From Cupriavidus sp. WKF15 (lineage in GTDB: Bacteria > Pseudomonadota > Gammaproteobacteria > Burkholderiales > Burkholderiaceae): a stretch of DNA of 64,000 nt. Each line of letters starts with the position of its first letter. The stretch's first letter is position 1. The stretch spans positions 2,542,001 through 2,606,000 of the forward strand of contig NZ_CP119572.1 of assembly GCF_029278605.1 (NCBI RefSeq), read 5' to 3'. Shown one piece after another: positions 1 through 64,000 of this stretch. The position numbers and the translations under genes were made by a program. A model generated the notes under the pieces. It ran no database searches, was not told the origin of the DNA, and saw only the letters and a list, made by a program, of their open reading frames with translations.

Positions 1-9
1 GCGGGACCG

Positions 10-792
10 TCAGGACGTGAACCGCCCTTCCAGCCGGTGCATGGAGCCGGGGTGCAGCAGGCGCACCGACGTCACGACACGGTTGGCAGACCAGGTGCGG
101 CGGCGGATCAGCAGGCACGGCTCGCCGCGATCGATCTGCAGCAGCGCGCATTCTTCGGGCGTGGCCAGCACGGCCTCGACCACGTGCTCGCCTTCGGTCA
201 GCGGGGCTACGCGCGACAGGTATTCGTACGGTGTCTGGCGGGTGAAGTCCTGCGCCAGGTAGTCGGGCGCCACCACCGCGTTGACATAGCGATCCTCGAG
301 CTGGATCGGCATATCGTCCTCGTAGTGCACGATCACCGTGTGGAACACGCGCTGGCCCTCGCCCACATCGAGCGCGGCCGCGCGCGCGGCGCCTGCCACC
401 TCTTCGCTGCTCTTCACCACCCTGGCATGGTGGCGGCGGCCGCGCGCCGCGATTTCCTCGGCGATATTGTTGACCGCGTACAGCGCGGAATTGCGCTTGG
501 GCTCGGCGACAAACGTGCCGACACCCTGCATGCGCACCAGCAGCCCGTCGGCGGTCAGCTCCCGCAGCGCGCGGTTCACGGTCATGCGGCTCACGCCGAG
601 TTCCTCGACCAGCTCGGTCTCGGACGGTACGCGATGATGCGGCGGCCAGCTGCCGTCGGCGATCCTGCCGCTGATGAATTGCTTGACGCGCGCATAGAGC
701 GGCGCCGGCAGCGTGTCGGCCAGCCCGGCGGCTGGCTGGCCCGGCTGTGCGGAGGCTTGAGACAACGATTTTCCCCATGAGGCGGACACCAT
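10..792 (-). CDS. hutC: GntR/HutC-family transcriptional repressor
   Basis: Predicted cytoplasmic DNA-binding repressor of the HutC branch of GntR regulators, which in relatives shuts off histidine utilisation and is released by urocanate. The 260-residue protein has an N-terminal winged helix (about residues 30-100, with GVSRMTVNRALREL as recognition region) and a UTRA effector domain (about 115-255, ending in a beta-rich stretch with LLIRRRTW). I start at the ATG at 792; a TTG six bases upstream is possible. No hut enzyme gene lies in the window; they would have to be beyond the left edge, so the histidine link is inferred from family resemblance only. A CTTGTATA half-site sits upstream of the start. 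Confidence 0.82.
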   Translation of the reverse strand: MVSASWGKSLSQASAQPGQPAAGLADTLPAPLYARVKQFISGRIADGSWPPHHRVPSETELVEELGVSRMTVNRALRELTADGLLVRMQGVGTFVAEPKRNSALYAVNNIAEEIAARGRRHHARVVKSSEEVAGAARAAALDVGEGQRVFHTVIVHYEDDMPIQLEDRYVNAVVAPDYLAQDFTRQTPYEYLSRVAPLTEGEHVVEAVLATPEECALLQIDRGEPCLLIRRRTWSANRVVTSVRLLHPGSMHRLEGRFTS

Positions 793-820
793 CGGCAACA
801 GTGCCCGAGTGCCCGCCGGA

Positions 821-840
821 CTTGTATAGAGCGGTATTTA
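821..840. promoter_or_regulatory. Possible HutC/GntR operator half-site
   Basis: CTTGTATA at 821-828 followed by GCGGTATTTA. CTTGTATA resembles one half of the TGTATATACA-type palindromes bound by HutC relatives; the second half is degenerate. It lies about 30 bp upstream of the repressor start, so it would fit autoregulation. Only the half-site is seen; the role is inferred. Confidence 0.3.
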
Positions 841-875
841 CGTCACTGGCGAATGTACCACGCGGCTCGCGCCGG

Positions 876-1556
876 TCAACCCGTCGCGAGCCGCCGCAGC
901 GCCGCCGGCTGCAACAGCTCCACCTGCCGGTAGTGGCGGCGTATCCAGCCGGCATCCTCCCAGGCCTGCAGGTACTTGGCGACGGTCTGCCGCGAACGGT
1001 TGACCATATCGCCGAGATCTTCGGCGGAGACCCGCACCACGTGGTCGGTCCGATCGGCCAGTTCGAGCAGGCGCGCGGCCATGCGCGCATCGACCGGCGC
1101 CTGCTGGGCCCGCTCGGCGTGGTCGAAGGCGACGCGCAGGCGCGCGCAGATTTGCTGGACGATCAGTTGCATGCCTTCCGGATGCGCGGCCAGGATGCGG
1201 TCGAAATCGCGCCGGCCCAGCACCAGCAGCTCGGTGCTGCCCACGGCGAACGCGTCATGCGTGCGCGGCTTGCCGTCGAGCAGCGAGATCTCGCCGAACC
1301 AGCGGCCGCGGCCCACCACCGAATAGACCGACTCGCGCCCGCTCGCGCTGACGCGGCTCATGCGCACGCGGCCCGCCAGCACCATGCAGAAATACGTGGG
1401 CGGATCCCCGCGCGCGAAGATCATGTCGCCGTCGCCGAAACGCTGGCGGCGTGCGGCCTTCTGCACGGCGTCGAGCACGCTGGCCGGCGCATTGCGCAGC
1501 CAGCCGCTCGCCACCACGCTGCGCGGCAGCGTCCTGCCGGAATCCACGGCTTTCAC
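876..1556 (-). CDS. Crp/Fnr-family transcriptional regulator
   Basis: Cytoplasmic regulator with a cyclic-nucleotide-binding-type beta roll followed by a Crp-type helix-turn-helix (LGDMVNRSRQTVAKYLQ). The sensing domain keeps a GRGRWFGEISLLDGKPRTHDA segment, the place of the phosphate-binding cassette, so a nucleotide ligand is possible; there is no Fnr-like cysteine cluster. I prefer the GTG at 1556 (226 residues) because GGGGAGGG lies just ahead of it; an ATG at 1613 would add 19 residues but has no good ribosome site. It is divergent from the aldolase/dehydrogenase/racemase-like operon and is the natural candidate to control it. Which signal it senses cannot be read from sequence. Confidence 0.85.
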   Translation of the reverse strand: MKAVDSGRTLPRSVVASGWLRNAPASVLDAVQKAARRQRFGDGDMIFARGDPPTYFCMVLAGRVRMSRVSASGRESVYSVVGRGRWFGEISLLDGKPRTHDAFAVGSTELLVLGRRDFDRILAAHPEGMQLIVQQICARLRVAFDHAERAQQAPVDARMAARLLELADRTDHVVRVSAEDLGDMVNRSRQTVAKYLQAWEDAGWIRRHYRQVELLQPAALRRLATG

Positions 1557-1672
1557 ATCACCCTCCCCCTGGCCAAAGCGAGATTGTCCAATACTTAACA
1601 GACTTGCGCCCATGCCCGGGCCCAGAATGCCACCGCACTCACGACATAGACAGCACCCCCGGAGGCATACAC

Positions 1673-2443
1673 ATGGCGCAAATACAACTCGTCGATTCCG
1701 TCAGGGACCGCGTTTCCGACGCGGAATGGCAGATGCGCGTCGACCTGGCGGCGGCCTACCGCCTGGTCGCGCATTTCGGCTGGGACGACCTGATCTTCAC
1801 CCACATCTCGGCACGCGTGCCCGACGCGCCGGACCAGTTCCTGATCAATCCCTACGGCATGCTGTTCGACGAGATCACGGCGTCCAGCCTGGTCAAGGTC
1901 GACCATCACGGCGTGCCCGTGCTGGCCACGCCGTACGACGTCAACCCCGCCGGCTTCATCATCCACAGCGCCGTGCACGAGGCGCGGCCCGAGATCGGCT
2001 GCGTCATGCACACCCACACCCCGCATGGTGTCGCAGTGTCGGCGCAGCAGGCCGGCCTGCTGCCGATCTCGCAGCAGGCGATGTTCGCGCGCATGGGCCT
2101 GGCCTACCACGACTATGAGGGCGTGGCGCTGCGCGAGGATGAGAAGGCACGGCTGGTAGCCGACCTCGGCAGCGGCAAGCAGATGATCCTGCGCAACCAC
2201 GGCCTGCTGACCTGTGGCCGCTCGGTGGCCGACGCGTTCCTGACGATGTACACGCTGGAATCCGCATGCCGCGTCCAGATCCTGGCGCAGAGCGGCGGCA
2301 CGCCGCTGACGCTGGTGCCGGAATCCGCCAGCGCCGACGCGGGCCAGCAGGCGCGCCAGGCCACCAAGGGCAAGGGTTCGGGTCTCGCATGGCCGGGCCT
2401 GCTGCGCCGCCTGGACCGTATCCAACCCGACTTCCGCCACTGA
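1673..2443 (+). CDS. Class II aldolase/adducin-family protein
   Basis: 256-residue zinc-dependent aldolase fold, related to fuculose-phosphate and ribulose-phosphate enzymes. Zinc ligands visible as His113 and His115 (MHTHTPHG) and His176 (NHGLL). The start is the ATG at 1673 with GGAGG at 1661-1665; the reading frame is open further upstream but without a ribosome site. The substrate is unknown. It is first in a tight operon: its stop is one base before the start of the 2-hydroxyacid dehydrogenase, so the two likely act on the same hydroxy-acid. A paralogue with the same C-terminal WPxLLRxLDRI signature lies at 49326-50099. Confidence 0.88.
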   Translation: MAQIQLVDSVRDRVSDAEWQMRVDLAAAYRLVAHFGWDDLIFTHISARVPDAPDQFLINPYGMLFDEITASSLVKVDHHGVPVLATPYDVNPAGFIIHSAVHEARPEIGCVMHTHTPHGVAVSAQQAGLLPISQQAMFARMGLAYHDYEGVALREDEKARLVADLGSGKQMILRNHGLLTCGRSVADAFLTMYTLESACRVQILAQSGGTPLTLVPESASADAGQQARQATKGKGSGLAWPGLLRRLDRIQPDFRH

Positions 2444-2444
2444 C

Positions 2445-3374
2445 ATGGGCATCCTCGTACATCTTCCGTCCTTCATGGCGGGTCCCATTACCGCCCAGTT
2501 GCGTGAAGCGGCGCCCGACATCCCGGTCTGGAACGGCCGCGAGAACGCGCCCGCCGATGAAGTCGAAGCGATCATCGCGTGGGGCCTGAAGCCCGGCGTG
2601 GTGCCCGCCTTCCGCAACCTGCGCCTGGTCTGCTGCGCGGCGGCCGGCGTCGACAAGCTGCTGGCCGCGCCCGACCTGCCGGAGCACATGCCGGTCACGC
2701 GCGTGGTCGACCCGGGCCAGCAGACCGGCATCGCGCACTACGTGCTGGCCATGGCCCTGCGCCACGCGCGGCGTCTGGGCACCTATGCCGAGCAGCAGCG
2801 CCGCGGCGAATGGAAGCGCCACCCGGCCCCCGACCTCGCGCGCTGCCGCGTCGGCGTGCTGGGCATGGGAGAAATCGGCAGCGCCGTGGCCCGCACGTTC
2901 GCGGCCATCGGCTTTCCGGTGGCGGGATGGAGCCGCAGTGGCAAAGGCATTCCCGGCGTCACCGACTTCATCGGCGACGCCGGCTTGTCCGCCATGCTCG
3001 CGCAGACCGACATCCTGGTCTGCACGCTGCCGCTCACACCGCAGACGCACGGCCTGCTCAACCGGCAGACGCTGTCGCAGCTGCCCGCCGGCGCGTTCTT
3101 CATCAACGTCGGCCGCGGCGAGCATCTGGCCGAACCCGACCTGGTCGCGCTGATCGACGAAGACCACCTGGCTGGCGCCGCGCTCGACGTGTTCGCGAAG
3201 GAACCGCCGGAGCCGGGCGATCCGGTGTGGAACCATCCGCGCATCGAGGCGACGCCGCATATCGCGTGCGATCCGTCGTATCAGCTCGTGGCACGGCAGT
3301 GTGTGGAAAACCTGCGCCGGATGCGCGATGGCAGGAAGTTGCTGAACCTGGTGGATCGGACGGCCGGATACTGA
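2445..3374 (+). CDS. D-2-hydroxyacid dehydrogenase, glyoxylate/hydroxypyruvate reductase A-like
   Basis: 309-residue NAD(P)-dependent oxidoreductase that would interconvert a 2-oxoacid and its D-2-hydroxyacid. The Rossmann motif G140-M-G142-E-I-G145 and the catalytic Arg224 (VGRGEHL) and His272 (TPHIA) are all present, with the acidic residue in EPPEPGDPVW. It most resembles the GhrA type (short N-terminal lobe). The gene starts one base after the aldolase stop, implying translational coupling. The physiological substrate is not evident; glyoxylate/hydroxypyruvate is the family default. Confidence 0.87.
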   Translation: MGILVHLPSFMAGPITAQLREAAPDIPVWNGRENAPADEVEAIIAWGLKPGVVPAFRNLRLVCCAAAGVDKLLAAPDLPEHMPVTRVVDPGQQTGIAHYVLAMALRHARRLGTYAEQQRRGEWKRHPAPDLARCRVGVLGMGEIGSAVARTFAAIGFPVAGWSRSGKGIPGVTDFIGDAGLSAMLAQTDILVCTLPLTPQTHGLLNRQTLSQLPAGAFFINVGRGEHLAEPDLVALIDEDHLAGAALDVFAKEPPEPGDPVWNHPRIEATPHIACDPSYQLVARQCVENLRRMRDGRKLLNLVDRTAGY

Positions 3375-3423
3375 ACCGGAAAAACCCGCTGCGCACGAAC
3401 CGGCCATCGTGGTACACGATGCA

Positions 3424-3429
3424 TATAAT
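3424..3429 (+). promoter_or_regulatory. -10 box upstream of the racemase-family gene
   Basis: A perfect TATAAT preceded by TGCA, 130 bp upstream of the ATG at 3560 and 49 bp after the dehydrogenase stop. No convincing -35 hexamer is seen. It suggests the third gene of the operon can also be transcribed on its own. Confidence 0.4.
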
Positions 3430-3559
3430 TTTGGTCGACCATGTGTTAGCCCACCCGCTCATGGGCGGCGACGCCACCGCCGCCGTGACGAAGATGCTCG
3501 AACACCTCGACCGCATCGACCACGTCGGCATTTTCGACCGCCACCAAGGATCCGGACCC

Positions 3560-4252
3560 ATGCGCATCGCCCTGCTCAACCCGAACGCCAGCCAGCACAT
3601 CACCGACCGCATGGTGTCGCAGGCCAGGCTAGCCACTGGCAACGCCTGCGAGATCTTCGGCCTGACCAATGCGACCGGACCGGCCGTCATCCGCTCGCGC
3701 GTGGACAATGCCGCCGCGATCGACGGCCTGCTGAAGCTGGCGCGCTCACTGGATGACAATGTCGACTCAGTGATCCTCGGCGTATCCATGGACACCGCGC
3801 TTCATGCATTGCGGCAGATGCTCGCCATGCCCGTGGTGGGAACGACCGAAGCCGCGCTCGCCACCGCGAGCCTGCTCGGCGGCAGGATCGGGCTGCTGAC
3901 GGTCGGCCCGGCATTGACGCCGCTGTACGCTGAACTGGCTGCGACGTACGGCCATGCGGGGCGGGTCGCGGGAATCCGCGGCATCGAGACGACCGCCGCC
4001 TATGGTGCCGAACTCGCTCCCGAGGTCCGCGCGATGATGCGCGATGCCGTCACGACACTCAGCCGGGAAGACGGAGCGGACGTGGTCGTCACCGTGGCGG
4101 CGGCGCTGTGCGGCTACGTTCCCGCGGTTGCCGAACTGACCGATGTGCCGCTACTCGACGGCATCGCCTGCGCGGCCGTGCAGGCCGTGGCACTTGCTCA
4201 ATTGCGTCCGCGCAAGGCCACCTACGGCAGCTTCGCCACACTGCGACACTGA
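3560..4252 (+). CDS. Asp/Glu/hydantoin racemase-family protein lacking the catalytic cysteines
   Basis: 230 residues that follow the hydantoin-racemase fold from end to end: MRIALLNPN at the start, PVVGTTEAAL in the middle, PLLDGIACAAV near the end. In active members two cysteines lie in ..ACFxDPG.. and ..LGCAGM..; here the matching segments read ILGVSMDTAL and VVTVAAALCGYV, so both cysteine positions appear to be replaced (the nearby Cys is shifted by several residues). The protein may be inactive as a racemase or use other chemistry. Start chosen at the conserved MRIALLNPN; an in-frame ATG at 3419 would add 47 unrelated residues. Third gene of the aldolase-dehydrogenase operon. Confidence 0.78.
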   Translation: MRIALLNPNASQHITDRMVSQARLATGNACEIFGLTNATGPAVIRSRVDNAAAIDGLLKLARSLDDNVDSVILGVSMDTALHALRQMLAMPVVGTTEAALATASLLGGRIGLLTVGPALTPLYAELAATYGHAGRVAGIRGIETTAAYGAELAPEVRAMMRDAVTTLSREDGADVVVTVAAALCGYVPAVAELTDVPLLDGIACAAVQAVALAQLRPRKATYGSFATLRH

Positions 4253-4321
4253 ATCGGCAGACGGGGCTGCTGCCGCGATAGTGCCGACGCAATGTTGGGC
4301 TGACGATCCGGCCTGCCAAAG

Positions 4322-4355
4322 AAAAAAACCCCTCGGCGCGGGGTGCTCCGAGGGG
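4322..4355 (-). terminator. Intrinsic terminator, minus strand, not adjacent to any known gene end
   Basis: Perfect 8-bp stem CCCCTCGG (4329-4336) with CCGAGGGG (4348-4355); on the minus strand it is followed by seven T (A at 4322-4328). The upstream gene on that strand (the tRNA) already has its own strong terminator at 4503-4538, so this one is left without a known transcript. Confidence 0.75.
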
Positions 4356-4502
4356 CTCAAGGCCTGTAGGCGGAGGAGACCGGTGCCTACCTGGTCAGTG
4401 TACGGGGGCCGCCTGCCTGGCCGCATCACCCAAATTGGTGATGGGATGTGCCACCCTGGTCAGTACATAGCCCTCGCCAACTACACAAGAACTACACAAA
4501 AC
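4356..4502 (-). ncRNA. Candidate small RNA between two minus-strand terminators
   Basis: 147 bases with no reading frame of note, ending in the orphan terminator at 4322-4355. It holds a 17-nt direct repeat with 15 identities (4383-4399 and 4448-4464, core CCTGGTCAGT) and between the copies a 7-bp hairpin CATCACC/GGTGATG (4424-4443). Structure plus own terminator suggest a small transcript; a promoter is not clear. This is inference; it could also be read-through leader with no function. Confidence 0.3.
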
Positions 4503-4538
4503 AAAAAAGGGTTTGCAGGAAATCTCCCGCAAACCCTT
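4503..4538 (-). terminator. Intrinsic terminator of the rpoD-tRNA transcript
   Basis: Perfect 10-bp stem AAGGGTTTGC (4507-4516) with GCAAACCCTT (4529-4538), a 12-nt loop and a run of T on the minus strand (A at 4503-4508). It begins 9 bases after the encoded CCA of the tRNA. Confidence 0.88.
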
Positions 4539-4546
4539 ATCAGTAT

Positions 4547-4625
<79 letters not shown>

Positions 4626-4635
4626 GAGGAAGCGT

Positions 4636-7185
4636 TTAGTTGCCTTCCAGGAAACTCTTGAGCTTATCAGAGCGGCTCGGATGGCGCAGCTTGCGCAGTG
4701 CCTTGGCCTCGATCTGGCGGATACGTTCACGCGTGACGTCGAACTGCTTGCCGACCTCTTCCAGCGTGTGGTCGGTGCTCATTTCGATGCCGAAGCGCAT
4801 GCGCAGCACCTTGGCTTCGCGCGGCGTGAGCGAGTCCAGCACGTCCTTGACGACGTCGCGCATGGAGCCGTGCAGCGCCGCCTCGGCCGGGGCCAGCGTG
4901 TTGGTGTCCTCGATGAAATCGCCCAGATGCGAGTCGTCGTCATCACCGATCGGCGTTTCCATGGAGATCGGCTCCTTGGCGATCTTCATGATCTTGCGGA
5001 TCTTGTCTTCCGGCATCTCCATCTTCTCGGCCAGCGTTGCCGGATCCGGCTCGTTGCCGGTTTCCTGCAGGATCTGGCGCGAGATGCGGTTCATCTTGTT
5101 GATCGTCTCGATCATGTGCACCGGAATACGGATGGTGCGCGCCTGGTCGGCGATCGAGCGCGTGATGGCCTGGCGGATCCACCACGTGGCGTACGTCGAG
5201 AACTTGTAGCCGCGGCGGTATTCGAACTTGTCCACCGCCTTCATGAGGCCGATGTTGCCTTCCTGGATCAGGTCCAGGAACTGGAGGCCGCGGTTCGTGT
5301 ACTTCTTCGCGATCGAGATCACCAGGCGCAGGTTGGCCTCGGTCATCTCGCGCTTGGCTTCGCGGGCGCGCTTCTCGCCCTCGGCCATCTTGCGGTTGAC
5401 GTCCTTCAGTTCCTTCAGCGGCAGAACCACGCGTGCCTGCAGGTCGATCAGCTTCTGCTGCAGTTCATGCACGGCCGGCACGTTGCGCTCGACGATGGCG
5501 CTATACGCCTTGCCATCCGCAATGACCGTGTGGATCCACTCGAGGTTGGTCTCGTTGCCCGGGAAGCGGGCGACGAAATCCGCGCGCGGCATGCCGCACT
5601 TGTCCACCACGTTGTTCAGGATCGCGCGTTCCAGCTTGCGCACTTCGTCCACCTGGCCACGCAAGGTGTCGCAAAGGCGTTCGACGCTGCGCGCCGTGAA
5701 GCGGATGCCCATCAGCTCGGACTGGATCGCTTCCTGGGCCTTCACGTAAGGCTTGGACTTGTAGCCCTCCTTCTCGAAGGCGCGGCGCATCTTGTCGAAC
5801 TGTTCGGCGATGACGCGGAATTTTTCCAGCGCGGACAGCTTCAGCTCTTCGAGCTGGCGTGCCGAGGCACCGGCGCCGGCAGCATCGTCGTCGTCCTCGT
5901 CCTCGTCGGATTCCTCGTCTTCGTCCGACTCCAGGTCTTCTTCTTCCGAGGCCGATGCACCCGCGGCCTCCTGGGCCACTTCGTCGGCGTTCGGGTCGAT
6001 CAGGCCGTCGACGAATTCATCGATCTTGATCTCGTCGCTGGCGACGCGCTCGGCATTGGCCAGGATCTCCGAGATCGTGACCGGGCAGGCGGAAATGGCC
6101 ATCACCATGTCCTTCAGGCCCGCCTCGATACGCTTGGCAATGACGATTTCGCCTTCGCGCGTCAGCAGCTCCACCGTGCCCATTTCACGCATGTACATGC
6201 GCACGGGGTCGGTGGTGCGGCCGAACTCCGAGTCCACCGTCGACAGGGCGGCTTCGGCTTCTTCCTCTGCCTCTTCCTCGCTGGTGGCCGACGGAGCGTT
6301 GTCGTTCAGCAGCAGCGTTTCGGCGTCCGGCGCCTGCTCGTACACGGCGATGCCGATGTCGTTCAGGGTGGCGACGAGCGTGTCGATCGTCTCCGAGTCG
6401 ACCATGTCGTCCGGGAGGTGATCGTTGATTTCCGCGTAGGTCAGGTAGCCGCGCGACTTGCCAAGCTTGATCAGCGCCTTGAGCTTCTGGCGGCGCAACT
6501 CGAGTTCTTCCTCCGTGCCCTGCTGGGTCGAGGCGAATTCCTTCAGCAGGGCCTTTTCCTTGGCCTTGCGGTCCTTGGCCTTCTGCTTTTCGGTCTTCGG
6601 AGCCGCGGCGGGTGTCGCCGCGCGGCTATCGTTCTCGTCAAACTCTTCGATCACGTCGTCTGTCGTGCTGTCGCCGTGCTGCATCTGGGCCTTGGGCTTG
6701 CGGCCGCGCTTTTTCGGCTCCGGCTTGCTTGCCGGCGCTGCGGGACGCTCGGATGCAACGGCTGCAGGAGACGCGGCGCGCGCCTTGGTGGCCGGCGCGG
6801 CAGCGCCCGCCTTGGCGCCTGTGCTCTTGGCACCGGCTGCTGCCGCCTGCTTGCTTTCGACTTCGGTATTCTGCTGTTTCGCCACGGTGATACTCTTGCC
6901 TTTCACTGGTGCAGATGCGGCGACCTTGCCGCTCGTACTGGCGCTCTTGCCGCTCTCGCGTGCCGAAGTCGAGGCCTTTGTCGTTTCGGATGTGCGATTC
7001 CTGGTGGCAGTGGTCAGGGCGGGCGATTCGACGCCTCGCGCTGATTTTGATGGCGCAGACCGGGGGGCCGGAGTCTTGACTGACGCGGTCGATGTCTTCG
7101 CCGCCGTCGATTTCACAGACGCCTTGCCGCTCCCTGATTGGGGAGCTTTCACGGAAACCTTTTCGGTTGCTTTGGCCTTTGCCAT
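4636..7185 (-). CDS. rpoD: RNA polymerase primary sigma factor (sigma-70)
   Basis: Housekeeping sigma factor that directs core RNA polymerase to promoters. Recognisable order: region 1.1 ([19 protein letters not shown]), region 1.2 ([21 protein letters not shown]), a large non-conserved block with a very acidic run, regions 2.1-2.4 ([33 protein letters not shown]), region 3, and region 4 ending ...[18 protein letters not shown]. At about 849 residues it is far longer than the 613-residue E. coli protein, mainly because of a 230-residue Lys/Ala/Ser/Pro-rich N-terminal tail. I start at the ATG at 7185 (MAKAKATEK); a GTG at 7203 would add six residues. Last protein gene of the yqeY-dnaG-rpoD cluster. 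Confidence 0.97.
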
Positions 7186-7241
7186 TGGCACGCTCACTTT
7201 CACCAGATCTGGAGAGAAAGATTTCGCAATCCAAACCGGCT

Positions 7242-7247
7242 ATTGTA
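7242..7247 (-). promoter_or_regulatory. Possible rpoD promoter -10 box
   Basis: TACAAT on the minus strand, about 55 bp upstream of the rpoD start in the rpoD-dnaG gap. The same hexamer precedes several genes here, which supports it; no good -35 is visible. Confidence 0.4.
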
Positions 7248-7392
7248 GCACGCCACAGATAGCCAGCTTCCTGTCAGGTATGGTTTTCACCTGAAAAATC
7301 AAGGCTTAAGCTCGAGACTGCATCGGCTCAAGCCTTTACATCCTCATTCCTGCCACCCCCAAATGCGCCTTTTACCGCACGCACCCGGTGCG

Positions 7393-9207
7393 CTACCCAA
7401 GCCGTCTGCGACGATGGACTTCGCCGACCAGCCAGCGCATGCGCTCCTTGGCCGCCTCATCCGCAGTACCCGCCACCACGGCGGCCTGAAGCCTTTCCAG
7501 CTCCCGGCTCAGTGGTTCGGCCAGCAGCTTCGTGACGGCCGCGTCGAACTCTTGTGTCGCGGGCTCCTCTTCAATCTCTTCGCGCAGCACCGCCGTGCGC
7601 GCTGCCGCATACACCTCGGCATAGGGCGATTGCGCGAGATGCTCGCTGAATGCCGCAAAATTCACCTGCCCCTCCACCTCGTCGCAGGCGGCGACCAGGT
7701 GCGCGAGCACCTCGGCATCGCCGCCCTCCGCTCCAAGCAGCAGCGCCCGGCTATCCTCGTCCAGCCGCGCCGATAGTGACGGATAGCACATCAGCAACTG
7801 CAGCACGCGCTGCTCCAGGCCGGTCGGTGCCTGGCGCCGGGCGCGCGGGCGCGGCTGCGCAAAGCGGCCAGCGCGGGCCGGGTCGCTGCGCAGGCCGCAG
7901 ATCGCCTCGATTTCGGCGGGCGTCGTGCCGGTAGCATCGGCAAGTTCGCGGATAATCTGTAGCCGCAGGCCGCCGGCCGGCATGGCCTGCAGCAGCGGCT
8001 TGGCCTCGTACTGCGCGCGGGCGCGGCCTTCGGGCTGGCGCATGTCCAGCTCTTCCGTCACCGACTGCAGCAGGAAGCGTGATAGCGGCATGGCATCGCG
8101 CACCTGCGCCGCAAACGCCTCGGTTCCCTCTTCGCGCACATAGCTGTCCGGATCGTGCTCGGCCGGCAGGAACAGGAAGCGAATGGCCTTGTTGTCGGCC
8201 ACGTGCGGCAAGCAGGCCTCCAGGGCCCGGCGCGCGGCACGGCGGCCCGCCGCATCCCCGTCGAACGAGAACACCACCGAATCGGTCTGCCGCAACAGCT
8301 TCTGCACGTGCACGGGCGTGCACGCCGTGCCCAGCGTGGCCACGGCATTGGCAAACCCGAGCTGCGCCAGCGCCACGACATCCATATACCCTTCGACCAC
8401 CAGGACGTAGCCGGTTTCCCGGATGGCGTGACGGGCCTCAAACAGCCCGTACAATTCGGTGCCCTTGCTGAACAGCGGCGTCTCCGGCGAGTTCAGGTAC
8501 TTGGGCTCGCCCTGCCCCATGACCCGCCCGCCAAAGCCGATGACGGCCCCCTTGGTATTACGGATGGGGAACATGATGCGATCGCGGAAGCGGTCGTAGC
8601 GGCGTGGCTTGCCGTCCGCATCGCGCTTTTCACTGCTCTCGATCAGAAGGCCGGACTCCACCAGCGGGGCCGCGATCGCGTCGTCCCGGTAGCTGCCAAA
8701 CACGGCCTCCAGGCCCTGCCAGTCGTCCGGCGCGTAGCCAAGGCCGAAACTGGCCGCGATCTCGCCCGTCAGCCCACGTCCTTTCAGATACTGGATAGCT
8801 TGCGGGGCGCCCCGCAGCTGGCGCCGGTAGAAATCGGTAGCGCGCGTCATGGCATCGGACAAGGCCACCGAGCGTGCCTGCTGCTCGGCGCGCTGGCCCG
8901 GCGGCAGGCGATCGCGCTCCTCGGGGACGGACATGCCGACCGACTGGGCCAGCTCCCGGACCGCTTCCGGGTAGGACTGCCCGGAATACTCCATCAGGAA
9001 ACCAATGGCTGAGCCGTGCGCCCCACAGCCGAAGCAGTGATAGAACTGCTTGGTGGGCGATACCGTGAAAGACGGGGACTTCTCGTTGTGAAACGGGCAA
9101 AGCCCCATGAAATTGGCGCCGCCCTTCTTCAGCTGCACATACTTGCCCACCACATCGACAATGTCGACACGGTTGAGCAGGTCCTGAATGAAGGATTGCG
9201 GAATCAC
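7393..9207 (-). CDS. dnaG: DNA primase
   Basis: Synthesises RNA primers at the replication fork. 604 residues with the three classical parts: CHC2 zinc-ribbon (Cys37, His40, Cys58, Cys61), the catalytic core with TOPRIM motifs (LVVEGYMDVVAL and VVFSFDGDAAGRRAA), and a C-terminal helicase-binding domain. Start ATG with MIPQSFIQDLL, typical for the family. It lies between yqeY and rpoD on the same strand with gaps of about 190 bp on each side, so each gene may have its own promoter inside a shared transcript. Confidence 0.97.
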   Translation of the reverse strand: MIPQSFIQDLLNRVDIVDVVGKYVQLKKGGANFMGLCPFHNEKSPSFTVSPTKQFYHCFGCGAHGSAIGFLMEYSGQSYPEAVRELAQSVGMSVPEERDRLPPGQRAEQQARSVALSDAMTRATDFYRRQLRGAPQAIQYLKGRGLTGEIAASFGLGYAPDDWQGLEAVFGSYRDDAIAAPLVESGLLIESSEKRDADGKPRRYDRFRDRIMFPIRNTKGAVIGFGGRVMGQGEPKYLNSPETPLFSKGTELYGLFEARHAIRETGYVLVVEGYMDVVALAQLGFANAVATLGTACTPVHVQKLLRQTDSVVFSFDGDAAGRRAARRALEACLPHVADNKAIRFLFLPAEHDPDSYVREEGTEAFAAQVRDAMPLSRFLLQSVTEELDMRQPEGRARAQYEAKPLLQAMPAGGLRLQIIRELADATGTTPAEIEAICGLRSDPARAGRFAQPRPRARRQAPTGLEQRVLQLLMCYPSLSARLDEDSRALLLGAEGGDAEVLAHLVAACDEVEGQVNFAAFSEHLAQSPYAEVYAAARTAVLREEIEEEPATQEFDAAVTKLLAEPLSRELERLQAAVVAGTADEAAKERMRWLVGEVHRRRRLG

Positions 9208-9301
9208 CCGACTGACCGTCCTGATGGCATGGCCGGCCCGTGGACGGGCAGCCGCTTTTTAAGAATGTGTGACCGGAAGTGCTCCCGGCTGCTATCGAAT
9301 C

Positions 9302-9307
9302 ATTGTA
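9302..9307 (-). promoter_or_regulatory. Possible dnaG promoter -10 box
   Basis: TACAAT on the minus strand about 95 bp upstream of the dnaG start, in the yqeY-dnaG gap. No clear -35 element. Confidence 0.35.
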
Positions 9308-9400
9308 GTGTAGGCACGACATTACGCCCGCACTATCTGCATCGCCGCCCAATCCCGTCGATCAGGCGGCGAAACCATGATAACTGAATTAAACGTGCGC

Positions 9401-9847
9401 TTACTTGGCAAGGGCGGCCTTGACCTGCGCAGACACGGCGGTCATGTCGGCACGGCCAGCCAGCTTGGCCTTGAGCACGCCCATGACCTTGCCCATATCC
9501 TGCGGGCCGGCGGCACCGGTATCTGCGACGGCCTGCTGGACTTCAGCGGCCACTTCGGCATCGGACAGCGCGGCCGGCATATAGACCTTCAGCACTTCGA
9601 CCTCGGCCTGCTCCTTCTGCACCAGGTCGTCGCGACCTGCCTGCTGGAATTGGGTGATCGAGTCCTTGCGCTGCTTGAGCATTTTGTCCACAACCGCCAG
9701 CACTGCGGCGTCGTCCAACTCGATGCGCTCGTCGACTTCACGCTGTTTGATCGCCGCTTGCAACAGGCGGATGGTGCCGAGGCGCTCGGTTTCGCGGGCG
9801 CGCATGGCGGCCTTCATGTCGTCGCTGATTCGGGCTTTGAGGGACAT
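9401..9847 (-). CDS. yqeY: GatB/YqeY domain protein
   Basis: 148-residue helical protein of the YqeY family, related to the C-terminal tRNA-binding domain of GatB amidotransferase; exact role unknown, possibly linked to tRNA amidation. Family landmarks: MSLKARISDDMKAAMRA at the N terminus and ...DMGKVMGVLKAKLAGRAD near the end. Start ATG at 9847 with GGAAG nine bases ahead; the open frame extends further upstream but crosses a terminator hairpin, so the longer version is rejected. It is the first gene of the dnaG-rpoD cluster, in the place where rpsU stands in many relatives. Confidence 0.92.
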   Translation of the reverse strand: MSLKARISDDMKAAMRARETERLGTIRLLQAAIKQREVDERIELDDAAVLAVVDKMLKQRKDSITQFQQAGRDDLVQKEQAEVEVLKVYMPAALSDAEVAAEVQQAVADTGAAGPQDMGKVMGVLKAKLAGRADMTAVSAQVKAALAK

Positions 9848-9900
9848 CGTGATCTTCCGGAAACGGTTTTGGCGGGCGGCTGCCGGCAAGCCAGAAACGC

Positions 9901-9930
9901 AAAAACCCGCCGCGGCCTGGCCACAGCGGG
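9901..9930 (-). terminator. Minus-strand terminator or attenuator upstream of yqeY
   Basis: CCCGC (9906-9910) pairs with GCGGG (9926-9930) with further pairing inside, followed on the minus strand by five T. It lies 117 bp past the flavoprotein stop and 54 bp before the yqeY start, downstream of a TACAAT box at 9989-9994. It may end flavoprotein transcripts, attenuate the yqeY-dnaG-rpoD transcript, or both. Confidence 0.65.
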
Positions 9931-9988
9931 CCTGCGCGCAAGGGCGGGCGCGGTCAGCTTTTCTACAGCCAGTTATGCAGAGTCGTTG

Positions 9989-9994
9989 ATTGTA
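9989..9994 (-). promoter_or_regulatory. -10 box between the flavoprotein and yqeY
   Basis: TACAAT on the minus strand with TTCGGT 16 bp upstream as a weak -35. A start near 9982 would give a leader of about 80 nt that runs into the terminator at 9901-9930 before reaching yqeY. Confidence 0.4.
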
Positions 9995-10046
9995 GCACCA
10001 CGACCTGGTGACCGAAGGCGCCTGCGCCGTGCGCCCGGCGTCGCAT

Positions 10047-11297
10047 TCACGCCACGGCGCGGCCACTGCGCGCGGCCTCGGCCACGGCCTGTCCGGCCGC
10101 GACGGCCGAAGCCCAGGCCCACTGGAAATTGTAGCCTCCGAGCCACCCGGTCACATCGACCACTTCGCCAATGAAATAGAGTCCCTGAACCTCACGCGCC
10201 ATCATGGTGGTGGAAGACAGCCCGCGCGTATCGACCCCGCCCAGCGTCACTTCGGCCTTGCGATAGCCTTCCGTACCGGACGGCACCAGGCGCCAGTCGT
10301 TCAGCGCCGCCCCCAGCCTACGCAGCGCCTTGTCCGCAATATCATGCAGCGGCAGGCTGCCGTCCACACCGGCGGCCGTGCACCAGGCGTCCGCCAGCCG
10401 CGCCGGCAAACGCTGGGCCAGCAGGTTGGCCAGGTGCTTGCGGGTGCCAGCCTTCTGCTCGAGCAGCCAGCCGCCGGCATCCTCGCCATCGAACAGGTCA
10501 ATCTTGATGGGCGTCCCCGGGTGCCAGAAGCTCGATATCTGCAGCACCGCCGGACCGGACAGGCCACGGTGCGTCCACAGCAGGTCTTCGCGGAAAGCGC
10601 CCGCAGTCTTGCCCGAGCCAGTAGAGATATCCACCTCGAGCGACACCCCCGCCAGCGGCACAAACGGTTGCCAGGCCTGGCCGTCGAAGGTCAGCGGCAC
10701 CAGCGCCGGCCGGGTTTCCACGACCTTCAGGCCGAACTGGCGGGCAATGCGGTAGCCGAAGTCGGTGGCCCCGATCTTCGGGATCGACAGGCCGCCGGTT
10801 GCCACTACGATCGCCCCCGCGCGCACGGTACCCTGCGAGGTCAGCAACAGGTAGTCGTCGCCCTCGCGGCGGATCTCGGCGACGCTGCAGCCGGTCTGCC
10901 AGCGCACATGGCCGGCGTCGCACTCGGCGCGCAGCATGGCGATGACGTCTTCGGCGCTGTCGTTGCAGAACAGCTGGCCGCGATGCTTCTCGTGCCAGTC
11001 GATGCGGTAGCGCCGCATCAGGTCCAGGAAATGCTGCGGCGTGTAGCGCGCCAGCGCCGAGCGGCAGAAGTGAGGATTGGCCGACAGGTAGTTGGCCGGC
11101 CCCGCCTGCAGATTGGTGAAATTGCAGCGGCCGCCGCCGGAAATCCGGATCTTTTCGGCCAGCCGCGTGGCATGGTCGATCAACACCACGCGTGCGCCGC
11201 CCTGGCCCGCCACGGCGGCGCACATCATGCCGGCCGCTCCCGCGCCCAGCACCGCCACGTCATACCGGCCCGCCTGCAAGCCCGCCGAACCGCTCAT
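10047..11297 (-). CDS. HI0933/YhiN (BaiN-like) family FAD-dependent oxidoreductase
   Basis: 416-residue flavoprotein. The dinucleotide-binding motif is at the N terminus (VAVLGAGAAGMMCA), followed by the family signature ISGGGRCNFTNL, and near the end the C-terminal FAD-contacting segment YFIGEVVDVTGWLGGYNFQW. Members include BaiN, an enzyme of bile-acid 7-dehydroxylation, but in proteobacteria the substrate is unknown. I start at the ATG at 11297, which has GAGG six bases upstream; the TTG at 11327 has no ribosome site. Divergent from tsaD. Confidence 0.88.
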   Translation of the reverse strand: MSGSAGLQAGRYDVAVLGAGAAGMMCAAVAGQGGARVVLIDHATRLAEKIRISGGGRCNFTNLQAGPANYLSANPHFCRSALARYTPQHFLDLMRRYRIDWHEKHRGQLFCNDSAEDVIAMLRAECDAGHVRWQTGCSVAEIRREGDDYLLLTSQGTVRAGAIVVATGGLSIPKIGATDFGYRIARQFGLKVVETRPALVPLTFDGQAWQPFVPLAGVSLEVDISTGSGKTAGAFREDLLWTHRGLSGPAVLQISSFWHPGTPIKIDLFDGEDAGGWLLEQKAGTRKHLANLLAQRLPARLADAWCTAAGVDGSLPLHDIADKALRRLGAALNDWRLVPSGTEGYRKAEVTLGGVDTRGLSSTTMMAREVQGLYFIGEVVDVTGWLGGYNFQWAWASAVAAGQAVAEAARSGRAVA

Positions 11298-11342
11298 CCC
11301 AATCCTCGCCAATCCAGACCCTGCCAACGCAGGAAAGCGCAG

Positions 11343-11348
11343 ATTGTA
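11343..11348 (-). promoter_or_regulatory. Possible -10 box of the HI0933-family gene
   Basis: TACAAT on the minus strand, about 46 bp before the ATG at 11297, which leaves a leader of normal length. -35 not clear. Confidence 0.4.
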
Positions 11349-11463
11349 GCGAAAAGCACGCCAGCCGCCGGTGTGCTACCCTGCTAGGTTTCACGCAACC
11401 CGTTGTTTTGACGGCTGTTTCCACCGGATCCCGACCGGGCCGGAGAGCCGCACCTGTTCCCTC

Positions 11464-12498
11464 ATGCTTGTCCTCGGCATCGAATCCTCCTGCGACGAAA
11501 CCGGCCTGGCCCTCTACGACACCGACGCCGGCCTGCTCGCGCATGCCCTGCATTCGCAGATCGCGATGCACCGCGATTACGGCGGCGTGGTACCCGAGCT
11601 GGCTTCGCGCGACCACATCCGCCGCGTGCTGCCGCTACTGCAGCAGGTGCTGGGCGACGCCGGCCGCACCCGCGCCGACATCGACGCGATTGCATTCACC
11701 CAGGGCCCGGGACTGGCCGGTGCGCTGCTGGTCGGCGCCTCGGTCGCCAATGCGCTGGGCTTCGCGCTGAACGTGCCGATGATCGGCGTGCATCATCTCG
11801 AAGGCCACCTGCTGTCGCCGCTGCTTACGCGCGAGCCGCCGCCGTTCCCGTTCGTGGCGCTGCTGGTTTCCGGCGGCCACACCCAGTTGATGGAAGTGAA
11901 AGGCATCGGCGACTATGCCCTGCTCGGCGAAACGCTCGACGACGCTGCCGGCGAAGCCTTCGACAAGACCGCCAAGCTTCTCGGCCTCGGCTATCCCGGC
12001 GGCCCCGAGGTCTCGCGCCTGGCCGAGTTCGGCGTGCCCGGCGCGTTCGAGCTGCCGCGGCCGATGCTGCATTCGGGCAACCTCGACTTCTCGTTTGCCG
12101 GGCTCAAGACCGCCGTGCTGACGCAGACGCGCAAGCTGGCCAACACCTGCGAGCAGGACCGCGCCAACCTGGCGCGCGCATTCGTCGATGCCATCGTCGA
12201 TGTACTGGCCGCAAAATCCATGTCCGCGCTCAAGCAGACCGGCCACAAGCGGCTGGTGGTAGCCGGCGGCGTCGGCGCCAACCGGCAGCTGCGCGAACGC
12301 CTGGACCAGCTCGGCAAGCAGCGCAAGATCGACGTCTATTACCCGGACCTGGCCTTCTGCACCGACAACGGCGCGATGATCGCTTTCGCCGGCGCCATGC
12401 GCCTGCAGGCCGCGCCCCAGCTCGCTCAGCGCAACTACGGCTATGGCGTGACGCCGCGCTGGGACCTGTCGGATATCCGCCTGCCATCTGCAGCCTGA
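11464..12498 (+). CDS. tsaD: tRNA N6-threonylcarbamoyladenosine transferase subunit TsaD
   Basis: Catalytic subunit of the TsaBDE complex that transfers threonylcarbamoyl to A37 of ANN-decoding tRNAs. 344 residues, ASKHA fold. Starts with the family-typical [12 protein letters not shown]; metal ligands His111 and His115 in HHLEGH; nucleotide loops VSGGHTQLM and [15 protein letters not shown]. The frame is open upstream, but the conserved N terminus fixes the start at 11464. It lies near the yqeY-dnaG-rpoD cluster, divergent from it, as is common in proteobacteria (with one flavoprotein gene between). Confidence 0.97.
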
Positions 12499-12531
12499 AC
12501 AACCTGCCGCCTGACCCCCTGCCGGCACAGG

Positions 12532-12568
12532 AAACAACAAGGCCACCGCGAAGGTGGCCTTGTTGTTT
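12532..12568. terminator. Bidirectional terminator between tsaD and folE2
   Basis: Perfect 16-bp stem (12532-12547 with 12553-12568), loop GCGAA, A-rich on the left and T-rich on the right, so it works for tsaD on the plus strand and for folE2 on the minus strand. Confidence 0.92.
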
Positions 12569-12583
12569 GAGCGGGAGACAGGC

Positions 12584-13396
12584 TTACGCCGCCGGCTCCA
12601 GCCGCTTGTCGCGCTCGATCACCGCATAGGCGCTGTGGTTGTGGATCGACTCGAAGTTCTCGGCTTCGAGCACATAGGCGACGATGCGCTCATCGGCATT
12701 GAGCCGCATGGCGATGTCGCGCACCAGGTCTTCCACGAACTTCGGGTTCTCGTAGGCGCGCTCGGTCACGAACTTCTCGTCGGGCCGCTTGAGCAGGCCC
12801 CACAGCTCGCACGAGGCCTCTTCTTCGGCCATGCGCACCAGCGCTTCCACCGGCAGCTCGCCGGCAAGCTCCACGTTCATCGTGATGTGCGAACGCTGGT
12901 TGTGCGCGCCGTACTGCGAGATCTTCTTCGAGCATGGGCACAGGCTCGTCACCGGCACCAGCGCCTTCAGGAACACGCGCGTCACGCCGTTGCGGATCTC
13001 GCCGGTCAGCGTGACCTCGTAGTCCATCAGCGACTCCACGCCAGACACGGGCGCGATCTTGCTGATGAAGTACGGGAACGTGACTTCGATGCGGCCCGCC
13101 TCGGCTTCCAGCTTTTCCAGCATCTTGTCGAGCAGCACGCGGAAGCTTGCCAGCTCCAGCGGGGCGCGCTCTTCTTCCAGCAGCGCGACGAAGCGCGACA
13201 TATGCGTGCCCTTGACCTCGGCAGGCAGGTGCACGTCGAGGTTGAAGGTGCCCACGCTCGGGACCACGCCGGCCGGCGTCTTCAGCGAGACCGGGTAGCG
13301 CACGCCCCTGACACCGACACGCTGGATGGGGATCTGGCGGGTGTCACGGCTCGACTGGACGTCGGGCATCACGAAGGCGGGATTGATGTCATTCAT
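12584..13396 (-). CDS. folE2: GTP cyclohydrolase FolE2 (type IB)
   Basis: First step of folate (and pterin) synthesis: GTP to 7,8-dihydroneopterin triphosphate. 270 residues of the FolE2/MptA class, which tolerates metals other than zinc, unlike FolE. The metal-site cysteine is in SLCPCSKK (Cys153, Cys155) and the C-terminal [15 protein letters not shown] motif is present. Start ATG with [14 protein letters not shown]. In several bacteria folE2 is induced by zinc limitation; no Zur-like site was recognised here. Convergent with tsaD across a shared terminator; faces away from dxs. Confidence 0.95.
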
Positions 13397-13562
13397 CTAC
13401 GGTTTCCTCCAGGACCGCACCAGGGGGTGGCGCAAGCCCTTACGGTCGCGGCATTTTCGCAGTCCATCCATGCCGCGCAACGAGTGTGAAACCACGGCGC
13501 CGGCAACACTCATGCCGACCCGCAGCTGCGAACACAAAAATGGGAAGTTTAAGGGAATTCAC

Positions 13563-13587
13563 ACGGAGCCGCCGGAAGCGGCTCCGT
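13563..13587 (-). terminator. Hairpin terminator downstream of dxs
   Basis: Perfect 10-bp stem ACGGAGCCGC (13563-13572) with GCGGCTCCGT (13578-13587), loop CGGAA, about 50 bp after the dxs stop on the minus strand. The trailing T tract is poor, so efficiency is uncertain. The rest of the 238-bp gap between folE2 and dxs shows nothing else. Confidence 0.55.
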
Positions 13588-13634
13588 ACCCTTACAGGTC
13601 GTACGGGTGATCGCGCACCCGTACCGTGCGTGCG

Positions 13635-15551
13635 TCAGGCCACGCGCGAAGCGATCGCGACGGGCGTCTGGCCAATGCCGAAGCGCTCGCGCACGGAACG
13701 TTCGATTCCAGCGGCATCGAGCCCGCACTGCGACAGCAGCAGGGCCGGGTCGCCATGATCGATGAAGCGGTCGGGCAGGCCCAGCACCAGCACCGGGATG
13801 TCGATGCCCGCTTCGGCCAGCGCCTCGAGCACGGCGCTGCCGGCGCCACCCATGACGCTGCCCTCTTCCACCGTCACCAGGTAGTCGTGCCCGCTGGCGA
13901 GACGCTTGACCAGCTCGACGTCGAGCGGCTTGACGAAGCGCATGTCGGCCACCGATGCGTCCAGCGCCTGCGCCGCGCCGAGCGCAGGATGCACCATCGA
14001 GCCGAAGCCCAGGAACGCCACGCGCTGGCCCGCGCGCGCGCCGCCGGTGCGGCGCATCACGCCCTTGCCGACCGGCACGTCCGTCAGCGCCGCCTCGATC
14101 GCCACGCCCTGGCCGGCGCCGCGCGGATAGCGCACGGCGGTCGGGCAATCCTGGTGGAACGCGGTCGTCAGCAACTGGCGGCACTCGTTCTCGTCGGACG
14201 GCGTCGTCACCATCATGTTGGGGATGCAGCGCAGATACGCGATATCGTAGGCACCCGCGTGCGTGGCGCCATCGGCGCCCACGAGGCCCGCGCGGTCCAG
14301 CGCGAACACCACCGGCAGGTTCTGCAGCGCCACGTCGTGGATCAGCTGGTCATAGCCGCGCTGCAGGAACGTCGAGTAGATCGCCACGACCGGCTTCAGG
14401 CCCTCGCAGGCCATGCCGCCCGCGAACGTCACCGCGTGCTGCTCGGCGATGCCGACGTCGTAGTAGCGATCCGGGAAGCGCTTCTCGAACTCGACCATGC
14501 CCGAGCCTTCGCGCATCGCCGGCGTAATGCCGATCAGGCGCTTGTCGGCAGCGGCCATGTCGCACAGCCAGTCGCCGAAGACCTGCGTATAGGTCTTGCG
14601 GGCCGGCTTGGCGGCCGGGCGGATGCCTTCGGCCGGGTTGAACTTGCCCGGGCCGTGATAGAGGATCGGATCGGCCTCGGCCAGCTTGTAGCCCTGGCCC
14701 TTCTTGGTCACCACGTGCAGGAACATCGGACCCGCGCCTTCGAGCGCGCGCTTGCGGATGTTCTGCAGCGTCGGCACCAGCGAATCGAGGTCGTGGCCGT
14801 CGATCGGCCCGATGTAGTTGAAGCCGAACTCCTCGAACAGCGTCGCCGGCACCATCATGCCCTTGGCGTGTTCCTCGAAGCGCTTGGCGAACTCCAGCAC
14901 CGGCGGCGCCACCGACAACACTTTCTCGAGACCCTTCTTGGTGGCCGCGTAGAACTGGCCGCTCAGCAACCGCGCCAGGTGCTTGTTGAGCGCGCCCACC
15001 GGCGGCGAAATCGACATGTCGTTGTCATTCAGCACCACCAGCAGCGGCAGGTCCTTGTAGACGCCGGCATTGTTCAAGGCCTCGAAGGCCATGCCCGCGG
15101 TCATTGCCCCGTCGCCGATCACGGCGATCGACACACGCTTCTCGCCAAGCGTGCGCGCACCCAGGGCCATGCCCAGCGCGGCCGAGATCGAGGTCGACGA
15201 ATGCGCCGTGCCGAAGGTGTCGTACTCGCTTTCGCTGCGGCGCGGGAAGCCCGAGATGCCGCCGAACTGGCGCAGCGTGTTCATGCGGTCGCGCCGGCCG
15301 GTCAGGATCTTGTGCGGATAACTCTGATGGCCCACGTCCCAGACCACGCGGTCGTCAGGGGTATGGAAGACGTAGTGCAGCGCGATGGTCAGTTCCACCG
15401 TGCCGAGGTTCGACGACAGGTGGCCGCCAGTCTGCGAGACCGACTCCAGCACATAGGCGCGAAGTTCATCGGCCAGTGTCCGCAATTCGCGCCGGTCCAG
15501 CTTGCGCAGGTCTGCGGGGGCGTCAATCTTTTTGAGCAGTGCGTAGGTCAT
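13635..15551 (-). CDS. dxs: 1-deoxy-D-xylulose-5-phosphate synthase
   Basis: Entry enzyme of the MEP isoprenoid pathway: condenses pyruvate and glyceraldehyde 3-phosphate with thiamine diphosphate. 638 residues, the usual length. Visible: [15 protein letters not shown] near residue 120, the ThDP motif [20 protein letters not shown], the pyrimidine-domain [13 protein letters not shown] and a C-terminal transketolase domain. Third gene of xseB-ispA-dxs, 43 bp after the ispA stop, so the enzymes for making and condensing C5 units are co-transcribed. Confidence 0.97.
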
Positions 15552-15594
15552 GATGTCCGTTCGGCCGCCGGTTTCTGCTGTCCGGCTTGTCAGT

Positions 15595-16479
15595 TCAATG
15601 TGTGCGCAGCACGATCAGGTCAGCCAGATCGGCCAGGCGGGTCGCCCGCTCGCCGAATCCGGCAAGGGCGTCGTGCGCGGACTGGCGCAGCTCGGCCGCC
15701 AATGCGCGCGCCGCTTCCAGTCCCATCAGCGAGACATAGGTCGGCTTGTCGTGCGCGGCGTCCTTGCCCGCCGTCTTGCCCAGCGTGGCGGTATCGGCGG
15801 TGACGTCCAGAATATCGTCCACCACCTGAAACGCCAATCCCACGGCCGCGGCGTATCGGTCCAGCGCGGCCAGGCCATGTGCGTCGATTTCACCACACAG
15901 CGCGCCCATGCGCACGCTCGCGCGCAGCAGCGCGCCGGTCTTCATGCGGTGCATGGCTTCGAGCGCCTCGCGCGACATGGCCTTGCCGACGTTCTGCAGG
16001 TCGATGGCCTGCCCGCCGGCCATGCCGACGGAGCCAGAAGCCACGGCCAGTTCGGCCACCAGCTTCAGCCGCGCCTCGGGCCGCACCGCCTGCGCCTGGG
16101 CCAGCACGATGAACGCCTGGGTCTGCAGCGCGTCGCCCACGAGCAGCGCGGTGGCCTCGTCATAGGCCTTGTGCACGGTCGGGCGGCCGCGGCGCAGGTC
16201 GTCGTCGTCCATGCAGGGCATGTCATCATGCACCAGCGAATAGGCGTGGATCATCTCCACCGCGCAGGCCGCGGCGTCGCACGCCTCGGCACTCGCACCC
16301 GTCACTTCGCCGGCAGCATGCACCAGCAACGGCCGCACGCGCTTGCCGCCGCCGAGCACAGCATAACGCATGGCCTCGTGCAGTGTATGCGGCACGGTGT
16401 CGGCATTTGGCAACGCCTGGTCCAGCGCGGCCTCGGTCCGGGCGCCCTGCGCCCGCATCCAGCTTGCAAAATCGGTCAT
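15595..16479 (-). CDS. ispA: Farnesyl diphosphate synthase (short-chain polyprenyl synthase)
   Basis: Condenses IPP with DMAPP/GPP to farnesyl diphosphate. 294 residues; first aspartate-rich motif in [15 protein letters not shown] and second in VVDDILD, both intact; the [10 protein letters not shown] substrate motif is near residue 45. The start ATG overlaps the xseB stop by four bases (ATGA), which indicates translational coupling. Classic xseB-ispA-dxs order. Confidence 0.96.
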
Positions 16480-16769
16480 TCCTGCTCCAGGCCGTTGGTG
16501 TTGCCGGCATCACCGGTCATGGGCTTCAGCACGTCGCCCTCGAGTACCCTGACCTGCTGCTCCACCCGCTCGAGCTTCTGCTGGCAATAGCGGACCAGCT
16601 CGGCGCCGCGGCGGTACGCCGCCAGCGAGGCTTCCAGCGGCAACTCGCCGCTTTCCATGCTCGCCACCAGCGTCTCGAGCTCGGCCATCGCCGCTTCATA
16701 CGAAGCGGGCGGCACGGAGCCTGTCGCAGTGTCGTCGGTCGGGACCGGATCGGTCGTGGTTTTTGGCAT
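16476..16769 (-). CDS. xseB: Exodeoxyribonuclease VII small subunit
   Basis: 97-residue small subunit that assembles with XseA into the single-strand exonuclease VII. Family core visible: [20 protein letters not shown] and [26 protein letters not shown], forming the coiled-coil pair. An acidic/Pro-rich N terminus and a Gly/Asn-rich tail are variable. xseA is not in the window. Leads the operon with ispA and dxs. Confidence 0.95.
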
Positions 16770-17137
16770 GTCAGGCCCTGGAACAGTGGGAAGCCCGGAT
16801 TTTACGCCAAACGCGGGCCCCGCCCCACCCCGATCCTGGCCGCATACATCACCCGGATGCGCCTCTTGACCGGAATGTGACTTGTGCGCTCGGGTCGTCT
16901 TTCCGAATGCGCCCGGTACGGCACCCCGATGACGACCCGGGTCGACTTTTTCGCTAAAAAGGCAAAAAAATCAGGCCCTTAACTTTTTGGGGTGGGGTAC
17001 AATCCCCGGCTCGTCGCCGCAGTCCGCGCAGGCCCTGCCAGGCTCGCAACGCCGGTCGACAAGTGTTTCCCAAATCGATTCATTTTTCGATGGTTGGGTT
17101 GTTCACTGCTTTCACCTGTTATCTGGGAGTGGGGATA
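16770..17137. other. Intergenic region between xseB and the Rieske gene
   Basis: 368 bp between divergent genes. It holds a 12-bp palindrome CGACCCGGGTCG (16933-16944), an AT-rich stretch at about 16945-16990 and a TACAAT box at 16998-17003 for the Rieske gene. No gene-like frame seen. The palindrome could be a regulator site; nothing identifies one. Confidence 0.5.
16998..17003 (+). promoter_or_regulatory. -10 box upstream of the Rieske oxygenase gene
   Basis: TACAAT preceded by TGGGG; about 135 bp upstream of the ATG at 17138, leaving a long leader. -35 hexamer not clear (TTAACT lies close but at short spacing). Confidence 0.45.
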
Positions 17138-18241
17138 ATGTCCAATCTCAGCACCGCGCTCAAACTGGCGCCGGCTGATACGCAACTGCCCGTGGATGTC
17201 TATTTCGACGAGGCGTTGTATCAACAAGAACTAGAACTGCTGTTCAGGAATGGCCCGGGCTATGTCGGCCACGAACTGATGGTCCCCGAGGTAGGCGACT
17301 ACCACACGCTCAAGGCGGAGGACGAGGGCCGCATGCTGGTCCGCAATGCGGCTGGCGTGGAGCTGATGTCCAACGTCTGCCGCCATCGCCAGGCCATCAT
17401 GCTCAACGGCAAGGGCAACTCGAAGAACATCGTCTGCCCGCTGCACCGCTGGACCTACGACCTGAAGGGCGAACTGCTCGGCGCGCCACATTTCGACCGG
17501 CAGCCCTGCCTTCACCTGAAGCGCTCGCCGCTGCAGAACTGGAACGGCCTGCTGTTCGACGGCAAGCGCGACGTGCGCGCCGACCTGGCCAGGCTGGGCG
17601 TGGCCGAGGACCTGAACTTCGAAGGCTACATGCTCGACCACGTCGAGGTCCACGAGTGCAACTACAACTGGAAGACCTTCATCGAGGTCTATCTGGAGGA
17701 CTACCACGTCGTGCCGTTCCACCCGGGACTGGGCAGCTTCGTCTCGTGCGACGACCTGAAGTGGGAGTTCGGCGAGTGGCACAGCGTGCAGACCGTGGGC
17801 TTGCACGCCGGCCTGAAGCGGCCCGGCAGCATGACGTACCAGAAGTGGCACGACGAGGTCCTGCGCTTCAACAACGGCGTGCTGCCCAAGCACGGCGCGA
17901 TCTGGCTGACGTACTACCCCAACATCATGGTGGAGTGGTACCCCAATGTGCTGGTGGTCTCCACGCTGCACCCCATGGGGCCGCGCAAGACCCGCAACGT
18001 GGTCGAGTTCTACTATCCCGAGGAAATCACGCTGTTCGAGCGCGAGTTCGTCGAGGCCGAGCGCGCCGCCTACATGGAAACCTGCATCGAGGATGACGAG
18101 ATCGCCGAACGCATGGATGCCGGCCGCCTGGCGTTGCTCAGGCGCGGCACCAGCGAGGTCGGTCCGTACCAGTCGCCGATGGAAGACGGCATGCAGCACT
18201 TCCATGAATGGTACCGGCGCGCCATGGCCTATCAGGGCTGA
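17138..18241 (+). CDS. Rieske non-heme iron oxygenase, alpha-subunit-like
   Basis: 367-residue protein with a Rieske 2Fe-2S site (Cys81-x-His83 and Cys100-x2-His103) and a mononuclear iron site (His190 and His195 in YHVVPFH, plus a downstream acid). This is the architecture of ring-hydroxylating and related oxygenases. No reductase, ferredoxin or beta subunit gene is nearby, so the electron donor must come from elsewhere, and the substrate is unknown. Start chosen at MSNLSTAL (17138), preceded by GGGAG; the frame is open 25 codons further upstream. Divergent from the isoprenoid operon. Confidence 0.87.
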   Translation: MSNLSTALKLAPADTQLPVDVYFDEALYQQELELLFRNGPGYVGHELMVPEVGDYHTLKAEDEGRMLVRNAAGVELMSNVCRHRQAIMLNGKGNSKNIVCPLHRWTYDLKGELLGAPHFDRQPCLHLKRSPLQNWNGLLFDGKRDVRADLARLGVAEDLNFEGYMLDHVEVHECNYNWKTFIEVYLEDYHVVPFHPGLGSFVSCDDLKWEFGEWHSVQTVGLHAGLKRPGSMTYQKWHDEVLRFNNGVLPKHGAIWLTYYPNIMVEWYPNVLVVSTLHPMGPRKTRNVVEFYYPEEITLFEREFVEAERAAYMETCIEDDEIAERMDAGRLALLRRGTSEVGPYQSPMEDGMQHFHEWYRRAMAYQG

Positions 18242-18284
18242 GGGGCATCGAACGGCGGGCGATTACCGCACAAGGCCAGCAGGA

Positions 18285-18309
18285 ACGGACCGCCCAGGCG
18301 GTCCGTTTT
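18285..18309 (+). terminator. Terminator of the Rieske gene
   Basis: ACGGACCGCC (18285-18294) pairs with GGCGGTCCGT (18297-18306) and TTTT (18306-18309) follows. It sits 44 bp after the stop codon and directly before the promoter of the next gene. Confidence 0.85.
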
Positions 18310-18312
18310 GCG

Positions 18313-18340
18313 TTGGCGGCGCCACAACGCACGCTACAAT
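18313..18340 (+). promoter_or_regulatory. Promoter of the DMT permease gene
   Basis: TTGGCG (18313-18318), 16-bp spacer, TACAAT (18335-18340). About 110 bp upstream of the start codon, just past the previous terminator. Confidence 0.6.
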
Positions 18341-18450
18341 GGCTGCCCGGTGGGGCTGTACTGCCTCACCGCCCCGATTCGCGACGCGGGGCCGCCGCAC
18401 CATGAAGCCCCCCTCGCGCGCCATTCGATCCGCCTCCTCCTCCCCTTGCC

Positions 18451-19374
18451 ATGCAATCGCTCTGGATGTTGTTTGCCGCCTTCTCGTTCTCGTTGATGGG
18501 GGTGGGCGTCAAGCTGGCATCCGAGTTCTACACCACGGGCGAAATCGTCTTCTATCGCAGCGTGATCGGCGCCGGCATCATGTGGGCGCTGATGGCCTCG
18601 CAGGGCGTCTCGGTGCGCACGCCGCACATGCTTACGCACGTCAAGCGCAGCGTGTTTGGCGTGACCGCGCTGCTGCTGTGGTTCACGTCGATCACCCTGC
18701 TACCGCTGGCCACGGCCATGACGCTGAACTACATGTCGCCGGTGTGGATCGCGCTGATCCTGGGTGCCAGTGCCGCGCTCGCGGGCACGGCGGGCAACGC
18801 CGACAAGAAGCTGATCGTGGCCATCCTGATGTCGTTCGCCGGGGTCCTGTTCCTGCTGCAGCCCTCGGTGGGCAAGGACCAGCTCACGGGCGGCCTGGTC
18901 GGCCTGATTTCCGGCATGTTCACCGCGCTGGCCTATGTCGAGGTCCGGCAGCTCGGACAGCTTGGCGAGCCCGAGCACCGCATCGTCTTCTACTTCTCGG
19001 CCGTGGGCCTGGCAGTCGGCCTGGTCTGGATGCTGTATTCCGGGCCCAGCGCGCACACCTGGCACGGCGCGGCCCTGCTGGTCGCCATCGGCATCCTGGC
19101 CACGCTCGGCCAGACCGCCATGACGCGCGCCTACAAGCGCGGCAATACGCTGCTGACCGCCAACCTGCAGTACGCCGGCATCGTGTTCGCGAGCATCTGG
19201 GGCATGCTGATCTGGTCGGACCGGCTCAACTGGATCTCGTGGCTGGGCATGGGGCTGATCGTCGCCAGCGGCATCGCCACCACGCTGGCCCGCGCGCGCC
19301 AGGATTCCGGACACAAGCCGACGCCGGACACCCCGGTCAAATCGCCCGAGGCGGAAGTACATCCGGAGGTGTAG
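18451..19374 (+). CDS. EamA/DMT-family membrane permease
   Basis: 307-residue inner-membrane protein with two EamA repeats, about ten transmembrane helices, of the drug/metabolite transporter superfamily (S-adenosylmethionine- or amino-acid-exporter-like). Hydrophobic start MQSLWMLFAAFSFSLMGVGV, repeat signature TPVWIALILG-like NYMSPVWIALILG in the first half and NLQYAGIVFASIWG in the second. The last 40 residues are a hydrophilic tail. Substrate not deducible. Followed 33 bp later by a sulfurtransferase gene, probably on the same mRNA. Confidence 0.88.
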   Translation: MQSLWMLFAAFSFSLMGVGVKLASEFYTTGEIVFYRSVIGAGIMWALMASQGVSVRTPHMLTHVKRSVFGVTALLLWFTSITLLPLATAMTLNYMSPVWIALILGASAALAGTAGNADKKLIVAILMSFAGVLFLLQPSVGKDQLTGGLVGLISGMFTALAYVEVRQLGQLGEPEHRIVFYFSAVGLAVGLVWMLYSGPSAHTWHGAALLVAIGILATLGQTAMTRAYKRGNTLLTANLQYAGIVFASIWGMLIWSDRLNWISWLGMGLIVASGIATTLARARQDSGHKPTPDTPVKSPEAEVHPEV

Positions 19375-19407
19375 CATTTTCCCGAACACCGATCGCTCAG
19401 GAGCCCC

Positions 19408-20271
19408 ATGCCAAACCCGCTGATCTCCGTCGCCGCGCTGCAGGCCCTGCAGGCCACGCCCGCGCGCCACGTCGTCGTCATCGATTGCAGCTTTGACCTG
19501 GCCAACCCGGCCGCCGGCCGCGAAGCCTACCACCAGGGCCATTTGCCCGGCGCGTTCTACCTGCATCTCGACAATGAGCTGTCGGGACCGAAGACCGGCA
19601 GCAACGGCCGCCATCCCCTGCCCGACCCCGATACCTTCACGGCCCGCCTGCGCGCGCTCGGCGTGAACCGCGACACCGAAGTCGTCGCCTACGACGCACA
19701 GGGCGGCATGTACGCCGCCCGGCTGTGGTGGATGCTGCGCTGGATCGGCCACGCCGCCGTGACCGTGCTCGATGGCGGCAAGCTCGCGTGGGTCAAGGCA
19801 GGACTGCCGCTGGAACATGGCGCGACGCCCGAACCCGAGACACCGGGCAATCTGGCGCGCGGTGAGCCGCTGGTCGCAATCGTGGACGCCGCCGCGCTGC
19901 TCGAAAACCTGGACCAGCCAACGCGGCTGGTCGTGGATGCGCGTGCGCCGGACCGCTTCCGCGGCGAGAACGAGACGCTCGACCCCGTTGGCGGACATAT
20001 CCCCGGCGCAGCGAACCGCTTCTTCAAGGACAACCTGACAGCGGAAGGCCAGTTCAAGCCAGCGGCCGAACTGCGCGCCGAGTTTGCGGCAGTGCTGGGC
20101 CAGCATGCGGCGACAAACGCCGTGATGCAATGTGGCTCCGGCGTCACCGCGTGCCACAACCTGCTCGCGCTGGAAGTTGCCGGCCTGGAAGGCGCCGCAC
20201 TGTATCCGGGCTCCTGGAGCGAATGGTGCGCCGATCCGGCCCGCCCCGTTGCAAGGGGCGTCGCGGGTTGA
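19408..20271 (+). CDS. 3-mercaptopyruvate/thiosulfate sulfurtransferase
   Basis: 287 residues with two rhodanese domains; the second carries the catalytic Cys242 in the loop CGSGVTA, the form typical of 3-mercaptopyruvate sulfurtransferases (SseA) rather than the CRKGVT of thiosulfate rhodaneses. Role: transfer of sulfane sulfur to thiophilic acceptors in the cytoplasm. Start ATG with AGGAG eight bases upstream (19399-19403). Downstream of the DMT permease; convergent with the ZIP transporter only 15 bp away. Confidence 0.9.
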   Translation: MPNPLISVAALQALQATPARHVVVIDCSFDLANPAAGREAYHQGHLPGAFYLHLDNELSGPKTGSNGRHPLPDPDTFTARLRALGVNRDTEVVAYDAQGGMYAARLWWMLRWIGHAAVTVLDGGKLAWVKAGLPLEHGATPEPETPGNLARGEPLVAIVDAAALLENLDQPTRLVVDARAPDRFRGENETLDPVGGHIPGAANRFFKDNLTAEGQFKPAAELRAEFAAVLGQHAATNAVMQCGSGVTACHNLLALEVAGLEGAALYPGSWSEWCADPARPVARGVAG

Positions 20272-20286
20272 GCCTGCCCTGAACGC

Positions 20287-21180
20287 TCAGTCGGCCGCCA
20301 CCGCCGGCGCGGCGTAGCCGTGGACGCCACGGGCATGGCGCTCGTGGACACCATTCGTGATGAAGACGATCGCCGTGATGCCGGCGGCCACCAGCACCAC
20401 CTGGATGGCCGACTCGCGCCAGCGCGGCTTGCGCTGCATCTGCGGCATCAGGTCGCTGACGGCGATGTACAGGAAACTGCTCGACGCGATCACCAGCACA
20501 TACGGGATCCAGCCGCTCATCTGATCGAGCAGGAAGTAGCCCACCAGCCCGCCAGCCACGGCCGCGACGCTCGACAGCAGGTTGAAGGCGAACGCGCGCG
20601 ACTTCGAGAACCCCGCGTTGAGCAGCACGATGAAGTCCCCGACTTCCTGCGGGATTTCGTGCGCCGCAATTGCCAGCGCCGTGACGAGGCCAATATGCGG
20701 GTCGGCCAGGAAGGCCGCCGCGATCACGATGCCGTCGGCAAAGTTGTGGAAGGTGTCGCCGACCAGGATGGTCAGGCCGCTGCGGCCGGCCTCCTCGCGG
20801 TCGTGCCCGTGGTGATGGTGGTGCCCGTCGCCCTCATGGTGGTGCGAATGGCGAAGCAGCGAGATCTTTTCCAGCAGGAAGAAGCCCAGCAGGCCCGCCA
20901 GCAGCGTGCCGAACAGTGCCCGAGGATCGGCGCCGGATTCGAATGCCTCCGGAAGCGAGTGAAGCAAGGCCGTCGCCAGCAGCACGCCGACCGAGAAGCT
21001 GACCATGCGCTCGACCACGCGCGAGGCCATTGTCAGCGACAGCAGCGCCGCGCCGAAAATGCTGCCCACGCCGGAAATGGTGGCGGCGAGCAGGATATAC
21101 AGAAGGGTCGAGTGGATGATGGGCTCCCGGGGCGGCCGTGCCGCATCCGCCCGGCGCCAGGCGGATGGCAAACGCAACAA
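20287..21180 (-). CDS. ZIP-family divalent metal transporter
   Basis: Inner-membrane importer of zinc and other divalent metals. About eight helices; TM4 has HNFADGIVIAAA and TM5 HEIPQEVGDF, the metal-binding motifs, and the variable cytoplasmic loop is His-rich (HHHEGDGHHHHHGHDREE). The start is unclear: the only standard codon that covers the whole first helix is TTG at 21180, which has no ribosome site; GGGAG lies just ahead of two ATC codons at 21120 and 21117, where the conserved hydrophobic N terminus (IHSTLLYILL) begins. A TACAAT box and repeat-rich operator-like DNA lie upstream. ZupT-like. Confidence 0.88.
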   Translation of the reverse strand: MLRLPSAWRRADAARPPREPIIHSTLLYILLAATISGVGSIFGAALLSLTMASRVVERMVSFSVGVLLATALLHSLPEAFESGADPRALFGTLLAGLLGFFLLEKISLLRHSHHHEGDGHHHHHGHDREEAGRSGLTILVGDTFHNFADGIVIAAAFLADPHIGLVTALAIAAHEIPQEVGDFIVLLNAGFSKSRAFAFNLLSSVAAVAGGLVGYFLLDQMSGWIPYVLVIASSSFLYIAVSDLMPQMQRKPRWRESAIQVVLVAAGITAIVFITNGVHERHARGVHGYAAPAVAAD

Positions 21181-21183
21181 TGT

Positions 21184-21209
21184 TGCAACAACTGGAAGGC
21201 CGCATTGTA
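21184..21209 (-). promoter_or_regulatory. ZIP gene promoter with possible metalloregulator site
   Basis: TACAAT on the minus strand at 21204-21209, with TTGTTGC-AACA-TTGTTGC repeats (around 21173-21191, containing GTTGCAAC) over and just past the expected transcription start. The position suits a repressor such as Zur; the sequence does not let me name one. Confidence 0.4.
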
Positions 21210-21264
21210 CGTATTCCGGCGCCGATTTTGCAATCCTTGGCCGGCCCGGGCGCGCCGGACCTGA

Positions 21265-22140
21265 TCAGGCGACGCCGTGCCGGCGCAACCAGTCCAGGCA
21301 CTTCGCCCAGCCGTCCTTGGCATCCGCCTCGCGGTAGCTGGGCCGGTAATCGGCATTGAAGGCGTGGCCGGACTCCGGGTAGACGATGATTTTCGACGCC
21401 CTGGCATCCGGATCGGGCGACACAGCCAGCGCTGCCCTCATCGTCTCCACCTGGTCCTGCGTGATGCCGGTGTCCTTGCCGCCGTACAGGCCGAGTACCG
21501 GCGCGTCGAGCGCGGCCACCAGGTCCAGCGGGTTCTTCGGCTTCAGCGGTGTGGGCTGGCCGGTCAGTTGCCCGTACCAGGCCACGGCGGCCTTGAGCTT
21601 CTCATTGTGCGTGGCGTACAGCCACGTGATGCGGCCGCCCCAGCAGAAGCCCGTGATGGCGAGCCGCGACAGGTCGCCGCCGTTGGCGCCGGCCCAGGCC
21701 GTGGCGGCGTCCAGGTCGCCCATGACCTGCGCGTCCGGCACTCTGGAAATCAGGTTGGCCTGCAGTTCCTGGATGGTGCCGAAGCTCTGCGGGTCGCCCT
21801 GGCGCGCAAACAGTTCCGGCGCAATGGCCAGGTAGCCGAGCTTGGCGAAGCGGCGGCAGACGTCGGCGATATGCTCATGCACGCCGAAGATCTCGCTGAC
21901 CACCAGCACCACCGGCAGCTTCGTCTTGCCCTCGGGCTGGGCGCGGTAGGCGGGCATGCTGAAACCGCCCGAAGGAATCGTCACTTCGCCGGCGGTCAGG
22001 CCCGCGAAGTCGGTCTTGATCGCCTGTGCCATCGCCGGCAGCGCGGCCGCCGCGAACGCGGAGCCCAGCGCAGTCTTGACGAAGCCGCGGCGATTGAACG
22101 CCTGTCCGGGTACCAGGCTCTCCACTTCGGGTTTCAGCAT
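21265..22140 (-). CDS. Dienelactone hydrolase family protein with Tat signal
   Basis: 291-residue alpha/beta hydrolase. Twin-arginine signal NRRGFVKTALGSAFAAAALP indicates export in folded form to the periplasm. The catalytic nucleophile is Cys166 in GFCWGG, with Asp in YGGKD and His in SGHAF, plus the acidic VVSEIFG motif that in dienelactone hydrolases activates the cysteine. Members cleave dienelactones or related esters; the actual substrate is unknown. Start at 22140 (MLKPEVES), with GGAGA upstream. No chlorocatechol genes nearby. Confidence 0.9.
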   Translation of the reverse strand: MLKPEVESLVPGQAFNRRGFVKTALGSAFAAAALPAMAQAIKTDFAGLTAGEVTIPSGGFSMPAYRAQPEGKTKLPVVLVVSEIFGVHEHIADVCRRFAKLGYLAIAPELFARQGDPQSFGTIQELQANLISRVPDAQVMGDLDAATAWAGANGGDLSRLAITGFCWGGRITWLYATHNEKLKAAVAWYGQLTGQPTPLKPKNPLDLVAALDAPVLGLYGGKDTGITQDQVETMRAALAVSPDPDARASKIIVYPESGHAFNADYRPSYREADAKDGWAKCLDWLRRHGVA

Positions 22141-22257
22141 GCATGTCTCCAGGATCGTTGCGGGTTGGGCGCCCGTGAGGGGAGGCCCGCGGGACGCCAA
22201 CCGCCGATTCTAAGCAAACATGCCGTCACGTGCAGCCGCCCTCACGCGGGGGCCGCT

Positions 22258-22290
22258 CAGTGGAGCTTCAGTGGAGCCTCAGTGGAGCTT
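22258..22290. repeat. Three tandem 11-bp repeats at the NDH-2 stop codon
   Basis: Three copies of CAGTGGAGCYT (22258-22268, 22269-22279, 22280-22290). The stop codon of the NADH dehydrogenase lies across the last two copies. The unit is not a multiple of three, so slippage would change the C-terminal end. Confidence 0.8.
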
Positions 22291-23613
22291 CACGCGCGGA
22301 CTGGTCTTGCTGCGCAGCCAGTGGGTTACCGTATCCAGCCCCATGCCGACCGCGCCATGCAGCGCCAGCACGTGCATGCGGTAGAGCGAGGTGTACATGA
22401 AGCGCGCCATCAGTCCCTCGATAAACATCGAGCCGCCGATCAGCCCGCCCATCAGGCTGCCGACCGCGCTGAAATGCCCGAGCGACACCAGCGAGCCGAA
22501 ATCCTTGAAGGCGAATTCCGGCAGCGGCTTGCCGGCCAGCCGCGCGCGCAGCGCCTCGAACAGGAAGGTGGCCTGCTGGTGCGCGGCCTGGGCGCGCGGC
22601 GGCACCGCGGCCTGCTTTTCGGGCCACGGGCAGCTCGCGCAATCGCCGAATGCGAAGATGTCTGGATCGCCTTCGCTCTGCAACGTCGGACGCACCAGGA
22701 TCTGGCCCTGCCGGCTGACGGGCAGGCCCAGCGCGGCCAGTACCGGCGGCGCGGTGATGCCCGCCGCCCACACGGTCAGGTCGGCGTCGATGCGCTTGCC
22801 GCTCGCGGTCAGCACCGCCTCCGTCGTCACCTCGGTCACACGCTCGCTGGTGAAGACGTCGACGTCGAGCTTGCGCAGCAGCTTGGTGGTCTCGGCCGAA
22901 ACCCGTTCGGACAGCGCCGGCAGGATGCGCGGCCCAGCCTCGATCACATGGATGCGCACATCGCGGCGCGGATCGAGCTGGTGCAGGCCGTAGGCATTGA
23001 GCACGTGCGCGGTATTGCGCAGCTCGGCCGAAAGCTCGACGCCGGTCGCGCCGGCGCCGATGATGGCCACGTCCACGCGCGACCGGCCGTCGTCACCGAC
23101 GCGCCCGCGCCCATTCTGCGCGCGCACGCAGGCCGCGATCAGCCGGCGGCGGAAGCGCTCGGCCTGCGCGACGGTATCGAGCGCGATCGCATGCTCGGCC
23201 GCGCCTGGCACGCCGAAGAAGTGCGTCACGCAGCCAATCGCCAGCACCAGCGTGTCGTACGCCAGTTCCCGCGCCGGCAGCAGTTCCGCGCCGTCCTGGT
23301 CCAGGCACGAGGCAAGCGAGATCGTCTTGCGCGTGCGATCGATACCGGTCAGCTCGCCCTGCTGGAACTCGAAGTGGTGCCAGCGCGCCTGCGCCGCATA
23401 TTCGAGCTGGTGTGTGTTGGGATCCATGCTGCCCGCGGCAACTTCATGCAGCAGCGGTTTCCAGATATGCGTGGGCAAGCGGTCCACGAGCACTACTTCG
23501 GCAACGCCCTTCTTGCCGAGCTTGTCGCCCAGCCGCGTCACCAGCTCCAGTCCACCTGCCCCGCCCCCTACCACAATAATGCGATGCGCCCTGCCGTCTG
23601 CTCCTGTTGTCAT
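22279..23613 (-). CDS. ndh: Type II NADH dehydrogenase / pyridine nucleotide-disulfide oxidoreductase
   Basis: 444-residue FAD protein, probably the non-proton-pumping NADH:quinone oxidoreductase of the inner membrane. Two dinucleotide motifs: VVGGGAGGLELVTRLG near the N terminus (FAD) and IIGAGATGVELSAELR near residue 165 (NADH). The conserved second FAD-binding segment FAFGDCASC is present. The C-terminal 60 residues are amphipathic/hydrophobic and fit membrane attachment. Start ATG at 23613. No partner genes adjacent. Ends in short tandem repeats. Confidence 0.87.
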   Translation of the reverse strand: MTTGADGRAHRIIVVGGGAGGLELVTRLGDKLGKKGVAEVVLVDRLPTHIWKPLLHEVAAGSMDPNTHQLEYAAQARWHHFEFQQGELTGIDRTRKTISLASCLDQDGAELLPARELAYDTLVLAIGCVTHFFGVPGAAEHAIALDTVAQAERFRRRLIAACVRAQNGRGRVGDDGRSRVDVAIIGAGATGVELSAELRNTAHVLNAYGLHQLDPRRDVRIHVIEAGPRILPALSERVSAETTKLLRKLDVDVFTSERVTEVTTEAVLTASGKRIDADLTVWAAGITAPPVLAALGLPVSRQGQILVRPTLQSEGDPDIFAFGDCASCPWPEKQAAVPPRAQAAHQQATFLFEALRARLAGKPLPEFAFKDFGSLVSLGHFSAVGSLMGGLIGGSMFIEGLMARFMYTSLYRMHVLALHGAVGMGLDTVTHWLRSKTSPRVKLH

Positions 23614-23778
23614 GGTCTACCCGATGCTTTTATTGCTGAGAAACGCTGGCCATTTGGCATTTGCCCCCAGTCTGCTGCATTGCAGCAGAACAGGCAAGAC
23701 GGCATTTACCGATTCAGCAGTCGCTTCATTCGATACATCGGGTGTCGTATTTCCACGGCTTCAAGGGCATGCAAATGA

Positions 23779-23804
23779 ATACGGCCGGGTACTCCCGGCC
23801 GTAT
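23779..23804 (-). terminator. polA terminator
   Basis: Perfect 11-bp stem ATACGGCCGGG (23779-23789) with CCCGGCCGTAT (23794-23804), loop of four, followed on the minus strand by TTCATTTG. It is 36 bp after the polA stop. Confidence 0.75.
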
Positions 23805-23839
23805 CTCTATTGCGTGCGCAACGCGGTCTCAGTGCGCGC

Positions 23840-26665
23840 TCAGTGCGCTTCTTCCCAGTTCGCGCCGGTGCCGACTTCCGCAACCAGCGGCACACGCAAC
23901 TGCGCCACCGAACACATCAGTTCGGGCAGCCTGACCTTGACCACTTCCAGTTCGTCCTGCGGCACTTCGAGCACCAGTTCATCATGCACCTGCATGATCT
24001 GGCGCGTCTGCAACCGGTCGCGCTCCAGCCAGCCCTGCACCGCGATCATCGACAACTTGATCAGGTCTGCCGCGGTGCCCTGCATGGGCGCGTTGATGGC
24101 CGCGCGCTCGGCCGCCTGGCGGCGCGGGCCGCTGCCGCCGTTGATGTCCGGCAGCCACAGGCGCCGGCCGAACACAGTCTCGACGTAGCCCTGTTCGCGC
24201 GCGGTCTGGCGCGTGTCCTCCATATACTGCGCGACGCCCGGGTAGCGCATGAAGTAGCGGTCGATATAGTGCTTGGCCGCCTCGCGCTCGATGCCAAGGT
24301 TGCTGGCCAGCCCGAACGCGCTCATGCCGTAGATCAGGCCGAAGTTGATCACCTTGGCATAGCGGCGCTGCTCGCTGCTGACGGCCTCGCGCTCCACGCT
24401 GAAGATCTCCGCCGCGGTGGCGCGGTGGATGTCCTCGCCATTGGCGAACGCGCGCAGCAGGTTCTCGTCGCCCGAGATATGGGCCATGATGCGCAACTCG
24501 ATCTGCGAGTAGTCGGCCGACACGATCACGCTGCCCGGCGGCGCGATGAACGCTTCGCGGATGCGCCGCCCTTCCTCCGTGCGCACGGGGATGTTCTGCA
24601 GGTTCGGGTCCGTCGACGCCAGCCGGCCTGTCACCGCGGTCGCCTGCCCGTAGCTGGTATGCACGCGGCCGGTGTGCGGGTTGACCATCTTCGGCAGCTT
24701 GTCCGTATAGGTGGACTTGAGCTTGGCCAGGCCGCGGTAGTCGAGCAGCAGCTTGGGCAGCGGATAGTCCTCGGCCAGCTTCTGCAGCACCTCTTCGTCG
24801 GTCGACGGCGCGCCGCTCGCGGTCTTCTTGACCACCGGCAGCTTCATCTGGTTGAACAGGATCTCGCCGATCTGCTTGGGCGAGCCCAGGTTGAACGGCT
24901 GCCCCGCCGCGTCGTACGCGGCCTGCTCGAGCGCGAGCATGCGCTGGCCCAGGTCGGCGCTCTGCGCAGCGAGCCGCTCGGCATCGATCAGCACGCCGTT
25001 GCGTTCGATCTTCTGCAGCACCACCGACACCGGGATCTCGATCTCGTCGTACACGTGGCGCAGGCCCGGCGCGGCCTGCACCTCGGGGAACATCTTGCGG
25101 TGCAGGCGCAGCGTCACGTCGGCGTCCTCGGCCGCGTACTCGGTCGCGCGCGCGAGGTCGATCTGGTCGAAGCCGATCTGGCTCGCGCCCTTGCCGCAGA
25201 CCTCCTCGTAGGTGATGGTCTTCAGGTTCAGCAGGCGCTCGGCCAGGCTGTCCATGCCGTGGTTGCGGTGCGAGGCCAGCACGTAGCTCTCGAGCATGGT
25301 GTCCTGCGCGATGCCGCGCAAGGTCACGCCGTGGTTGGCAAATACGTGCATGTCGTACTTGATGTTCTGGCCGAGCTTGGGCTTGCTCTCGTCCTCGAGC
25401 CAGGCACGCATGCGCGCCAGCACCGCATCGCGCGAAAGCTGGCCGTGATTGTCCATCCCGGCGACATCCGGGCCGCGGTGTCCCACCGGGATATAGCAGG
25501 CCTCGCCCGGCTCCACGGACAGCGAGATGCCGACCAGTTGCGCCCGCATCGGATCGAGCGAGGTGGTCTCGGTGTCGATCGCCGTCAGCGGCGCGCTTTC
25601 GATGCGCTGCATCCACGCTTCGAAGCCGGCGTCGGTGATCACCATCTCGTAGCGGATCTCGCTCGGCGCGGTATCGTCCTGCGCCTGTGCCACTTCAGTG
25701 GCCGACGCCGAAGGCGTGGCCGGCGCATCGAACAGGCCGCCCTGCGCGGGCGCGGCTGCGGCGCGGGCGCGTGCCTGCGCGCGCGCATCGGGCAGGCTTT
25801 CGCCGGTCAGCTCGCGCAGCCAGGTCTTGAAGCCATAGCGCGAGAAGAAGGCCACCAGCTTCTCCTTGTCCTCGCCGACTTCCCTGAGCGCATGGAAGTC
25901 CGCCACGGCATCGGCGAGGTCGCAGTCGGTCTTGACCGTGACCAGCTCGCGCGCCTTCGGCAGCCAGTCGAGCGTATTGCGCAGGTTCTCGCCAACCACG
26001 CCCTTGATGCTGTCGGCGTTGGCCATGATGGCGTCAAGCGTGCCATGTTCGGTCAGCCATTTCACCGCGGTCTTGGGTCCCACCTTGGGCACGCCGGGCA
26101 CGTTGTCGACCGCGTCGCCGATCAGCGACAAATAGTCGACGATGCGCTCGGGCGGCACGCCGAACTTGTTGTTCACGCCGGGCGGGTCGAGCACTTCGCC
26201 GCTCATGGTATTGACCAGCGTGACGTGGTCATTGACGAGCTGCGCGAGGTCCTTGTCGCCGGTGGACACCACCGTGCGCACGCCCTGCTCGCCGGCCTGC
26301 CTGGCCAGGGTGCCGATCACGTCGTCGGCCTCGACGCCTTCCACCACGACGATGGGCCAGCCCAGCGCACGCACGGCTTCATGGATCGGCTCGATCTGGC
26401 GCGCCAGGTCTTCCGGCATCGACGGACGGTGCTCCTTGTACGCCGGATACAGTTCGTCGCGGAAGGTCTTGCCCTTGGCGTCGAACACGCAGGCGCTATA
26501 CTCTGCCGGGTAATCGTTGCGCAGCTTGCGCAGCATGTTGATCATGCCGTAGATTGCCCCTGTGGGCAGACCCTCACCATTCCTCAGGTCCGGCAGCGCG
26601 TGATAAGCGCGATACAAATAGCTCGATCCATCGACGAGCAAGAGTGTTTTTGGACTATCCGACAT
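23840..26665 (-). CDS. polA: DNA polymerase I
   Basis: Removes RNA primers and fills gaps. 941 residues with three domains: 5'-3' exonuclease (starts LLLVDGSSYLYRAYHAL; GVEADDVIGT; GDAVDNVPGVPKVGPKTA), 3'-5' proofreading exonuclease with its metal ligands intact (Asp364 and Glu366 in AIDTETTSLD), and the polymerase domain (DYSQIELRIMAHISGD; RYAKVINFGLIYGMSAFGL; QVHDELVLEVP). I start at the ATG at 26665; an ATG at 26671 (two codons earlier) is equally possible. The longer open frame upstream runs antisense to the LOG gene and is not coding. The start codon region overlaps the start of the divergent LOG gene. Confidence 0.97.
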   Translation of the reverse strand: MSDSPKTLLLVDGSSYLYRAYHALPDLRNGEGLPTGAIYGMINMLRKLRNDYPAEYSACVFDAKGKTFRDELYPAYKEHRPSMPEDLARQIEPIHEAVRALGWPIVVVEGVEADDVIGTLARQAGEQGVRTVVSTGDKDLAQLVNDHVTLVNTMSGEVLDPPGVNNKFGVPPERIVDYLSLIGDAVDNVPGVPKVGPKTAVKWLTEHGTLDAIMANADSIKGVVGENLRNTLDWLPKARELVTVKTDCDLADAVADFHALREVGEDKEKLVAFFSRYGFKTWLRELTGESLPDARAQARARAAAAPAQGGLFDAPATPSASATEVAQAQDDTAPSEIRYEMVITDAGFEAWMQRIESAPLTAIDTETTSLDPMRAQLVGISLSVEPGEACYIPVGHRGPDVAGMDNHGQLSRDAVLARMRAWLEDESKPKLGQNIKYDMHVFANHGVTLRGIAQDTMLESYVLASHRNHGMDSLAERLLNLKTITYEEVCGKGASQIGFDQIDLARATEYAAEDADVTLRLHRKMFPEVQAAPGLRHVYDEIEIPVSVVLQKIERNGVLIDAERLAAQSADLGQRMLALEQAAYDAAGQPFNLGSPKQIGEILFNQMKLPVVKKTASGAPSTDEEVLQKLAEDYPLPKLLLDYRGLAKLKSTYTDKLPKMVNPHTGRVHTSYGQATAVTGRLASTDPNLQNIPVRTEEGRRIREAFIAPPGSVIVSADYSQIELRIMAHISGDENLLRAFANGEDIHRATAAEIFSVEREAVSSEQRRYAKVINFGLIYGMSAFGLASNLGIEREAAKHYIDRYFMRYPGVAQYMEDTRQTAREQGYVETVFGRRLWLPDINGGSGPRRQAAERAAINAPMQGTAADLIKLSMIAVQGWLERDRLQTRQIMQVHDELVLEVPQDELEVVKVRLPELMCSVAQLRVPLVAEVGTGANWEEAH

Positions 26666-26669
26666 TCCC

Positions 26670-27608
26670 ATGGACTCTAAATTGACTGGTGCTGCAGCAG
26701 GCGGTGCTTCGACCGCCCCCCTTGCCGACCCGGATGTTTCCGATATCTCCGGCGATACCGTACAACCCCCGCCGGAAGCTGCTTCCGAACACGCGGCTGC
26801 GGTCGCCCGCGCGGCCGATGCCGCCGCCGCTGGCAACCCCGCGCAGCCGGCCGCGGATGGCGCCGCGTCGCGTGCCAATCCGCGCAAGATGATTCCCAGC
26901 CTGCGTGCGCTGGCCGACGAAGACCGCGCAACCGCGAAGAAGGCGCGCGCCTCGTGGCAAATGTTCACGATTATGGCAGAGTTCATCGAGGCCACCGAGT
27001 ACCTGTCGGAGATCCGGCCGGCGGTCTCGATCTACGGCAGCGCGCGCCTGCGCGAGGACTCGCCTTACTACCAGCGCACCATCGAAATCGCGCGGCTGTT
27101 CTCGGATGCCGGCTTTGCGGTGATCTCCGGCGGCGGCCCCGGCATCATGGAAGCGGCCAACAAGGGCGCGCACGCCGGCAAGTCGGCCAGCGTCGGCCTG
27201 AATATCGAACTGCCGCACGAACAGCAGGGCAATCCGTACCAGGACATTGCCATGCGGTTCCGCCATTTCTTCACGCGCAAGGTCACCTTCGTCAAGAACT
27301 CCGATGCCTTCATCGTCATGCCGGGCGGTTTCGGCACGCTCGATGAACTCGCCGAGGTGCTGACGCTGGTACAGACCGGCAAGTCCCGTTCCGTGCCCGT
27401 GGTGATGTTCGGCAGCCGCTTCTGGAAGGGCCTGCTGGACTGGTTCCGCTTCACGCTGCTGCCGATGGGCCTGATTGCCGAGCACGACCTCGACCTGATG
27501 AAGATCGTCGACGAGCCGCATGAAGTGCTGGAAGCGGTCTATGAGTACTACGAGCAGCGCGGCGGCGACAAGCCGATTCCGCCCAAGGAAGAAATGTTCT
27601 ACCTGTAA
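26670..27608 (+). CDS. LOG-family protein (TIGR00730), cytokinin-riboside-monophosphate hydrolase-like
   Basis: 312 residues. The core (from about residue 74) has the lysine-decarboxylase-like nucleotide fold of LOG proteins, with SGGGPGIMEAANKGA and the MPGGFGTLDELAEVL motif; relatives hydrolyse nucleoside 5'-monophosphates to base and ribose 5-phosphate. The first 70 residues are an Ala/Pro-rich tail with no conservation. The ATG at 26670 overlaps the divergent polA start; an ATG at 26889 would leave a normal 220-bp intergenic region but has no ribosome site either. True start unsettled. Confidence 0.85.
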   Translation: MDSKLTGAAAGGASTAPLADPDVSDISGDTVQPPPEAASEHAAAVARAADAAAAGNPAQPAADGAASRANPRKMIPSLRALADEDRATAKKARASWQMFTIMAEFIEATEYLSEIRPAVSIYGSARLREDSPYYQRTIEIARLFSDAGFAVISGGGPGIMEAANKGAHAGKSASVGLNIELPHEQQGNPYQDIAMRFRHFFTRKVTFVKNSDAFIVMPGGFGTLDELAEVLTLVQTGKSRSVPVVMFGSRFWKGLLDWFRFTLLPMGLIAEHDLDLMKIVDEPHEVLEAVYEYYEQRGGDKPIPPKEEMFYL

Positions 27609-27853
27609 GACTAAACCGGGCGCAAGGGAGGCCGGCGTCACTGGCGCATAGGCCCCCGTTGCGGCGTTGCCGGGGTGCCCCACAGGCCACGGCAGCGGCC
27701 CGTTCACGGCAGGAATTGCTAGAATAGGAGCTATCAGCTTGCCAATCCCGGCGCCGCCGGGAAGCAGCCAACGCCGAGCCAACGCCCGAGCCAACGCCGC
27801 ATTCCGCCGCACAGCGTGCCGTATCGACCGCTTTGCGACACAGGAGCCCCCTG

Positions 27854-28270
27854 ATGAACTCCCCCTCACTCCGGTCCGCCGAGCCTGCAAGCACAGCGGC
27901 AGCCACCTCCCGGACACCGCGCCTGGCCCTGGCCGCCGCGGTGCTGGCGCTGGTGTTGCCCGGCGTAGCCCTGGCGCAGCCCGCCGAGGAAAGCAACGCC
28001 CTGACGCAGCAGGAACTGAACCGGATCAACAGCCAGCCGATCGCGCCGGCCGCCCAGACGCAGATCAACCAGCCGCGCCAGCCGAGCTTCCAGCTCAACG
28101 AGCGCGATGGCACGCAGGTGCGCGAATACCGCGACAAGGGCCGCGCCACCGATATCCAGGTCAAGTCCGGGTTCGGCACCAAGTACCAGATGAGCAAGCC
28201 GGAGGACAGCTCGCCCAAGATCCGCGAGCATGACGTCAATCGCGTGCCTTCGGTCAATCTGACGTTCTGA
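27854..28270 (+). CDS. DUF2782 family exported protein
   Basis: 138 residues with an N-terminal signal peptide (hydrophobic [18 protein letters not shown] then AQP cleavage site) and a small C-terminal domain with [20 protein letters not shown], the mark of DUF2782. Function unknown. Start ATG at 27854 with AGGAG at 27842-27846; an upstream in-frame ATG lacks a ribosome site. Sits between polA/LOG and homoserine kinase; DUF2782 genes are often found beside polA in proteobacteria, which fits here. Predicted periplasmic. Confidence 0.82.
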
Positions 28271-28283
28271 TTCCGACTACCCA

Positions 28284-28305
28284 CGGCCCGGGCGAACCCG
28301 GGCCG
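28284..28305. terminator. Hairpin after the DUF2782 gene
   Basis: Perfect 9-bp stem CGGCCCGGG/CCCGGGCCG with a CGAA tetraloop, 13 bp after the stop. No T run follows, so it may protect the 3' end rather than terminate alone. Confidence 0.5.
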
Positions 28306-28332
28306 CGTCGGTCCTCCGGCAGTCTTGCCGCG

Positions 28333-28359
28333 GCGGCGGCACCTGTGTGCCGCCGCTTT
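28333..28359 (+). terminator. Intrinsic terminator just upstream of thrB
   Basis: GCGGCGGCAC (28333-28342) pairs perfectly with GTGCCGCCGC (28347-28356), loop CTGT, then TTTCCGTTTC. It ends 24 bp before the thrB start, so it either ends the DUF2782 transcript or acts on read-through into thrB. Confidence 0.7.
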
Positions 28360-28382
28360 CCGTTTCGCATCACACGACAAGT

Positions 28383-29378
28383 ATGGCCGTATTCACCACG
28401 GTCTCGCAGGACGAGATCGCCCGCTGGCTGCTTGACTACGACCTTGGCGAAGTCCGCGCATTGCGCGGCATCGCCTCCGGCATCGAGAACAGCAACTTCT
28501 TTCTGACCACGGAGCAGGATGGCCGCACGCACGAGTACGTGCTGACCATCTTCGAGCGGCTCACGTTCGACCAGCTGCCCTATTACCTGCACCTGATGGC
28601 GCACCTGGCCGCGCGCGGCATCACCGTGCCCGCGCCGATCCCGGCGCGCGACGGCGAGATCCTGCGCGCGCTCAAGGGCAAGCCCGCGACCATCGTCACG
28701 CGCCTGCCGGGCGCGTCCCAGCTCAAGCCTGATGCCGAGCACTGCGCGCAGGTCGGCGACATGCTCGCGCGCATGCACGTGGCCGGCCAGGACTATCCGC
28801 GCAGCCAGCCCAACCTGCGCAGCCTGCCGTGGTGGCAACAGACCGAGGCGGAGATCGTGCCGTTCCTCGACGCGCAGCAACGCACGTTGCTGCAGCAGGA
28901 AATCGCGCACCAGGCGGCCTTCTTTGGCAGCGCCGACTATGCGGCCATGCAGGGCGGCCCGTGTCACTGCGACCTGTTCCGCGACAACGCGCTGTTCGAG
29001 GAAGACGGCAAGGGTCACCACCGCCTCGGCGGTTTCTTCGATTTCTATTTCGCCGGCAACGACAAGTGGCTGTTCGACCTGGCCGTGACCGTCAACGACT
29101 GGTGCATCGATCTGGCCACCGGCGAGCTGGACAATGTCCGGGCACAGGCACTGGTGCGGGCCTATCATGCGGTTCGGCCGCTCACCGCCACCGAAGCCGC
29201 GCACTGGCGCGACATGCTGCGCGCGGGCGCGCTGCGCTTCTGGGTATCGCGCCTGTGGGATTTCTACCTTCCGCGCGAAGCCGACATGCTCCAGCCGCAT
29301 GACCCGACCCATTTCGAACGCATCCTGCGCCGGCGCCTTGCCATGACGGCCGACGCCGCCGCGCTCGCCTGGATCTGA
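28383..29378 (+). CDS. thrB: Homoserine kinase (choline-kinase-fold type)
   Basis: Phosphorylates L-homoserine in threonine synthesis. 331 residues of the ThrB form found in many beta-proteobacteria and pseudomonads, which has a protein-kinase-like (APH) fold rather than the GHMP fold of E. coli ThrB. N-terminal lobe with [12 protein letters not shown]; catalytic loop [11 protein letters not shown]; metal motif FFDFYFAG. Start ATG at 28383 (MAVFTTVS). Five bases after its stop begins a BPSS1780 membrane-protein gene. Confidence 0.93.
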
Positions 29379-29383
29379 CTGGT

Positions 29384-30172
29384 ATGCAACTACTGGAAGT
29401 CCCCGCCAAGGAAGGCTACGTCTGGTTCCGCCAGGGCATCTGGCTGTTCCGCAAGAATCCGCTTGCGTTCCTGATGCTGCTGTTCATCTACCTGATCGCG
29501 GCGCAACTGGCCATCGTGGTGCCGCTGATCGGCATCATCGCGCTGCTGGTAGTGACGCCCGGCCTGTCGGTCGGCATCATGACGGCCTGCCGCGAAGTCA
29601 TCCAGAACAAGCGCGTGCTGCCCACCGTGCTGCTAGCCGGATTCCGCACCAACGGCAAGGAAGCCACGCGCAACCTGCTGGTGCTGGGCGGGATCTATGC
29701 CGCGCTGGTGTTCTTGCTGAGCCTGATCGCGGGCGCGCTGGTGGACATGAGCGCGCTGCTGCCGATCCTGCTGAAGGAAGAGACGCTGACGGCCGAGGCC
29801 GTGCGTCAGCTCTACTACGCACTGCTGATCGGCGCGCTGCTCTACACGCCGATCGCCATGATGTTCTGGTTCGCCCCGCTGCTCGCCGCCTGGCATGGCG
29901 TGCCCCCCGTCAAGGCGATGTTCTTCAGCTGGACCGCGTGCTGGCGCAACCGCGGAGCCTTCTTCACCTACGTGCTGCTGTTTGCCGTGCTGCTGGTGGC
30001 GATCCCGTTCTTCCTGGAAACCCTCTTCAGCGCGTTCGGCGCCGAGACCGTGCTGTCGTTCCTGGTCACGCCGTATTCGCTGCTGATGCTCGCCATCCTG
30101 TACTGCTCGTTCTATGCGACCTACCGCGGCTGCTTCAATATCGTCCCTGCGGAAGAGGCTACGCCGACCTGA
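29384..30172 (+). CDS. BPSS1780 family membrane protein
   Basis: 262-residue integral membrane protein with about six hydrophobic segments (for example FLMLLFIYLIAAQLAIVVPL, LLVLGGIYAALVFLLSLIAG, YVLLFAVLLVAIPFFLETLF). N terminus VPAKEGYVWFRQGIWLFRKNP is the family mark. Function unknown. It follows thrB by five bases and is thus co-transcribed, but no functional link is known. Confidence 0.85.
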   Translation: MQLLEVPAKEGYVWFRQGIWLFRKNPLAFLMLLFIYLIAAQLAIVVPLIGIIALLVVTPGLSVGIMTACREVIQNKRVLPTVLLAGFRTNGKEATRNLLVLGGIYAALVFLLSLIAGALVDMSALLPILLKEETLTAEAVRQLYYALLIGALLYTPIAMMFWFAPLLAAWHGVPPVKAMFFSWTACWRNRGAFFTYVLLFAVLLVAIPFFLETLFSAFGAETVLSFLVTPYSLLMLAILYCSFYATYRGCFNIVPAEEATPT

Positions 30173-30184
30173 GCTGCCACGACA

Positions 30185-30207
30185 AAGGCCGGCGCAACGC
30201 CGGCCTT
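30185..30207. terminator. Bidirectional hairpin terminator
   Basis: Perfect 10-bp stem AAGGCCGGCG (30185-30194) with CGCCGGCCTT (30198-30207), three-base loop. It lies between the convergent BPSS1780 gene and the MHS permease gene. Confidence 0.75.
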
Positions 30208-30234
30208 ATGCAATTGACAACAAGCCCCCTTGCC

Positions 30235-31560
30235 TCACGGCCAGGTCGTCAACACCCCGTCCTGCTGGCGCGACGCGCCAACACGCGCATCCCGGCCGAT
30301 CCAGGCCGCCGACAACGCCGACACCACCCCCGCGAAAGCCACGTAGGCGCAGATCTGCCACGGCTGGCCCCCGCCGGTCTTGAGCAGCGCCGTCGCAATG
30401 ATCGGCGTGATCCCCGAGGCGAAGATGCCCGAGAACTGGTAGACGAACGAGATCCCCGTGTAGCGGACCTTCGCGTCGAACAGCTCGCAGAACAGCGCCG
30501 CTTCCGGACCGTACACCGCGGCATAGAGAATGCCGAACGGCACCACGATCGACACCCACACCAGCAGCGTGCTGTGCCCGCTGTTGAGCATGAGCCAGAA
30601 CGCCGGGAACGAGGAAAACGCGGTCAGCAGCGACCCCCAGAAGTACACGCGCGTGCGGCCGATGCGATCGGACAGGCTGCCGAAGAACGGGATGAACACG
30701 CACATCACGATCGCCGCCGCCATCACGCCGATCAGTGCCTGCGTGCGCGAAAGCTGCAGGGTCTGGGTCAGGTAGCCGATCGAGAACACCCCGAAGATAT
30801 TGAAGAACACGCCGTCGATGTAGCGCGCGCCCATGCCCTTGAGGATGTTGCCGGGATAGCGCTGGATCATGTCGACGAACGGAATACGGGTCTCGGCATT
30901 GCGCTGCTTGACTGCGGCGAACTCCGGCGTTTCCTTGACGTTCAGGCGGATATACATGCCGACGAACACCATCGCCGCCGAGACCAGGAAGGCCACGCGC
31001 CAGCCCCAGGCCAGGAACTGCGCATCGGTCAGCGTCAGCGACAGTAGCGCCACCACGCCCGATGCCAGGCACAGGCCGATCGACAGGCCGATCTGCGGCA
31101 GCGAGGCATAGAAGCCCTTCCGGCCCGGGGGCGCGTACTCGTAGGCCATCAGCACCGCCCCACCCCATTCGCCACCCAGGCCGATGCCCTGCAGCACGCG
31201 TAGCAGCAACAGCAGGACCGGCGCCCAGATGCCGATGCTGTCGTAAGTCGGCACCAGCCCGATCAGGAACGTCGAGACACCCATGATCATCAGCGTGATC
31301 ACCAGCATGCTCTTGCGCCCGATGCGGTCACCGAAGTGGCCGAAGATCACGCCGCCGAGCGGGCGCGTGACGAAGCCAACGGCGAACGTGGTGTAGGCCA
31401 GCATGGTGGCGACCAGCGGATCGCTTGCTGGAAAGTAGAGCTTGTTGAAGACGATGCCGGCGACAACGCCGTAGAGGAAGAAGTCATACCACTCAATGGT
31501 GGCGCCGATCAATGACGCCGCCACGACCTTGCGGACGGCGCGTTCGTTGGTACCTGTCAT
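30235..31560 (-). CDS. MFS permease, metabolite:H+ symporter (MHS) type
   Basis: 441-residue, 12-helix proton symporter related to ShiA/ProP/KgtP. Family marks: IEWYDFFLYG in the first helix, the GHFGDRIGRKSMLV loop between TM2 and TM3, and GGEWGGAVLMAYE. Start ATG at 31560 preceded by AAGGAG. Likely imports an organic acid or betaine-like compound. Downstream of, and co-directional with, the GMC oxidoreductase (164-bp gap holding a strong hairpin), so transport and first oxidation of the same substrate is a fair inference. Confidence 0.88.
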   Translation of the reverse strand: MTGTNERAVRKVVAASLIGATIEWYDFFLYGVVAGIVFNKLYFPASDPLVATMLAYTTFAVGFVTRPLGGVIFGHFGDRIGRKSMLVITLMIMGVSTFLIGLVPTYDSIGIWAPVLLLLLRVLQGIGLGGEWGGAVLMAYEYAPPGRKGFYASLPQIGLSIGLCLASGVVALLSLTLTDAQFLAWGWRVAFLVSAAMVFVGMYIRLNVKETPEFAAVKQRNAETRIPFVDMIQRYPGNILKGMGARYIDGVFFNIFGVFSIGYLTQTLQLSRTQALIGVMAAAIVMCVFIPFFGSLSDRIGRTRVYFWGSLLTAFSSFPAFWLMLNSGHSTLLVWVSIVVPFGILYAAVYGPEAALFCELFDAKVRYTGISFVYQFSGIFASGITPIIATALLKTGGGQPWQICAYVAFAGVVSALSAAWIGRDARVGASRQQDGVLTTWP

Positions 31561-31627
31561 GCTTGTCTCCTTTTGTCGTGCGGACGGCGGCTGTATGTTT
31601 GTTGTGTGCGCCGGGTGGTACTGCCAA

Positions 31628-31665
31628 CCGGCACCCGCCAGGCAACAGGGCATGGCGGGTGCCGG
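31628..31665. repeat. Long intercistronic hairpin between oxidoreductase and permease genes
   Basis: Perfect 13-bp stem CCGGCACCCGCCA (31628-31640) with TGGCGGGTGCCGG (31653-31665), 12-nt loop. There is no T run on the downstream side on the minus strand, so it looks like an mRNA-processing or stability element, or a regulator site, rather than a standard terminator. Confidence 0.75.
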
Positions 31666-31724
31666 AAAAAGCTATCCATACGCGAGGTGGGACATGGCCC
31701 CTGATGTGCTGCCTGTTGTCCTGT

Positions 31725-33386
31725 TCATGCAGCCAGCGCCACCGGCGCGATACCCGCCACGGTTGCACTGGTCCGCTCCTTCTGCGCGTCTTCCCGAATG
31801 AAGTCCGCCGCGCGTTCGGCCATCATCACGACGGGCACGTTGGTGTTGCCCGACACCAGTGTCGGCATCACCGAGCAATCAACCACGCGCAGGCCCGCCA
31901 CGCCATGCACGCGCAGCCGCGCATCCACCACCGCCTGCGGATCGCTGCCCGGTCCCATCTTTGCCGTGCCTGACGGATGGAAGATCGTGGCGCCGTACTC
32001 GCGGCAGAAGTGCAGGATTTCGTCATCGGTGCGCACGTCGTCGCCGGGGCGGAACTCGCGCTTCATCAGGGCGCGCATCGGCTCGGTCTGCGCGACCTTG
32101 CGCGCGAACCTGACGGCAGCGATGGCACTGCGGCGATCCAGGTCGGTCGACAGGTAATTGGGCTGGATCGACGGCGCCTCGAACGGATCGGTCGAGCGGA
32201 TGCGCACCGCGCCGCGCGACTCGGGCCGCAACTGGCACACCGAATAGGTGCAGCCCGAAAACGGATGGACGCTGCCACCCGCCATGTCCGCGGACAGGGT
32301 GGCGAAGTGGAACTGCGTATCCGGCGTGGCGCTCTCCTGCGGCAGCACGCGGCAGAACATGGCGCCCTGGTTGATGCCGACCGCCAGCGGCCCCCTGCGG
32401 CGCAGCAGCCATTCCAGCCCCATGCGCGCCTTGCCCCATAGCGAGCGCAACTGGTCGTTGGTCGTGATGGGCCGCGCCACTTCATAGATCAGCCGGATCT
32501 GCAGATGGTCCTGCAGGTTCTCGCCGACGCCCGGCAACGCGTGCACCACGGGGATGCCCATCTCTTGCAACAGCGGCGCCGGCCCGACGCCGGACAACTG
32601 CAGCAGTTGCGGCGACTGCAGCGCGCCCGCGCACAGCACCACCTCGCGCGTGGCACGCACGATGAACGGCTGGCCGTCCTTCACGTAGCGCACGCCCACG
32701 GCGCGCTTGCCTTCAAACAGGATGGCGGTGGTATGCGCGCCCGTCTCGACGCGCAGGTTCGGCCGCGAACGTGCCGGCCGCAGGTACGCCACCGCCGTCG
32801 AGCAACGCCAGCCCTTGCGCGTGGTCAGTTGGTAGTAGCCCACGCCCTCCTGGTCACCGCTGTTGAAGTCAACCTTGCGCGGTACCCCGAGCGCCTGCCC
32901 GGCGCCGATAAATGCATCCACCAGCGGATGCGGCCGGTCGATCGAGGTTGCATTGAGTGGCCCTTCGGTGCCGCGCGTCGGCCCCGCGCCACGGTCGTTA
33001 TTCTCGAGCTTGCGGAAGTACGGCAGGCAGTCGTCCCAACTCCATCCCGGATTGCCCTGGGCCTCCCAGCGGTCGTAGTCCTCGCGCTGGCCGCGCACAT
33101 AGATCAGTCCATTGATGGCGCTGCTGCCGCCGAGCGTGCGGCCCCGGGGCCAGTAGATGCGCCGGTCGAGCATATTGGGGTCCGGATCGGTGTAGAAGCC
33201 CCAGTTCACCTCCTTGTGGAACATTGTCTTGCCATAGCCGATCGGGATGTGGATCCACGGATAGCTGTCGGGCGGCCCTGCCTCCAGCAGGCAGACTGTG
33301 TGCTTGCCGTCCTCGCTGAGCCGGTTGGCAAGCACGCAGCCGGCCGAGCCGGCACCCACGACGATGTAGTCAACGCTCTGCGACAT
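31725..33386 (-). CDS. GMC family oxidoreductase (choline-dehydrogenase-like)
   Basis: 553-residue FAD enzyme that oxidises an alcohol to the aldehyde. FAD motif at the N terminus (IVVGAGSAGCVLANRL ... LLEAG), GMC signatures WPRGRTLGGSSAINGLIYVRG and GALQSPQLLQLSGVGP, and active-site His in FHPSGTAKMG with Asn in GNTNVP. Closest to the BetA/AlkJ group; the substrate cannot be told. No beta-ine aldehyde dehydrogenase adjacent. AGGAGA precedes the ATG. Divergent from an IclR regulator 132 bp away. Confidence 0.92.
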   Translation of the reverse strand: MSQSVDYIVVGAGSAGCVLANRLSEDGKHTVCLLEAGPPDSYPWIHIPIGYGKTMFHKEVNWGFYTDPDPNMLDRRIYWPRGRTLGGSSAINGLIYVRGQREDYDRWEAQGNPGWSWDDCLPYFRKLENNDRGAGPTRGTEGPLNATSIDRPHPLVDAFIGAGQALGVPRKVDFNSGDQEGVGYYQLTTRKGWRCSTAVAYLRPARSRPNLRVETGAHTTAILFEGKRAVGVRYVKDGQPFIVRATREVVLCAGALQSPQLLQLSGVGPAPLLQEMGIPVVHALPGVGENLQDHLQIRLIYEVARPITTNDQLRSLWGKARMGLEWLLRRRGPLAVGINQGAMFCRVLPQESATPDTQFHFATLSADMAGGSVHPFSGCTYSVCQLRPESRGAVRIRSTDPFEAPSIQPNYLSTDLDRRSAIAAVRFARKVAQTEPMRALMKREFRPGDDVRTDDEILHFCREYGATIFHPSGTAKMGPGSDPQAVVDARLRVHGVAGLRVVDCSVMPTLVSGNTNVPVVMMAERAADFIREDAQKERTSATVAGIAPVALAA

Positions 33387-33412
33387 AGTCGCTGTCTCCT
33401 GGTTTCACCGGC

Positions 33413-33440
33413 TGGACGCGGCCAGCGGCGCTCTTATAAT
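33413..33440 (+). promoter_or_regulatory. Promoter of the IclR-family gene
   Basis: TGGACG (33413-33418), 16-bp spacer, TATAAT (33435-33440), about 78 bp upstream of the regulator start, in the gap shared with the divergent GMC gene. Confidence 0.6.
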
Positions 33441-33518
33441 GAAACGTCTTGTTCCGATTTCTGGAGTTTTGACGGACAACCGCGACTGGGAAAGTGAAAT
33501 CGACAGAGGGCGCCCGAA

Positions 33519-34352
33519 ATGAAACAGAACGTGGCATTTCCGTTTCAGAAGTGCAGTGCAGCAGAGGGAGAACCCGCAGACGACGAGGCCCGCGCGCTGC
33601 GCGTGCTGGTGGTGCTGGAAAGCCTGGCGTGTGCGCAGCACCCCCAGACGCTGTCGCAGCTCACCCAGCGCCTGCGCGTGCCGAAGGCCACGCTGATGCG
33701 GCTGCTCGGCGCCATGGAACGCGCCGGCTTTGTCACCCAGTTGCCGCCCGAGCGCGGCTTCGTTCCCGGCCCGCGCGCCGTAGGGCTGGCGCTGCAGACG
33801 CTCAAGAGCCCGCCGGTGCTGCGCGAATGCCGCGCCATCCTTGGCTCCGTGGTCGCCGCGCTTGGCGAGACCTGCAACCTCACGGCACTGCATGGCGACC
33901 AGGTGCTCTATATCGAGCGGGTGGAAACCCATGAACCGCTGCGGCTGCAGCTCTCGCCTGGCGTGCATGTACCGTTGCATTGCACGGCGAGCGGGAAGCT
34001 GTTCCTGTCGGCGATGAACCGGCTGGAGCAACAGCGGACGCTCAAGTACCTGCCTCTTACGGCCAACACACCGCGGACGATCTCCGACCCCTTGCTGCTC
34101 GAAGCCGAGCTCGAGCGCGTGCGCTCACGCGGAATTGGCGTGGATAACGAGGAGTTCGTGCGGGGGATGTGTGCGGTGGCCGTGCCAGTGCGGGAGCCGG
34201 CAGCCGCCGGCGGCGGCGACGGCTCGGGGCGTGTCGTCGCGGCGATCGCGTGCCATGCGCCTACGGCGCGCAAGCCGCTCGAGGCATTGATGCGGGCGGC
34301 ACCCGTGTTGGAGAGGGCGGCCCGGGAGATGGGAAGCGTTCTATGTGAGTGA
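33519..34352 (+). CDS. IclR-family transcriptional regulator
   Basis: 277 residues: winged helix at about 25-90 (LSQLTQRLRVPKATLMRLLGAMERAGFV) and an IclR effector domain (GETCNLTALHGDQVLYIERVE, HCTASGKLFLSAM, RGIGVDNEEFVRGMCAVAVPV). A Gly/Ala-rich insert (AAAGGGDGSG) lies near residue 235. Divergent from the GMC oxidoreductase/MHS permease pair and probably its regulator. Convergent with sauR; both are IclR proteins but only moderately alike. Confidence 0.9.
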   Translation: MKQNVAFPFQKCSAAEGEPADDEARALRVLVVLESLACAQHPQTLSQLTQRLRVPKATLMRLLGAMERAGFVTQLPPERGFVPGPRAVGLALQTLKSPPVLRECRAILGSVVAALGETCNLTALHGDQVLYIERVETHEPLRLQLSPGVHVPLHCTASGKLFLSAMNRLEQQRTLKYLPLTANTPRTISDPLLLEAELERVRSRGIGVDNEEFVRGMCAVAVPVREPAAAGGGDGSGRVVAAIACHAPTARKPLEALMRAAPVLERAAREMGSVLCE

Positions 34353-34401
34353 TTTTGGGGGGTCTCATGCCTGGCGGGCACCGAATAACGCCCCCGCCCC
34401 C

Positions 34402-35160
34402 TCACTCACAAAACGTCCTCCCCATCTGCTCCGCCGCCCCTCTCAGATCCGGCACGAATTCATACAACCGCTCCATAGACATCCGCGCCAGCGGCGCCTG
34501 CACGGCAATCGCGGCGCAAGCCCGATTGCGGTTGAGCATGACCGGCACCGCCACGGCGATCATCCCCTGCAGGTTTTCCTGGTTATTGACGCCCAGCCGG
34601 CGACGGCGGGTCTCCGCGAGCTCTGAGCGCAGTACGTCGATATCCGTGATGGTGTTCGCCGACTGCGCCCGCAGCGGCAGGCTGGCAATCAGCCTCTCGC
34701 GCTGCGCGCAGGGCAGGAACGCCAGCAGCAGCTTGCCGCTGGCCGAGCAATGCAAGGGCACGCGCGACCCCGGCTGCAGGTGCATCCGCAGCGGCCATTG
34801 CGTTTCCACGCGATCGAGATAGACCACATCGTCGCCGGACAGCATGGTCAGGTTGCAGGTTTCGCCGACCTTGTCGACGAGCTGCTGCAGGATCGCGTGG
34901 CGCGCGGCCGCCGGCCCGGCCTGCATCAGCACATTGACCGCGAACTGCCGCACACGTGACGAGCACTCGTAGTACCGGCTGCCGGCGGTGCGCGACACCA
35001 GCCACGTGCTTTCGAGCTGCTTGAGCAGTCGGTGCACGGTCTGCTTCGGCAGCCCGATCTCCTGCACGATCGCCGCCAGCGACAGCGGCCCCTCTGCCGT
35101 CGACAGTATCTCGAGAATGCGGAAGGCGCGCACCGCGGCGGCGTTCGAGTGATTGCTCAT
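34402..35160 (-). CDS. sauR: IclR-family regulator of sulfoacetate degradation
   Basis: 252 residues, winged helix (LSLAAIVQEIGLPKQTVHRLLKQLE) and IclR ligand domain (GETCNLTMLSGDDVVYLDRVE, HCSASGKLLLAFL, RRLGVNNQENLQGMIAVAVPV). Divergent from an acylating aldehyde dehydrogenase, an AMP-forming CoA ligase and an MFS permease, the order described for sauRSTU of Cupriavidus necator, where SauR controls sulfoacetate use. The gene name is by synteny. A palindrome in the gap is the probable operator. The predicted transcript starts almost at the ATG. Confidence 0.82.
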   Translation of the reverse strand: MSNHSNAAAVRAFRILEILSTAEGPLSLAAIVQEIGLPKQTVHRLLKQLESTWLVSRTAGSRYYECSSRVRQFAVNVLMQAGPAAARHAILQQLVDKVGETCNLTMLSGDDVVYLDRVETQWPLRMHLQPGSRVPLHCSASGKLLLAFLPCAQRERLIASLPLRAQSANTITDIDVLRSELAETRRRRLGVNNQENLQGMIAVAVPVMLNRNRACAAIAVQAPLARMSMERLYEFVPDLRGAAEQMGRTFCE

Positions 35161-35168
35161 GGATTCAA

Positions 35169-35200
35169 TTTATAGGATTCCGGGACGCCCTGACGTCCCG
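35169..35200. promoter_or_regulatory. sauR promoter with candidate SauR operator
   Basis: Inverted repeat CGGGACG (35181-35187) CCCTGA CGTCCCG (35194-35200). On the minus strand a TATAAA -10 box occupies 35169-35174, so the palindrome covers the -35/-10 spacer of sauR, as expected for autorepression. A further GGGACG half-site lies at 35255-35260, toward sauS. Confidence 0.6.
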
Positions 35201-35370
35201 AAAACTGCGTTCCGCAATTCGCCTCCCTGCGGCGCCCGCAAAAGCGCACAAATTGGGACGAGCTGCCCCGCCGGCTTCACTAGATTCGATCCGGGGCCAG
35301 CGCCATTCGCCGCGTAGCGAGCCACGCGACAAGCCGCGCGACCCCGCCGTCCAAACCGCGGAGTCGATCC

Positions 35371-36840
35371 ATGAGTATGCAAATACTGCGTCACCGGCAG
35401 TCCAACAATCCCGATTTGCCCCAAGGGGCACCTTCCGGCCCCGACCAGACGGCGCAGACCGTCGCCGCGATCGTGGCGCGGGCCAGGCACGCGCAGCGCA
35501 AGTTCGCGCGGGCCGACCAGGCCACCATCGACACAGCCGTGGCCGCGGCCGCGTGGGCCATCATGGAGCCCGCGCGCAACCGGCAGCTTGCGCAATGCGC
35601 CGTGGCCGACACCGGGCTCGGCAATGTCGAGGACAAGATCCGCAAGAACTACCGCAAGACGCTCGGGCTGTTGCGCGACCTGCACGGCCGCAAGACGGCG
35701 GGAGTGATCTCCCAGGATCCGGAGACCGGCATCACCGAGATCGCGCGTCCCGTAGGCGTGGTGGCGGCGATCACGCCTTCCACCAACCCGGCGGCGACGC
35801 CGGCCAACAAGATCCTCAACGCGCTCAAGTGCGGCAACAGCGTGATCGTCGCGCCATCGCCGAAGGGCCAGGGCACGTGCGAGCTGCTGCTGTCGTTCAT
35901 CCACGCCGAGTTCGCGCGCGCCGGCCTGCCCGCCGACCTCGTGCAGATGCTGCCCACGCCGGTCTCGAAGGCGGCCACGGCGGAACTGATGCGGCAGGCC
36001 GACCTGGTGGTCGCCACGGGCTCGCAGGCCAATGTGCGCATGGCCTACACCAGCGGTACGCCGGCGTTCGGCGTCGGCGCCGGCAATGTGGCGTCGATCA
36101 TCGACAGCAGCGCGGCGCTGGACGACGCCGCCGCGAAGATCGTGCGCTCCAAGACCTTCGACAACGCCACGAGCTGTTCCTCGGAGAACAGCCTGGTCGT
36201 GCTCGACGCCGTCTACAAACCCATGCTCAAGGCGCTGGCCGCGGTGGGCGGCGTGCTGCTCACGTCGACGGAGAAGGCGCGGCTGCAGGCGCTGATGTGG
36301 CAAGACGGCAAGCTGGCCGGACAGGCCACCGGCCAGAGCGCACGGCGCATTGCCGAGCTTGCCGGGCTCGAACGCGTGCGCGACCAGCAACCGACCATGC
36401 TGCTGGTCGAGGAAACCGGCGTGGGCGGCGACTTCCCGTTTTCCGGCGAAAAGCTCTCGCCGGTGCTGACGCTGTACCGCGCCGCCGATCTTCCGGCTGC
36501 GGTCGAATGCGTGTCGCGCCTCTATGACTACATGGGCGCCGGCCACTCCGTCAGCCTGCATACGGCCAACCCTCGCCAGGCGCTCCAGCTCGGCATGGAA
36601 CTGCCCGTGGCGCGCGTGATCGTCAACCAGGCGCACTGCTTCGCCACGGGCGGGAATTTCGACAACGGCCTGCCGTTCTCGCTGTCGATGGGTTGCGGCA
36701 CGTGGGGCGGCAACAACTTCTCCGACAACCTCGGCTGGCGCCAGTACCTGAACATCACGCGCATTGCGGTGCCCATCGCCGAGTGCGTGCCCGATGAAGC
36801 CGAACTGCTCGGCGACTACTTTGCGAGGGTCGGCAAATGA
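35371..36840 (+). CDS. sauS: Sulfoacetaldehyde dehydrogenase (acylating)
   Basis: 489-residue CoA-acylating aldehyde dehydrogenase. In the sulfoacetate pathway it reduces sulfoacetyl-CoA to sulfoacetaldehyde. Catalytic Cys269 lies in NATSCSSENS, the form of acylating enzymes such as AdhE/EutE-type, and the glutamate base of non-acylating enzymes is absent. NAD-binding segment VGVVAAITPSTNPAATP and the later GVGAGNV loop are clear. Start ATG 35371. Its stop overlaps the next start (ATGA). Sulfoacetaldehyde would then go to an Xsc enzyme encoded outside the window. Name given by family plus matching gene order. Confidence 0.85.
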   Translation: MSMQILRHRQSNNPDLPQGAPSGPDQTAQTVAAIVARARHAQRKFARADQATIDTAVAAAAWAIMEPARNRQLAQCAVADTGLGNVEDKIRKNYRKTLGLLRDLHGRKTAGVISQDPETGITEIARPVGVVAAITPSTNPAATPANKILNALKCGNSVIVAPSPKGQGTCELLLSFIHAEFARAGLPADLVQMLPTPVSKAATAELMRQADLVVATGSQANVRMAYTSGTPAFGVGAGNVASIIDSSAALDDAAAKIVRSKTFDNATSCSSENSLVVLDAVYKPMLKALAAVGGVLLTSTEKARLQALMWQDGKLAGQATGQSARRIAELAGLERVRDQQPTMLLVEETGVGGDFPFSGEKLSPVLTLYRAADLPAAVECVSRLYDYMGAGHSVSLHTANPRQALQLGMELPVARVIVNQAHCFATGGNFDNGLPFSLSMGCGTWGGNNFSDNLGWRQYLNITRIAVPIAECVPDEAELLGDYFARVGK

Positions 36841-38366
36841 ATGCGCGCGTGGAACCCCAAGCCTTCGAGAGCCTGGCCACGCTGATGGCCGCGCGTGCCG
36901 CGCAATGGCCCGACCGGCCCTACCTGCTGGCGCCCGACAGCGGCCATGCACTCACGTTCGGCGCGCTCGCCACCGACGCTGACATACTTGGCGAACGCTA
37001 TGCGGCTGCGGGCCTGGAAAGCGGACAGACGGTGTCGGTCTACCTGCCCAACGGCGAACAGACCGCGCGCCTGCTGCTCGGCACCATGGCGTGCGGGCTC
37101 GTCGTCAATCCGATCAACCTGCTGTGCCAGCCGGCGCAGCTGCGCTACATCCTGTCGCATTCGGACACGCGGCTCGTCTTCACGTGGCCCGGCGGCGAAG
37201 CCGCGATCCGCGAGGCATTGCGCGAAGGCGGCCTCGATGTGCCGGTGGTGGTCACCGGCCCCGATGCCACGGACCTCCCGGCGCTGCCCGCCGTGAGAAA
37301 GCATGCATGCGCACTGCCGCCCCCGGAGCCGCATGCACCCGCGCTGCTGATGTACACCTCGGGCACGACAGGCACGCCCAAGGGCGTACTGCTCACGCAC
37401 CACAACCTGGCCACCAACGGCGCCAACGTTAGCCGCGAGCATGCGCTTGGCCCGGGCGACCGGGTGCTGGCCACGCTGCCGCTCTATCACATCAACGGTC
37501 TCGTCGTGACCGCGATCGCGCCACTGGTCCACGGCGGATCGGTCGTGATGCCGACGCGTTTCTCGGCAAGCTCGTTCTGGAGCGACATCACGCGCCACGG
37601 CTGCACCTGGCTCAACGTGGTGCCGACCATCATCGCCTACCTGCTCAATGATCCGGACGGCAAGGCGCCGCAAGGCGTCCGCTTCTGCCGCTCGGCGTCG
37701 GCCGCGCTGCCGCCCGAGCACCACCGTGCATTCGAGGATCGCTTCGGCATCGGCGTGATCGAGACCATGGGCATGACCGAGACCGCCGCGCCCGCCTTCA
37801 GCAATCCACTGGATCCGGAACAACGGCGCATTGGCAGCATCGGCCGGCCCTCCGGAACGCGTGCGCGCGTGCTCGCGCGTGACGGCACGGCACTGCCCGA
37901 CGGGCAGATCGGCGAGATCGTGCTGCAGGGCGAGAACGTGATGGCGGGCTACTACAAGGCGCCCGAGATCACGCGCGACGCCTTTACGCACGACGGCTGG
38001 CTGCGCACGGGCGATCTCGGCTACCGCGATGTCGACGGCTACTTCTACATCACCGGGCGCGCCAAGGAACTGATCATCAAGGGCGGCGAAAACATCGCCC
38101 CGCGCGAGATCGACGAGGCGCTGCTGCGGCACCCCGCGGTGCTTGAAGCGGCAGCGGTCGGCGTGCCCGACCCGGCCTATGGGCAGGAGATCGTCGCCTT
38201 CGTCGTCATGCGAGATGCCGCTCCCTGCGATGACGCGTCACTGCGCGCGCACTGCCTGCGCGAACTGGGCCGCTACAAGACGCCGAAGGAGTTCCGCTTC
38301 ATTGCCGAGCTGCCGCGCGGCCCGTCAGGAAAAGTGCAGCGGCTCAAGCTGCTCGACCCCGCCTGA
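36837..38366 (+). CDS. sauT: AMP-forming sulfoacetate-CoA ligase
   Basis: 509-residue adenylate-forming enzyme, proposed to activate sulfoacetate to sulfoacetyl-CoA using ATP. P-loop-like motif YTSGTTGTPKGVLLTHHN near residue 172, acceptor motif GMTETAAPAF, hinge motif GDLGYRDVDGYFYITGRAKE and the C-terminal catalytic lysine region GPSGKVQRLKLL. By sequence alone it could serve another short carboxylate; the position between sauS and sauU decides the name. Start overlaps sauS by four bases. Confidence 0.85.
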   Translation: MNARVEPQAFESLATLMAARAAQWPDRPYLLAPDSGHALTFGALATDADILGERYAAAGLESGQTVSVYLPNGEQTARLLLGTMACGLVVNPINLLCQPAQLRYILSHSDTRLVFTWPGGEAAIREALREGGLDVPVVVTGPDATDLPALPAVRKHACALPPPEPHAPALLMYTSGTTGTPKGVLLTHHNLATNGANVSREHALGPGDRVLATLPLYHINGLVVTAIAPLVHGGSVVMPTRFSASSFWSDITRHGCTWLNVVPTIIAYLLNDPDGKAPQGVRFCRSASAALPPEHHRAFEDRFGIGVIETMGMTETAAPAFSNPLDPEQRRIGSIGRPSGTRARVLARDGTALPDGQIGEIVLQGENVMAGYYKAPEITRDAFTHDGWLRTGDLGYRDVDGYFYITGRAKELIIKGGENIAPREIDEALLRHPAVLEAAAVGVPDPAYGQEIVAFVVMRDAAPCDDASLRAHCLRELGRYKTPKEFRFIAELPRGPSGKVQRLKLLDPA

Positions 38367-38626
38367 ACGCCTGGATTCCCGATTCCCCGGGACAGCCGCG
38401 TTGCGGCGTACCGGTCCGCAACCATCGCCAAGGAGACCATCGACCGCCCTCGCACCGGAACAGGAGACAAGACTTATCCGGTAACCCGACAGACAGCAGA
38501 TTGCTCAAGGACGGGGCAGCACGGCTGACGCCGTGCCCTGGCCGGCCGCATGCGCATGGCGATGGACCATGCGCCGGGCGGCCGCCCCGTCAACGCCACG
38601 CGCGCCAGCCGCGCACAGGAGGTGGT

Positions 38627-39919
38627 ATGAAGCAACGCATCAAGACCCGGCATATGATCCTCGGCGTCATGTGCCTGATGTATTTCATCGCCTATATCGA
38701 CCGCGTCAACATCTCGGTCGCCGCCCCGCTGATCCGCGAAGAGATGGGATTGACGTCTTCGCAGCTCGGCCTGGTGTTCTCCGCCTTTGCTTATCCGTAT
38801 GCCGCCATGCAGATCCTCGGCGGCTGGCTCTCCGACAAGTTCGGGCCCAAGAAAGTGCTGATCGTGCTGTCCCTGATCTGGGGCGTGGCCACCGTGCTGA
38901 CCGGCTTCGCCGGCAGCGTGATGATGCTGGTGGTGCTGCGCTTCGTGCTGGGCATCGGCGAAGGCGGCGCATTCCCGACTGCGACGCGCGCGTTCACGTA
39001 CTGGATGCCGGTAGCCGAGCGTGGCTTCGCGCAGGGCATCACGCACAGCTTTGCACGGCTCGGCGGCGCGATCACGCCGCCGATCGTGCTGGCCATCGTG
39101 GCCACCGCCGGCTGGCGCGAGGCGTTTATCGTACTCGGCGCGGTCAGCCTCGGCTGGACCCTGCTCTACGCCGGCGTGTTCAAGGACTCACCTGACGAGC
39201 ACAGGCGCGTGACGCCGCAGGAGCTGCAGGAGATCGGCTACCGGCGCGGCGAATGCCAGCGTTCGGCCAAGGCGGCCACGCCGTGGCGGCGCCTGTTCCG
39301 GCGCATGTGGCTGGTGACGTTCGTGGACTTCTGCTACGGCTGGTCGCTGTGGGTCTACCTGACCTGGCTGCCGTCATACCTGAAAGAAGCGCGCGGCTTC
39401 GACCTGAAGCAGCTCGCACTGTTCACGGCGCTGCCGCTGATGGCGGGCGTGGTCGGCGACACGCTCGGCGGCGTGCTGTCGGACCGCATCTACAAGCGCA
39501 CCGGCAACCTGCGCCTGGCGCGCGGCGCGATCCTGTTCGCGGGCCTGGCCGGCTCGCTGATGTTCATCGTGCCGATGACCTACGCGGCCGACGCCGTGAA
39601 CGCGGTGATCCTGCTGTCGCTGTCGTTCTTCTTCCTGGAGCTGACCAACGCCGTGCTGTGGAGCCTGCCGCTCGACATTGCCGGCAAGTACGCCGGCACC
39701 GCGGGCGGCATGATGAACACGGGCTTCGGGCTGGCCGGCATGATCTCGCCGGTGGTGTTCGGCTACCTGATCGAGGCCACGGGCAGCTACAACCTGCCCT
39801 TCATGATCTCGGCGGCGTTGCTAGGCGTGGGCGCGGTGGCTTCGCTGTTCATCAACCCGCTGAAAACCGTGGACACGCCCGAGGAAAAGACCGCCGAAGT
39901 CCGGCCGGCCTTCCCCTGA
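38627..39919 (+). CDS. sauU: MFS permease, probable sulfoacetate transporter
   Basis: 430-residue, 12-helix permease of the anion:cation symporter type: IAYIDRVNISVAAPLI in TM1, GGWLSDKFGPKKVL loop, and GEGGAFPTATRAFTYWMP. Start ATG at 38627 with a near-perfect AGGAGG four bases before. Lies 260 bp after sauT; the gap holds no gene or evident promoter. It fits the sauU slot and would import sulfoacetate. Convergent with uvrD, only 24 bp apart. Confidence 0.84.
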   Translation: MKQRIKTRHMILGVMCLMYFIAYIDRVNISVAAPLIREEMGLTSSQLGLVFSAFAYPYAAMQILGGWLSDKFGPKKVLIVLSLIWGVATVLTGFAGSVMMLVVLRFVLGIGEGGAFPTATRAFTYWMPVAERGFAQGITHSFARLGGAITPPIVLAIVATAGWREAFIVLGAVSLGWTLLYAGVFKDSPDEHRRVTPQELQEIGYRRGECQRSAKAATPWRRLFRRMWLVTFVDFCYGWSLWVYLTWLPSYLKEARGFDLKQLALFTALPLMAGVVGDTLGGVLSDRIYKRTGNLRLARGAILFAGLAGSLMFIVPMTYAADAVNAVILLSLSFFFLELTNAVLWSLPLDIAGKYAGTAGGMMNTGFGLAGMISPVVFGYLIEATGSYNLPFMISAALLGVGAVASLFINPLKTVDTPEEKTAEVRPAFP

Positions 39920-39943
39920 TGCGTCACGCGAAGTCGGACCCGC

Positions 39944-42304
<2,361 letters not shown>

Positions 42305-42325
42305 TAAGGATCTTGGCTTATTGTG

Positions 42326-42931
42326 CTTGGCAGGCGCCGCTGTTTCGCCGGCGTAGCCGGCGAGTCACTTTTTGTCCGAGCGACAAAGAGTAACCAAAAA
42401 GCGCGTTTACTTGCCCTAGCGGGCGAATATTGATCGTAGTGTGCTGAGGATGTTGTACGGGTATGGGCTTCAGAGTCTGCCTGGCTGCCTGCCCCGTGGT
42501 GCAAGTCCGTGGGCAGGATTAGAGCGCTGATTGAACGAGCCCCGAAACTGTCCGTGGACCCTACTGCGAGTGATATCGCGTCATCGCCTTCGGCTGCTAC
42601 GCGGCTCATTAGTCGGCATGTGGGACGACATCAACGGCGCTGGTGCCGGTGCTTCTCCCCTTCGCCTTTTCGGTTTTCTCACCGAGCCGCGCGCAGCGCA
42701 GCCGTAGGCGTCCCACCGATGGCGTGGTTAGGAGGGGCCACCAAGTAATCCGGGTTCGCTCATCTGGAGCGTCTATCCTGGTCATCTACGCGGCAGGCAG
42801 TCTGGCTATGCCCTGTACCGTCTTCACCACCCGGGCCGTTCGTCGACCACGAAAACGCGTTTTTGGTTACTTTTGTCGCGAGACAAAAGTGACTCGCCGG
42901 CTACGCCGGCGAAACAGCAGCGCCTGCCAAG
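42326..42931. repeat. Non-coding element bounded by about 80-bp terminal inverted repeats
   Basis: Left end 42326-42409 and right end 42851-42931 are inverted copies with roughly 90% identity by eye. Each end has two internal hairpins: TCGCCGGC/GCCGGCGA (42345-42363; 42894-42912) and ACTTTTGTC/GACAAAAGT (42869-42890; the left copy 42367-42391 has one mismatch). The 440-bp centre has lower GC than its neighbours and no transposase; a 79-codon frame inside looks non-coding. It resembles a non-autonomous (MITE-like) or bacterial interspersed repeat. Copies elsewhere cannot be checked here. Confidence 0.8.
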
Positions 42932-42976
42932 AGCGACAACACCCGTCAAACCCAAACCCAAAAAACCAAACCTAAA

Positions 42977-43060
42977 CAAACCTCAAATTATACCGACCCC
43001 CCACCCCCCGAGGCGAACGATTTCCTCCCCCTCCCCCACGTTCCGTATAATTTGAGGTTT
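42977..43060. promoter_or_regulatory. Twin inverted promoter cores between the repeat element and valS
   Basis: Perfect 16-bp inverted repeat: AAACCTCAAATTATAC (42977-42992) and GTATAATTTGAGGTTT (43045-43060), 52 bp apart. Each arm holds a TATAAT: minus strand 42986-42991 (toward uvrD) and plus strand 43046-43051 (toward valS, about 100 bp before its start). The spacer is C-rich. No good -35 for either. Likely divergent promoters, possibly with a shared regulator. Confidence 0.6.
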
Positions 43061-43150
43061 TACTGGCACAGTGCAATAAATGCCACGCCAGGCGCAGGCC
43101 AGCGCACCCCGCCTGCAACAGCCCCGACGCCCAAACATCGACATCCCAGC

Positions 43151-46018
43151 ATGACCGCCCAAGACCAATCCCTTGCCAAGAGCTTCGAACCCGCCGCCAT
43201 CGAGGCGAAATGGGGCCCCGAGTGGGAGAAGCGCGGCATTGCCCAGCCGACGTTCGACCCGGCCAGGCCTGATTTCGCCATCCAGTTGCCGCCGCCCAAT
43301 GTGACCGGCACGCTGCATATGGGCCATGCCTTCAACCAGACCATCATGGACGGCCTGACCCGCCATGCGCGCATGCTGGGCGCGAACACGCTGTGGGTGC
43401 CGGGCACGGACCACGCGGGCATTGCCACGCAGATCGTGGTGGAGCGCCAGCTCGAAGCGCAAGGCGTGTCGCGCCACGACCTGGGCCGCGAGAAGTTCAC
43501 CGAGAAAGTCTGGGCCTGGAAGGAAGAGTCGGGTTCGACCATCACCCGCCAGGTGCGCCGCATGGGCGCGTCGATCGACTGGACCCGCGAGTACTTCACG
43601 ATGTCGCCGGACATGTCGAAGGCGGTCACCGAGGTGTTCGTGCGCCTGCATGAGCAGGGCCTGATCTACCGCGGCAAGCGCCTGGTCAACTGGGACCCGG
43701 TGCTGGGCACCGCCGTGTCGGACCTGGAGGTCGAGAACGTCGAGGAAGAAGGCTCGCTGTGGCACATCCGCTACCCACTGGTGGAAGCCGATACCAAGAC
43801 CGGCCTCACGCACCTGACCGTGGCCACCACGCGTCCGGAAACCATGCTCGGCGACGTGGCCGTGATGGTCCACCCGGAAGACGAGCGCTATGCGCACCTG
43901 ATCGGCAAGTCGGTGCACCTGCCGCTGACCGGCCGTCAGATCCCCGTGATCGCCGACGAATACGTCGACCGCGAGTTCGGCACGGGTGTGGTCAAGGTGA
44001 CGCCGGGCCATGACTTCAATGACTACGCCGTCGGCCAGCGCCACAACCTGCCGCAGCTGTCGATCCTCACGCTCGACGCGAAGATCGTCGCCGACGCCCC
44101 GGCCGCCTATGCCGGCCTGGACCGTTTCGAGGCCCGCAAGCAGATCGTGATGGACCTGGATGCCCAGGGACTGCTGGCCGAGGTCAAGAAGCACAAGCTG
44201 ATGACGCCGCGCAGCGAGCGCACCGGCAGCGCGATCGAGCCGATGCTGACCGACCAGTGGTTCGTCGCCATGAGCAAGCCGGCACCGGAAGGCACGTTCT
44301 ACCCGGGCCGCTCGATCGCCGAGGTCGCGCTCGACGCCGTGCAGAGCGGCGAGATCAAGCTGGTGCCGGAGAACTGGAACAGCACCTACAACCAGTGGCT
44401 GGCCAATATCCAGGACTGGTGCATCTCGCGCCAGCTCTGGTGGGGCCACCAGATCCCGGCCTGGTACGACGACGCCGGCAACTGCTTCGTCGCCCGCACC
44501 GAAGAGGAAGCGCTGGCCAAGGCGAAGGCCGCCGGCAGCACCGGCGCGCTGCGCCGCGAGGAAGACGTGCTCGACACGTGGTTCTCGTCGGCACTGGTGC
44601 CGTTCTCCTCGCTGGGCTGGCCCGCAGAGACGCCTGAACTCAAGCACTTCCTGCCGTCGTCGGTCCTGGTGACCGGCTACGACATCATCTTCTTCTGGGT
44701 GGCGCGCATGGTCATGATGACCAAGCACTTCACCGGCCAGGTGCCCTTCCATACCGTGTACGTGCACGGCCTGGTGCGCGACTCGGAAGGCAAGAAGATG
44801 AGCAAGTCCGAGGGCAACACGCTGGACCCGGTGGACCTGATCGACGGCATCGACCTCGACACGCTGCTGCAGAAGCGCACCACCGGCCTGCGCCGTCCGA
44901 AGGATGCGCCCAAGATCGAGAAGAAGACGAAGAAGGAATTCCCCGAGGGCATTCCCGCTTTCGGCGCCGATGCGCTGCGCTTCACGTTCGCTTCGCTGGC
45001 GACGCTGGGCCGCAACGTCAACTTCGACACCGGCCGCTGCGAGGGCTACCGCAACTTCTGCAACAAGCTGTGGAACGCCACGCGCTTCGTGCTGATGAAC
45101 GCCGAGGGCCATGACTGCGGCATGGGCCCGTGCAACAACGACTGCGGCCCGGACGGCTACCTGCACTTCTCGCAGGCCGACCGCTGGATCGTGTCGCTGC
45201 TGCAGCGCGTGGAAGCCGATGTCGAGAAGGGCTTTGCCGAGTACCGCTTCGACAATATCGCCAGCTCGATCTACAAGTTCGTCTGGGACGAGTACTGCGA
45301 CTGGTACCTGGAACTGGCCAAGGTGCAGATCCAGACCGGCACCGAAGCCCAGCAGCGCGCCACGCGCCGCACGCTGCTGCGCGTGCTGGAAACGGTGCTG
45401 CGCCTGGCGCACCCGATCATCCCGTTCATCACGGAAGAACTGTGGCAGAAGGTTGCGCCGCTGGCCGGCCGCGCCAAGGGCGATGGCAGCGAAAGCATCG
45501 CGCAGCAGGCCTACCCGCTGCCGGCCATGGCCAAGATCGACGAGGCCGCCGAGCAATGGGTGGCGCAGCTCAAGGCCATGGTGGACGCGTGCCGCAACCT
45601 GCGCGGCGAAATGAATATTTCGCCGGCCCAGCGCATTCCGCTCTATGCGCATGGCGACAACGCCTTCCTGCGCGAGGCCAGCGCGCATATCCAGGCGCTG
45701 GCGAAACTGTCCGAGGTGCGCGTCTTCGAAGACGATGCGACCTTGCAGACCGAGGGCGCCGGGGCACCGGTGGCCATCGTCGGCGGCAACCACCTGCTGC
45801 TGAAGATCGAGATCGACGTGGCGGCCGAGCGCGTGCGCCTGTCGAAGGAAATCGAGCGCATCGGCGGCGAGATCGGCAAGTGTCGTGGCAAGCTGTCGAA
45901 CGAGAGCTTTGTCGCCAAGGCGCCGCCCGCCGTGGTGGCGCAGGAAACCCAGCGCCTGTCCGATTTCGAGCAGACGCTGGCCAAGCTGCAGGACCAGCTG
46001 CAGCGCCTGCCGGCCTAA
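43151..46018 (+). CDS. valS: Valyl-tRNA synthetase
   Basis: Charges tRNA-Val in the cytoplasm. 955 residues: class I motifs HMGH (in [14 protein letters not shown], about residue 56) and KMSKSEGN (about 548), a CP1 editing domain, anticodon domain and a C-terminal coiled coil ([20 protein letters not shown]). A short Cys-rich insert ([15 protein letters not shown]) near residue 655 is notable. Start ATG at 43151 ([14 protein letters not shown]), which matches the family; the longer open frame upstream crosses the promoter. Confidence 0.97.
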
Positions 46019-46126
46019 GTATCGCGGGTACGTCGGGTTCCGTCCGCCTCGCGTCGGACAGAACCCGACAGACGGCCCCCGGAGTATCCGGCACGGTTAT
46101 GAGTCAAATTCGAAGGAATAGCTGAC

Positions 46127-47023
46127 ATGGAAAATCGCGTTACCAAGGCCGTCTTCCCGGTCGCGGGCCTGGGCACCCGCTTTCTGCCGGCCACCAAGGC
46201 CAGCCCCAAGGAAATGCTGCCTGTGGTCGACAAACCGCTGATCCAGTACGCGGTGGAAGAAGCCATGGCGGCCGGCATTACCGAGATGATCTTCGTCACC
46301 GGCCGTTCCAAGCGCGCCATCGAGGATCATTTCGACAAGGCCTTCGAACTCGAAGTCGAGCTGGAGGCCAAGAACAAGCAGGCCCTGCTCGACGTGGTGC
46401 GTTCGATCAAGCCGGCCAATGTCGAGTGCTACTACGTGCGGCAGCCCGAAGCGCTGGGCCTCGGCCACGCCGTGCTGTGCGCCGCCAAGCTGGTGGGTGA
46501 AAGCCCGTTCGCGGTGATGCTGGCCGACGACCTGATCGACGGCACCCCGCCGGTGATGAAGCAGATGGTGGATCTCTACAACCACTACAACTGCTCGGTG
46601 CTGGGCGTCGAAGAGATCGCGCCGGAACAGAGCCGCTCCTATGGCGTGGTCGATGGCCGCGAATGGGACGAAGGCGTCATCAAGATGTCCGGCATCGTGG
46701 AAAAGCCGGCACCGGAAGATGCGCCGTCCAACCTGGGCGTGGTCGGCCGCTACATCCTGACCCCGCGCATCTTCGACCACCTGCGCGAGCTGAAGCCGGG
46801 CGCCGGCGGCGAGTTCCAGCTCACCGACGCGATCCAGTCGCTGCTGGGGCAGGAACAGGTGCTGGCCTACCGCTACCAGGGCACGCGTTACGACTGCGGC
46901 AGCAAGCTCGGCTACCTGAAGGCGACGGTCGAGTACGCGCTGAAGCACCCCGAAGTCAGTGCCGGCTTCCGCGACTACCTGGAACACCGCGGCACCTACC
47001 TGGCCGACGGCACGGCAGCCTGA
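46127..47023 (+). CDS. galU: UTP-glucose-1-phosphate uridylyltransferase
   Basis: Makes UDP-glucose for envelope polysaccharides and trehalose/galactose metabolism. 298 residues; nucleotide-binding start [20 protein letters not shown] with the [14 protein letters not shown] signature, uridine site [12 protein letters not shown] and C-terminal [15 protein letters not shown]. Start ATG at 46127 after valS (108-bp gap); may be read from the valS promoter. Confidence 0.97.
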
Positions 47024-47047
47024 CCTGCAACTCGACCCGTACCAATA

Positions 47048-47075
47048 AGAAGAGCCGCCCGAGGGCGGCTCTTCT
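47048..47075. terminator. Bidirectional terminator between galU and the TusA-like gene
   Basis: 13-bp stem AGAAGAGCCGCCC (47048-47060) with GGGCGGCTCTTCT (47063-47075). Serves convergent galU and the minus-strand TusA-like gene. Confidence 0.85.
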
Positions 47076-47101
47076 GTTGTCTGGACGCCTGACCGCGGCG
47101 T

Positions 47102-47329
47102 TCAACGGCGGCGCATGTAGAACACGAACACCTTGTCGACTTCCTGGTGCGACAGCAGCTCGTTGCCAGTCTGCTTGGCAAAGGCCTGGAAATCGCGCGT
47201 GGCGCCCGGGTCGGTGGCCAGCACCTTGAGCACTTCGCCGCTGGCCATGTCGGCCAGAGCCTTCTTGGTACGCAGGATCGGCAGCGGGCAGTTCAGGCCG
47301 CGCGCATCGACTTCTTTCTGGAACTCCAT
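47102..47329 (-). CDS. TusA/SirA-family sulfurtransferase
   Basis: 75-residue sulfur carrier with the family motif CPLP (Cys14) near the N terminus in RGLNCPLPILRTKKAL. TusA proteins relay sulfur for tRNA thiolation or molybdenum cofactor work. It cannot be told from sequence whether this is the main TusA of the genome. Start ATG at 47329, AAGAGAGG just upstream. The next gene upstream on this strand is the Nudix hydrolase, 27 bp away. Confidence 0.9.
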   Translation of the reverse strand: MEFQKEVDARGLNCPLPILRTKKALADMASGEVLKVLATDPGATRDFQAFAKQTGNELLSHQEVDKVFVFYMRRR

Positions 47330-47356
47330 TCCTCTCTTCCTTGCTCTTATCAGTCT

Positions 47357-47941
47357 TCAGACCCGGTATTGTAGCGAAGCGCTCAGGACGCTGAAGTCAC
47401 TCGGCCGACGCGGGTCGGGGATGTCCTCGCCGGTCTGGCGGTCGAAGAAGCGCACCGGGTAGCCGCGCGACTGCAGCCAGTCGGCCACCGCGAAGCCCGT
47501 GCCGGCCGACCAGATGCGCATGTCCTCGGGCGCCACCAGCTTGTATTCGGCCAGCTCCTCGGACAGCGCGATGTCGCCGTACGCCTTCACGTGGTAGGCA
47601 ATGATGAGCTCGTTCTTGCGCATGAACTCATAGACGCCGATCAGCGACACGGCCTCGGTATCGAGGTTGGTTTCTTCCTTCAGCTCGCGCGCCACCCCGA
47701 GTTCCGGTGTCTCGTCACGCTCGAGGAAACCGGTGACCAGCGCGAACATCTTCTGCGGCCAGGCTGCGTTGCGCGCCAGCAGCAGCTTGCCTTCGTACTC
47801 GACCACCGCGGCCAGCACCGGCAGCGGGTTGTTCCAGTGCACGAAGCCGCATTCCGGCTGGACGCAGGCGTGGCGTTCGCGCCCCGACAGCGGCAGCACC
47901 TCGAGCGGCGCGCCGCATTGCGGGCAGAATCGGTATTGCAT
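47357..47941 (-). CDS. Nudix hydrolase with zinc ribbon
   Basis: 194 residues: N-terminal zinc ribbon (Cys6-x2-Cys9 and a second pair, ACVQPECGF) then a Nudix domain with box GFLERDETPELGVARELKEE. The layout resembles NADH pyrophosphatase NudC but the protein is shorter than NudC, so a dinucleotide or other nucleoside-diphosphate substrate is uncertain. Upstream of, and probably co-transcribed with, the TusA-like gene. Confidence 0.87.
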   Translation of the reverse strand: MQYRFCPQCGAPLEVLPLSGRERHACVQPECGFVHWNNPLPVLAAVVEYEGKLLLARNAAWPQKMFALVTGFLERDETPELGVARELKEETNLDTEAVSLIGVYEFMRKNELIIAYHVKAYGDIALSEELAEYKLVAPEDMRIWSAGTGFAVADWLQSRGYPVRFFDRQTGEDIPDPRRPSDFSVLSASLQYRV

Positions 47942-48006
47942 CAGGGGCTCCTCGGTGTCTCGTTATGTTCTGCTACCGGCCGGTATCTTACGCCTGCCCG
48001 CGCATT

Positions 48007-49047
48007 TCAGCAGGCGCCGCAGGCCGCGCGCATATCGGCCGCGAGGGCCTCGACGGTCTCCGGCTGCAGGTCCCACGCGCACATGAAGCGGCAGCCGCCG
48101 GCACCGATAAACGTGTAGAAGCGCCAGCCTTTTGCGCGCAGCGCCTCGATCGCCGGCAACGGCAGCTCGGCGAACACGGCGTTGGACTCGGTCGGGAACA
48201 TGATGCGCACACCGGGAATGCCGGCGATGCGCGACTGCAGCAGTTGCGCCATGGCATTGGCGTGACGCGCATTGGACAACCAGACATCGTTCTCCAGCAG
48301 CCCCAGCCACGGCGCCGAGATGAAACGCATCTTCGATGCGAGCTGGCCGGCCTGCTTGACGCGGTAGGCAAAGTCCTCGGCCAGGCGGCGGTCGAAGAAG
48401 ACCACCGCCTCGCCCACCGGCAAGCCGTTCTTGGTGCCGCCGAAGCACAGTACATCCACGCCGGCACGCCATGTGATCTCGGACGGATGCACGCCGAGCG
48501 AGGCCACCGCGTTGGCAAAACGCGCGCCGTCCATATGCACGCGAAGCTGGCGGCGCTTGGCGATCGCGGCGATCGCGCGGACCTCTTCGACCGTATAGAC
48601 CGTGCCGACCTCGGTGGACTGCGTCAGCGACACCACCTTGGGCTTCGGATAGTGGATGTCCGAGCGCCGCGTCACCAGCGCCTCGACCGCGTCGGGCGTG
48701 AGCTTGCCGTTCTCGCCCGGCGCGGTCAGCAGCTTCGAGCCGTTGGAGAAGAACTCCGGCCCGCCGCACTCGTCGGTCTCGATATGCGCCAGCTCGTGGC
48801 AGATGACCGAGTGGTACGACTGGCACAGCGCCGACAGCGCCAGGGAGTTGGCGGCAGTGCCGTTGAAGACGAAGAACACTTCGCAATCGGTCTGGAACAG
48901 GTCGCGGATCCGGTCGCAAACCTTCTGCGTCCACGAATCGTCGCCATAGGCCTGCTCATGCCCGGTGCCGTTGGCCTCCAGGAAGTACTTCAGGGATTCC
49001 GGGCAAAAGCCGGCGTAGTTGTCCGAGGCGAAATGCTGCATGGTCAT
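48007..49047 (-). CDS. ltaE: Low-specificity threonine aldolase family protein
   Basis: 346-residue PLP enzyme that splits threonine/allo-threonine into glycine and acetaldehyde. PLP lysine is Lys206 in FGGTKNGLPVGE; HMDGARFANAVAS holds the PLP-ring aspartate. The GGTKNG form is the one of the pseudomonad-type low-specificity L-threonine aldolases. Start ATG at 49047 (MTMQHFASDNYAG). Next to a tautomerase and a class II aldolase gene on the same strand. Confidence 0.88.
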   Translation of the reverse strand: MTMQHFASDNYAGFCPESLKYFLEANGTGHEQAYGDDSWTQKVCDRIRDLFQTDCEVFFVFNGTAANSLALSALCQSYHSVICHELAHIETDECGGPEFFSNGSKLLTAPGENGKLTPDAVEALVTRRSDIHYPKPKVVSLTQSTEVGTVYTVEEVRAIAAIAKRRQLRVHMDGARFANAVASLGVHPSEITWRAGVDVLCFGGTKNGLPVGEAVVFFDRRLAEDFAYRVKQAGQLASKMRFISAPWLGLLENDVWLSNARHANAMAQLLQSRIAGIPGVRIMFPTESNAVFAELPLPAIEALRAKGWRFYTFIGAGGCRFMCAWDLQPETVEALAADMRAACGAC

Positions 49048-49078
49048 CTGCGGGTCTGGCGGTGTGGGTCTGGCGCGA

Positions 49079-49267
49079 TTACGTCTTGTCAGCCCACAGC
49101 TCGCCGCCGGTGGCCCAGTTCTCGCGCTTGACGTCGGTGATGATGATGTCGACGGCCGAAGCGGTGCAGCCCAGCGTCTCGCAGGTCACGCGCGTCACTT
49201 CCTCGACGAACTTGCGCTTCTGCTCGACGGTGCGGCCTTCAAACATCTCTACGTGGAAAGTCGGCAT
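49079..49267 (-). CDS. 4-oxalocrotonate tautomerase-family protein
   Basis: 62-residue small tautomerase; catalytic Pro1 follows the initiator Met (MPTFHVEMFEGR) and the rest matches the beta-alpha-beta fold with EVTRVTCETLGC. It would isomerise a 2-hydroxymuconate-like or related keto-enol acid. No meta-cleavage genes are near; the partner genes are a threonine aldolase (31 bp downstream) and a class II aldolase (58 bp upstream). Confidence 0.88.
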   Translation of the reverse strand: MPTFHVEMFEGRTVEQKRKFVEEVTRVTCETLGCTASAVDIIITDVKRENWATGGELWADKT

Positions 49268-49325
49268 CTATGACTCCTTGTGTTGGCTTTGCCTGTATCT
49301 GCGTATCGGGGGAAACCGGGGGCGT

Positions 49326-50099
49326 TCAGTCCCGGTACGAGGGATCGATTCTATCGAGTTTGCGCAGCAGCGCCGGCCACTCCAGGGTGCCTTCGACGGC
49401 GCCGTTGTCGTAGAGCTGCCCGGATGCCTTGTCGGCGACGCCCGGCGCGGGCCGCACCAGCCGGCCGCCGGCCTGCGCACCGATCTGGATTTCGCAGGCC
49501 TTGATCAGCGTCGCCATCAGCACATAGGCTTCGGCGACCGTGCGGCCCACGGTCAGCGTGCCGTGGTTGCGCAGCAGCATGGTCTGCTGCTGGCCCAGTG
49601 AAGCTGTCAGCCGCGCGCCCTCGGCGGGCGTGAACGCCAGGCCCTCATAGTCGTGGTATGCCATGCGGCCGTGGAAGCGCATGGCATGCTGGGACAGCGG
49701 CAGCAGCCCTTCCGCCTGCGCGGATACGGCAATGCCGGCGGTGTTGTGCAGGTGCATGACGCACATGGCGTCCGCACGTGCCGCATGCACCGCGGCGTGC
49801 AGCGCGAAGCCGGTGACGTTGACGGGATGGACGGTCTCGCCAAGCACCTCGCCGCGGCCATTGATCTTGACCAGATCCGATGCGCGGATTTCCTCGAAGG
49901 CGAAGCCGAACGGATTGATCAGGAAATGACCGGGCTCGCCGGGCACCGTGGCCGAGATGTGGGTATAGATCAGGTCATCCCAGCCCTGCAGGGCGGACAA
50001 GCGGTAAGCAGCGGCCAGGTCCACGCGGACGCGCTGCTCTTCCGGCGTGACTGGGCTGGGTGCGCCGGCGGCGCGCGCCGGCTGCAATGAGAAAGACAT
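49326..50099 (-). CDS. Class II aldolase/adducin-family protein
   Basis: 257 residues, paralogue of the protein at 1673-2443; shares RVDLAAAYRLxALxGWDDLIxTHISA and the C-terminal WPALLRKLDRIDP. Metal ligands are in MHLHNTAG (two histidines) and LRNHGTL. Substrate unknown. First gene of a minus-strand group with the tautomerase and threonine aldolase; 90 bp downstream of the YbfB-type permease gene. Start ATG at 50099. Confidence 0.88.
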   Translation of the reverse strand: MSFSLQPARAAGAPSPVTPEEQRVRVDLAAAYRLSALQGWDDLIYTHISATVPGEPGHFLINPFGFAFEEIRASDLVKINGRGEVLGETVHPVNVTGFALHAAVHAARADAMCVMHLHNTAGIAVSAQAEGLLPLSQHAMRFHGRMAYHDYEGLAFTPAEGARLTASLGQQQTMLLRNHGTLTVGRTVAEAYVLMATLIKACEIQIGAQAGGRLVRPAPGVADKASGQLYDNGAVEGTLEWPALLRKLDRIDPSYRD

Positions 50100-50189
50100 G
50101 GGGGTCGCTCCAGCGCCGCCCGGTGTTCGTGGTGCCGGCGTTGGTCCCGGCTTGGTGAATCTGGGGTCCGCAAAAGGGCGGCGAAGGCG

Positions 50190-51428
50190 TTACTGTAGCG
50201 CAGTCTGCCGCGTTACCTGCATGGGCCATGCGTGGCGCATCCAGACGAACATCACGGCACCGGCGAGCAGCGCGGCCGCGGCGCACGCCAGCGAACTGGC
50301 AAAGCCACCTGAACGCGCAACGAGTGCCGTGGCCAGCGGCGGGCCGGCAATCTGGCCCAGGCCATAGGACGCCGTCATCAGGCCCATCAGGCGCGGCGCC
50401 TGCGGGCCCCACAGCCGGCGCGCCTCGCGCATCGCGAACGACACCAGCGCGGTGAACGGCAGGCCCGCCAGCAGGCTGCTGACGGCAAACCCGGCGACGG
50501 TCGGGAAGACCACGGCGATCGCGACACCCAGCGCCTGCATGGCGTAGGACCACGCGAGCAAGCGGCGGTTGTCGTGAGCTATGCCGACGCGCGTCGCCGC
50601 AAAGGCGCCGATCGACACGCCGACACCGAAGACCGGCCAGAACAGGTCGGCCCAGACGGAACCTGGCATCGCCTGCCGGGCAATCACAGGCAGGAACGTC
50701 GCCGTGATGATGTAGCCGAATCCCGCCAGGCCGTAGGCCAGCGTCAGGGCCCAGGCCTCGCCGTCCAACCGGGCGCCATGGGCAGGCTCGCTTTCAGGCC
50801 GCGTTGCGGCCGCTCGCACCGTACCCCCGTCAGTGGCGAACACGCGCCAGACCGCCAGCACCAGCACGGCGCCCATGACCGTGAAGGCGACCCACCCTGC
50901 TACCGCATGCCAGCCCGCACCGACCATGGCAAAGGCGGAAACGCCCGTGACCACGATGCCGATGCCCGGCCCGCAGAAGATTAGCCCGCCCAGTGCCGGC
51001 TGTCCCAGGTCGGCGAGCCGCTGCATGCACCAGCCCGAGGTATAGACCAGCACCAGCCCGCTCGCCACGCCCGCGGCGGTGCGCCACAGCGACCAGGCCA
51101 GCATGCCGCCCGGCAGTGCCATGCCCAGCGTCAGCAAGACCGTGGCCACCAGCCCGAGCCGGATCATGCGCGCCGGATCCGGGCGGATGAACAGGCAGAC
51201 GGCGGCGCCGACGAAATAACCGATGTAGTTCAGCGTGGCCAACCAGCCGCCTTCGTGCAGGCTGACCAGGCCATCGTGAAGCATCATTGGCATCAGCGGC
51301 GTGAAGGCGAAGCGGCCGACTCCCATGACCACGGCCAGCGAAGCCAGCCCTGCGAGCGCAATCGCCCACGCGCCCGGTTCGCGCCGCGCCATGTCGGTCG
51401 CCGCCGTGCCAGTTGTTGAAGCAGACAT
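50190..51428 (-). CDS. YbfB/YjiJ family MFS transporter
   Basis: 412-residue major facilitator with about 12 helices; family marks GVGRFAFTPLMPMML at TM1 and GWLATLNYIGYFVGA at TM2. Substrate unknown. I start at the ATG at 51428, which overlaps the TGA of a 24-codon micro-ORF by one base (TGATG), so its translation is probably coupled to that peptide. A GTG at 51431 is the alternative. Divergent LysR regulator at 51649. Confidence 0.88.
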   Translation of the reverse strand: MSASTTGTAATDMARREPGAWAIALAGLASLAVVMGVGRFAFTPLMPMMLHDGLVSLHEGGWLATLNYIGYFVGAAVCLFIRPDPARMIRLGLVATVLLTLGMALPGGMLAWSLWRTAAGVASGLVLVYTSGWCMQRLADLGQPALGGLIFCGPGIGIVVTGVSAFAMVGAGWHAVAGWVAFTVMGAVLVLAVWRVFATDGGTVRAAATRPESEPAHGARLDGEAWALTLAYGLAGFGYIITATFLPVIARQAMPGSVWADLFWPVFGVGVSIGAFAATRVGIAHDNRRLLAWSYAMQALGVAIAVVFPTVAGFAVSSLLAGLPFTALVSFAMREARRLWGPQAPRLMGLMTASYGLGQIAGPPLATALVARSGGFASSLACAAAALLAGAVMFVWMRHAWPMQVTRQTALQ

Positions 51429-51502
51429 CACCTGACCGCCTTGCGGCGCTCCATGGTGGTTTCGCCGCCGAAGCAGCAGGTCTTGAAGTTCACGTACGGC
51501 AT
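51428..51502 (-). CDS. 24-residue Cys-Cys micro-ORF coupled to the MFS gene
   Basis: Codes for a 24-residue peptide beginning MPYVNFKTCCFGGE and ending MERRKAVR. GGAGG lies nine bases before the ATG, nearly every codon ends in G or C like real genes here, and the TGA overlaps the MFS start codon. All three point to real translation. It may be a leader peptide that controls the permease, or a small functional peptide (the adjacent cysteines could bind metal or be modified). No family recognised. Confidence 0.6.
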   Translation of the reverse strand: MPYVNFKTCCFGGETTMERRKAVR

Positions 51503-51605
51503 GTCGTCGTTCCTCCGTGTCGCAGCGGTGGCAAACCTGCCTGGATTCACCTATCCTACGCCGTGACGACCATCTTCAAAAATGAATTATCAAGATGCTT
51601 TTAAT

Positions 51606-51624
51606 CTTTTCATGAGATGAAAAG
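51606..51624. promoter_or_regulatory. Candidate LysR operator
   Basis: Perfect 8-bp inverted repeat CTTTTCAT GAG ATGAAAAG, 25 bp upstream of the LysR gene start and in the gap shared with the divergent micro-ORF/MFS operon. Contains T-N11-A spacing typical of LysR sites. Confidence 0.6.
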
Positions 51625-51648
51625 CGAAACCTCCCGCCTGGAGCCACC

Positions 51649-52542
51649 ATGGACTTAGCCGCACTCGAGATCTTCCGCACGGTGGTGGAGGCAGGTGGCG
51701 TCACACGCGCCGCCGAACGCCTGCACCGTGTGCAATCCAACGTGACCACGCGCATCCGCCAGTTGGAGGAATCGCTCGGGGTCGAGCTGTTCCTGCGCGA
51801 CGGCAAGCGCATGGTGCTGACGCCGGCCGGACAGACGCTGTTCGACTATGCGTGCCGCATGCTGCGCCTGGCGGAAGAGGCACGCCATGCGGTGCTGCCG
51901 TCGCGTCCTCATGGGCGCCTGCGCATTGCGTCGATGGAAAGCACTGCCGCCAGCCGGTTGCCTGCCATGCTGGCCGCTTACCACCAGGCGTGGCCTGACG
52001 TGCAGCTTGAACTGGTCACGCTGGCGACGCGCCAGGCGCTGGAGGCACTGGAGCGCTTCGAGGCCGACTGCGCCTTCGTGGCCGAGCCGCTTGGCAACCC
52101 GGCGCTGGCATCCCGGCCTGCATTCGAGGAAGAACTGGTCGTGATTGCGCGCGCCGGCCACCGCCCGATCCGCAGCGCCGCGGACCTGGAAACGTCCACG
52201 CTGCTGGGTTTCGAGCCGGGCTGCAATTACCGCGCGCGGCTCGAGGCCTGGCACGCGGCGGGCGGTGCTGCGCCGCCGCGCGTGCTGGAGCTGAACTCCT
52301 ACCACACCATCGTCGCATGCGCGGCGGCCGGCATCGGCGCCGCCATCGTGCCGCGCTCGGTGCTTGGCCTGTACCGCGACCTGCCCGCCATCAGCGTGCA
52401 TGGCCTGGGCGAGGCCGGCCGCGTGCGCACGTTGCTGGCCTGGCATCCGGCCATGGCCAGCGCCGCGCTGGACGCGCTTGTCCAGGCCCTGCCGGCGCCC
52501 GGCGCTCCGGCCAGCAACCCGCCCCTGCCCGCCGCAGCCTGA
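51649..52542 (+). CDS. LysR-family transcriptional regulator
   Basis: 297 residues: N-terminal winged helix (LEIFRTVVEAGGVTRAAERLHRVQSNVTTRI) followed by a periplasmic-binding-like effector domain. Divergent from the micro-ORF and YbfB-type permease, which is probably its target. ATG with GGAG eight bases ahead. Ends in an Ala/Pro-rich tail. Effector unknown. Confidence 0.92.
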   Translation: MDLAALEIFRTVVEAGGVTRAAERLHRVQSNVTTRIRQLEESLGVELFLRDGKRMVLTPAGQTLFDYACRMLRLAEEARHAVLPSRPHGRLRIASMESTAASRLPAMLAAYHQAWPDVQLELVTLATRQALEALERFEADCAFVAEPLGNPALASRPAFEEELVVIARAGHRPIRSAADLETSTLLGFEPGCNYRARLEAWHAAGGAAPPRVLELNSYHTIVACAAAGIGAAIVPRSVLGLYRDLPAISVHGLGEAGRVRTLLAWHPAMASAALDALVQALPAPGAPASNPPLPAAA

Positions 52543-52635
52543 GCCTCGCAGGCCGACCGGGACGTGCAGGATGTGCCCGGTCGCCTACACTGAAAGTGGC
52601 GCCACCACGGCACTCCCTGTGCCACGCCCTTTGCG

Positions 52636-54081
52636 ATGAGATTCGCCATTGCGCGCCTCGCGCACCCCTGGCTCTATATCGGATTGCTGCTGGCCGGCTT
52701 CGCGCTCGCGGTGCTGGCAGCCGCCCCCGCCACGTCTGCGCCGGCTGCCGCAGGGGCAGGCGTCGGCTCCGTGTACGTGATCCCGCTCAAGGGCGCCATC
52801 GGCCCGGCCAGCGCTGGCTTCGTGATGCGCGGCATGACGCGCGCGCGCGAAGGCGGTGCCCAGCTCGTGGTGCTGGAAATGGACACGCCCGGCGGGCTCG
52901 ACCTGTCGATGCGCGAGATCATCCAGGCCATCCTGGCCTCGCCCGTGCCGGTGGCCAGCTATGTCTTCCCGGGTGGCGCGCGCGCCGCGAGCGCCGGTAC
53001 CTACATCCTCTACGCCAGCCATATCGCCGCCATGGCGCCCGGCACCAACCTGGGCGCTGCCAGTCCCGTGCAGATCGGCATCGGCGGGCCACAGAAGCCC
53101 GAGGCCATTCCGGCCTCTGCGCCCGCGAGCGAGCCGGCCGCGCAGGACACCATGACACGCAAGCAGATGCACGATGCCTCGGCCTACATCCGCGGCCTGG
53201 CGCAGTTGCGCGGCCGCAATGCCGAATGGGCCGAGCGCGCGGTGCGCGAAGCCGTCAGCCTGTCCGCAAGCGAAGCCGCAGAGCAGCGGGTGGTCGACAT
53301 TGTCGCCACCGACCTGCCGGACCTGCTGCGCAAGCTCAACGGCAAGCACGTGACGGCCGCCGGCGCCGAGCGCGTGCTGCAGACCGGTCACGCCACGGTC
53401 GTGACGCTGGAACCCGACTGGCGCAGCCGCTTCCTGGCCGTCATCACCGAGCCGAGCGTCGCGCTGATGCTGATGATGATCGGCATCTACGGGCTGATCT
53501 TCGAGTTCTCCACGCCGGGCATGGTAGTGCCCGGCATCGCCGGCGCGATCTGCCTGCTGGTCGCGGCGTTCGCGCTGCACATGCTGCCCGTCAACTACGC
53601 CGGGCTGGCGCTGGTGGCGCTGGGCATCGGCTGCATGGTGGCGGAGCTGTTCCTGCCCACCTTCGGCGCGCTGGGCGTAGGCGGCATCGTCGCCTTTGCC
53701 TTCGGCGCGGTAATGCTGATCGACACCGACGTGCCGGGTTTCGGCGTGCCGCTGCCGATGGTCGCGGCGCTTTCCGCCATGTCCGCGGTCTTTGTATTCG
53801 GCATGTCCGCGATCCTGCTGCGCGCGCGCAGGCGGCCCGTGGTCAGCGGCGCCGACACGCTGGTCGGCAGCCGTGGTGAAGTGCTGGACGACCTGAATGA
53901 GGAAGGCTGGGCCCAGGTGCGCGGCGAGAACTGGCGCGTGCGCAGCGCCAGCCCGCTGGCGCGCGGCACGCCGGTGCTTGTCACCGCACGGCACGGCCTG
54001 ACGCTTGACGTGATCGCCGCCGGCAGCGCCCCGCAGGCTGCGGCGCCCCCATCCCAACCGACGCCAGAGAAGGGAGCCTGA
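52636..54081 (+). CDS. NfeD-family membrane serine protease
   Basis: 481 residues: signal anchor at the N terminus, a ClpP-like protease domain with Ser119 in [11 protein letters not shown] as probable nucleophile and a lysine near 176 as base, then a bundle of four to five helices and a C-terminal OB-fold NfeD domain ([23 protein letters not shown]). Long NfeD proteins cut the C-terminal tail of stomatin homologues. Two bases after its stop begins the slipin gene, the standard partner. Confidence 0.9.
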
Positions 54082-54083
54082 CC

Positions 54084-54845
54084 ATGGCCTACGGATTCAG
54101 CTTCGGCGGTGTGATCTTCCTGCTGGCATTGCTGGTGATCATGTCGTTCCGCGTGCTGCGCGAATACGAGCGCGGCGTGGTGTTCATGCTCGGGCGCTTC
54201 TGGCGGGTCAAGGGCCCGGGACTGGTGCTGCTGATTCCCGCCGTGCAGCAGATGGTCAGGGTGGACCTGCGCACCGTGGTGATGGACGTGCCGCCGCAGG
54301 ACGTGATCTCGCGCGACAACGTTTCCGTGAAGGTCAACGCGGTGGTCTACTTCCGCGTGGTGGACCCCGAACGCGCCATCATCCAGGTGGCGAACTTCCT
54401 CGAGGCCACCAGCCAGCTCGCGCAGACCACGCTGCGCTCGGTGCTGGGCAAGCATGAGCTGGATGAAATGCTGGCCGAGCGCGAGAAGCTCAACCTCGAC
54501 ATCCAGCAGGCGCTGGACGCGCAGACTGACGGCTGGGGCATCAAGGTGTCCAACGTCGAGATCAAGCACGTCGACCTGAACGAAACCATGATCCGCGCGA
54601 TTGCGCGGCAGGCCGAGGCCGAGCGCGAACGGCGCGCCAAGGTGATCCATGCCGAGGGCGAACTGCAGGCTTCGGAAAAACTGCTGGAAGCCGCGCAGAT
54701 GCTGGCTCGGCAGCCTCAGGCGATGCAGCTGCGCTATATGCAGACGCTGACGCAGATCGCGGGAGACAAGAGTTCCACCATCGTATTCCCCCTGCCGATA
54801 GACCTGTTCGCGACCTTGCGTGCGGGTTCGTCCCAGGGTGAATAG
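54084..54845 (+). CDS. Slipin (stomatin/prohibitin-like SPFH protein)
   Basis: 253-residue membrane-anchored SPFH protein. One N-terminal hydrophobic helix ([17 protein letters not shown]), then the band-7 domain with [20 protein letters not shown] and [18 protein letters not shown], and a C-terminal coiled coil. Forms membrane microdomain scaffolds; partner and possible substrate of the NfeD protease encoded just upstream. Confidence 0.92.
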
Positions 54846-54887
54846 TGCCCGACCAGTGTGCGCGCCAGGCACGACAAGGAGAACATC

Positions 54888-55196
54888 ATGATGATCGCCA
54901 GATGGCAAATCGATGCCCGTTTCGGCCACAAGCAGGAAGTCATCGAACGGCTGCAACGCTGGGCGCGCGAGATCGCGCCGCAGATCGGCATGACCACGGG
55001 CCGGATGCTGACCGGCTCGATCGGCGCGCGCGAGGCTACCGTCGTGCATGACTGGGAAATCGCCGATCTCGGCGAACTGGAACGGGCTTGGGCCAAGCTG
55101 GCCACCATCCCCGAGCATGCAGCGTGGGGCAAGGAACTCGAGCCTCACGTGGTTTCCGGGACAGCGCGATGGGAGATCTATCGGATCGTGGAATAG
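54888..55196 (+). CDS. Small conserved protein, probable dimeric alpha/beta-barrel fold
   Basis: 102 residues starting MMIARWQIDARFGHKQEVIERLQRW, with secondary-structure pattern and length like antibiotic-monooxygenase/NIPSNAP-type ferredoxin-like folds. Function unknown. AAGGAG precedes the ATG by six bases. It lies 42 bp after the slipin gene and could be in the same transcript. No recognised active-site residue. Confidence 0.7.
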   Translation: MMIARWQIDARFGHKQEVIERLQRWAREIAPQIGMTTGRMLTGSIGAREATVVHDWEIADLGELERAWAKLATIPEHAAWGKELEPHVVSGTARWEIYRIVE

Positions 55197-55223
55197 CGGC
55201 TGCAGCGGGCCGAGGCCAATGAA

Positions 55224-55245
55224 AAAGGGCGCCGAAGCGCCCTTT
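55224..55245. terminator. Bidirectional terminator beside alaS
   Basis: Stem AAAGGGCGC (55224-55232) with GCGCCCTTT (55237-55245), loop CGAA, A-rich left and TTTC right. Serves the small plus-strand gene and alaS on the minus strand. Confidence 0.88.
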
Positions 55246-55263
55246 CTTCAGTGCCGGAAAACC

Positions 55264-57888
<2,625 letters not shown>

Positions 57889-58192
57889 GGGATGGCGGAC
57901 GCTTCCCGCGGCATGCAGGGCGCGACGAATCAGTGTTGGATTTGCAAACCGTTGATTATACGGGCAAGCCAGCCCCAAAAGGACATGGCGGGGACATGGC
58001 GGCCGCAGCGGGTATGGCGCCGTGGGACCGGCCGGCTATCGCCCAAATCCGGCGACTAAAAGCGCCTCACGGGGCACTTGCAGACCCGTCTGCGCGGACC
58101 CCGGTGGTACATTGCAGGCTGTCCGCGCCGGCCGCGCCGTCGGCCCGGCAAGTCCCCCTTTACACCCCTGCATCCGGAGCCCCCTCACTGCC

Positions 58193-59413
58193 ATGGGAGC
58201 CTTAAGCCATCTCCGCGTCCTCGACATGACCCGCGTCCTCGCCGGTCCATGGTGTGCCCAGAACCTTGCCGATTTCGGCGCCGACGTCATCAAGATCGAG
58301 CGGCCCGGCGCTGGCGACGATACCCGCACCTGGGGACCGCCCTGGCTCAAGGCCGAAGACGGCAGCGACACCGCCGAGGCCGCCTACTACCTCGCCGCCA
58401 ACCGCAACAAGCGCTCGGTGACATGCGACATCTCCTCGCCAGAGGGCCAGAAGCTCGTGCGCGAGCTGGCCGCGCAGAGCGATGTGGTGCTGGAGAACTA
58501 CAAGGTCGGCCAGCTCAAGAAGTACGGCCTGGACTATGAATCGCTGAAGGCGGTCAAGCCGGACCTCATCTACTGCTCGGTGACGGGCTTCGGCCAGAGC
58601 GGCCCTTACGCGGCCCGCCCCGGCTACGATTTCATCATCCAGGGCATGGGCGGCTTCATGAGCCTGACCGGCGAGCGCGACGACCTGCCCGGCGGCGGTC
58701 CGCAGAAGGCCGGCGTGGCCATTTCCGACCTGATGACCGGCCAGTACGCCACCATTGCCGTGCTGGCGGCCCTGGCGCACCGCGAGCGCACGGGCGAAGG
58801 CCAGTACATCGACATGGCCCTGCTCGACGTGCAGGTGGCGATGCTGGCCAACATGAACACCAACTACCTGGCCAGCGGCCAGGCGCCGCGGCGCTGGGGC
58901 AATGCACACCCGAACATTGTCCCCTACCAGACCTTCCAGGCGGCCGACGGCTGGCTGATCGTCGCGGTCGGCAATGATGGACAGTTCCGCAAGTTCGTGA
59001 CCGATGGCGGCCAGCCCGGACTGGCCGACGACCCGCGCTTCGCCACCAATCCGCAGCGCGTGGCCAATCGCGACGTGCTGGTGCCGATCCTGGCCGACAT
59101 GGTCCGCACGCGCACGCGCGCGCAGTGGATCCGCGACCTGGAAGCGGCCGGCGTGCCCTGCGGCCCGATCAACTCGCTCGACGAGGTCTTCGAGGACGAA
59201 CAGGTCAAGGCGCGCGGCCTGCGCGTGGACCTGCCCCACCCGAGCGCCGGCGAAGTCAAGCTGGTCGGCAGCCCGATCAAGATGAGCGTCACGCCGCCCG
59301 AGGCATTGCGCCATCCGCCGCTGCTCGGCGAACACACCGACACGGTGCTGACCGAGGCGCTCGGCTACAGCGCCGAACAGATCGCCGCCCTGCGCGCCAA
59401 GGGCGTGGTATAA
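58193..59413 (+). CDS. CaiB/BaiF family CoA-transferase
   Basis: 406-residue type III CoA-transferase; moves CoA between acyl-CoA and a free acid. Start GALSHLRVLDMTRVLAGPWC, then ERPGAGDDTR and GYDFIIQGMGGFMSLTGE are conserved; the catalytic aspartate is expected in ISDLMTGQY. Donor/acceptor acids unknown. ATG at 58193, frame open further upstream but N terminus is fixed by homology. In a plus-strand run with a DUF2214 gene and a Bug binding protein. Confidence 0.9.
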   Translation: MGALSHLRVLDMTRVLAGPWCAQNLADFGADVIKIERPGAGDDTRTWGPPWLKAEDGSDTAEAAYYLAANRNKRSVTCDISSPEGQKLVRELAAQSDVVLENYKVGQLKKYGLDYESLKAVKPDLIYCSVTGFGQSGPYAARPGYDFIIQGMGGFMSLTGERDDLPGGGPQKAGVAISDLMTGQYATIAVLAALAHRERTGEGQYIDMALLDVQVAMLANMNTNYLASGQAPRRWGNAHPNIVPYQTFQAADGWLIVAVGNDGQFRKFVTDGGQPGLADDPRFATNPQRVANRDVLVPILADMVRTRTRAQWIRDLEAAGVPCGPINSLDEVFEDEQVKARGLRVDLPHPSAGEVKLVGSPIKMSVTPPEALRHPPLLGEHTDTVLTEALGYSAEQIAALRAKGVV

Positions 59414-59420
59414 GAGCCAC

Positions 59421-59440
59421 TTGCGCCGGAACCGGCGCAA
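59421..59440. terminator. Hairpin just after the CoA-transferase gene
   Basis: TTGCGCCGG (59421-59429) and CCGGCGCAA (59432-59440), 8 bp after the stop codon. No T run follows, so termination is uncertain. Confidence 0.4.
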
Positions 59441-59554
59441 GCAGTTGATCAGTCGTCCCCCGAAGCTGTTCCGCGCAGCCGGCACTGCCTGCGCCCGACG
59501 CCCTGGCGGGTCCGGGCCCGGCTGTTCGCGTCCGCGGACCCACCCGGAAATTCC

Positions 59555-60010
59555 ATGCTGACCGATGCCCTGCTGGCCTTCTTCCACTTCCTGGCCATCT
59601 TCGTCCTGATCACGCTGATGGCCGCCGAGGCCGTGGTGCTGCGCCCCGACATCACGCCGGCCACCGTGCGCCGGCTGTCGATCTATGACGGCGTGTACTT
59701 CCTGTCCGCGATGGCGGCACTGGCGACCGGCCTGCTGCGCCTGTTCTATGGCGCCAAGGGCGCGGACTTCTACCTGCACAACCCGTGGTTCCACGCGAAG
59801 GTGACCGTGTTCGTCGTCATCGCGCTGTGCTCGCTGCCGCCGACCTTCGCGATCTCGCGCTGGCGCAAGCAGAGCCGCAAGCTGCCCGATTTCGTGCCGC
59901 CGCCGTCCGAGGTCAGGAAGGCCCGCCGCTGGGTCATGATCGAAGCCCACCTGGTGATCCTGCTGCCGCTGTGCGCCGTGATGATGGCGCGCGGCATCGG
60001 GGCAAGGTAA
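59555..60010 (+). CDS. DUF2214 family membrane protein
   Basis: 151 residues, four transmembrane helices; starts FFHFLAIFVLITLMAAEAVV and keeps the family histidines (one in helix 1, another in HNPWFHAKV). Function unknown; the family has been compared with heme-binding membrane proteins but nothing here proves it. 142 bp after the CoA-transferase and 37 bp before the Bug gene. Confidence 0.85.
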   Translation: MLTDALLAFFHFLAIFVLITLMAAEAVVLRPDITPATVRRLSIYDGVYFLSAMAALATGLLRLFYGAKGADFYLHNPWFHAKVTVFVVIALCSLPPTFAISRWRKQSRKLPDFVPPPSEVRKARRWVMIEAHLVILLPLCAVMMARGIGAR

Positions 60011-60046
60011 GGCGCTACCCCTGTTTTCCGTACCTCTGAAGTCGTC

Positions 60047-61051
60047 ATGCTGAAGAAACTGCTTGCCGCCACTGTCGTCGCGGCCATGCTGCCCGCCGCG
60101 GCCTCCATCGCGGCCGTCCCGGCCACCGCCTACCCGTCCAAGCCGATCAAGTTCGTGGTGCCCTACCCGGCCGGCGGCCCTCTCGACACGGTCGCGCGCG
60201 CCATCGGCGAGAAACTGCGCGACAGCCTCGGCCAGCCGGTGGTGGTCGAGAACAGGCCGGGCGCCGGCGGCAACCTTGGCGCGGACTATGTGGCCAAGCA
60301 GCCGGCCGATGGCTACACCATCGTCATGGGCGCGGTGGCCACGCACGCCATCAACCCGACGCTGTTCAGCAAGATGCCGTATGACCCGGTCAAGGATTTC
60401 GCGCCGGTCACGCTGGTCGCGGACGTGCCCAATGTGCTGGTGATGCATCCGGGCAAGGCCGCGGAGCTGCATATCAACAATGTGCGCGAACTGGTCGAGT
60501 ACGCGCGCAAGCATCCGGGCAAGCTCGACTATGCGTCGGGCGGCAACGGCAGCGCCGGCCACCTGTCGGGCGAGCTGTTCAAGAGCATGGCGAAGATCAG
60601 TATGGTCCATATCCCGTACAACGGCGCGTCGCCCGCGCAGTTGTCGGTCCTGTCGGGCCAGACCGACCTGATCTTCGACAACCTGGCCTCGGCCTCCGCC
60701 AATATCAAGGCAGGCAAACTGAAGGCATTCGCGGTCACCACCGCCAGCCGCGCAGCCGCCTTCCCGGAGCTGCCGACCATCGCGGAAGCGGGCAAGGGCC
60801 TGGGGCTGGAAGGCTTTGATATCTCCACGTGGTTCGGCGTGTTCGCGCCGGCCAATACGCCGCGCGAGATCGTCGAGCGGCTCAACCACGATATCGTCGC
60901 CATCCTGAAGACCGACGACATGAAGGCACGCCTTGCCCGCATCGGCGCCCAGCCGGCCCCCACCACGCCCGAACAGTTCGGCGCGCTGGTGCAGCGCGAG
61001 CTGAAGAAGTACGCGCAGATCGTGCGCGTATCGGGCGCGAAGGTCGACTAG
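60047..61051 (+). CDS. Bug-family (TctC-type) periplasmic solute-binding protein
   Basis: 334 residues with Sec signal peptide (LLAATVVAAMLPAAASIAAV), then mature protein starting near YPSKPIKFVVPYPAGGP, the Bug family signature with GAGGNLGADYVA. Binds a carboxylate for a tripartite tricarboxylate transporter or serves as a sensor. tctB and tctA genes lie 2.1 kb downstream on the same strand, split off by the antiporter on the other strand. Its stop shares a CTAG with the stop of that antiporter. Confidence 0.92.
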   Translation: MLKKLLAATVVAAMLPAAASIAAVPATAYPSKPIKFVVPYPAGGPLDTVARAIGEKLRDSLGQPVVVENRPGAGGNLGADYVAKQPADGYTIVMGAVATHAINPTLFSKMPYDPVKDFAPVTLVADVPNVLVMHPGKAAELHINNVRELVEYARKHPGKLDYASGGNGSAGHLSGELFKSMAKISMVHIPYNGASPAQLSVLSGQTDLIFDNLASASANIKAGKLKAFAVTTASRAAAFPELPTIAEAGKGLGLEGFDISTWFGVFAPANTPREIVERLNHDIVAILKTDDMKARLARIGAQPAPTTPEQFGALVQRELKKYAQIVRVSGAKVD

Positions 61052-62814
61052 GCCTGCGGCTTGCGGCGGATGCCCCAGCGCCGGATGCCCGTGTCGCTTT
61101 CGGGGCGGGGCAGCAGCATGCCGACCTGGATGATGCGCGGGCCTTCCATGCGCGCGGCGGTCAGGTGCAGGCCGGCGATCACGACGCTGTCGCCTTCCAC
61201 CGGCGGCGAGATGAAGCTGGCCTGCATGGCGTCGGCGAGCGTCAGCGGGGACTCGGCGGGCGTCAGCGTACGATCCCCATAGAGCGCCGCCACGTCGCGC
61301 AGGAAGGCGTCGCCGGAGAGCAGGAAATCATGCGTCACCTGATCCCATGCCGGAGCGGGCCCCGGCGCCTGGAACAGTGCCGCGAGCCTGGGCAGCACCG
61401 TGGCGGGCGCCAGCACCGATACCGTGTCGCCGGCGCGCAACATGGTCTGCTCGTGCGGGGCCAGTGCATCGTCGCGCGCCACCGTCAGTAGCCGGCACCT
61501 CGGCGGCAGTTCAAGCTGGTCGGCCCGCACATTCTCGACCGGCGCGTTGACGCTGACCCGGAACTGCATGACCTCCATCGTCGGCCCATGGACGCCGCGC
61601 AGGCGCGAGCGCGCGAGCGGCTCCGGAAACCCGGGACGCAGCACGCGGGCCAGGCGCGCGGCAGGCGCCACGGTCGTCCCCTGCAGCAGCAGGCTGGCCA
61701 GCACCACGGCAAATGCCACGCGGAAGATCAGCCCCGACTCGGGCAATCCGCGCAGCAATGGAAACAGCGACAGCACGATGGGCACGGCGCCGCGCAGGCC
61801 CATCCAGGCGATGAAACCCTTTTCCCCCACGTTCAGCCGGAACGGCAGCAAGGCCAGGAATACGGCTACCGGCCGGGCCACCAGCATCAGGAAGGCGGCC
61901 ACAGCTACCGCGGGCACGGCAATCTCCCAGATCCGGTGGGGCGCCACGAGCAAGCCAAGCAGCAGGAACATCGCCGACTGGGCCAGCCAGGCCATGCCGT
62001 CCATCGCGCGCATGGTGTCGGCAGTCACGGCGCGGTCCCGGTTGCCGACCAGCATGCCGGCCAGGTACACCGCCAGGAAGCCGCTGCCGCCCAGGCTCTG
62101 CGTGATGGCAAAGATCATCGCACCGCCGGAACAGATCAGGATGGCGTGCAGGCCTTCGGCAACCTCGATGCGCTCGAGCACATGGGCCAGGCAGTAGCCA
62201 AGCCCGAGCCCCAGCACGGCACCAACGCCGAACTGCACGGCGAGCCGCACGGCAAGCGCCAGCGGCGTCAGTCCGTTGGGCGCGGCGATCCACTCCATCA
62301 GGGTCAGCGTCAGGAAGATCGCCATCGGGTCGTTGATGCCCGATTCGATCTCGAGCACGCTAGCCACGCGATCCTTCAGCCGGATGCCGCTGCTGTGCAG
62401 CGTCGAAAAGACGGCCGCAGCGTCGGTAGAGCCCACGATGGCGCCCAGCAGCAAGCCCAGCTTCCAGTCGATGTCCAGGATCCACGCCGCGAACAGGCCC
62501 GCCAGGCCGGCTGTCACCAGGACACCCGCAGTGGCCAGCGCCAGCGACGGCCGCAAGGCCACACGAAACGTGGCGTAACTGGTGCGCAGGCCCCCATCGA
62601 GCAGGATCACGGCCAGCGCAAGGTTGCCGACCAGGAAGCTGAGCCAGGTGTTGGAGAAGCGGATGCCGCCCGGGCCATCGACGCCCGCCAGCATGCCGAC
62701 CGCCAGGAAGACAAGCAGGAACGGCACGCCTGCGCGTGCGGAGAAGGCGCCCACCACGATGCCCAGCGACATCACGACGGCGCCGATCAGGATGACGTGG
62801 TCGACGCTCTCCAA
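61048..62814 (-). CDS. Potassium/proton antiporter (CvrA/NhaP2-like)
   Basis: 588 residues: CPA1 exchanger domain of about 12 helices in the first 390 (SFLVGNLALAVILLDGGL; GSTDAAAVFSTL, with the conserved Asp pair region ESGINDPMAIFLTL), then a TrkA-C domain (MQFRVSVNAPVENVRADQLELPP) and a C-terminal CorC-HlyC-like domain. Exports K+ or Na+ for H+. TTG start at 62814 with AAGGGA upstream. Convergent with and overlapping the Bug gene by four bases. Confidence 0.9.
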   Translation of the reverse strand: MESVDHVILIGAVVMSLGIVVGAFSARAGVPFLLVFLAVGMLAGVDGPGGIRFSNTWLSFLVGNLALAVILLDGGLRTSYATFRVALRPSLALATAGVLVTAGLAGLFAAWILDIDWKLGLLLGAIVGSTDAAAVFSTLHSSGIRLKDRVASVLEIESGINDPMAIFLTLTLMEWIAAPNGLTPLALAVRLAVQFGVGAVLGLGLGYCLAHVLERIEVAEGLHAILICSGGAMIFAITQSLGGSGFLAVYLAGMLVGNRDRAVTADTMRAMDGMAWLAQSAMFLLLGLLVAPHRIWEIAVPAVAVAAFLMLVARPVAVFLALLPFRLNVGEKGFIAWMGLRGAVPIVLSLFPLLRGLPESGLIFRVAFAVVLASLLLQGTTVAPAARLARVLRPGFPEPLARSRLRGVHGPTMEVMQFRVSVNAPVENVRADQLELPPRCRLLTVARDDALAPHEQTMLRAGDTVSVLAPATVLPRLAALFQAPGPAPAWDQVTHDFLLSGDAFLRDVAALYGDRTLTPAESPLTLADAMQASFISPPVEGDSVVIAGLHLTAARMEGPRIIQVGMLLPRPESDTGIRRWGIRRKPQA

Positions 62815-63187
62815 ACGGTGTCCCTTCTACTTTCGCCAGCTGCCGTTCTCAACCTTTCAGCACCTTGCAGCCAGTGCTGCGGCCGCCACCCGCCAATGCC
62901 GGGCGGGGCCAGTCCGATGATAGCTCAGCACCCTGGAAACCGCCTTGCCGAACCGCCCATCATGCACCGCAACCCCGCCTCCAGTCTCGCTTTGTAGCCA
63001 TTTAAGCGCCGCCTCATTAGGAGATACCCTCAGCATGACCAAGTTTGCAGACATCTGAAAGGTAGCTGAAAGGTCGCACCCTTACCTTGCACCCTGCCCG
63101 CGAACAGGCCCTTCAGTGCAAGTGCCTTACTGCACCGCACCAACGGCGCCCGGCAGATTTCAAGCAGTCTTATCGAGGAGAATCATT
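62815..63187. other. Intergenic region between the antiporter and tctB
   Basis: 373 bp between divergent genes. Contains a tandem 11-bp repeat CTGAAAGGTMG (63055-63076, 10 of 11 identical) and an eight-codon ORF (start ATG near 63034 after TTAGGAGA) that I cannot judge. No clear promoter hexamers and no larger gene seen. Confidence 0.4.
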
Positions 63188-63649
63188 TTGCGCATACGTA
63201 GCCAAAAGGACTTTGCCTCCGGCCTGATGTTCATCCTGGTCGGATTCGGCTTTTCCTGGGTCGCACGCGGCTATTCCATGGGAACTGCCGCAAAGATGGG
63301 GCCGGGATACTTCCCGTTCTGGCTCGGCGTCGTGCTCGCCCTGCTGGGCGCGCTGGTGCTGTGGGGTTCGCTGTCCGCCAAGGCGGAAGAGGACCACCTG
63401 GCCCGCTGGGACATCAAGTCGCTGTTGTGGATCCTCGGTGCCGTGGTGCTGTTCGGCCTGATGCTCAAGCCGCTGGGCATGGTGCTGTCGGTCCTGGTGC
63501 TGGTGCTGGTGTCGTCGATGGCGAGCCATGAATTCAACTGGAAGGGCGCCATCCTGAACGCGATCATCCTGGTGCTGATCAGCCTTGGCGCGTTCGTGTA
63601 CGGCATCAACCTGCAGATGCCGGTGTGGCCGGCTTTCCTGGCAAGCTAA
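63188..63649 (+). CDS. tctB: Tripartite tricarboxylate transporter small membrane subunit TctB
   Basis: 153-residue, four-helix small subunit ([73 protein letters not shown]). TTG start at 63188 with GAGGAG at 63174-63179; the frame is open upstream to 63116 but without a ribosome site. tctA begins 14 bases after its stop. Confidence 0.87.
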
Positions 63650-63662
63650 GGAGACCGCCAAC

Positions 63663-64000
63663 ATGGAACTGCTCTCTAACCTGGGACTGGGCTTTGCTAC
63701 CGCCCTCTCCTTCCAGAACCTGGCCTACGCCTTCCTGGGCTGCGTGCTGGGTACCCTGATCGGCGTGCTGCCGGGCCTGGGGCCGCTGGCCACCATCGCC
63801 ATGCTGCTGCCGGTGACCTACACGCTGCCGCCGGTGGCCGCGCTGATCATGCTGGCCGGCATTTACTACGGCGCCCAGTACGGTGGCTCGACTACGGCGA
63901 TTCTGGTGAACCTGCCTGGTGAATCGTCGTCCGTGGTGACCACCATCGACGGCTACCAGATGGCAAGACGAGGACGAGCGGGCGTGGCACTGGCCACCGC
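63663..64000 (+). CDS. tctA: Tripartite tricarboxylate transporter large subunit TctA (partial)
   Basis: First 112 codons of the large permease subunit; the gene runs off the right edge, so no stop is seen. Begins [19 protein letters not shown] and contains the family hallmark [21 protein letters not shown] and [18 protein letters not shown] precedes the ATG at 63663. With tctB it forms the membrane part of a citrate/tricarboxylate-type importer; the binding protein may be the Bug gene at 60047. Confidence 0.92.

Follow-up and report, generated by a model that had tools for sequence, protein, structure and literature searches.

The 606-bp element lying in front of uvrD (positions 42326-42931 of the window, i.e. 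of the whole 64,000-nucleotide stretch of DNA that was analysed) belongs to a genuine family of Cupriavidus repeats of the REP/MITE kind, which is unusual in its length and in the modularity of its arms. We consider it fairly probable that the members of this family are hairpin-ended, gene-free extragenic repeats resembling REPs and MITEs, which would be mobilised in trans, would have their arms replaced in place, and would carry hairpins that act at the level of nucleic acids. An element comprises two half-units arranged head to head, each leading from an end module through an arm to a central module, and it usually measures 600-720 bp; the ends and a central module of ~30 bp are common to the arm types. 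In an alignment of copies from the home genome the window element is seen as a mosaic, with an arm of type B on the left and an arm of type C on the right (Table 1).

Table 1. Features of the uvrD-valS region in window coordinates.
Feature	Position	Strand	Basis
uvrD (DNA helicase II)	39944..42304	-	best NCBIfam match TIGR01075
Outer inverted repeat, left, degenerate; TGGCTCGTCGTG-like in other copies	42311..42325	+	flank listing
Left end: outer hairpin ~42344-42364 and inner hairpin ~42364-42392	42326..42405	+	inverted repeat, folding, home copies
Left arm, type B	42406..42585	+	clusters with 25 B arms; same-site arm alike in G058 and G039
Central module, left copy (shortened here), likely arm-exchange region	42586..42603	+	alignment of copies, sequence
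Central module, right copy, common to A and C arms	42688..42717	-	28-30 nt matches, mostly 93-100%, many copies
Right arm, type C, read towards the centre	42718..42850	-	matches among copies, arm clustering
Right end: inner hairpin (4-nt loop), then outer hairpin	42851..42931	-	inverted repeat, folding
Outer inverted repeat, right, degenerate	42932..42946	-	flank listing
uvrD-side -10-like hexamer TATAAT	42987..42992	-	ATTATA in 30/30 congener gaps read
valS-side -10-like hexamer TATAAT	43046..43051	+	30/30 gaps read
valS (valine--tRNA ligase)	43151..46018	+	protein family match

A first-pass annotation had described a 0.6-kb element with inverted ends of about 80 bp in front of uvrD, and its coordinates hold, with uvrD starting at 42304 on the minus strand (TIGR01075, by far the best match of the protein, scores 951 bits, below the curated cut-off of 1144). 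In the repeat search of the window, a pair of inverted arms (42326-42372 and 42885-42931; 47 nt, 98% complementary) is accompanied by a second inverted pair (42386-42400 and 42860-42874; 15 nt, 93%), which together provide the terminal inverted repeats typical of MITEs; because of these two pairs, the ends can be taken as ~80 bp long with a short unmatched bit inside. Folding predicts two hairpins in each end, a GC hairpin on the outside and an AT-rich one on the inside, and together with the inverted-repeat search it agrees with the earlier description of one two-hairpin module present at both ends in opposite orientation. With up to 2 mismatches allowed, the inner pattern TTTTTGGTTACTTTT occurs twice in the 64 kb, as does the outer pattern GTGACTCGCCGGCTACGCCGGCGA with up to 3; all of these occurrences fall in the element, versus 0.00 and 0.01 expected, respectively. 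The proposed potential to form a very long hairpin is borne out as well, as the 636-nt stretch 42311-42946 is predicted to fold with -340 kcal/mol, at z = -16 versus 20 dinucleotide shuffles. For the cores of 43 elements, deprived of their ends, the mean z is -2.9 (range -10.0 to +1.9, 12 shuffles each), and the strong fold of the element owes much to its ends. As had been noted, the element is poorer in GC (0.601) than the window (0.665), but this does not single out its centre, since the core (0.609) is not poorer than the ends (0.578). Overlapping ORFs of 80 aa or more encode 101 aa (42304-42609, minus strand) and 110 aa (42643-42975, plus strand), and one of 180 aa, antisense to uvrD, reaches into the element with its tail; judged by length none of them is transposase-like, in keeping with the claimed lack of a transposase gene. 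A covariance-model search of Rfam with 42200-43200 gave no matches at E up to 1.

The home genome (7.38 Mb, three contigs) contains the 80-bp left end in at least 49 places (best 40 of 112 candidates scored) and the element core in at least 51 (best 40 of 71 candidates scored), which confirms the suspected interspersed repeat. The outer-hairpin pattern (up to 3 mismatches) yielded 97 raw matches, some of them the two strands of one palindrome, versus none for the reversed control. Grouping of hairpins less than 800 bp apart resulted in 54 sites, a set in which copies split by insertions count as two and some weaker pattern matches are not included. None of the 54 sites lies inside an ORF according to a codon-usage-based prediction for which five genes of the window served as training set; 23 are found between convergent genes, 20 between tandem and 7 between divergent ones, with 4 unassigned. 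Contig C3 (about 0.90 Mb) has none of the 97 hairpin matches, although one IS256-type element is present on it in three full copies. An armless short form also exists as a nearly perfect palindrome of ~57 bp, in some cases with symmetry running into the G-rich outer flank (home C1:181800-184200, 517700-520200, 529700-532100 and 745800-748300; C2:143800-146300, 2477800-2480300 and 2499800-2502200); at the counterpart of home C1:529700, G043 and G058 carry instead an end plus a piece of the B arm. Elsewhere, tandem outer-hairpin units ~68 bp apart lead into an element end, in the manner of REP clusters (home C2:410055-410269 and C2:2640391, and G039:C40:35400-37000, with up to five units in G039).

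The inner stems show compensatory change. Watson-Crick pairs account for 501 of 696 cells in 58 distinct stems drawn from 129 ends, whereas 1000 shuffles of the partners averaged 340 such cells and never exceeded 398; the count can be inflated by relatedness of the copies and is lowered by the presence of ~10 stems that are short palindromes and not inner hairpins. A large number of stems nevertheless pair perfectly while differing from each other at multiple positions on either side.

Outside the home genome the family is narrowly distributed. Of 60 same-genus genomes, 28 contain the end module, the home genome being one of the 28 (up to 15 candidates scored per genome). Among 398 genomes of the taxonomic family it is present in 30 (up to two candidates scored per genome), namely the 28 of the same genus and two with weak matches (E of 8e-5 and 9e-4), both from one other genus. 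An exact arm-A pattern retrieved 16 stretches from a named collection, from which records of the home genome may be absent, and all of them come from C. laharis, C. yeoncheonensis or C. pinatubonensis, the species of genomes G058, G039 and G043, respectively. A distant-mode search of PLSDB plasmids and phage records, among which those near the home genome may be absent, gave no match. At the search sensitivity used, the element family is found almost only in part of Cupriavidus. No earlier description of it was found in the literature on Cupriavidus repeats (titles and abstracts, few subscription journals), and the names Cupriavidus, Ralstonia and Burkholderia do not occur in the main text of PMC3733652.

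When 47 paired elements, taken from five genomes, are clustered by arm, their arms fall into types A (39), B (25), C (25) and D (2), with three singletons. A gap-tolerant identity comparison failed to separate the classes and gave way to local scores. With ends and centre removed, relatedness is seen between arms B and C (z about 8); between A and B it is marginal by one of two scorings (24 of 500 shuffles) and missing by the other (364 of 500), and A and C show none. Homology of all arms was considered and rejected, as all three pairs looked related only when ends and centre were included, and A is not clearly related to B or C.

All 47 typed two-arm elements in G000, G039, G043 and G058 are heterotypic, i.e. 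they combine unlike arms; 20,000 within-genome random pairings gave an expectation of 18.0 and a minimum of 6, in a test that ignores descent of copies from each other. This set leaves out elements in which an arm fits no type or belongs to type D (A+E, A+F and, in G043, the element at the uvrD site), as well as copies whose arms lie more than 450 bp apart through insertion. In G016, 18 of 18 typed elements are heterotypic too, in a sample that leans to B arms because the loci were picked by their match to the left end and B arm of the window, which brings the total to 65 of 65 across five genomes. A rule of unlike arms only is nonetheless broken by A.A pairs, which make up all 12 elements in G028 (10/10), G029 (1/1) and G052 (1/1), the paired ones among 12, 3 and 5 fetched loci, respectively, and have arms 69-92% identical. 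As the elements of these three genomes are all A.A, heterotypy is at most a state of some genomes, and long quasi-palindromes do exist within the family.

The unlike arms may be due to selection against palindromes, or to descent from few founders. We regard as possible, in a tentative way, that the family represents a new class, a bipartite quasi-palindromic element derived from A.A palindromes (as they persist in G028, G029 and G052), one side of which was taken over by B, C and D in one clade, which would account for the purely heterotypic two-arm copies typed there. In bacteria, long palindromes are generally regarded as unstable, and unlike arms would possibly allow an element to escape this instability. 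The two arms vary independently in the A.B set of the home genome (Mantel r -0.02) and in the A.C set of G039 (0.11), and they co-vary in the A.C set of G058 (0.79) and the A.B set of G043 (0.75), so that in the latter two genomes the elements appear to travel mostly as whole units, which speaks against arm replacement in place. BIMEs are likewise mosaics of palindromic units and other motifs; unlike in BIMEs, however, whole arms of ~200 bp are here combined between fixed ends, and they differ at an orthologous site.

Transposases found inside copies are explained by later insertions of the IS256 family, which have their own ends and their own 8-bp duplications. One such IS, present in eight copies, has entered arm B three times within ~12 bp and an outer hairpin once, with two more copies within ~100 bp of elements; a first impression that six of the eight lay inside elements was cut to four after reading of the junctions. 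The three arm-B insertions (home C2:2594940, 793551 and 2123686, in both orientations) are independent, since their 8-bp duplications differ. Of a second IS256-type IS, two of nine full copies are located in or at an element. IS256-type elements inside outer-hairpin sequences were observed at home C1:1630246 and C2:1114311, and at G058 C1:123900-127000 (locus positions 474-2080) the left inner hairpin of a B.C element is split by an insertion with two ORFs (185 and 350 aa) that looks IS3-like on visual inspection. Several ends are broken right after ACTTATA (G039:C4, C22, C42 and C43; home C2:2387784), as if a common insertion sequence entered the inner hairpin behind this motif. REPs are similarly targeted by IS elements, the IS256 family included, according to the accessible part of PMC1525189. 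The IS256-type insertions, along with the lack of hairpin matches on C3 and of any match in the plasmid and phage records, would suit hairpins selected as DNA and not as RNA, whether as cruciforms for chromosome organisation or as insertion pads for IS elements; being an IS target is, however, no function, there is no known protein partner, and we find this explanation unlikely.

A conventional MITE, i.e. a non-autonomous derivative of a DDE IS moved in cut-and-paste fashion by the transposase of that IS, would have the inverted ends, the lack of a transposase gene, the multiple intergenic copies and the patchy occurrence between species that are seen here, as do prokaryotic MITEs such as the Correia element. 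The target duplication sought in the follow-up of the first-pass annotation was not seen: equal words of 4, 5, 6 or 8 bp are in no excess at a consistent offset around 47 elements versus permuted flanks, although older copies may have lost such duplications. No autonomous relative and no IS with these ends occurs among the loci read. The elements further differ from the Correia element and other MITEs in having ends of ~80 bp instead of about 4-30 and in exceeding the typical length of less than 500 bp (PMC10969869, accessible part), and no parental IS was seen. A conventional MITE is therefore a rather improbable description of the family.

There is also a resemblance to REPs and REPINs of Pseudomonas and E. 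coli, as both are extragenic and multi-copy and consist of inverted pairs of conserved hairpins with compensatory changes and tandem clusters (here of 68-bp units), as far as described in the accessible part of PMC3116915. A REPIN/BIME system would be moved by a RAYT, a Y1 tyrosine transposase, and the home genome does have a single gene with a match to the Y1_Tnp domain (C1:3399958). The hairpin matches nearest to it (C1:3330475 and C1:3580252) nevertheless come no closer than ~70 kb, so that the trait of a RAYT gene flanked by the same repeat is absent at home, and a Y1_Tnp match is found in 59 of the 60 same-genus genomes, exactly one in 45 of them, with or without the end module. A RAYT as the mobiliser is consequently not supported. 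A gene with such a weak match, seen across the genus mostly once per genome, looks like a domesticated RAYT. The GTAG or CGTC tag that terminates the stem-loop, which belongs to the class definition of REPs in the accessible text of PMC3733652, is absent as well, the GTAG of the element being located in a hairpin loop and not at the end of the unit. Usually 600-720 bp long versus roughly 100 bp, and provided with long exchangeable arms, the elements differ from REPINs, and we think it doubtful that they form a REPIN/BIME system. Long-inverted-repeat families of moderate abundance, TIRs/TIRYT, are also known from bacteria, but those flank a transposase gene (PMC3733652, accessible text), and none was seen in the element. 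With no mobiliser found, present-day mobility, as implied by the first-pass annotation, is not supported.

The uvrD-valS gap was read in 30 of the 60 same-genus genomes, and it is occupied, between collinear flanks, in five of them: home (846 nt, arms B.C), G058 and G039 (927 and 923 nt, B.A), and G016 and G043 (765 and 755 nt, D.A). The arms at this site are not conserved among the five genomes and match copies at unrelated loci. The B.C combination is found at the uvrD site alone among the 14 elements typed at home, and in G039 and G058, where part of the copies were fetched, the element at this site is the only A/B one of the 10 and 15 typed, respectively. Another common site also has different arms, A.B in G043 (C2:3761700) and B.C, in the same orientation, in G058 (C5:181900). 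An empty site was found in G052, with a gap of 218 nt, though this genome carries the element family elsewhere, and the other 24 congener gaps read contain no element. In G001, G040 and G042 the gaps are ~1.1 kb long and have other content, with no end match genome-wide.

In a DNA tree of the uvrD and valS flanks, the five occupied genomes and G052 form one clade (support 1.000), within which G052 groups with G016 (support 0.84; nearby branches 0.22-0.57). Because G052 branches beside G016 inside the occupied clade, it has probably lost the uvrD-site element, a reading that shares the moderate support of this branch (0.84). The simplest reading of the five occupied gaps is inheritance of the site, with another copy as the source of a new right arm in the home element; alternatively, the arms could differ because several insertions took place there independently. 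An ancient, fixed regulatory uvrD leader with a chance likeness to repeats elsewhere, to which occupancy in 5 of the 6 genomes of the clade read might point, is largely refuted by the multiple copies and has next to no credibility, given that the arms differ among the five genomes and match unrelated loci and that the element is absent from G052 and 24 other gaps. What was found is thus not a single copy of the same place and length in all relatives but many copies, and gaps of varying length.

In the 24 genomes without the element the uvrD-side hexamer lies 25-29 nt from the uvrD start, versus 591-763 nt in the five occupied genomes (683 at home). In G052 this distance is 59 nt, ~30 more than in the outgroups, as if a scar remained. 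The divergent uvrD and valS hexamers are contained in a 19-nt inverted repeat (95%) at window 42978-43060. A consensus promoter scan of 42250-43170 gave no full promoter, for which reason the uvrD promoter is regarded as putative. As the element is situated between hexamer and start codon, uvrD transcripts initiated from the hexamer would have to cross it, and if the hexamer is used, the element would constitute an added structured leader of uvrD. Two mirror-image terminator-like sites are read from the outside inwards, with a 4-nt spacer followed by T5 or T4, and the scanned region contains four such sites versus 1.3 expected (sd 1.4) in a weak motif scan; based on position and motif scans, the case for a terminator role of the ends is weak.

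The reading we prefer, of hairpin-ended repeats with arms replaced in place, would then proceed as follows. The uvrD-site element would already have been present in the common ancestor of the five occupied genomes. Judging from the sequences compared, it probably acquired new arms in place through gene conversion, for which another copy could serve as a template because the ends and the central module are common to the copies, and the right arm of the home element would have become C where relatives have A. Spread to new sites would depend on an enzyme supplied in trans. The hairpins would act at the nucleic-acid level, most simply as transcript-end structures, as sites between convergent gene ends outnumber those in any other single setting. 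The uvrD site would be atypical in this respect, with the element in the 5' leader, between a conserved -10-like hexamer and the start codon, and the expected effect would be a reduced or processed uvrD leader RNA. The Correia element, a MITE, can act as a promoter for gonococcal uvrB, as reported in the accessible part of PMC10969869.

In spite of the presumed instability of long palindromes, the family is maintained as many 600-720-bp quasi-palindromes in a genome. If the reading of the family as a new class of bipartite element is true, a DNA-repair helicase gene would have been left with an exchangeable structured leader of 0.6 kb at the uvrD site. The existence of genomes with unlike arms, of genomes with A.A elements, and of one site in four states (B.C, B.A, D.A and empty) would make it possible to test whether palindromes are stabilised by divergence of their arms and whether arms are exchanged by gene conversion, and the uvrD site itself represents a natural experiment concerning a repair-gene leader.
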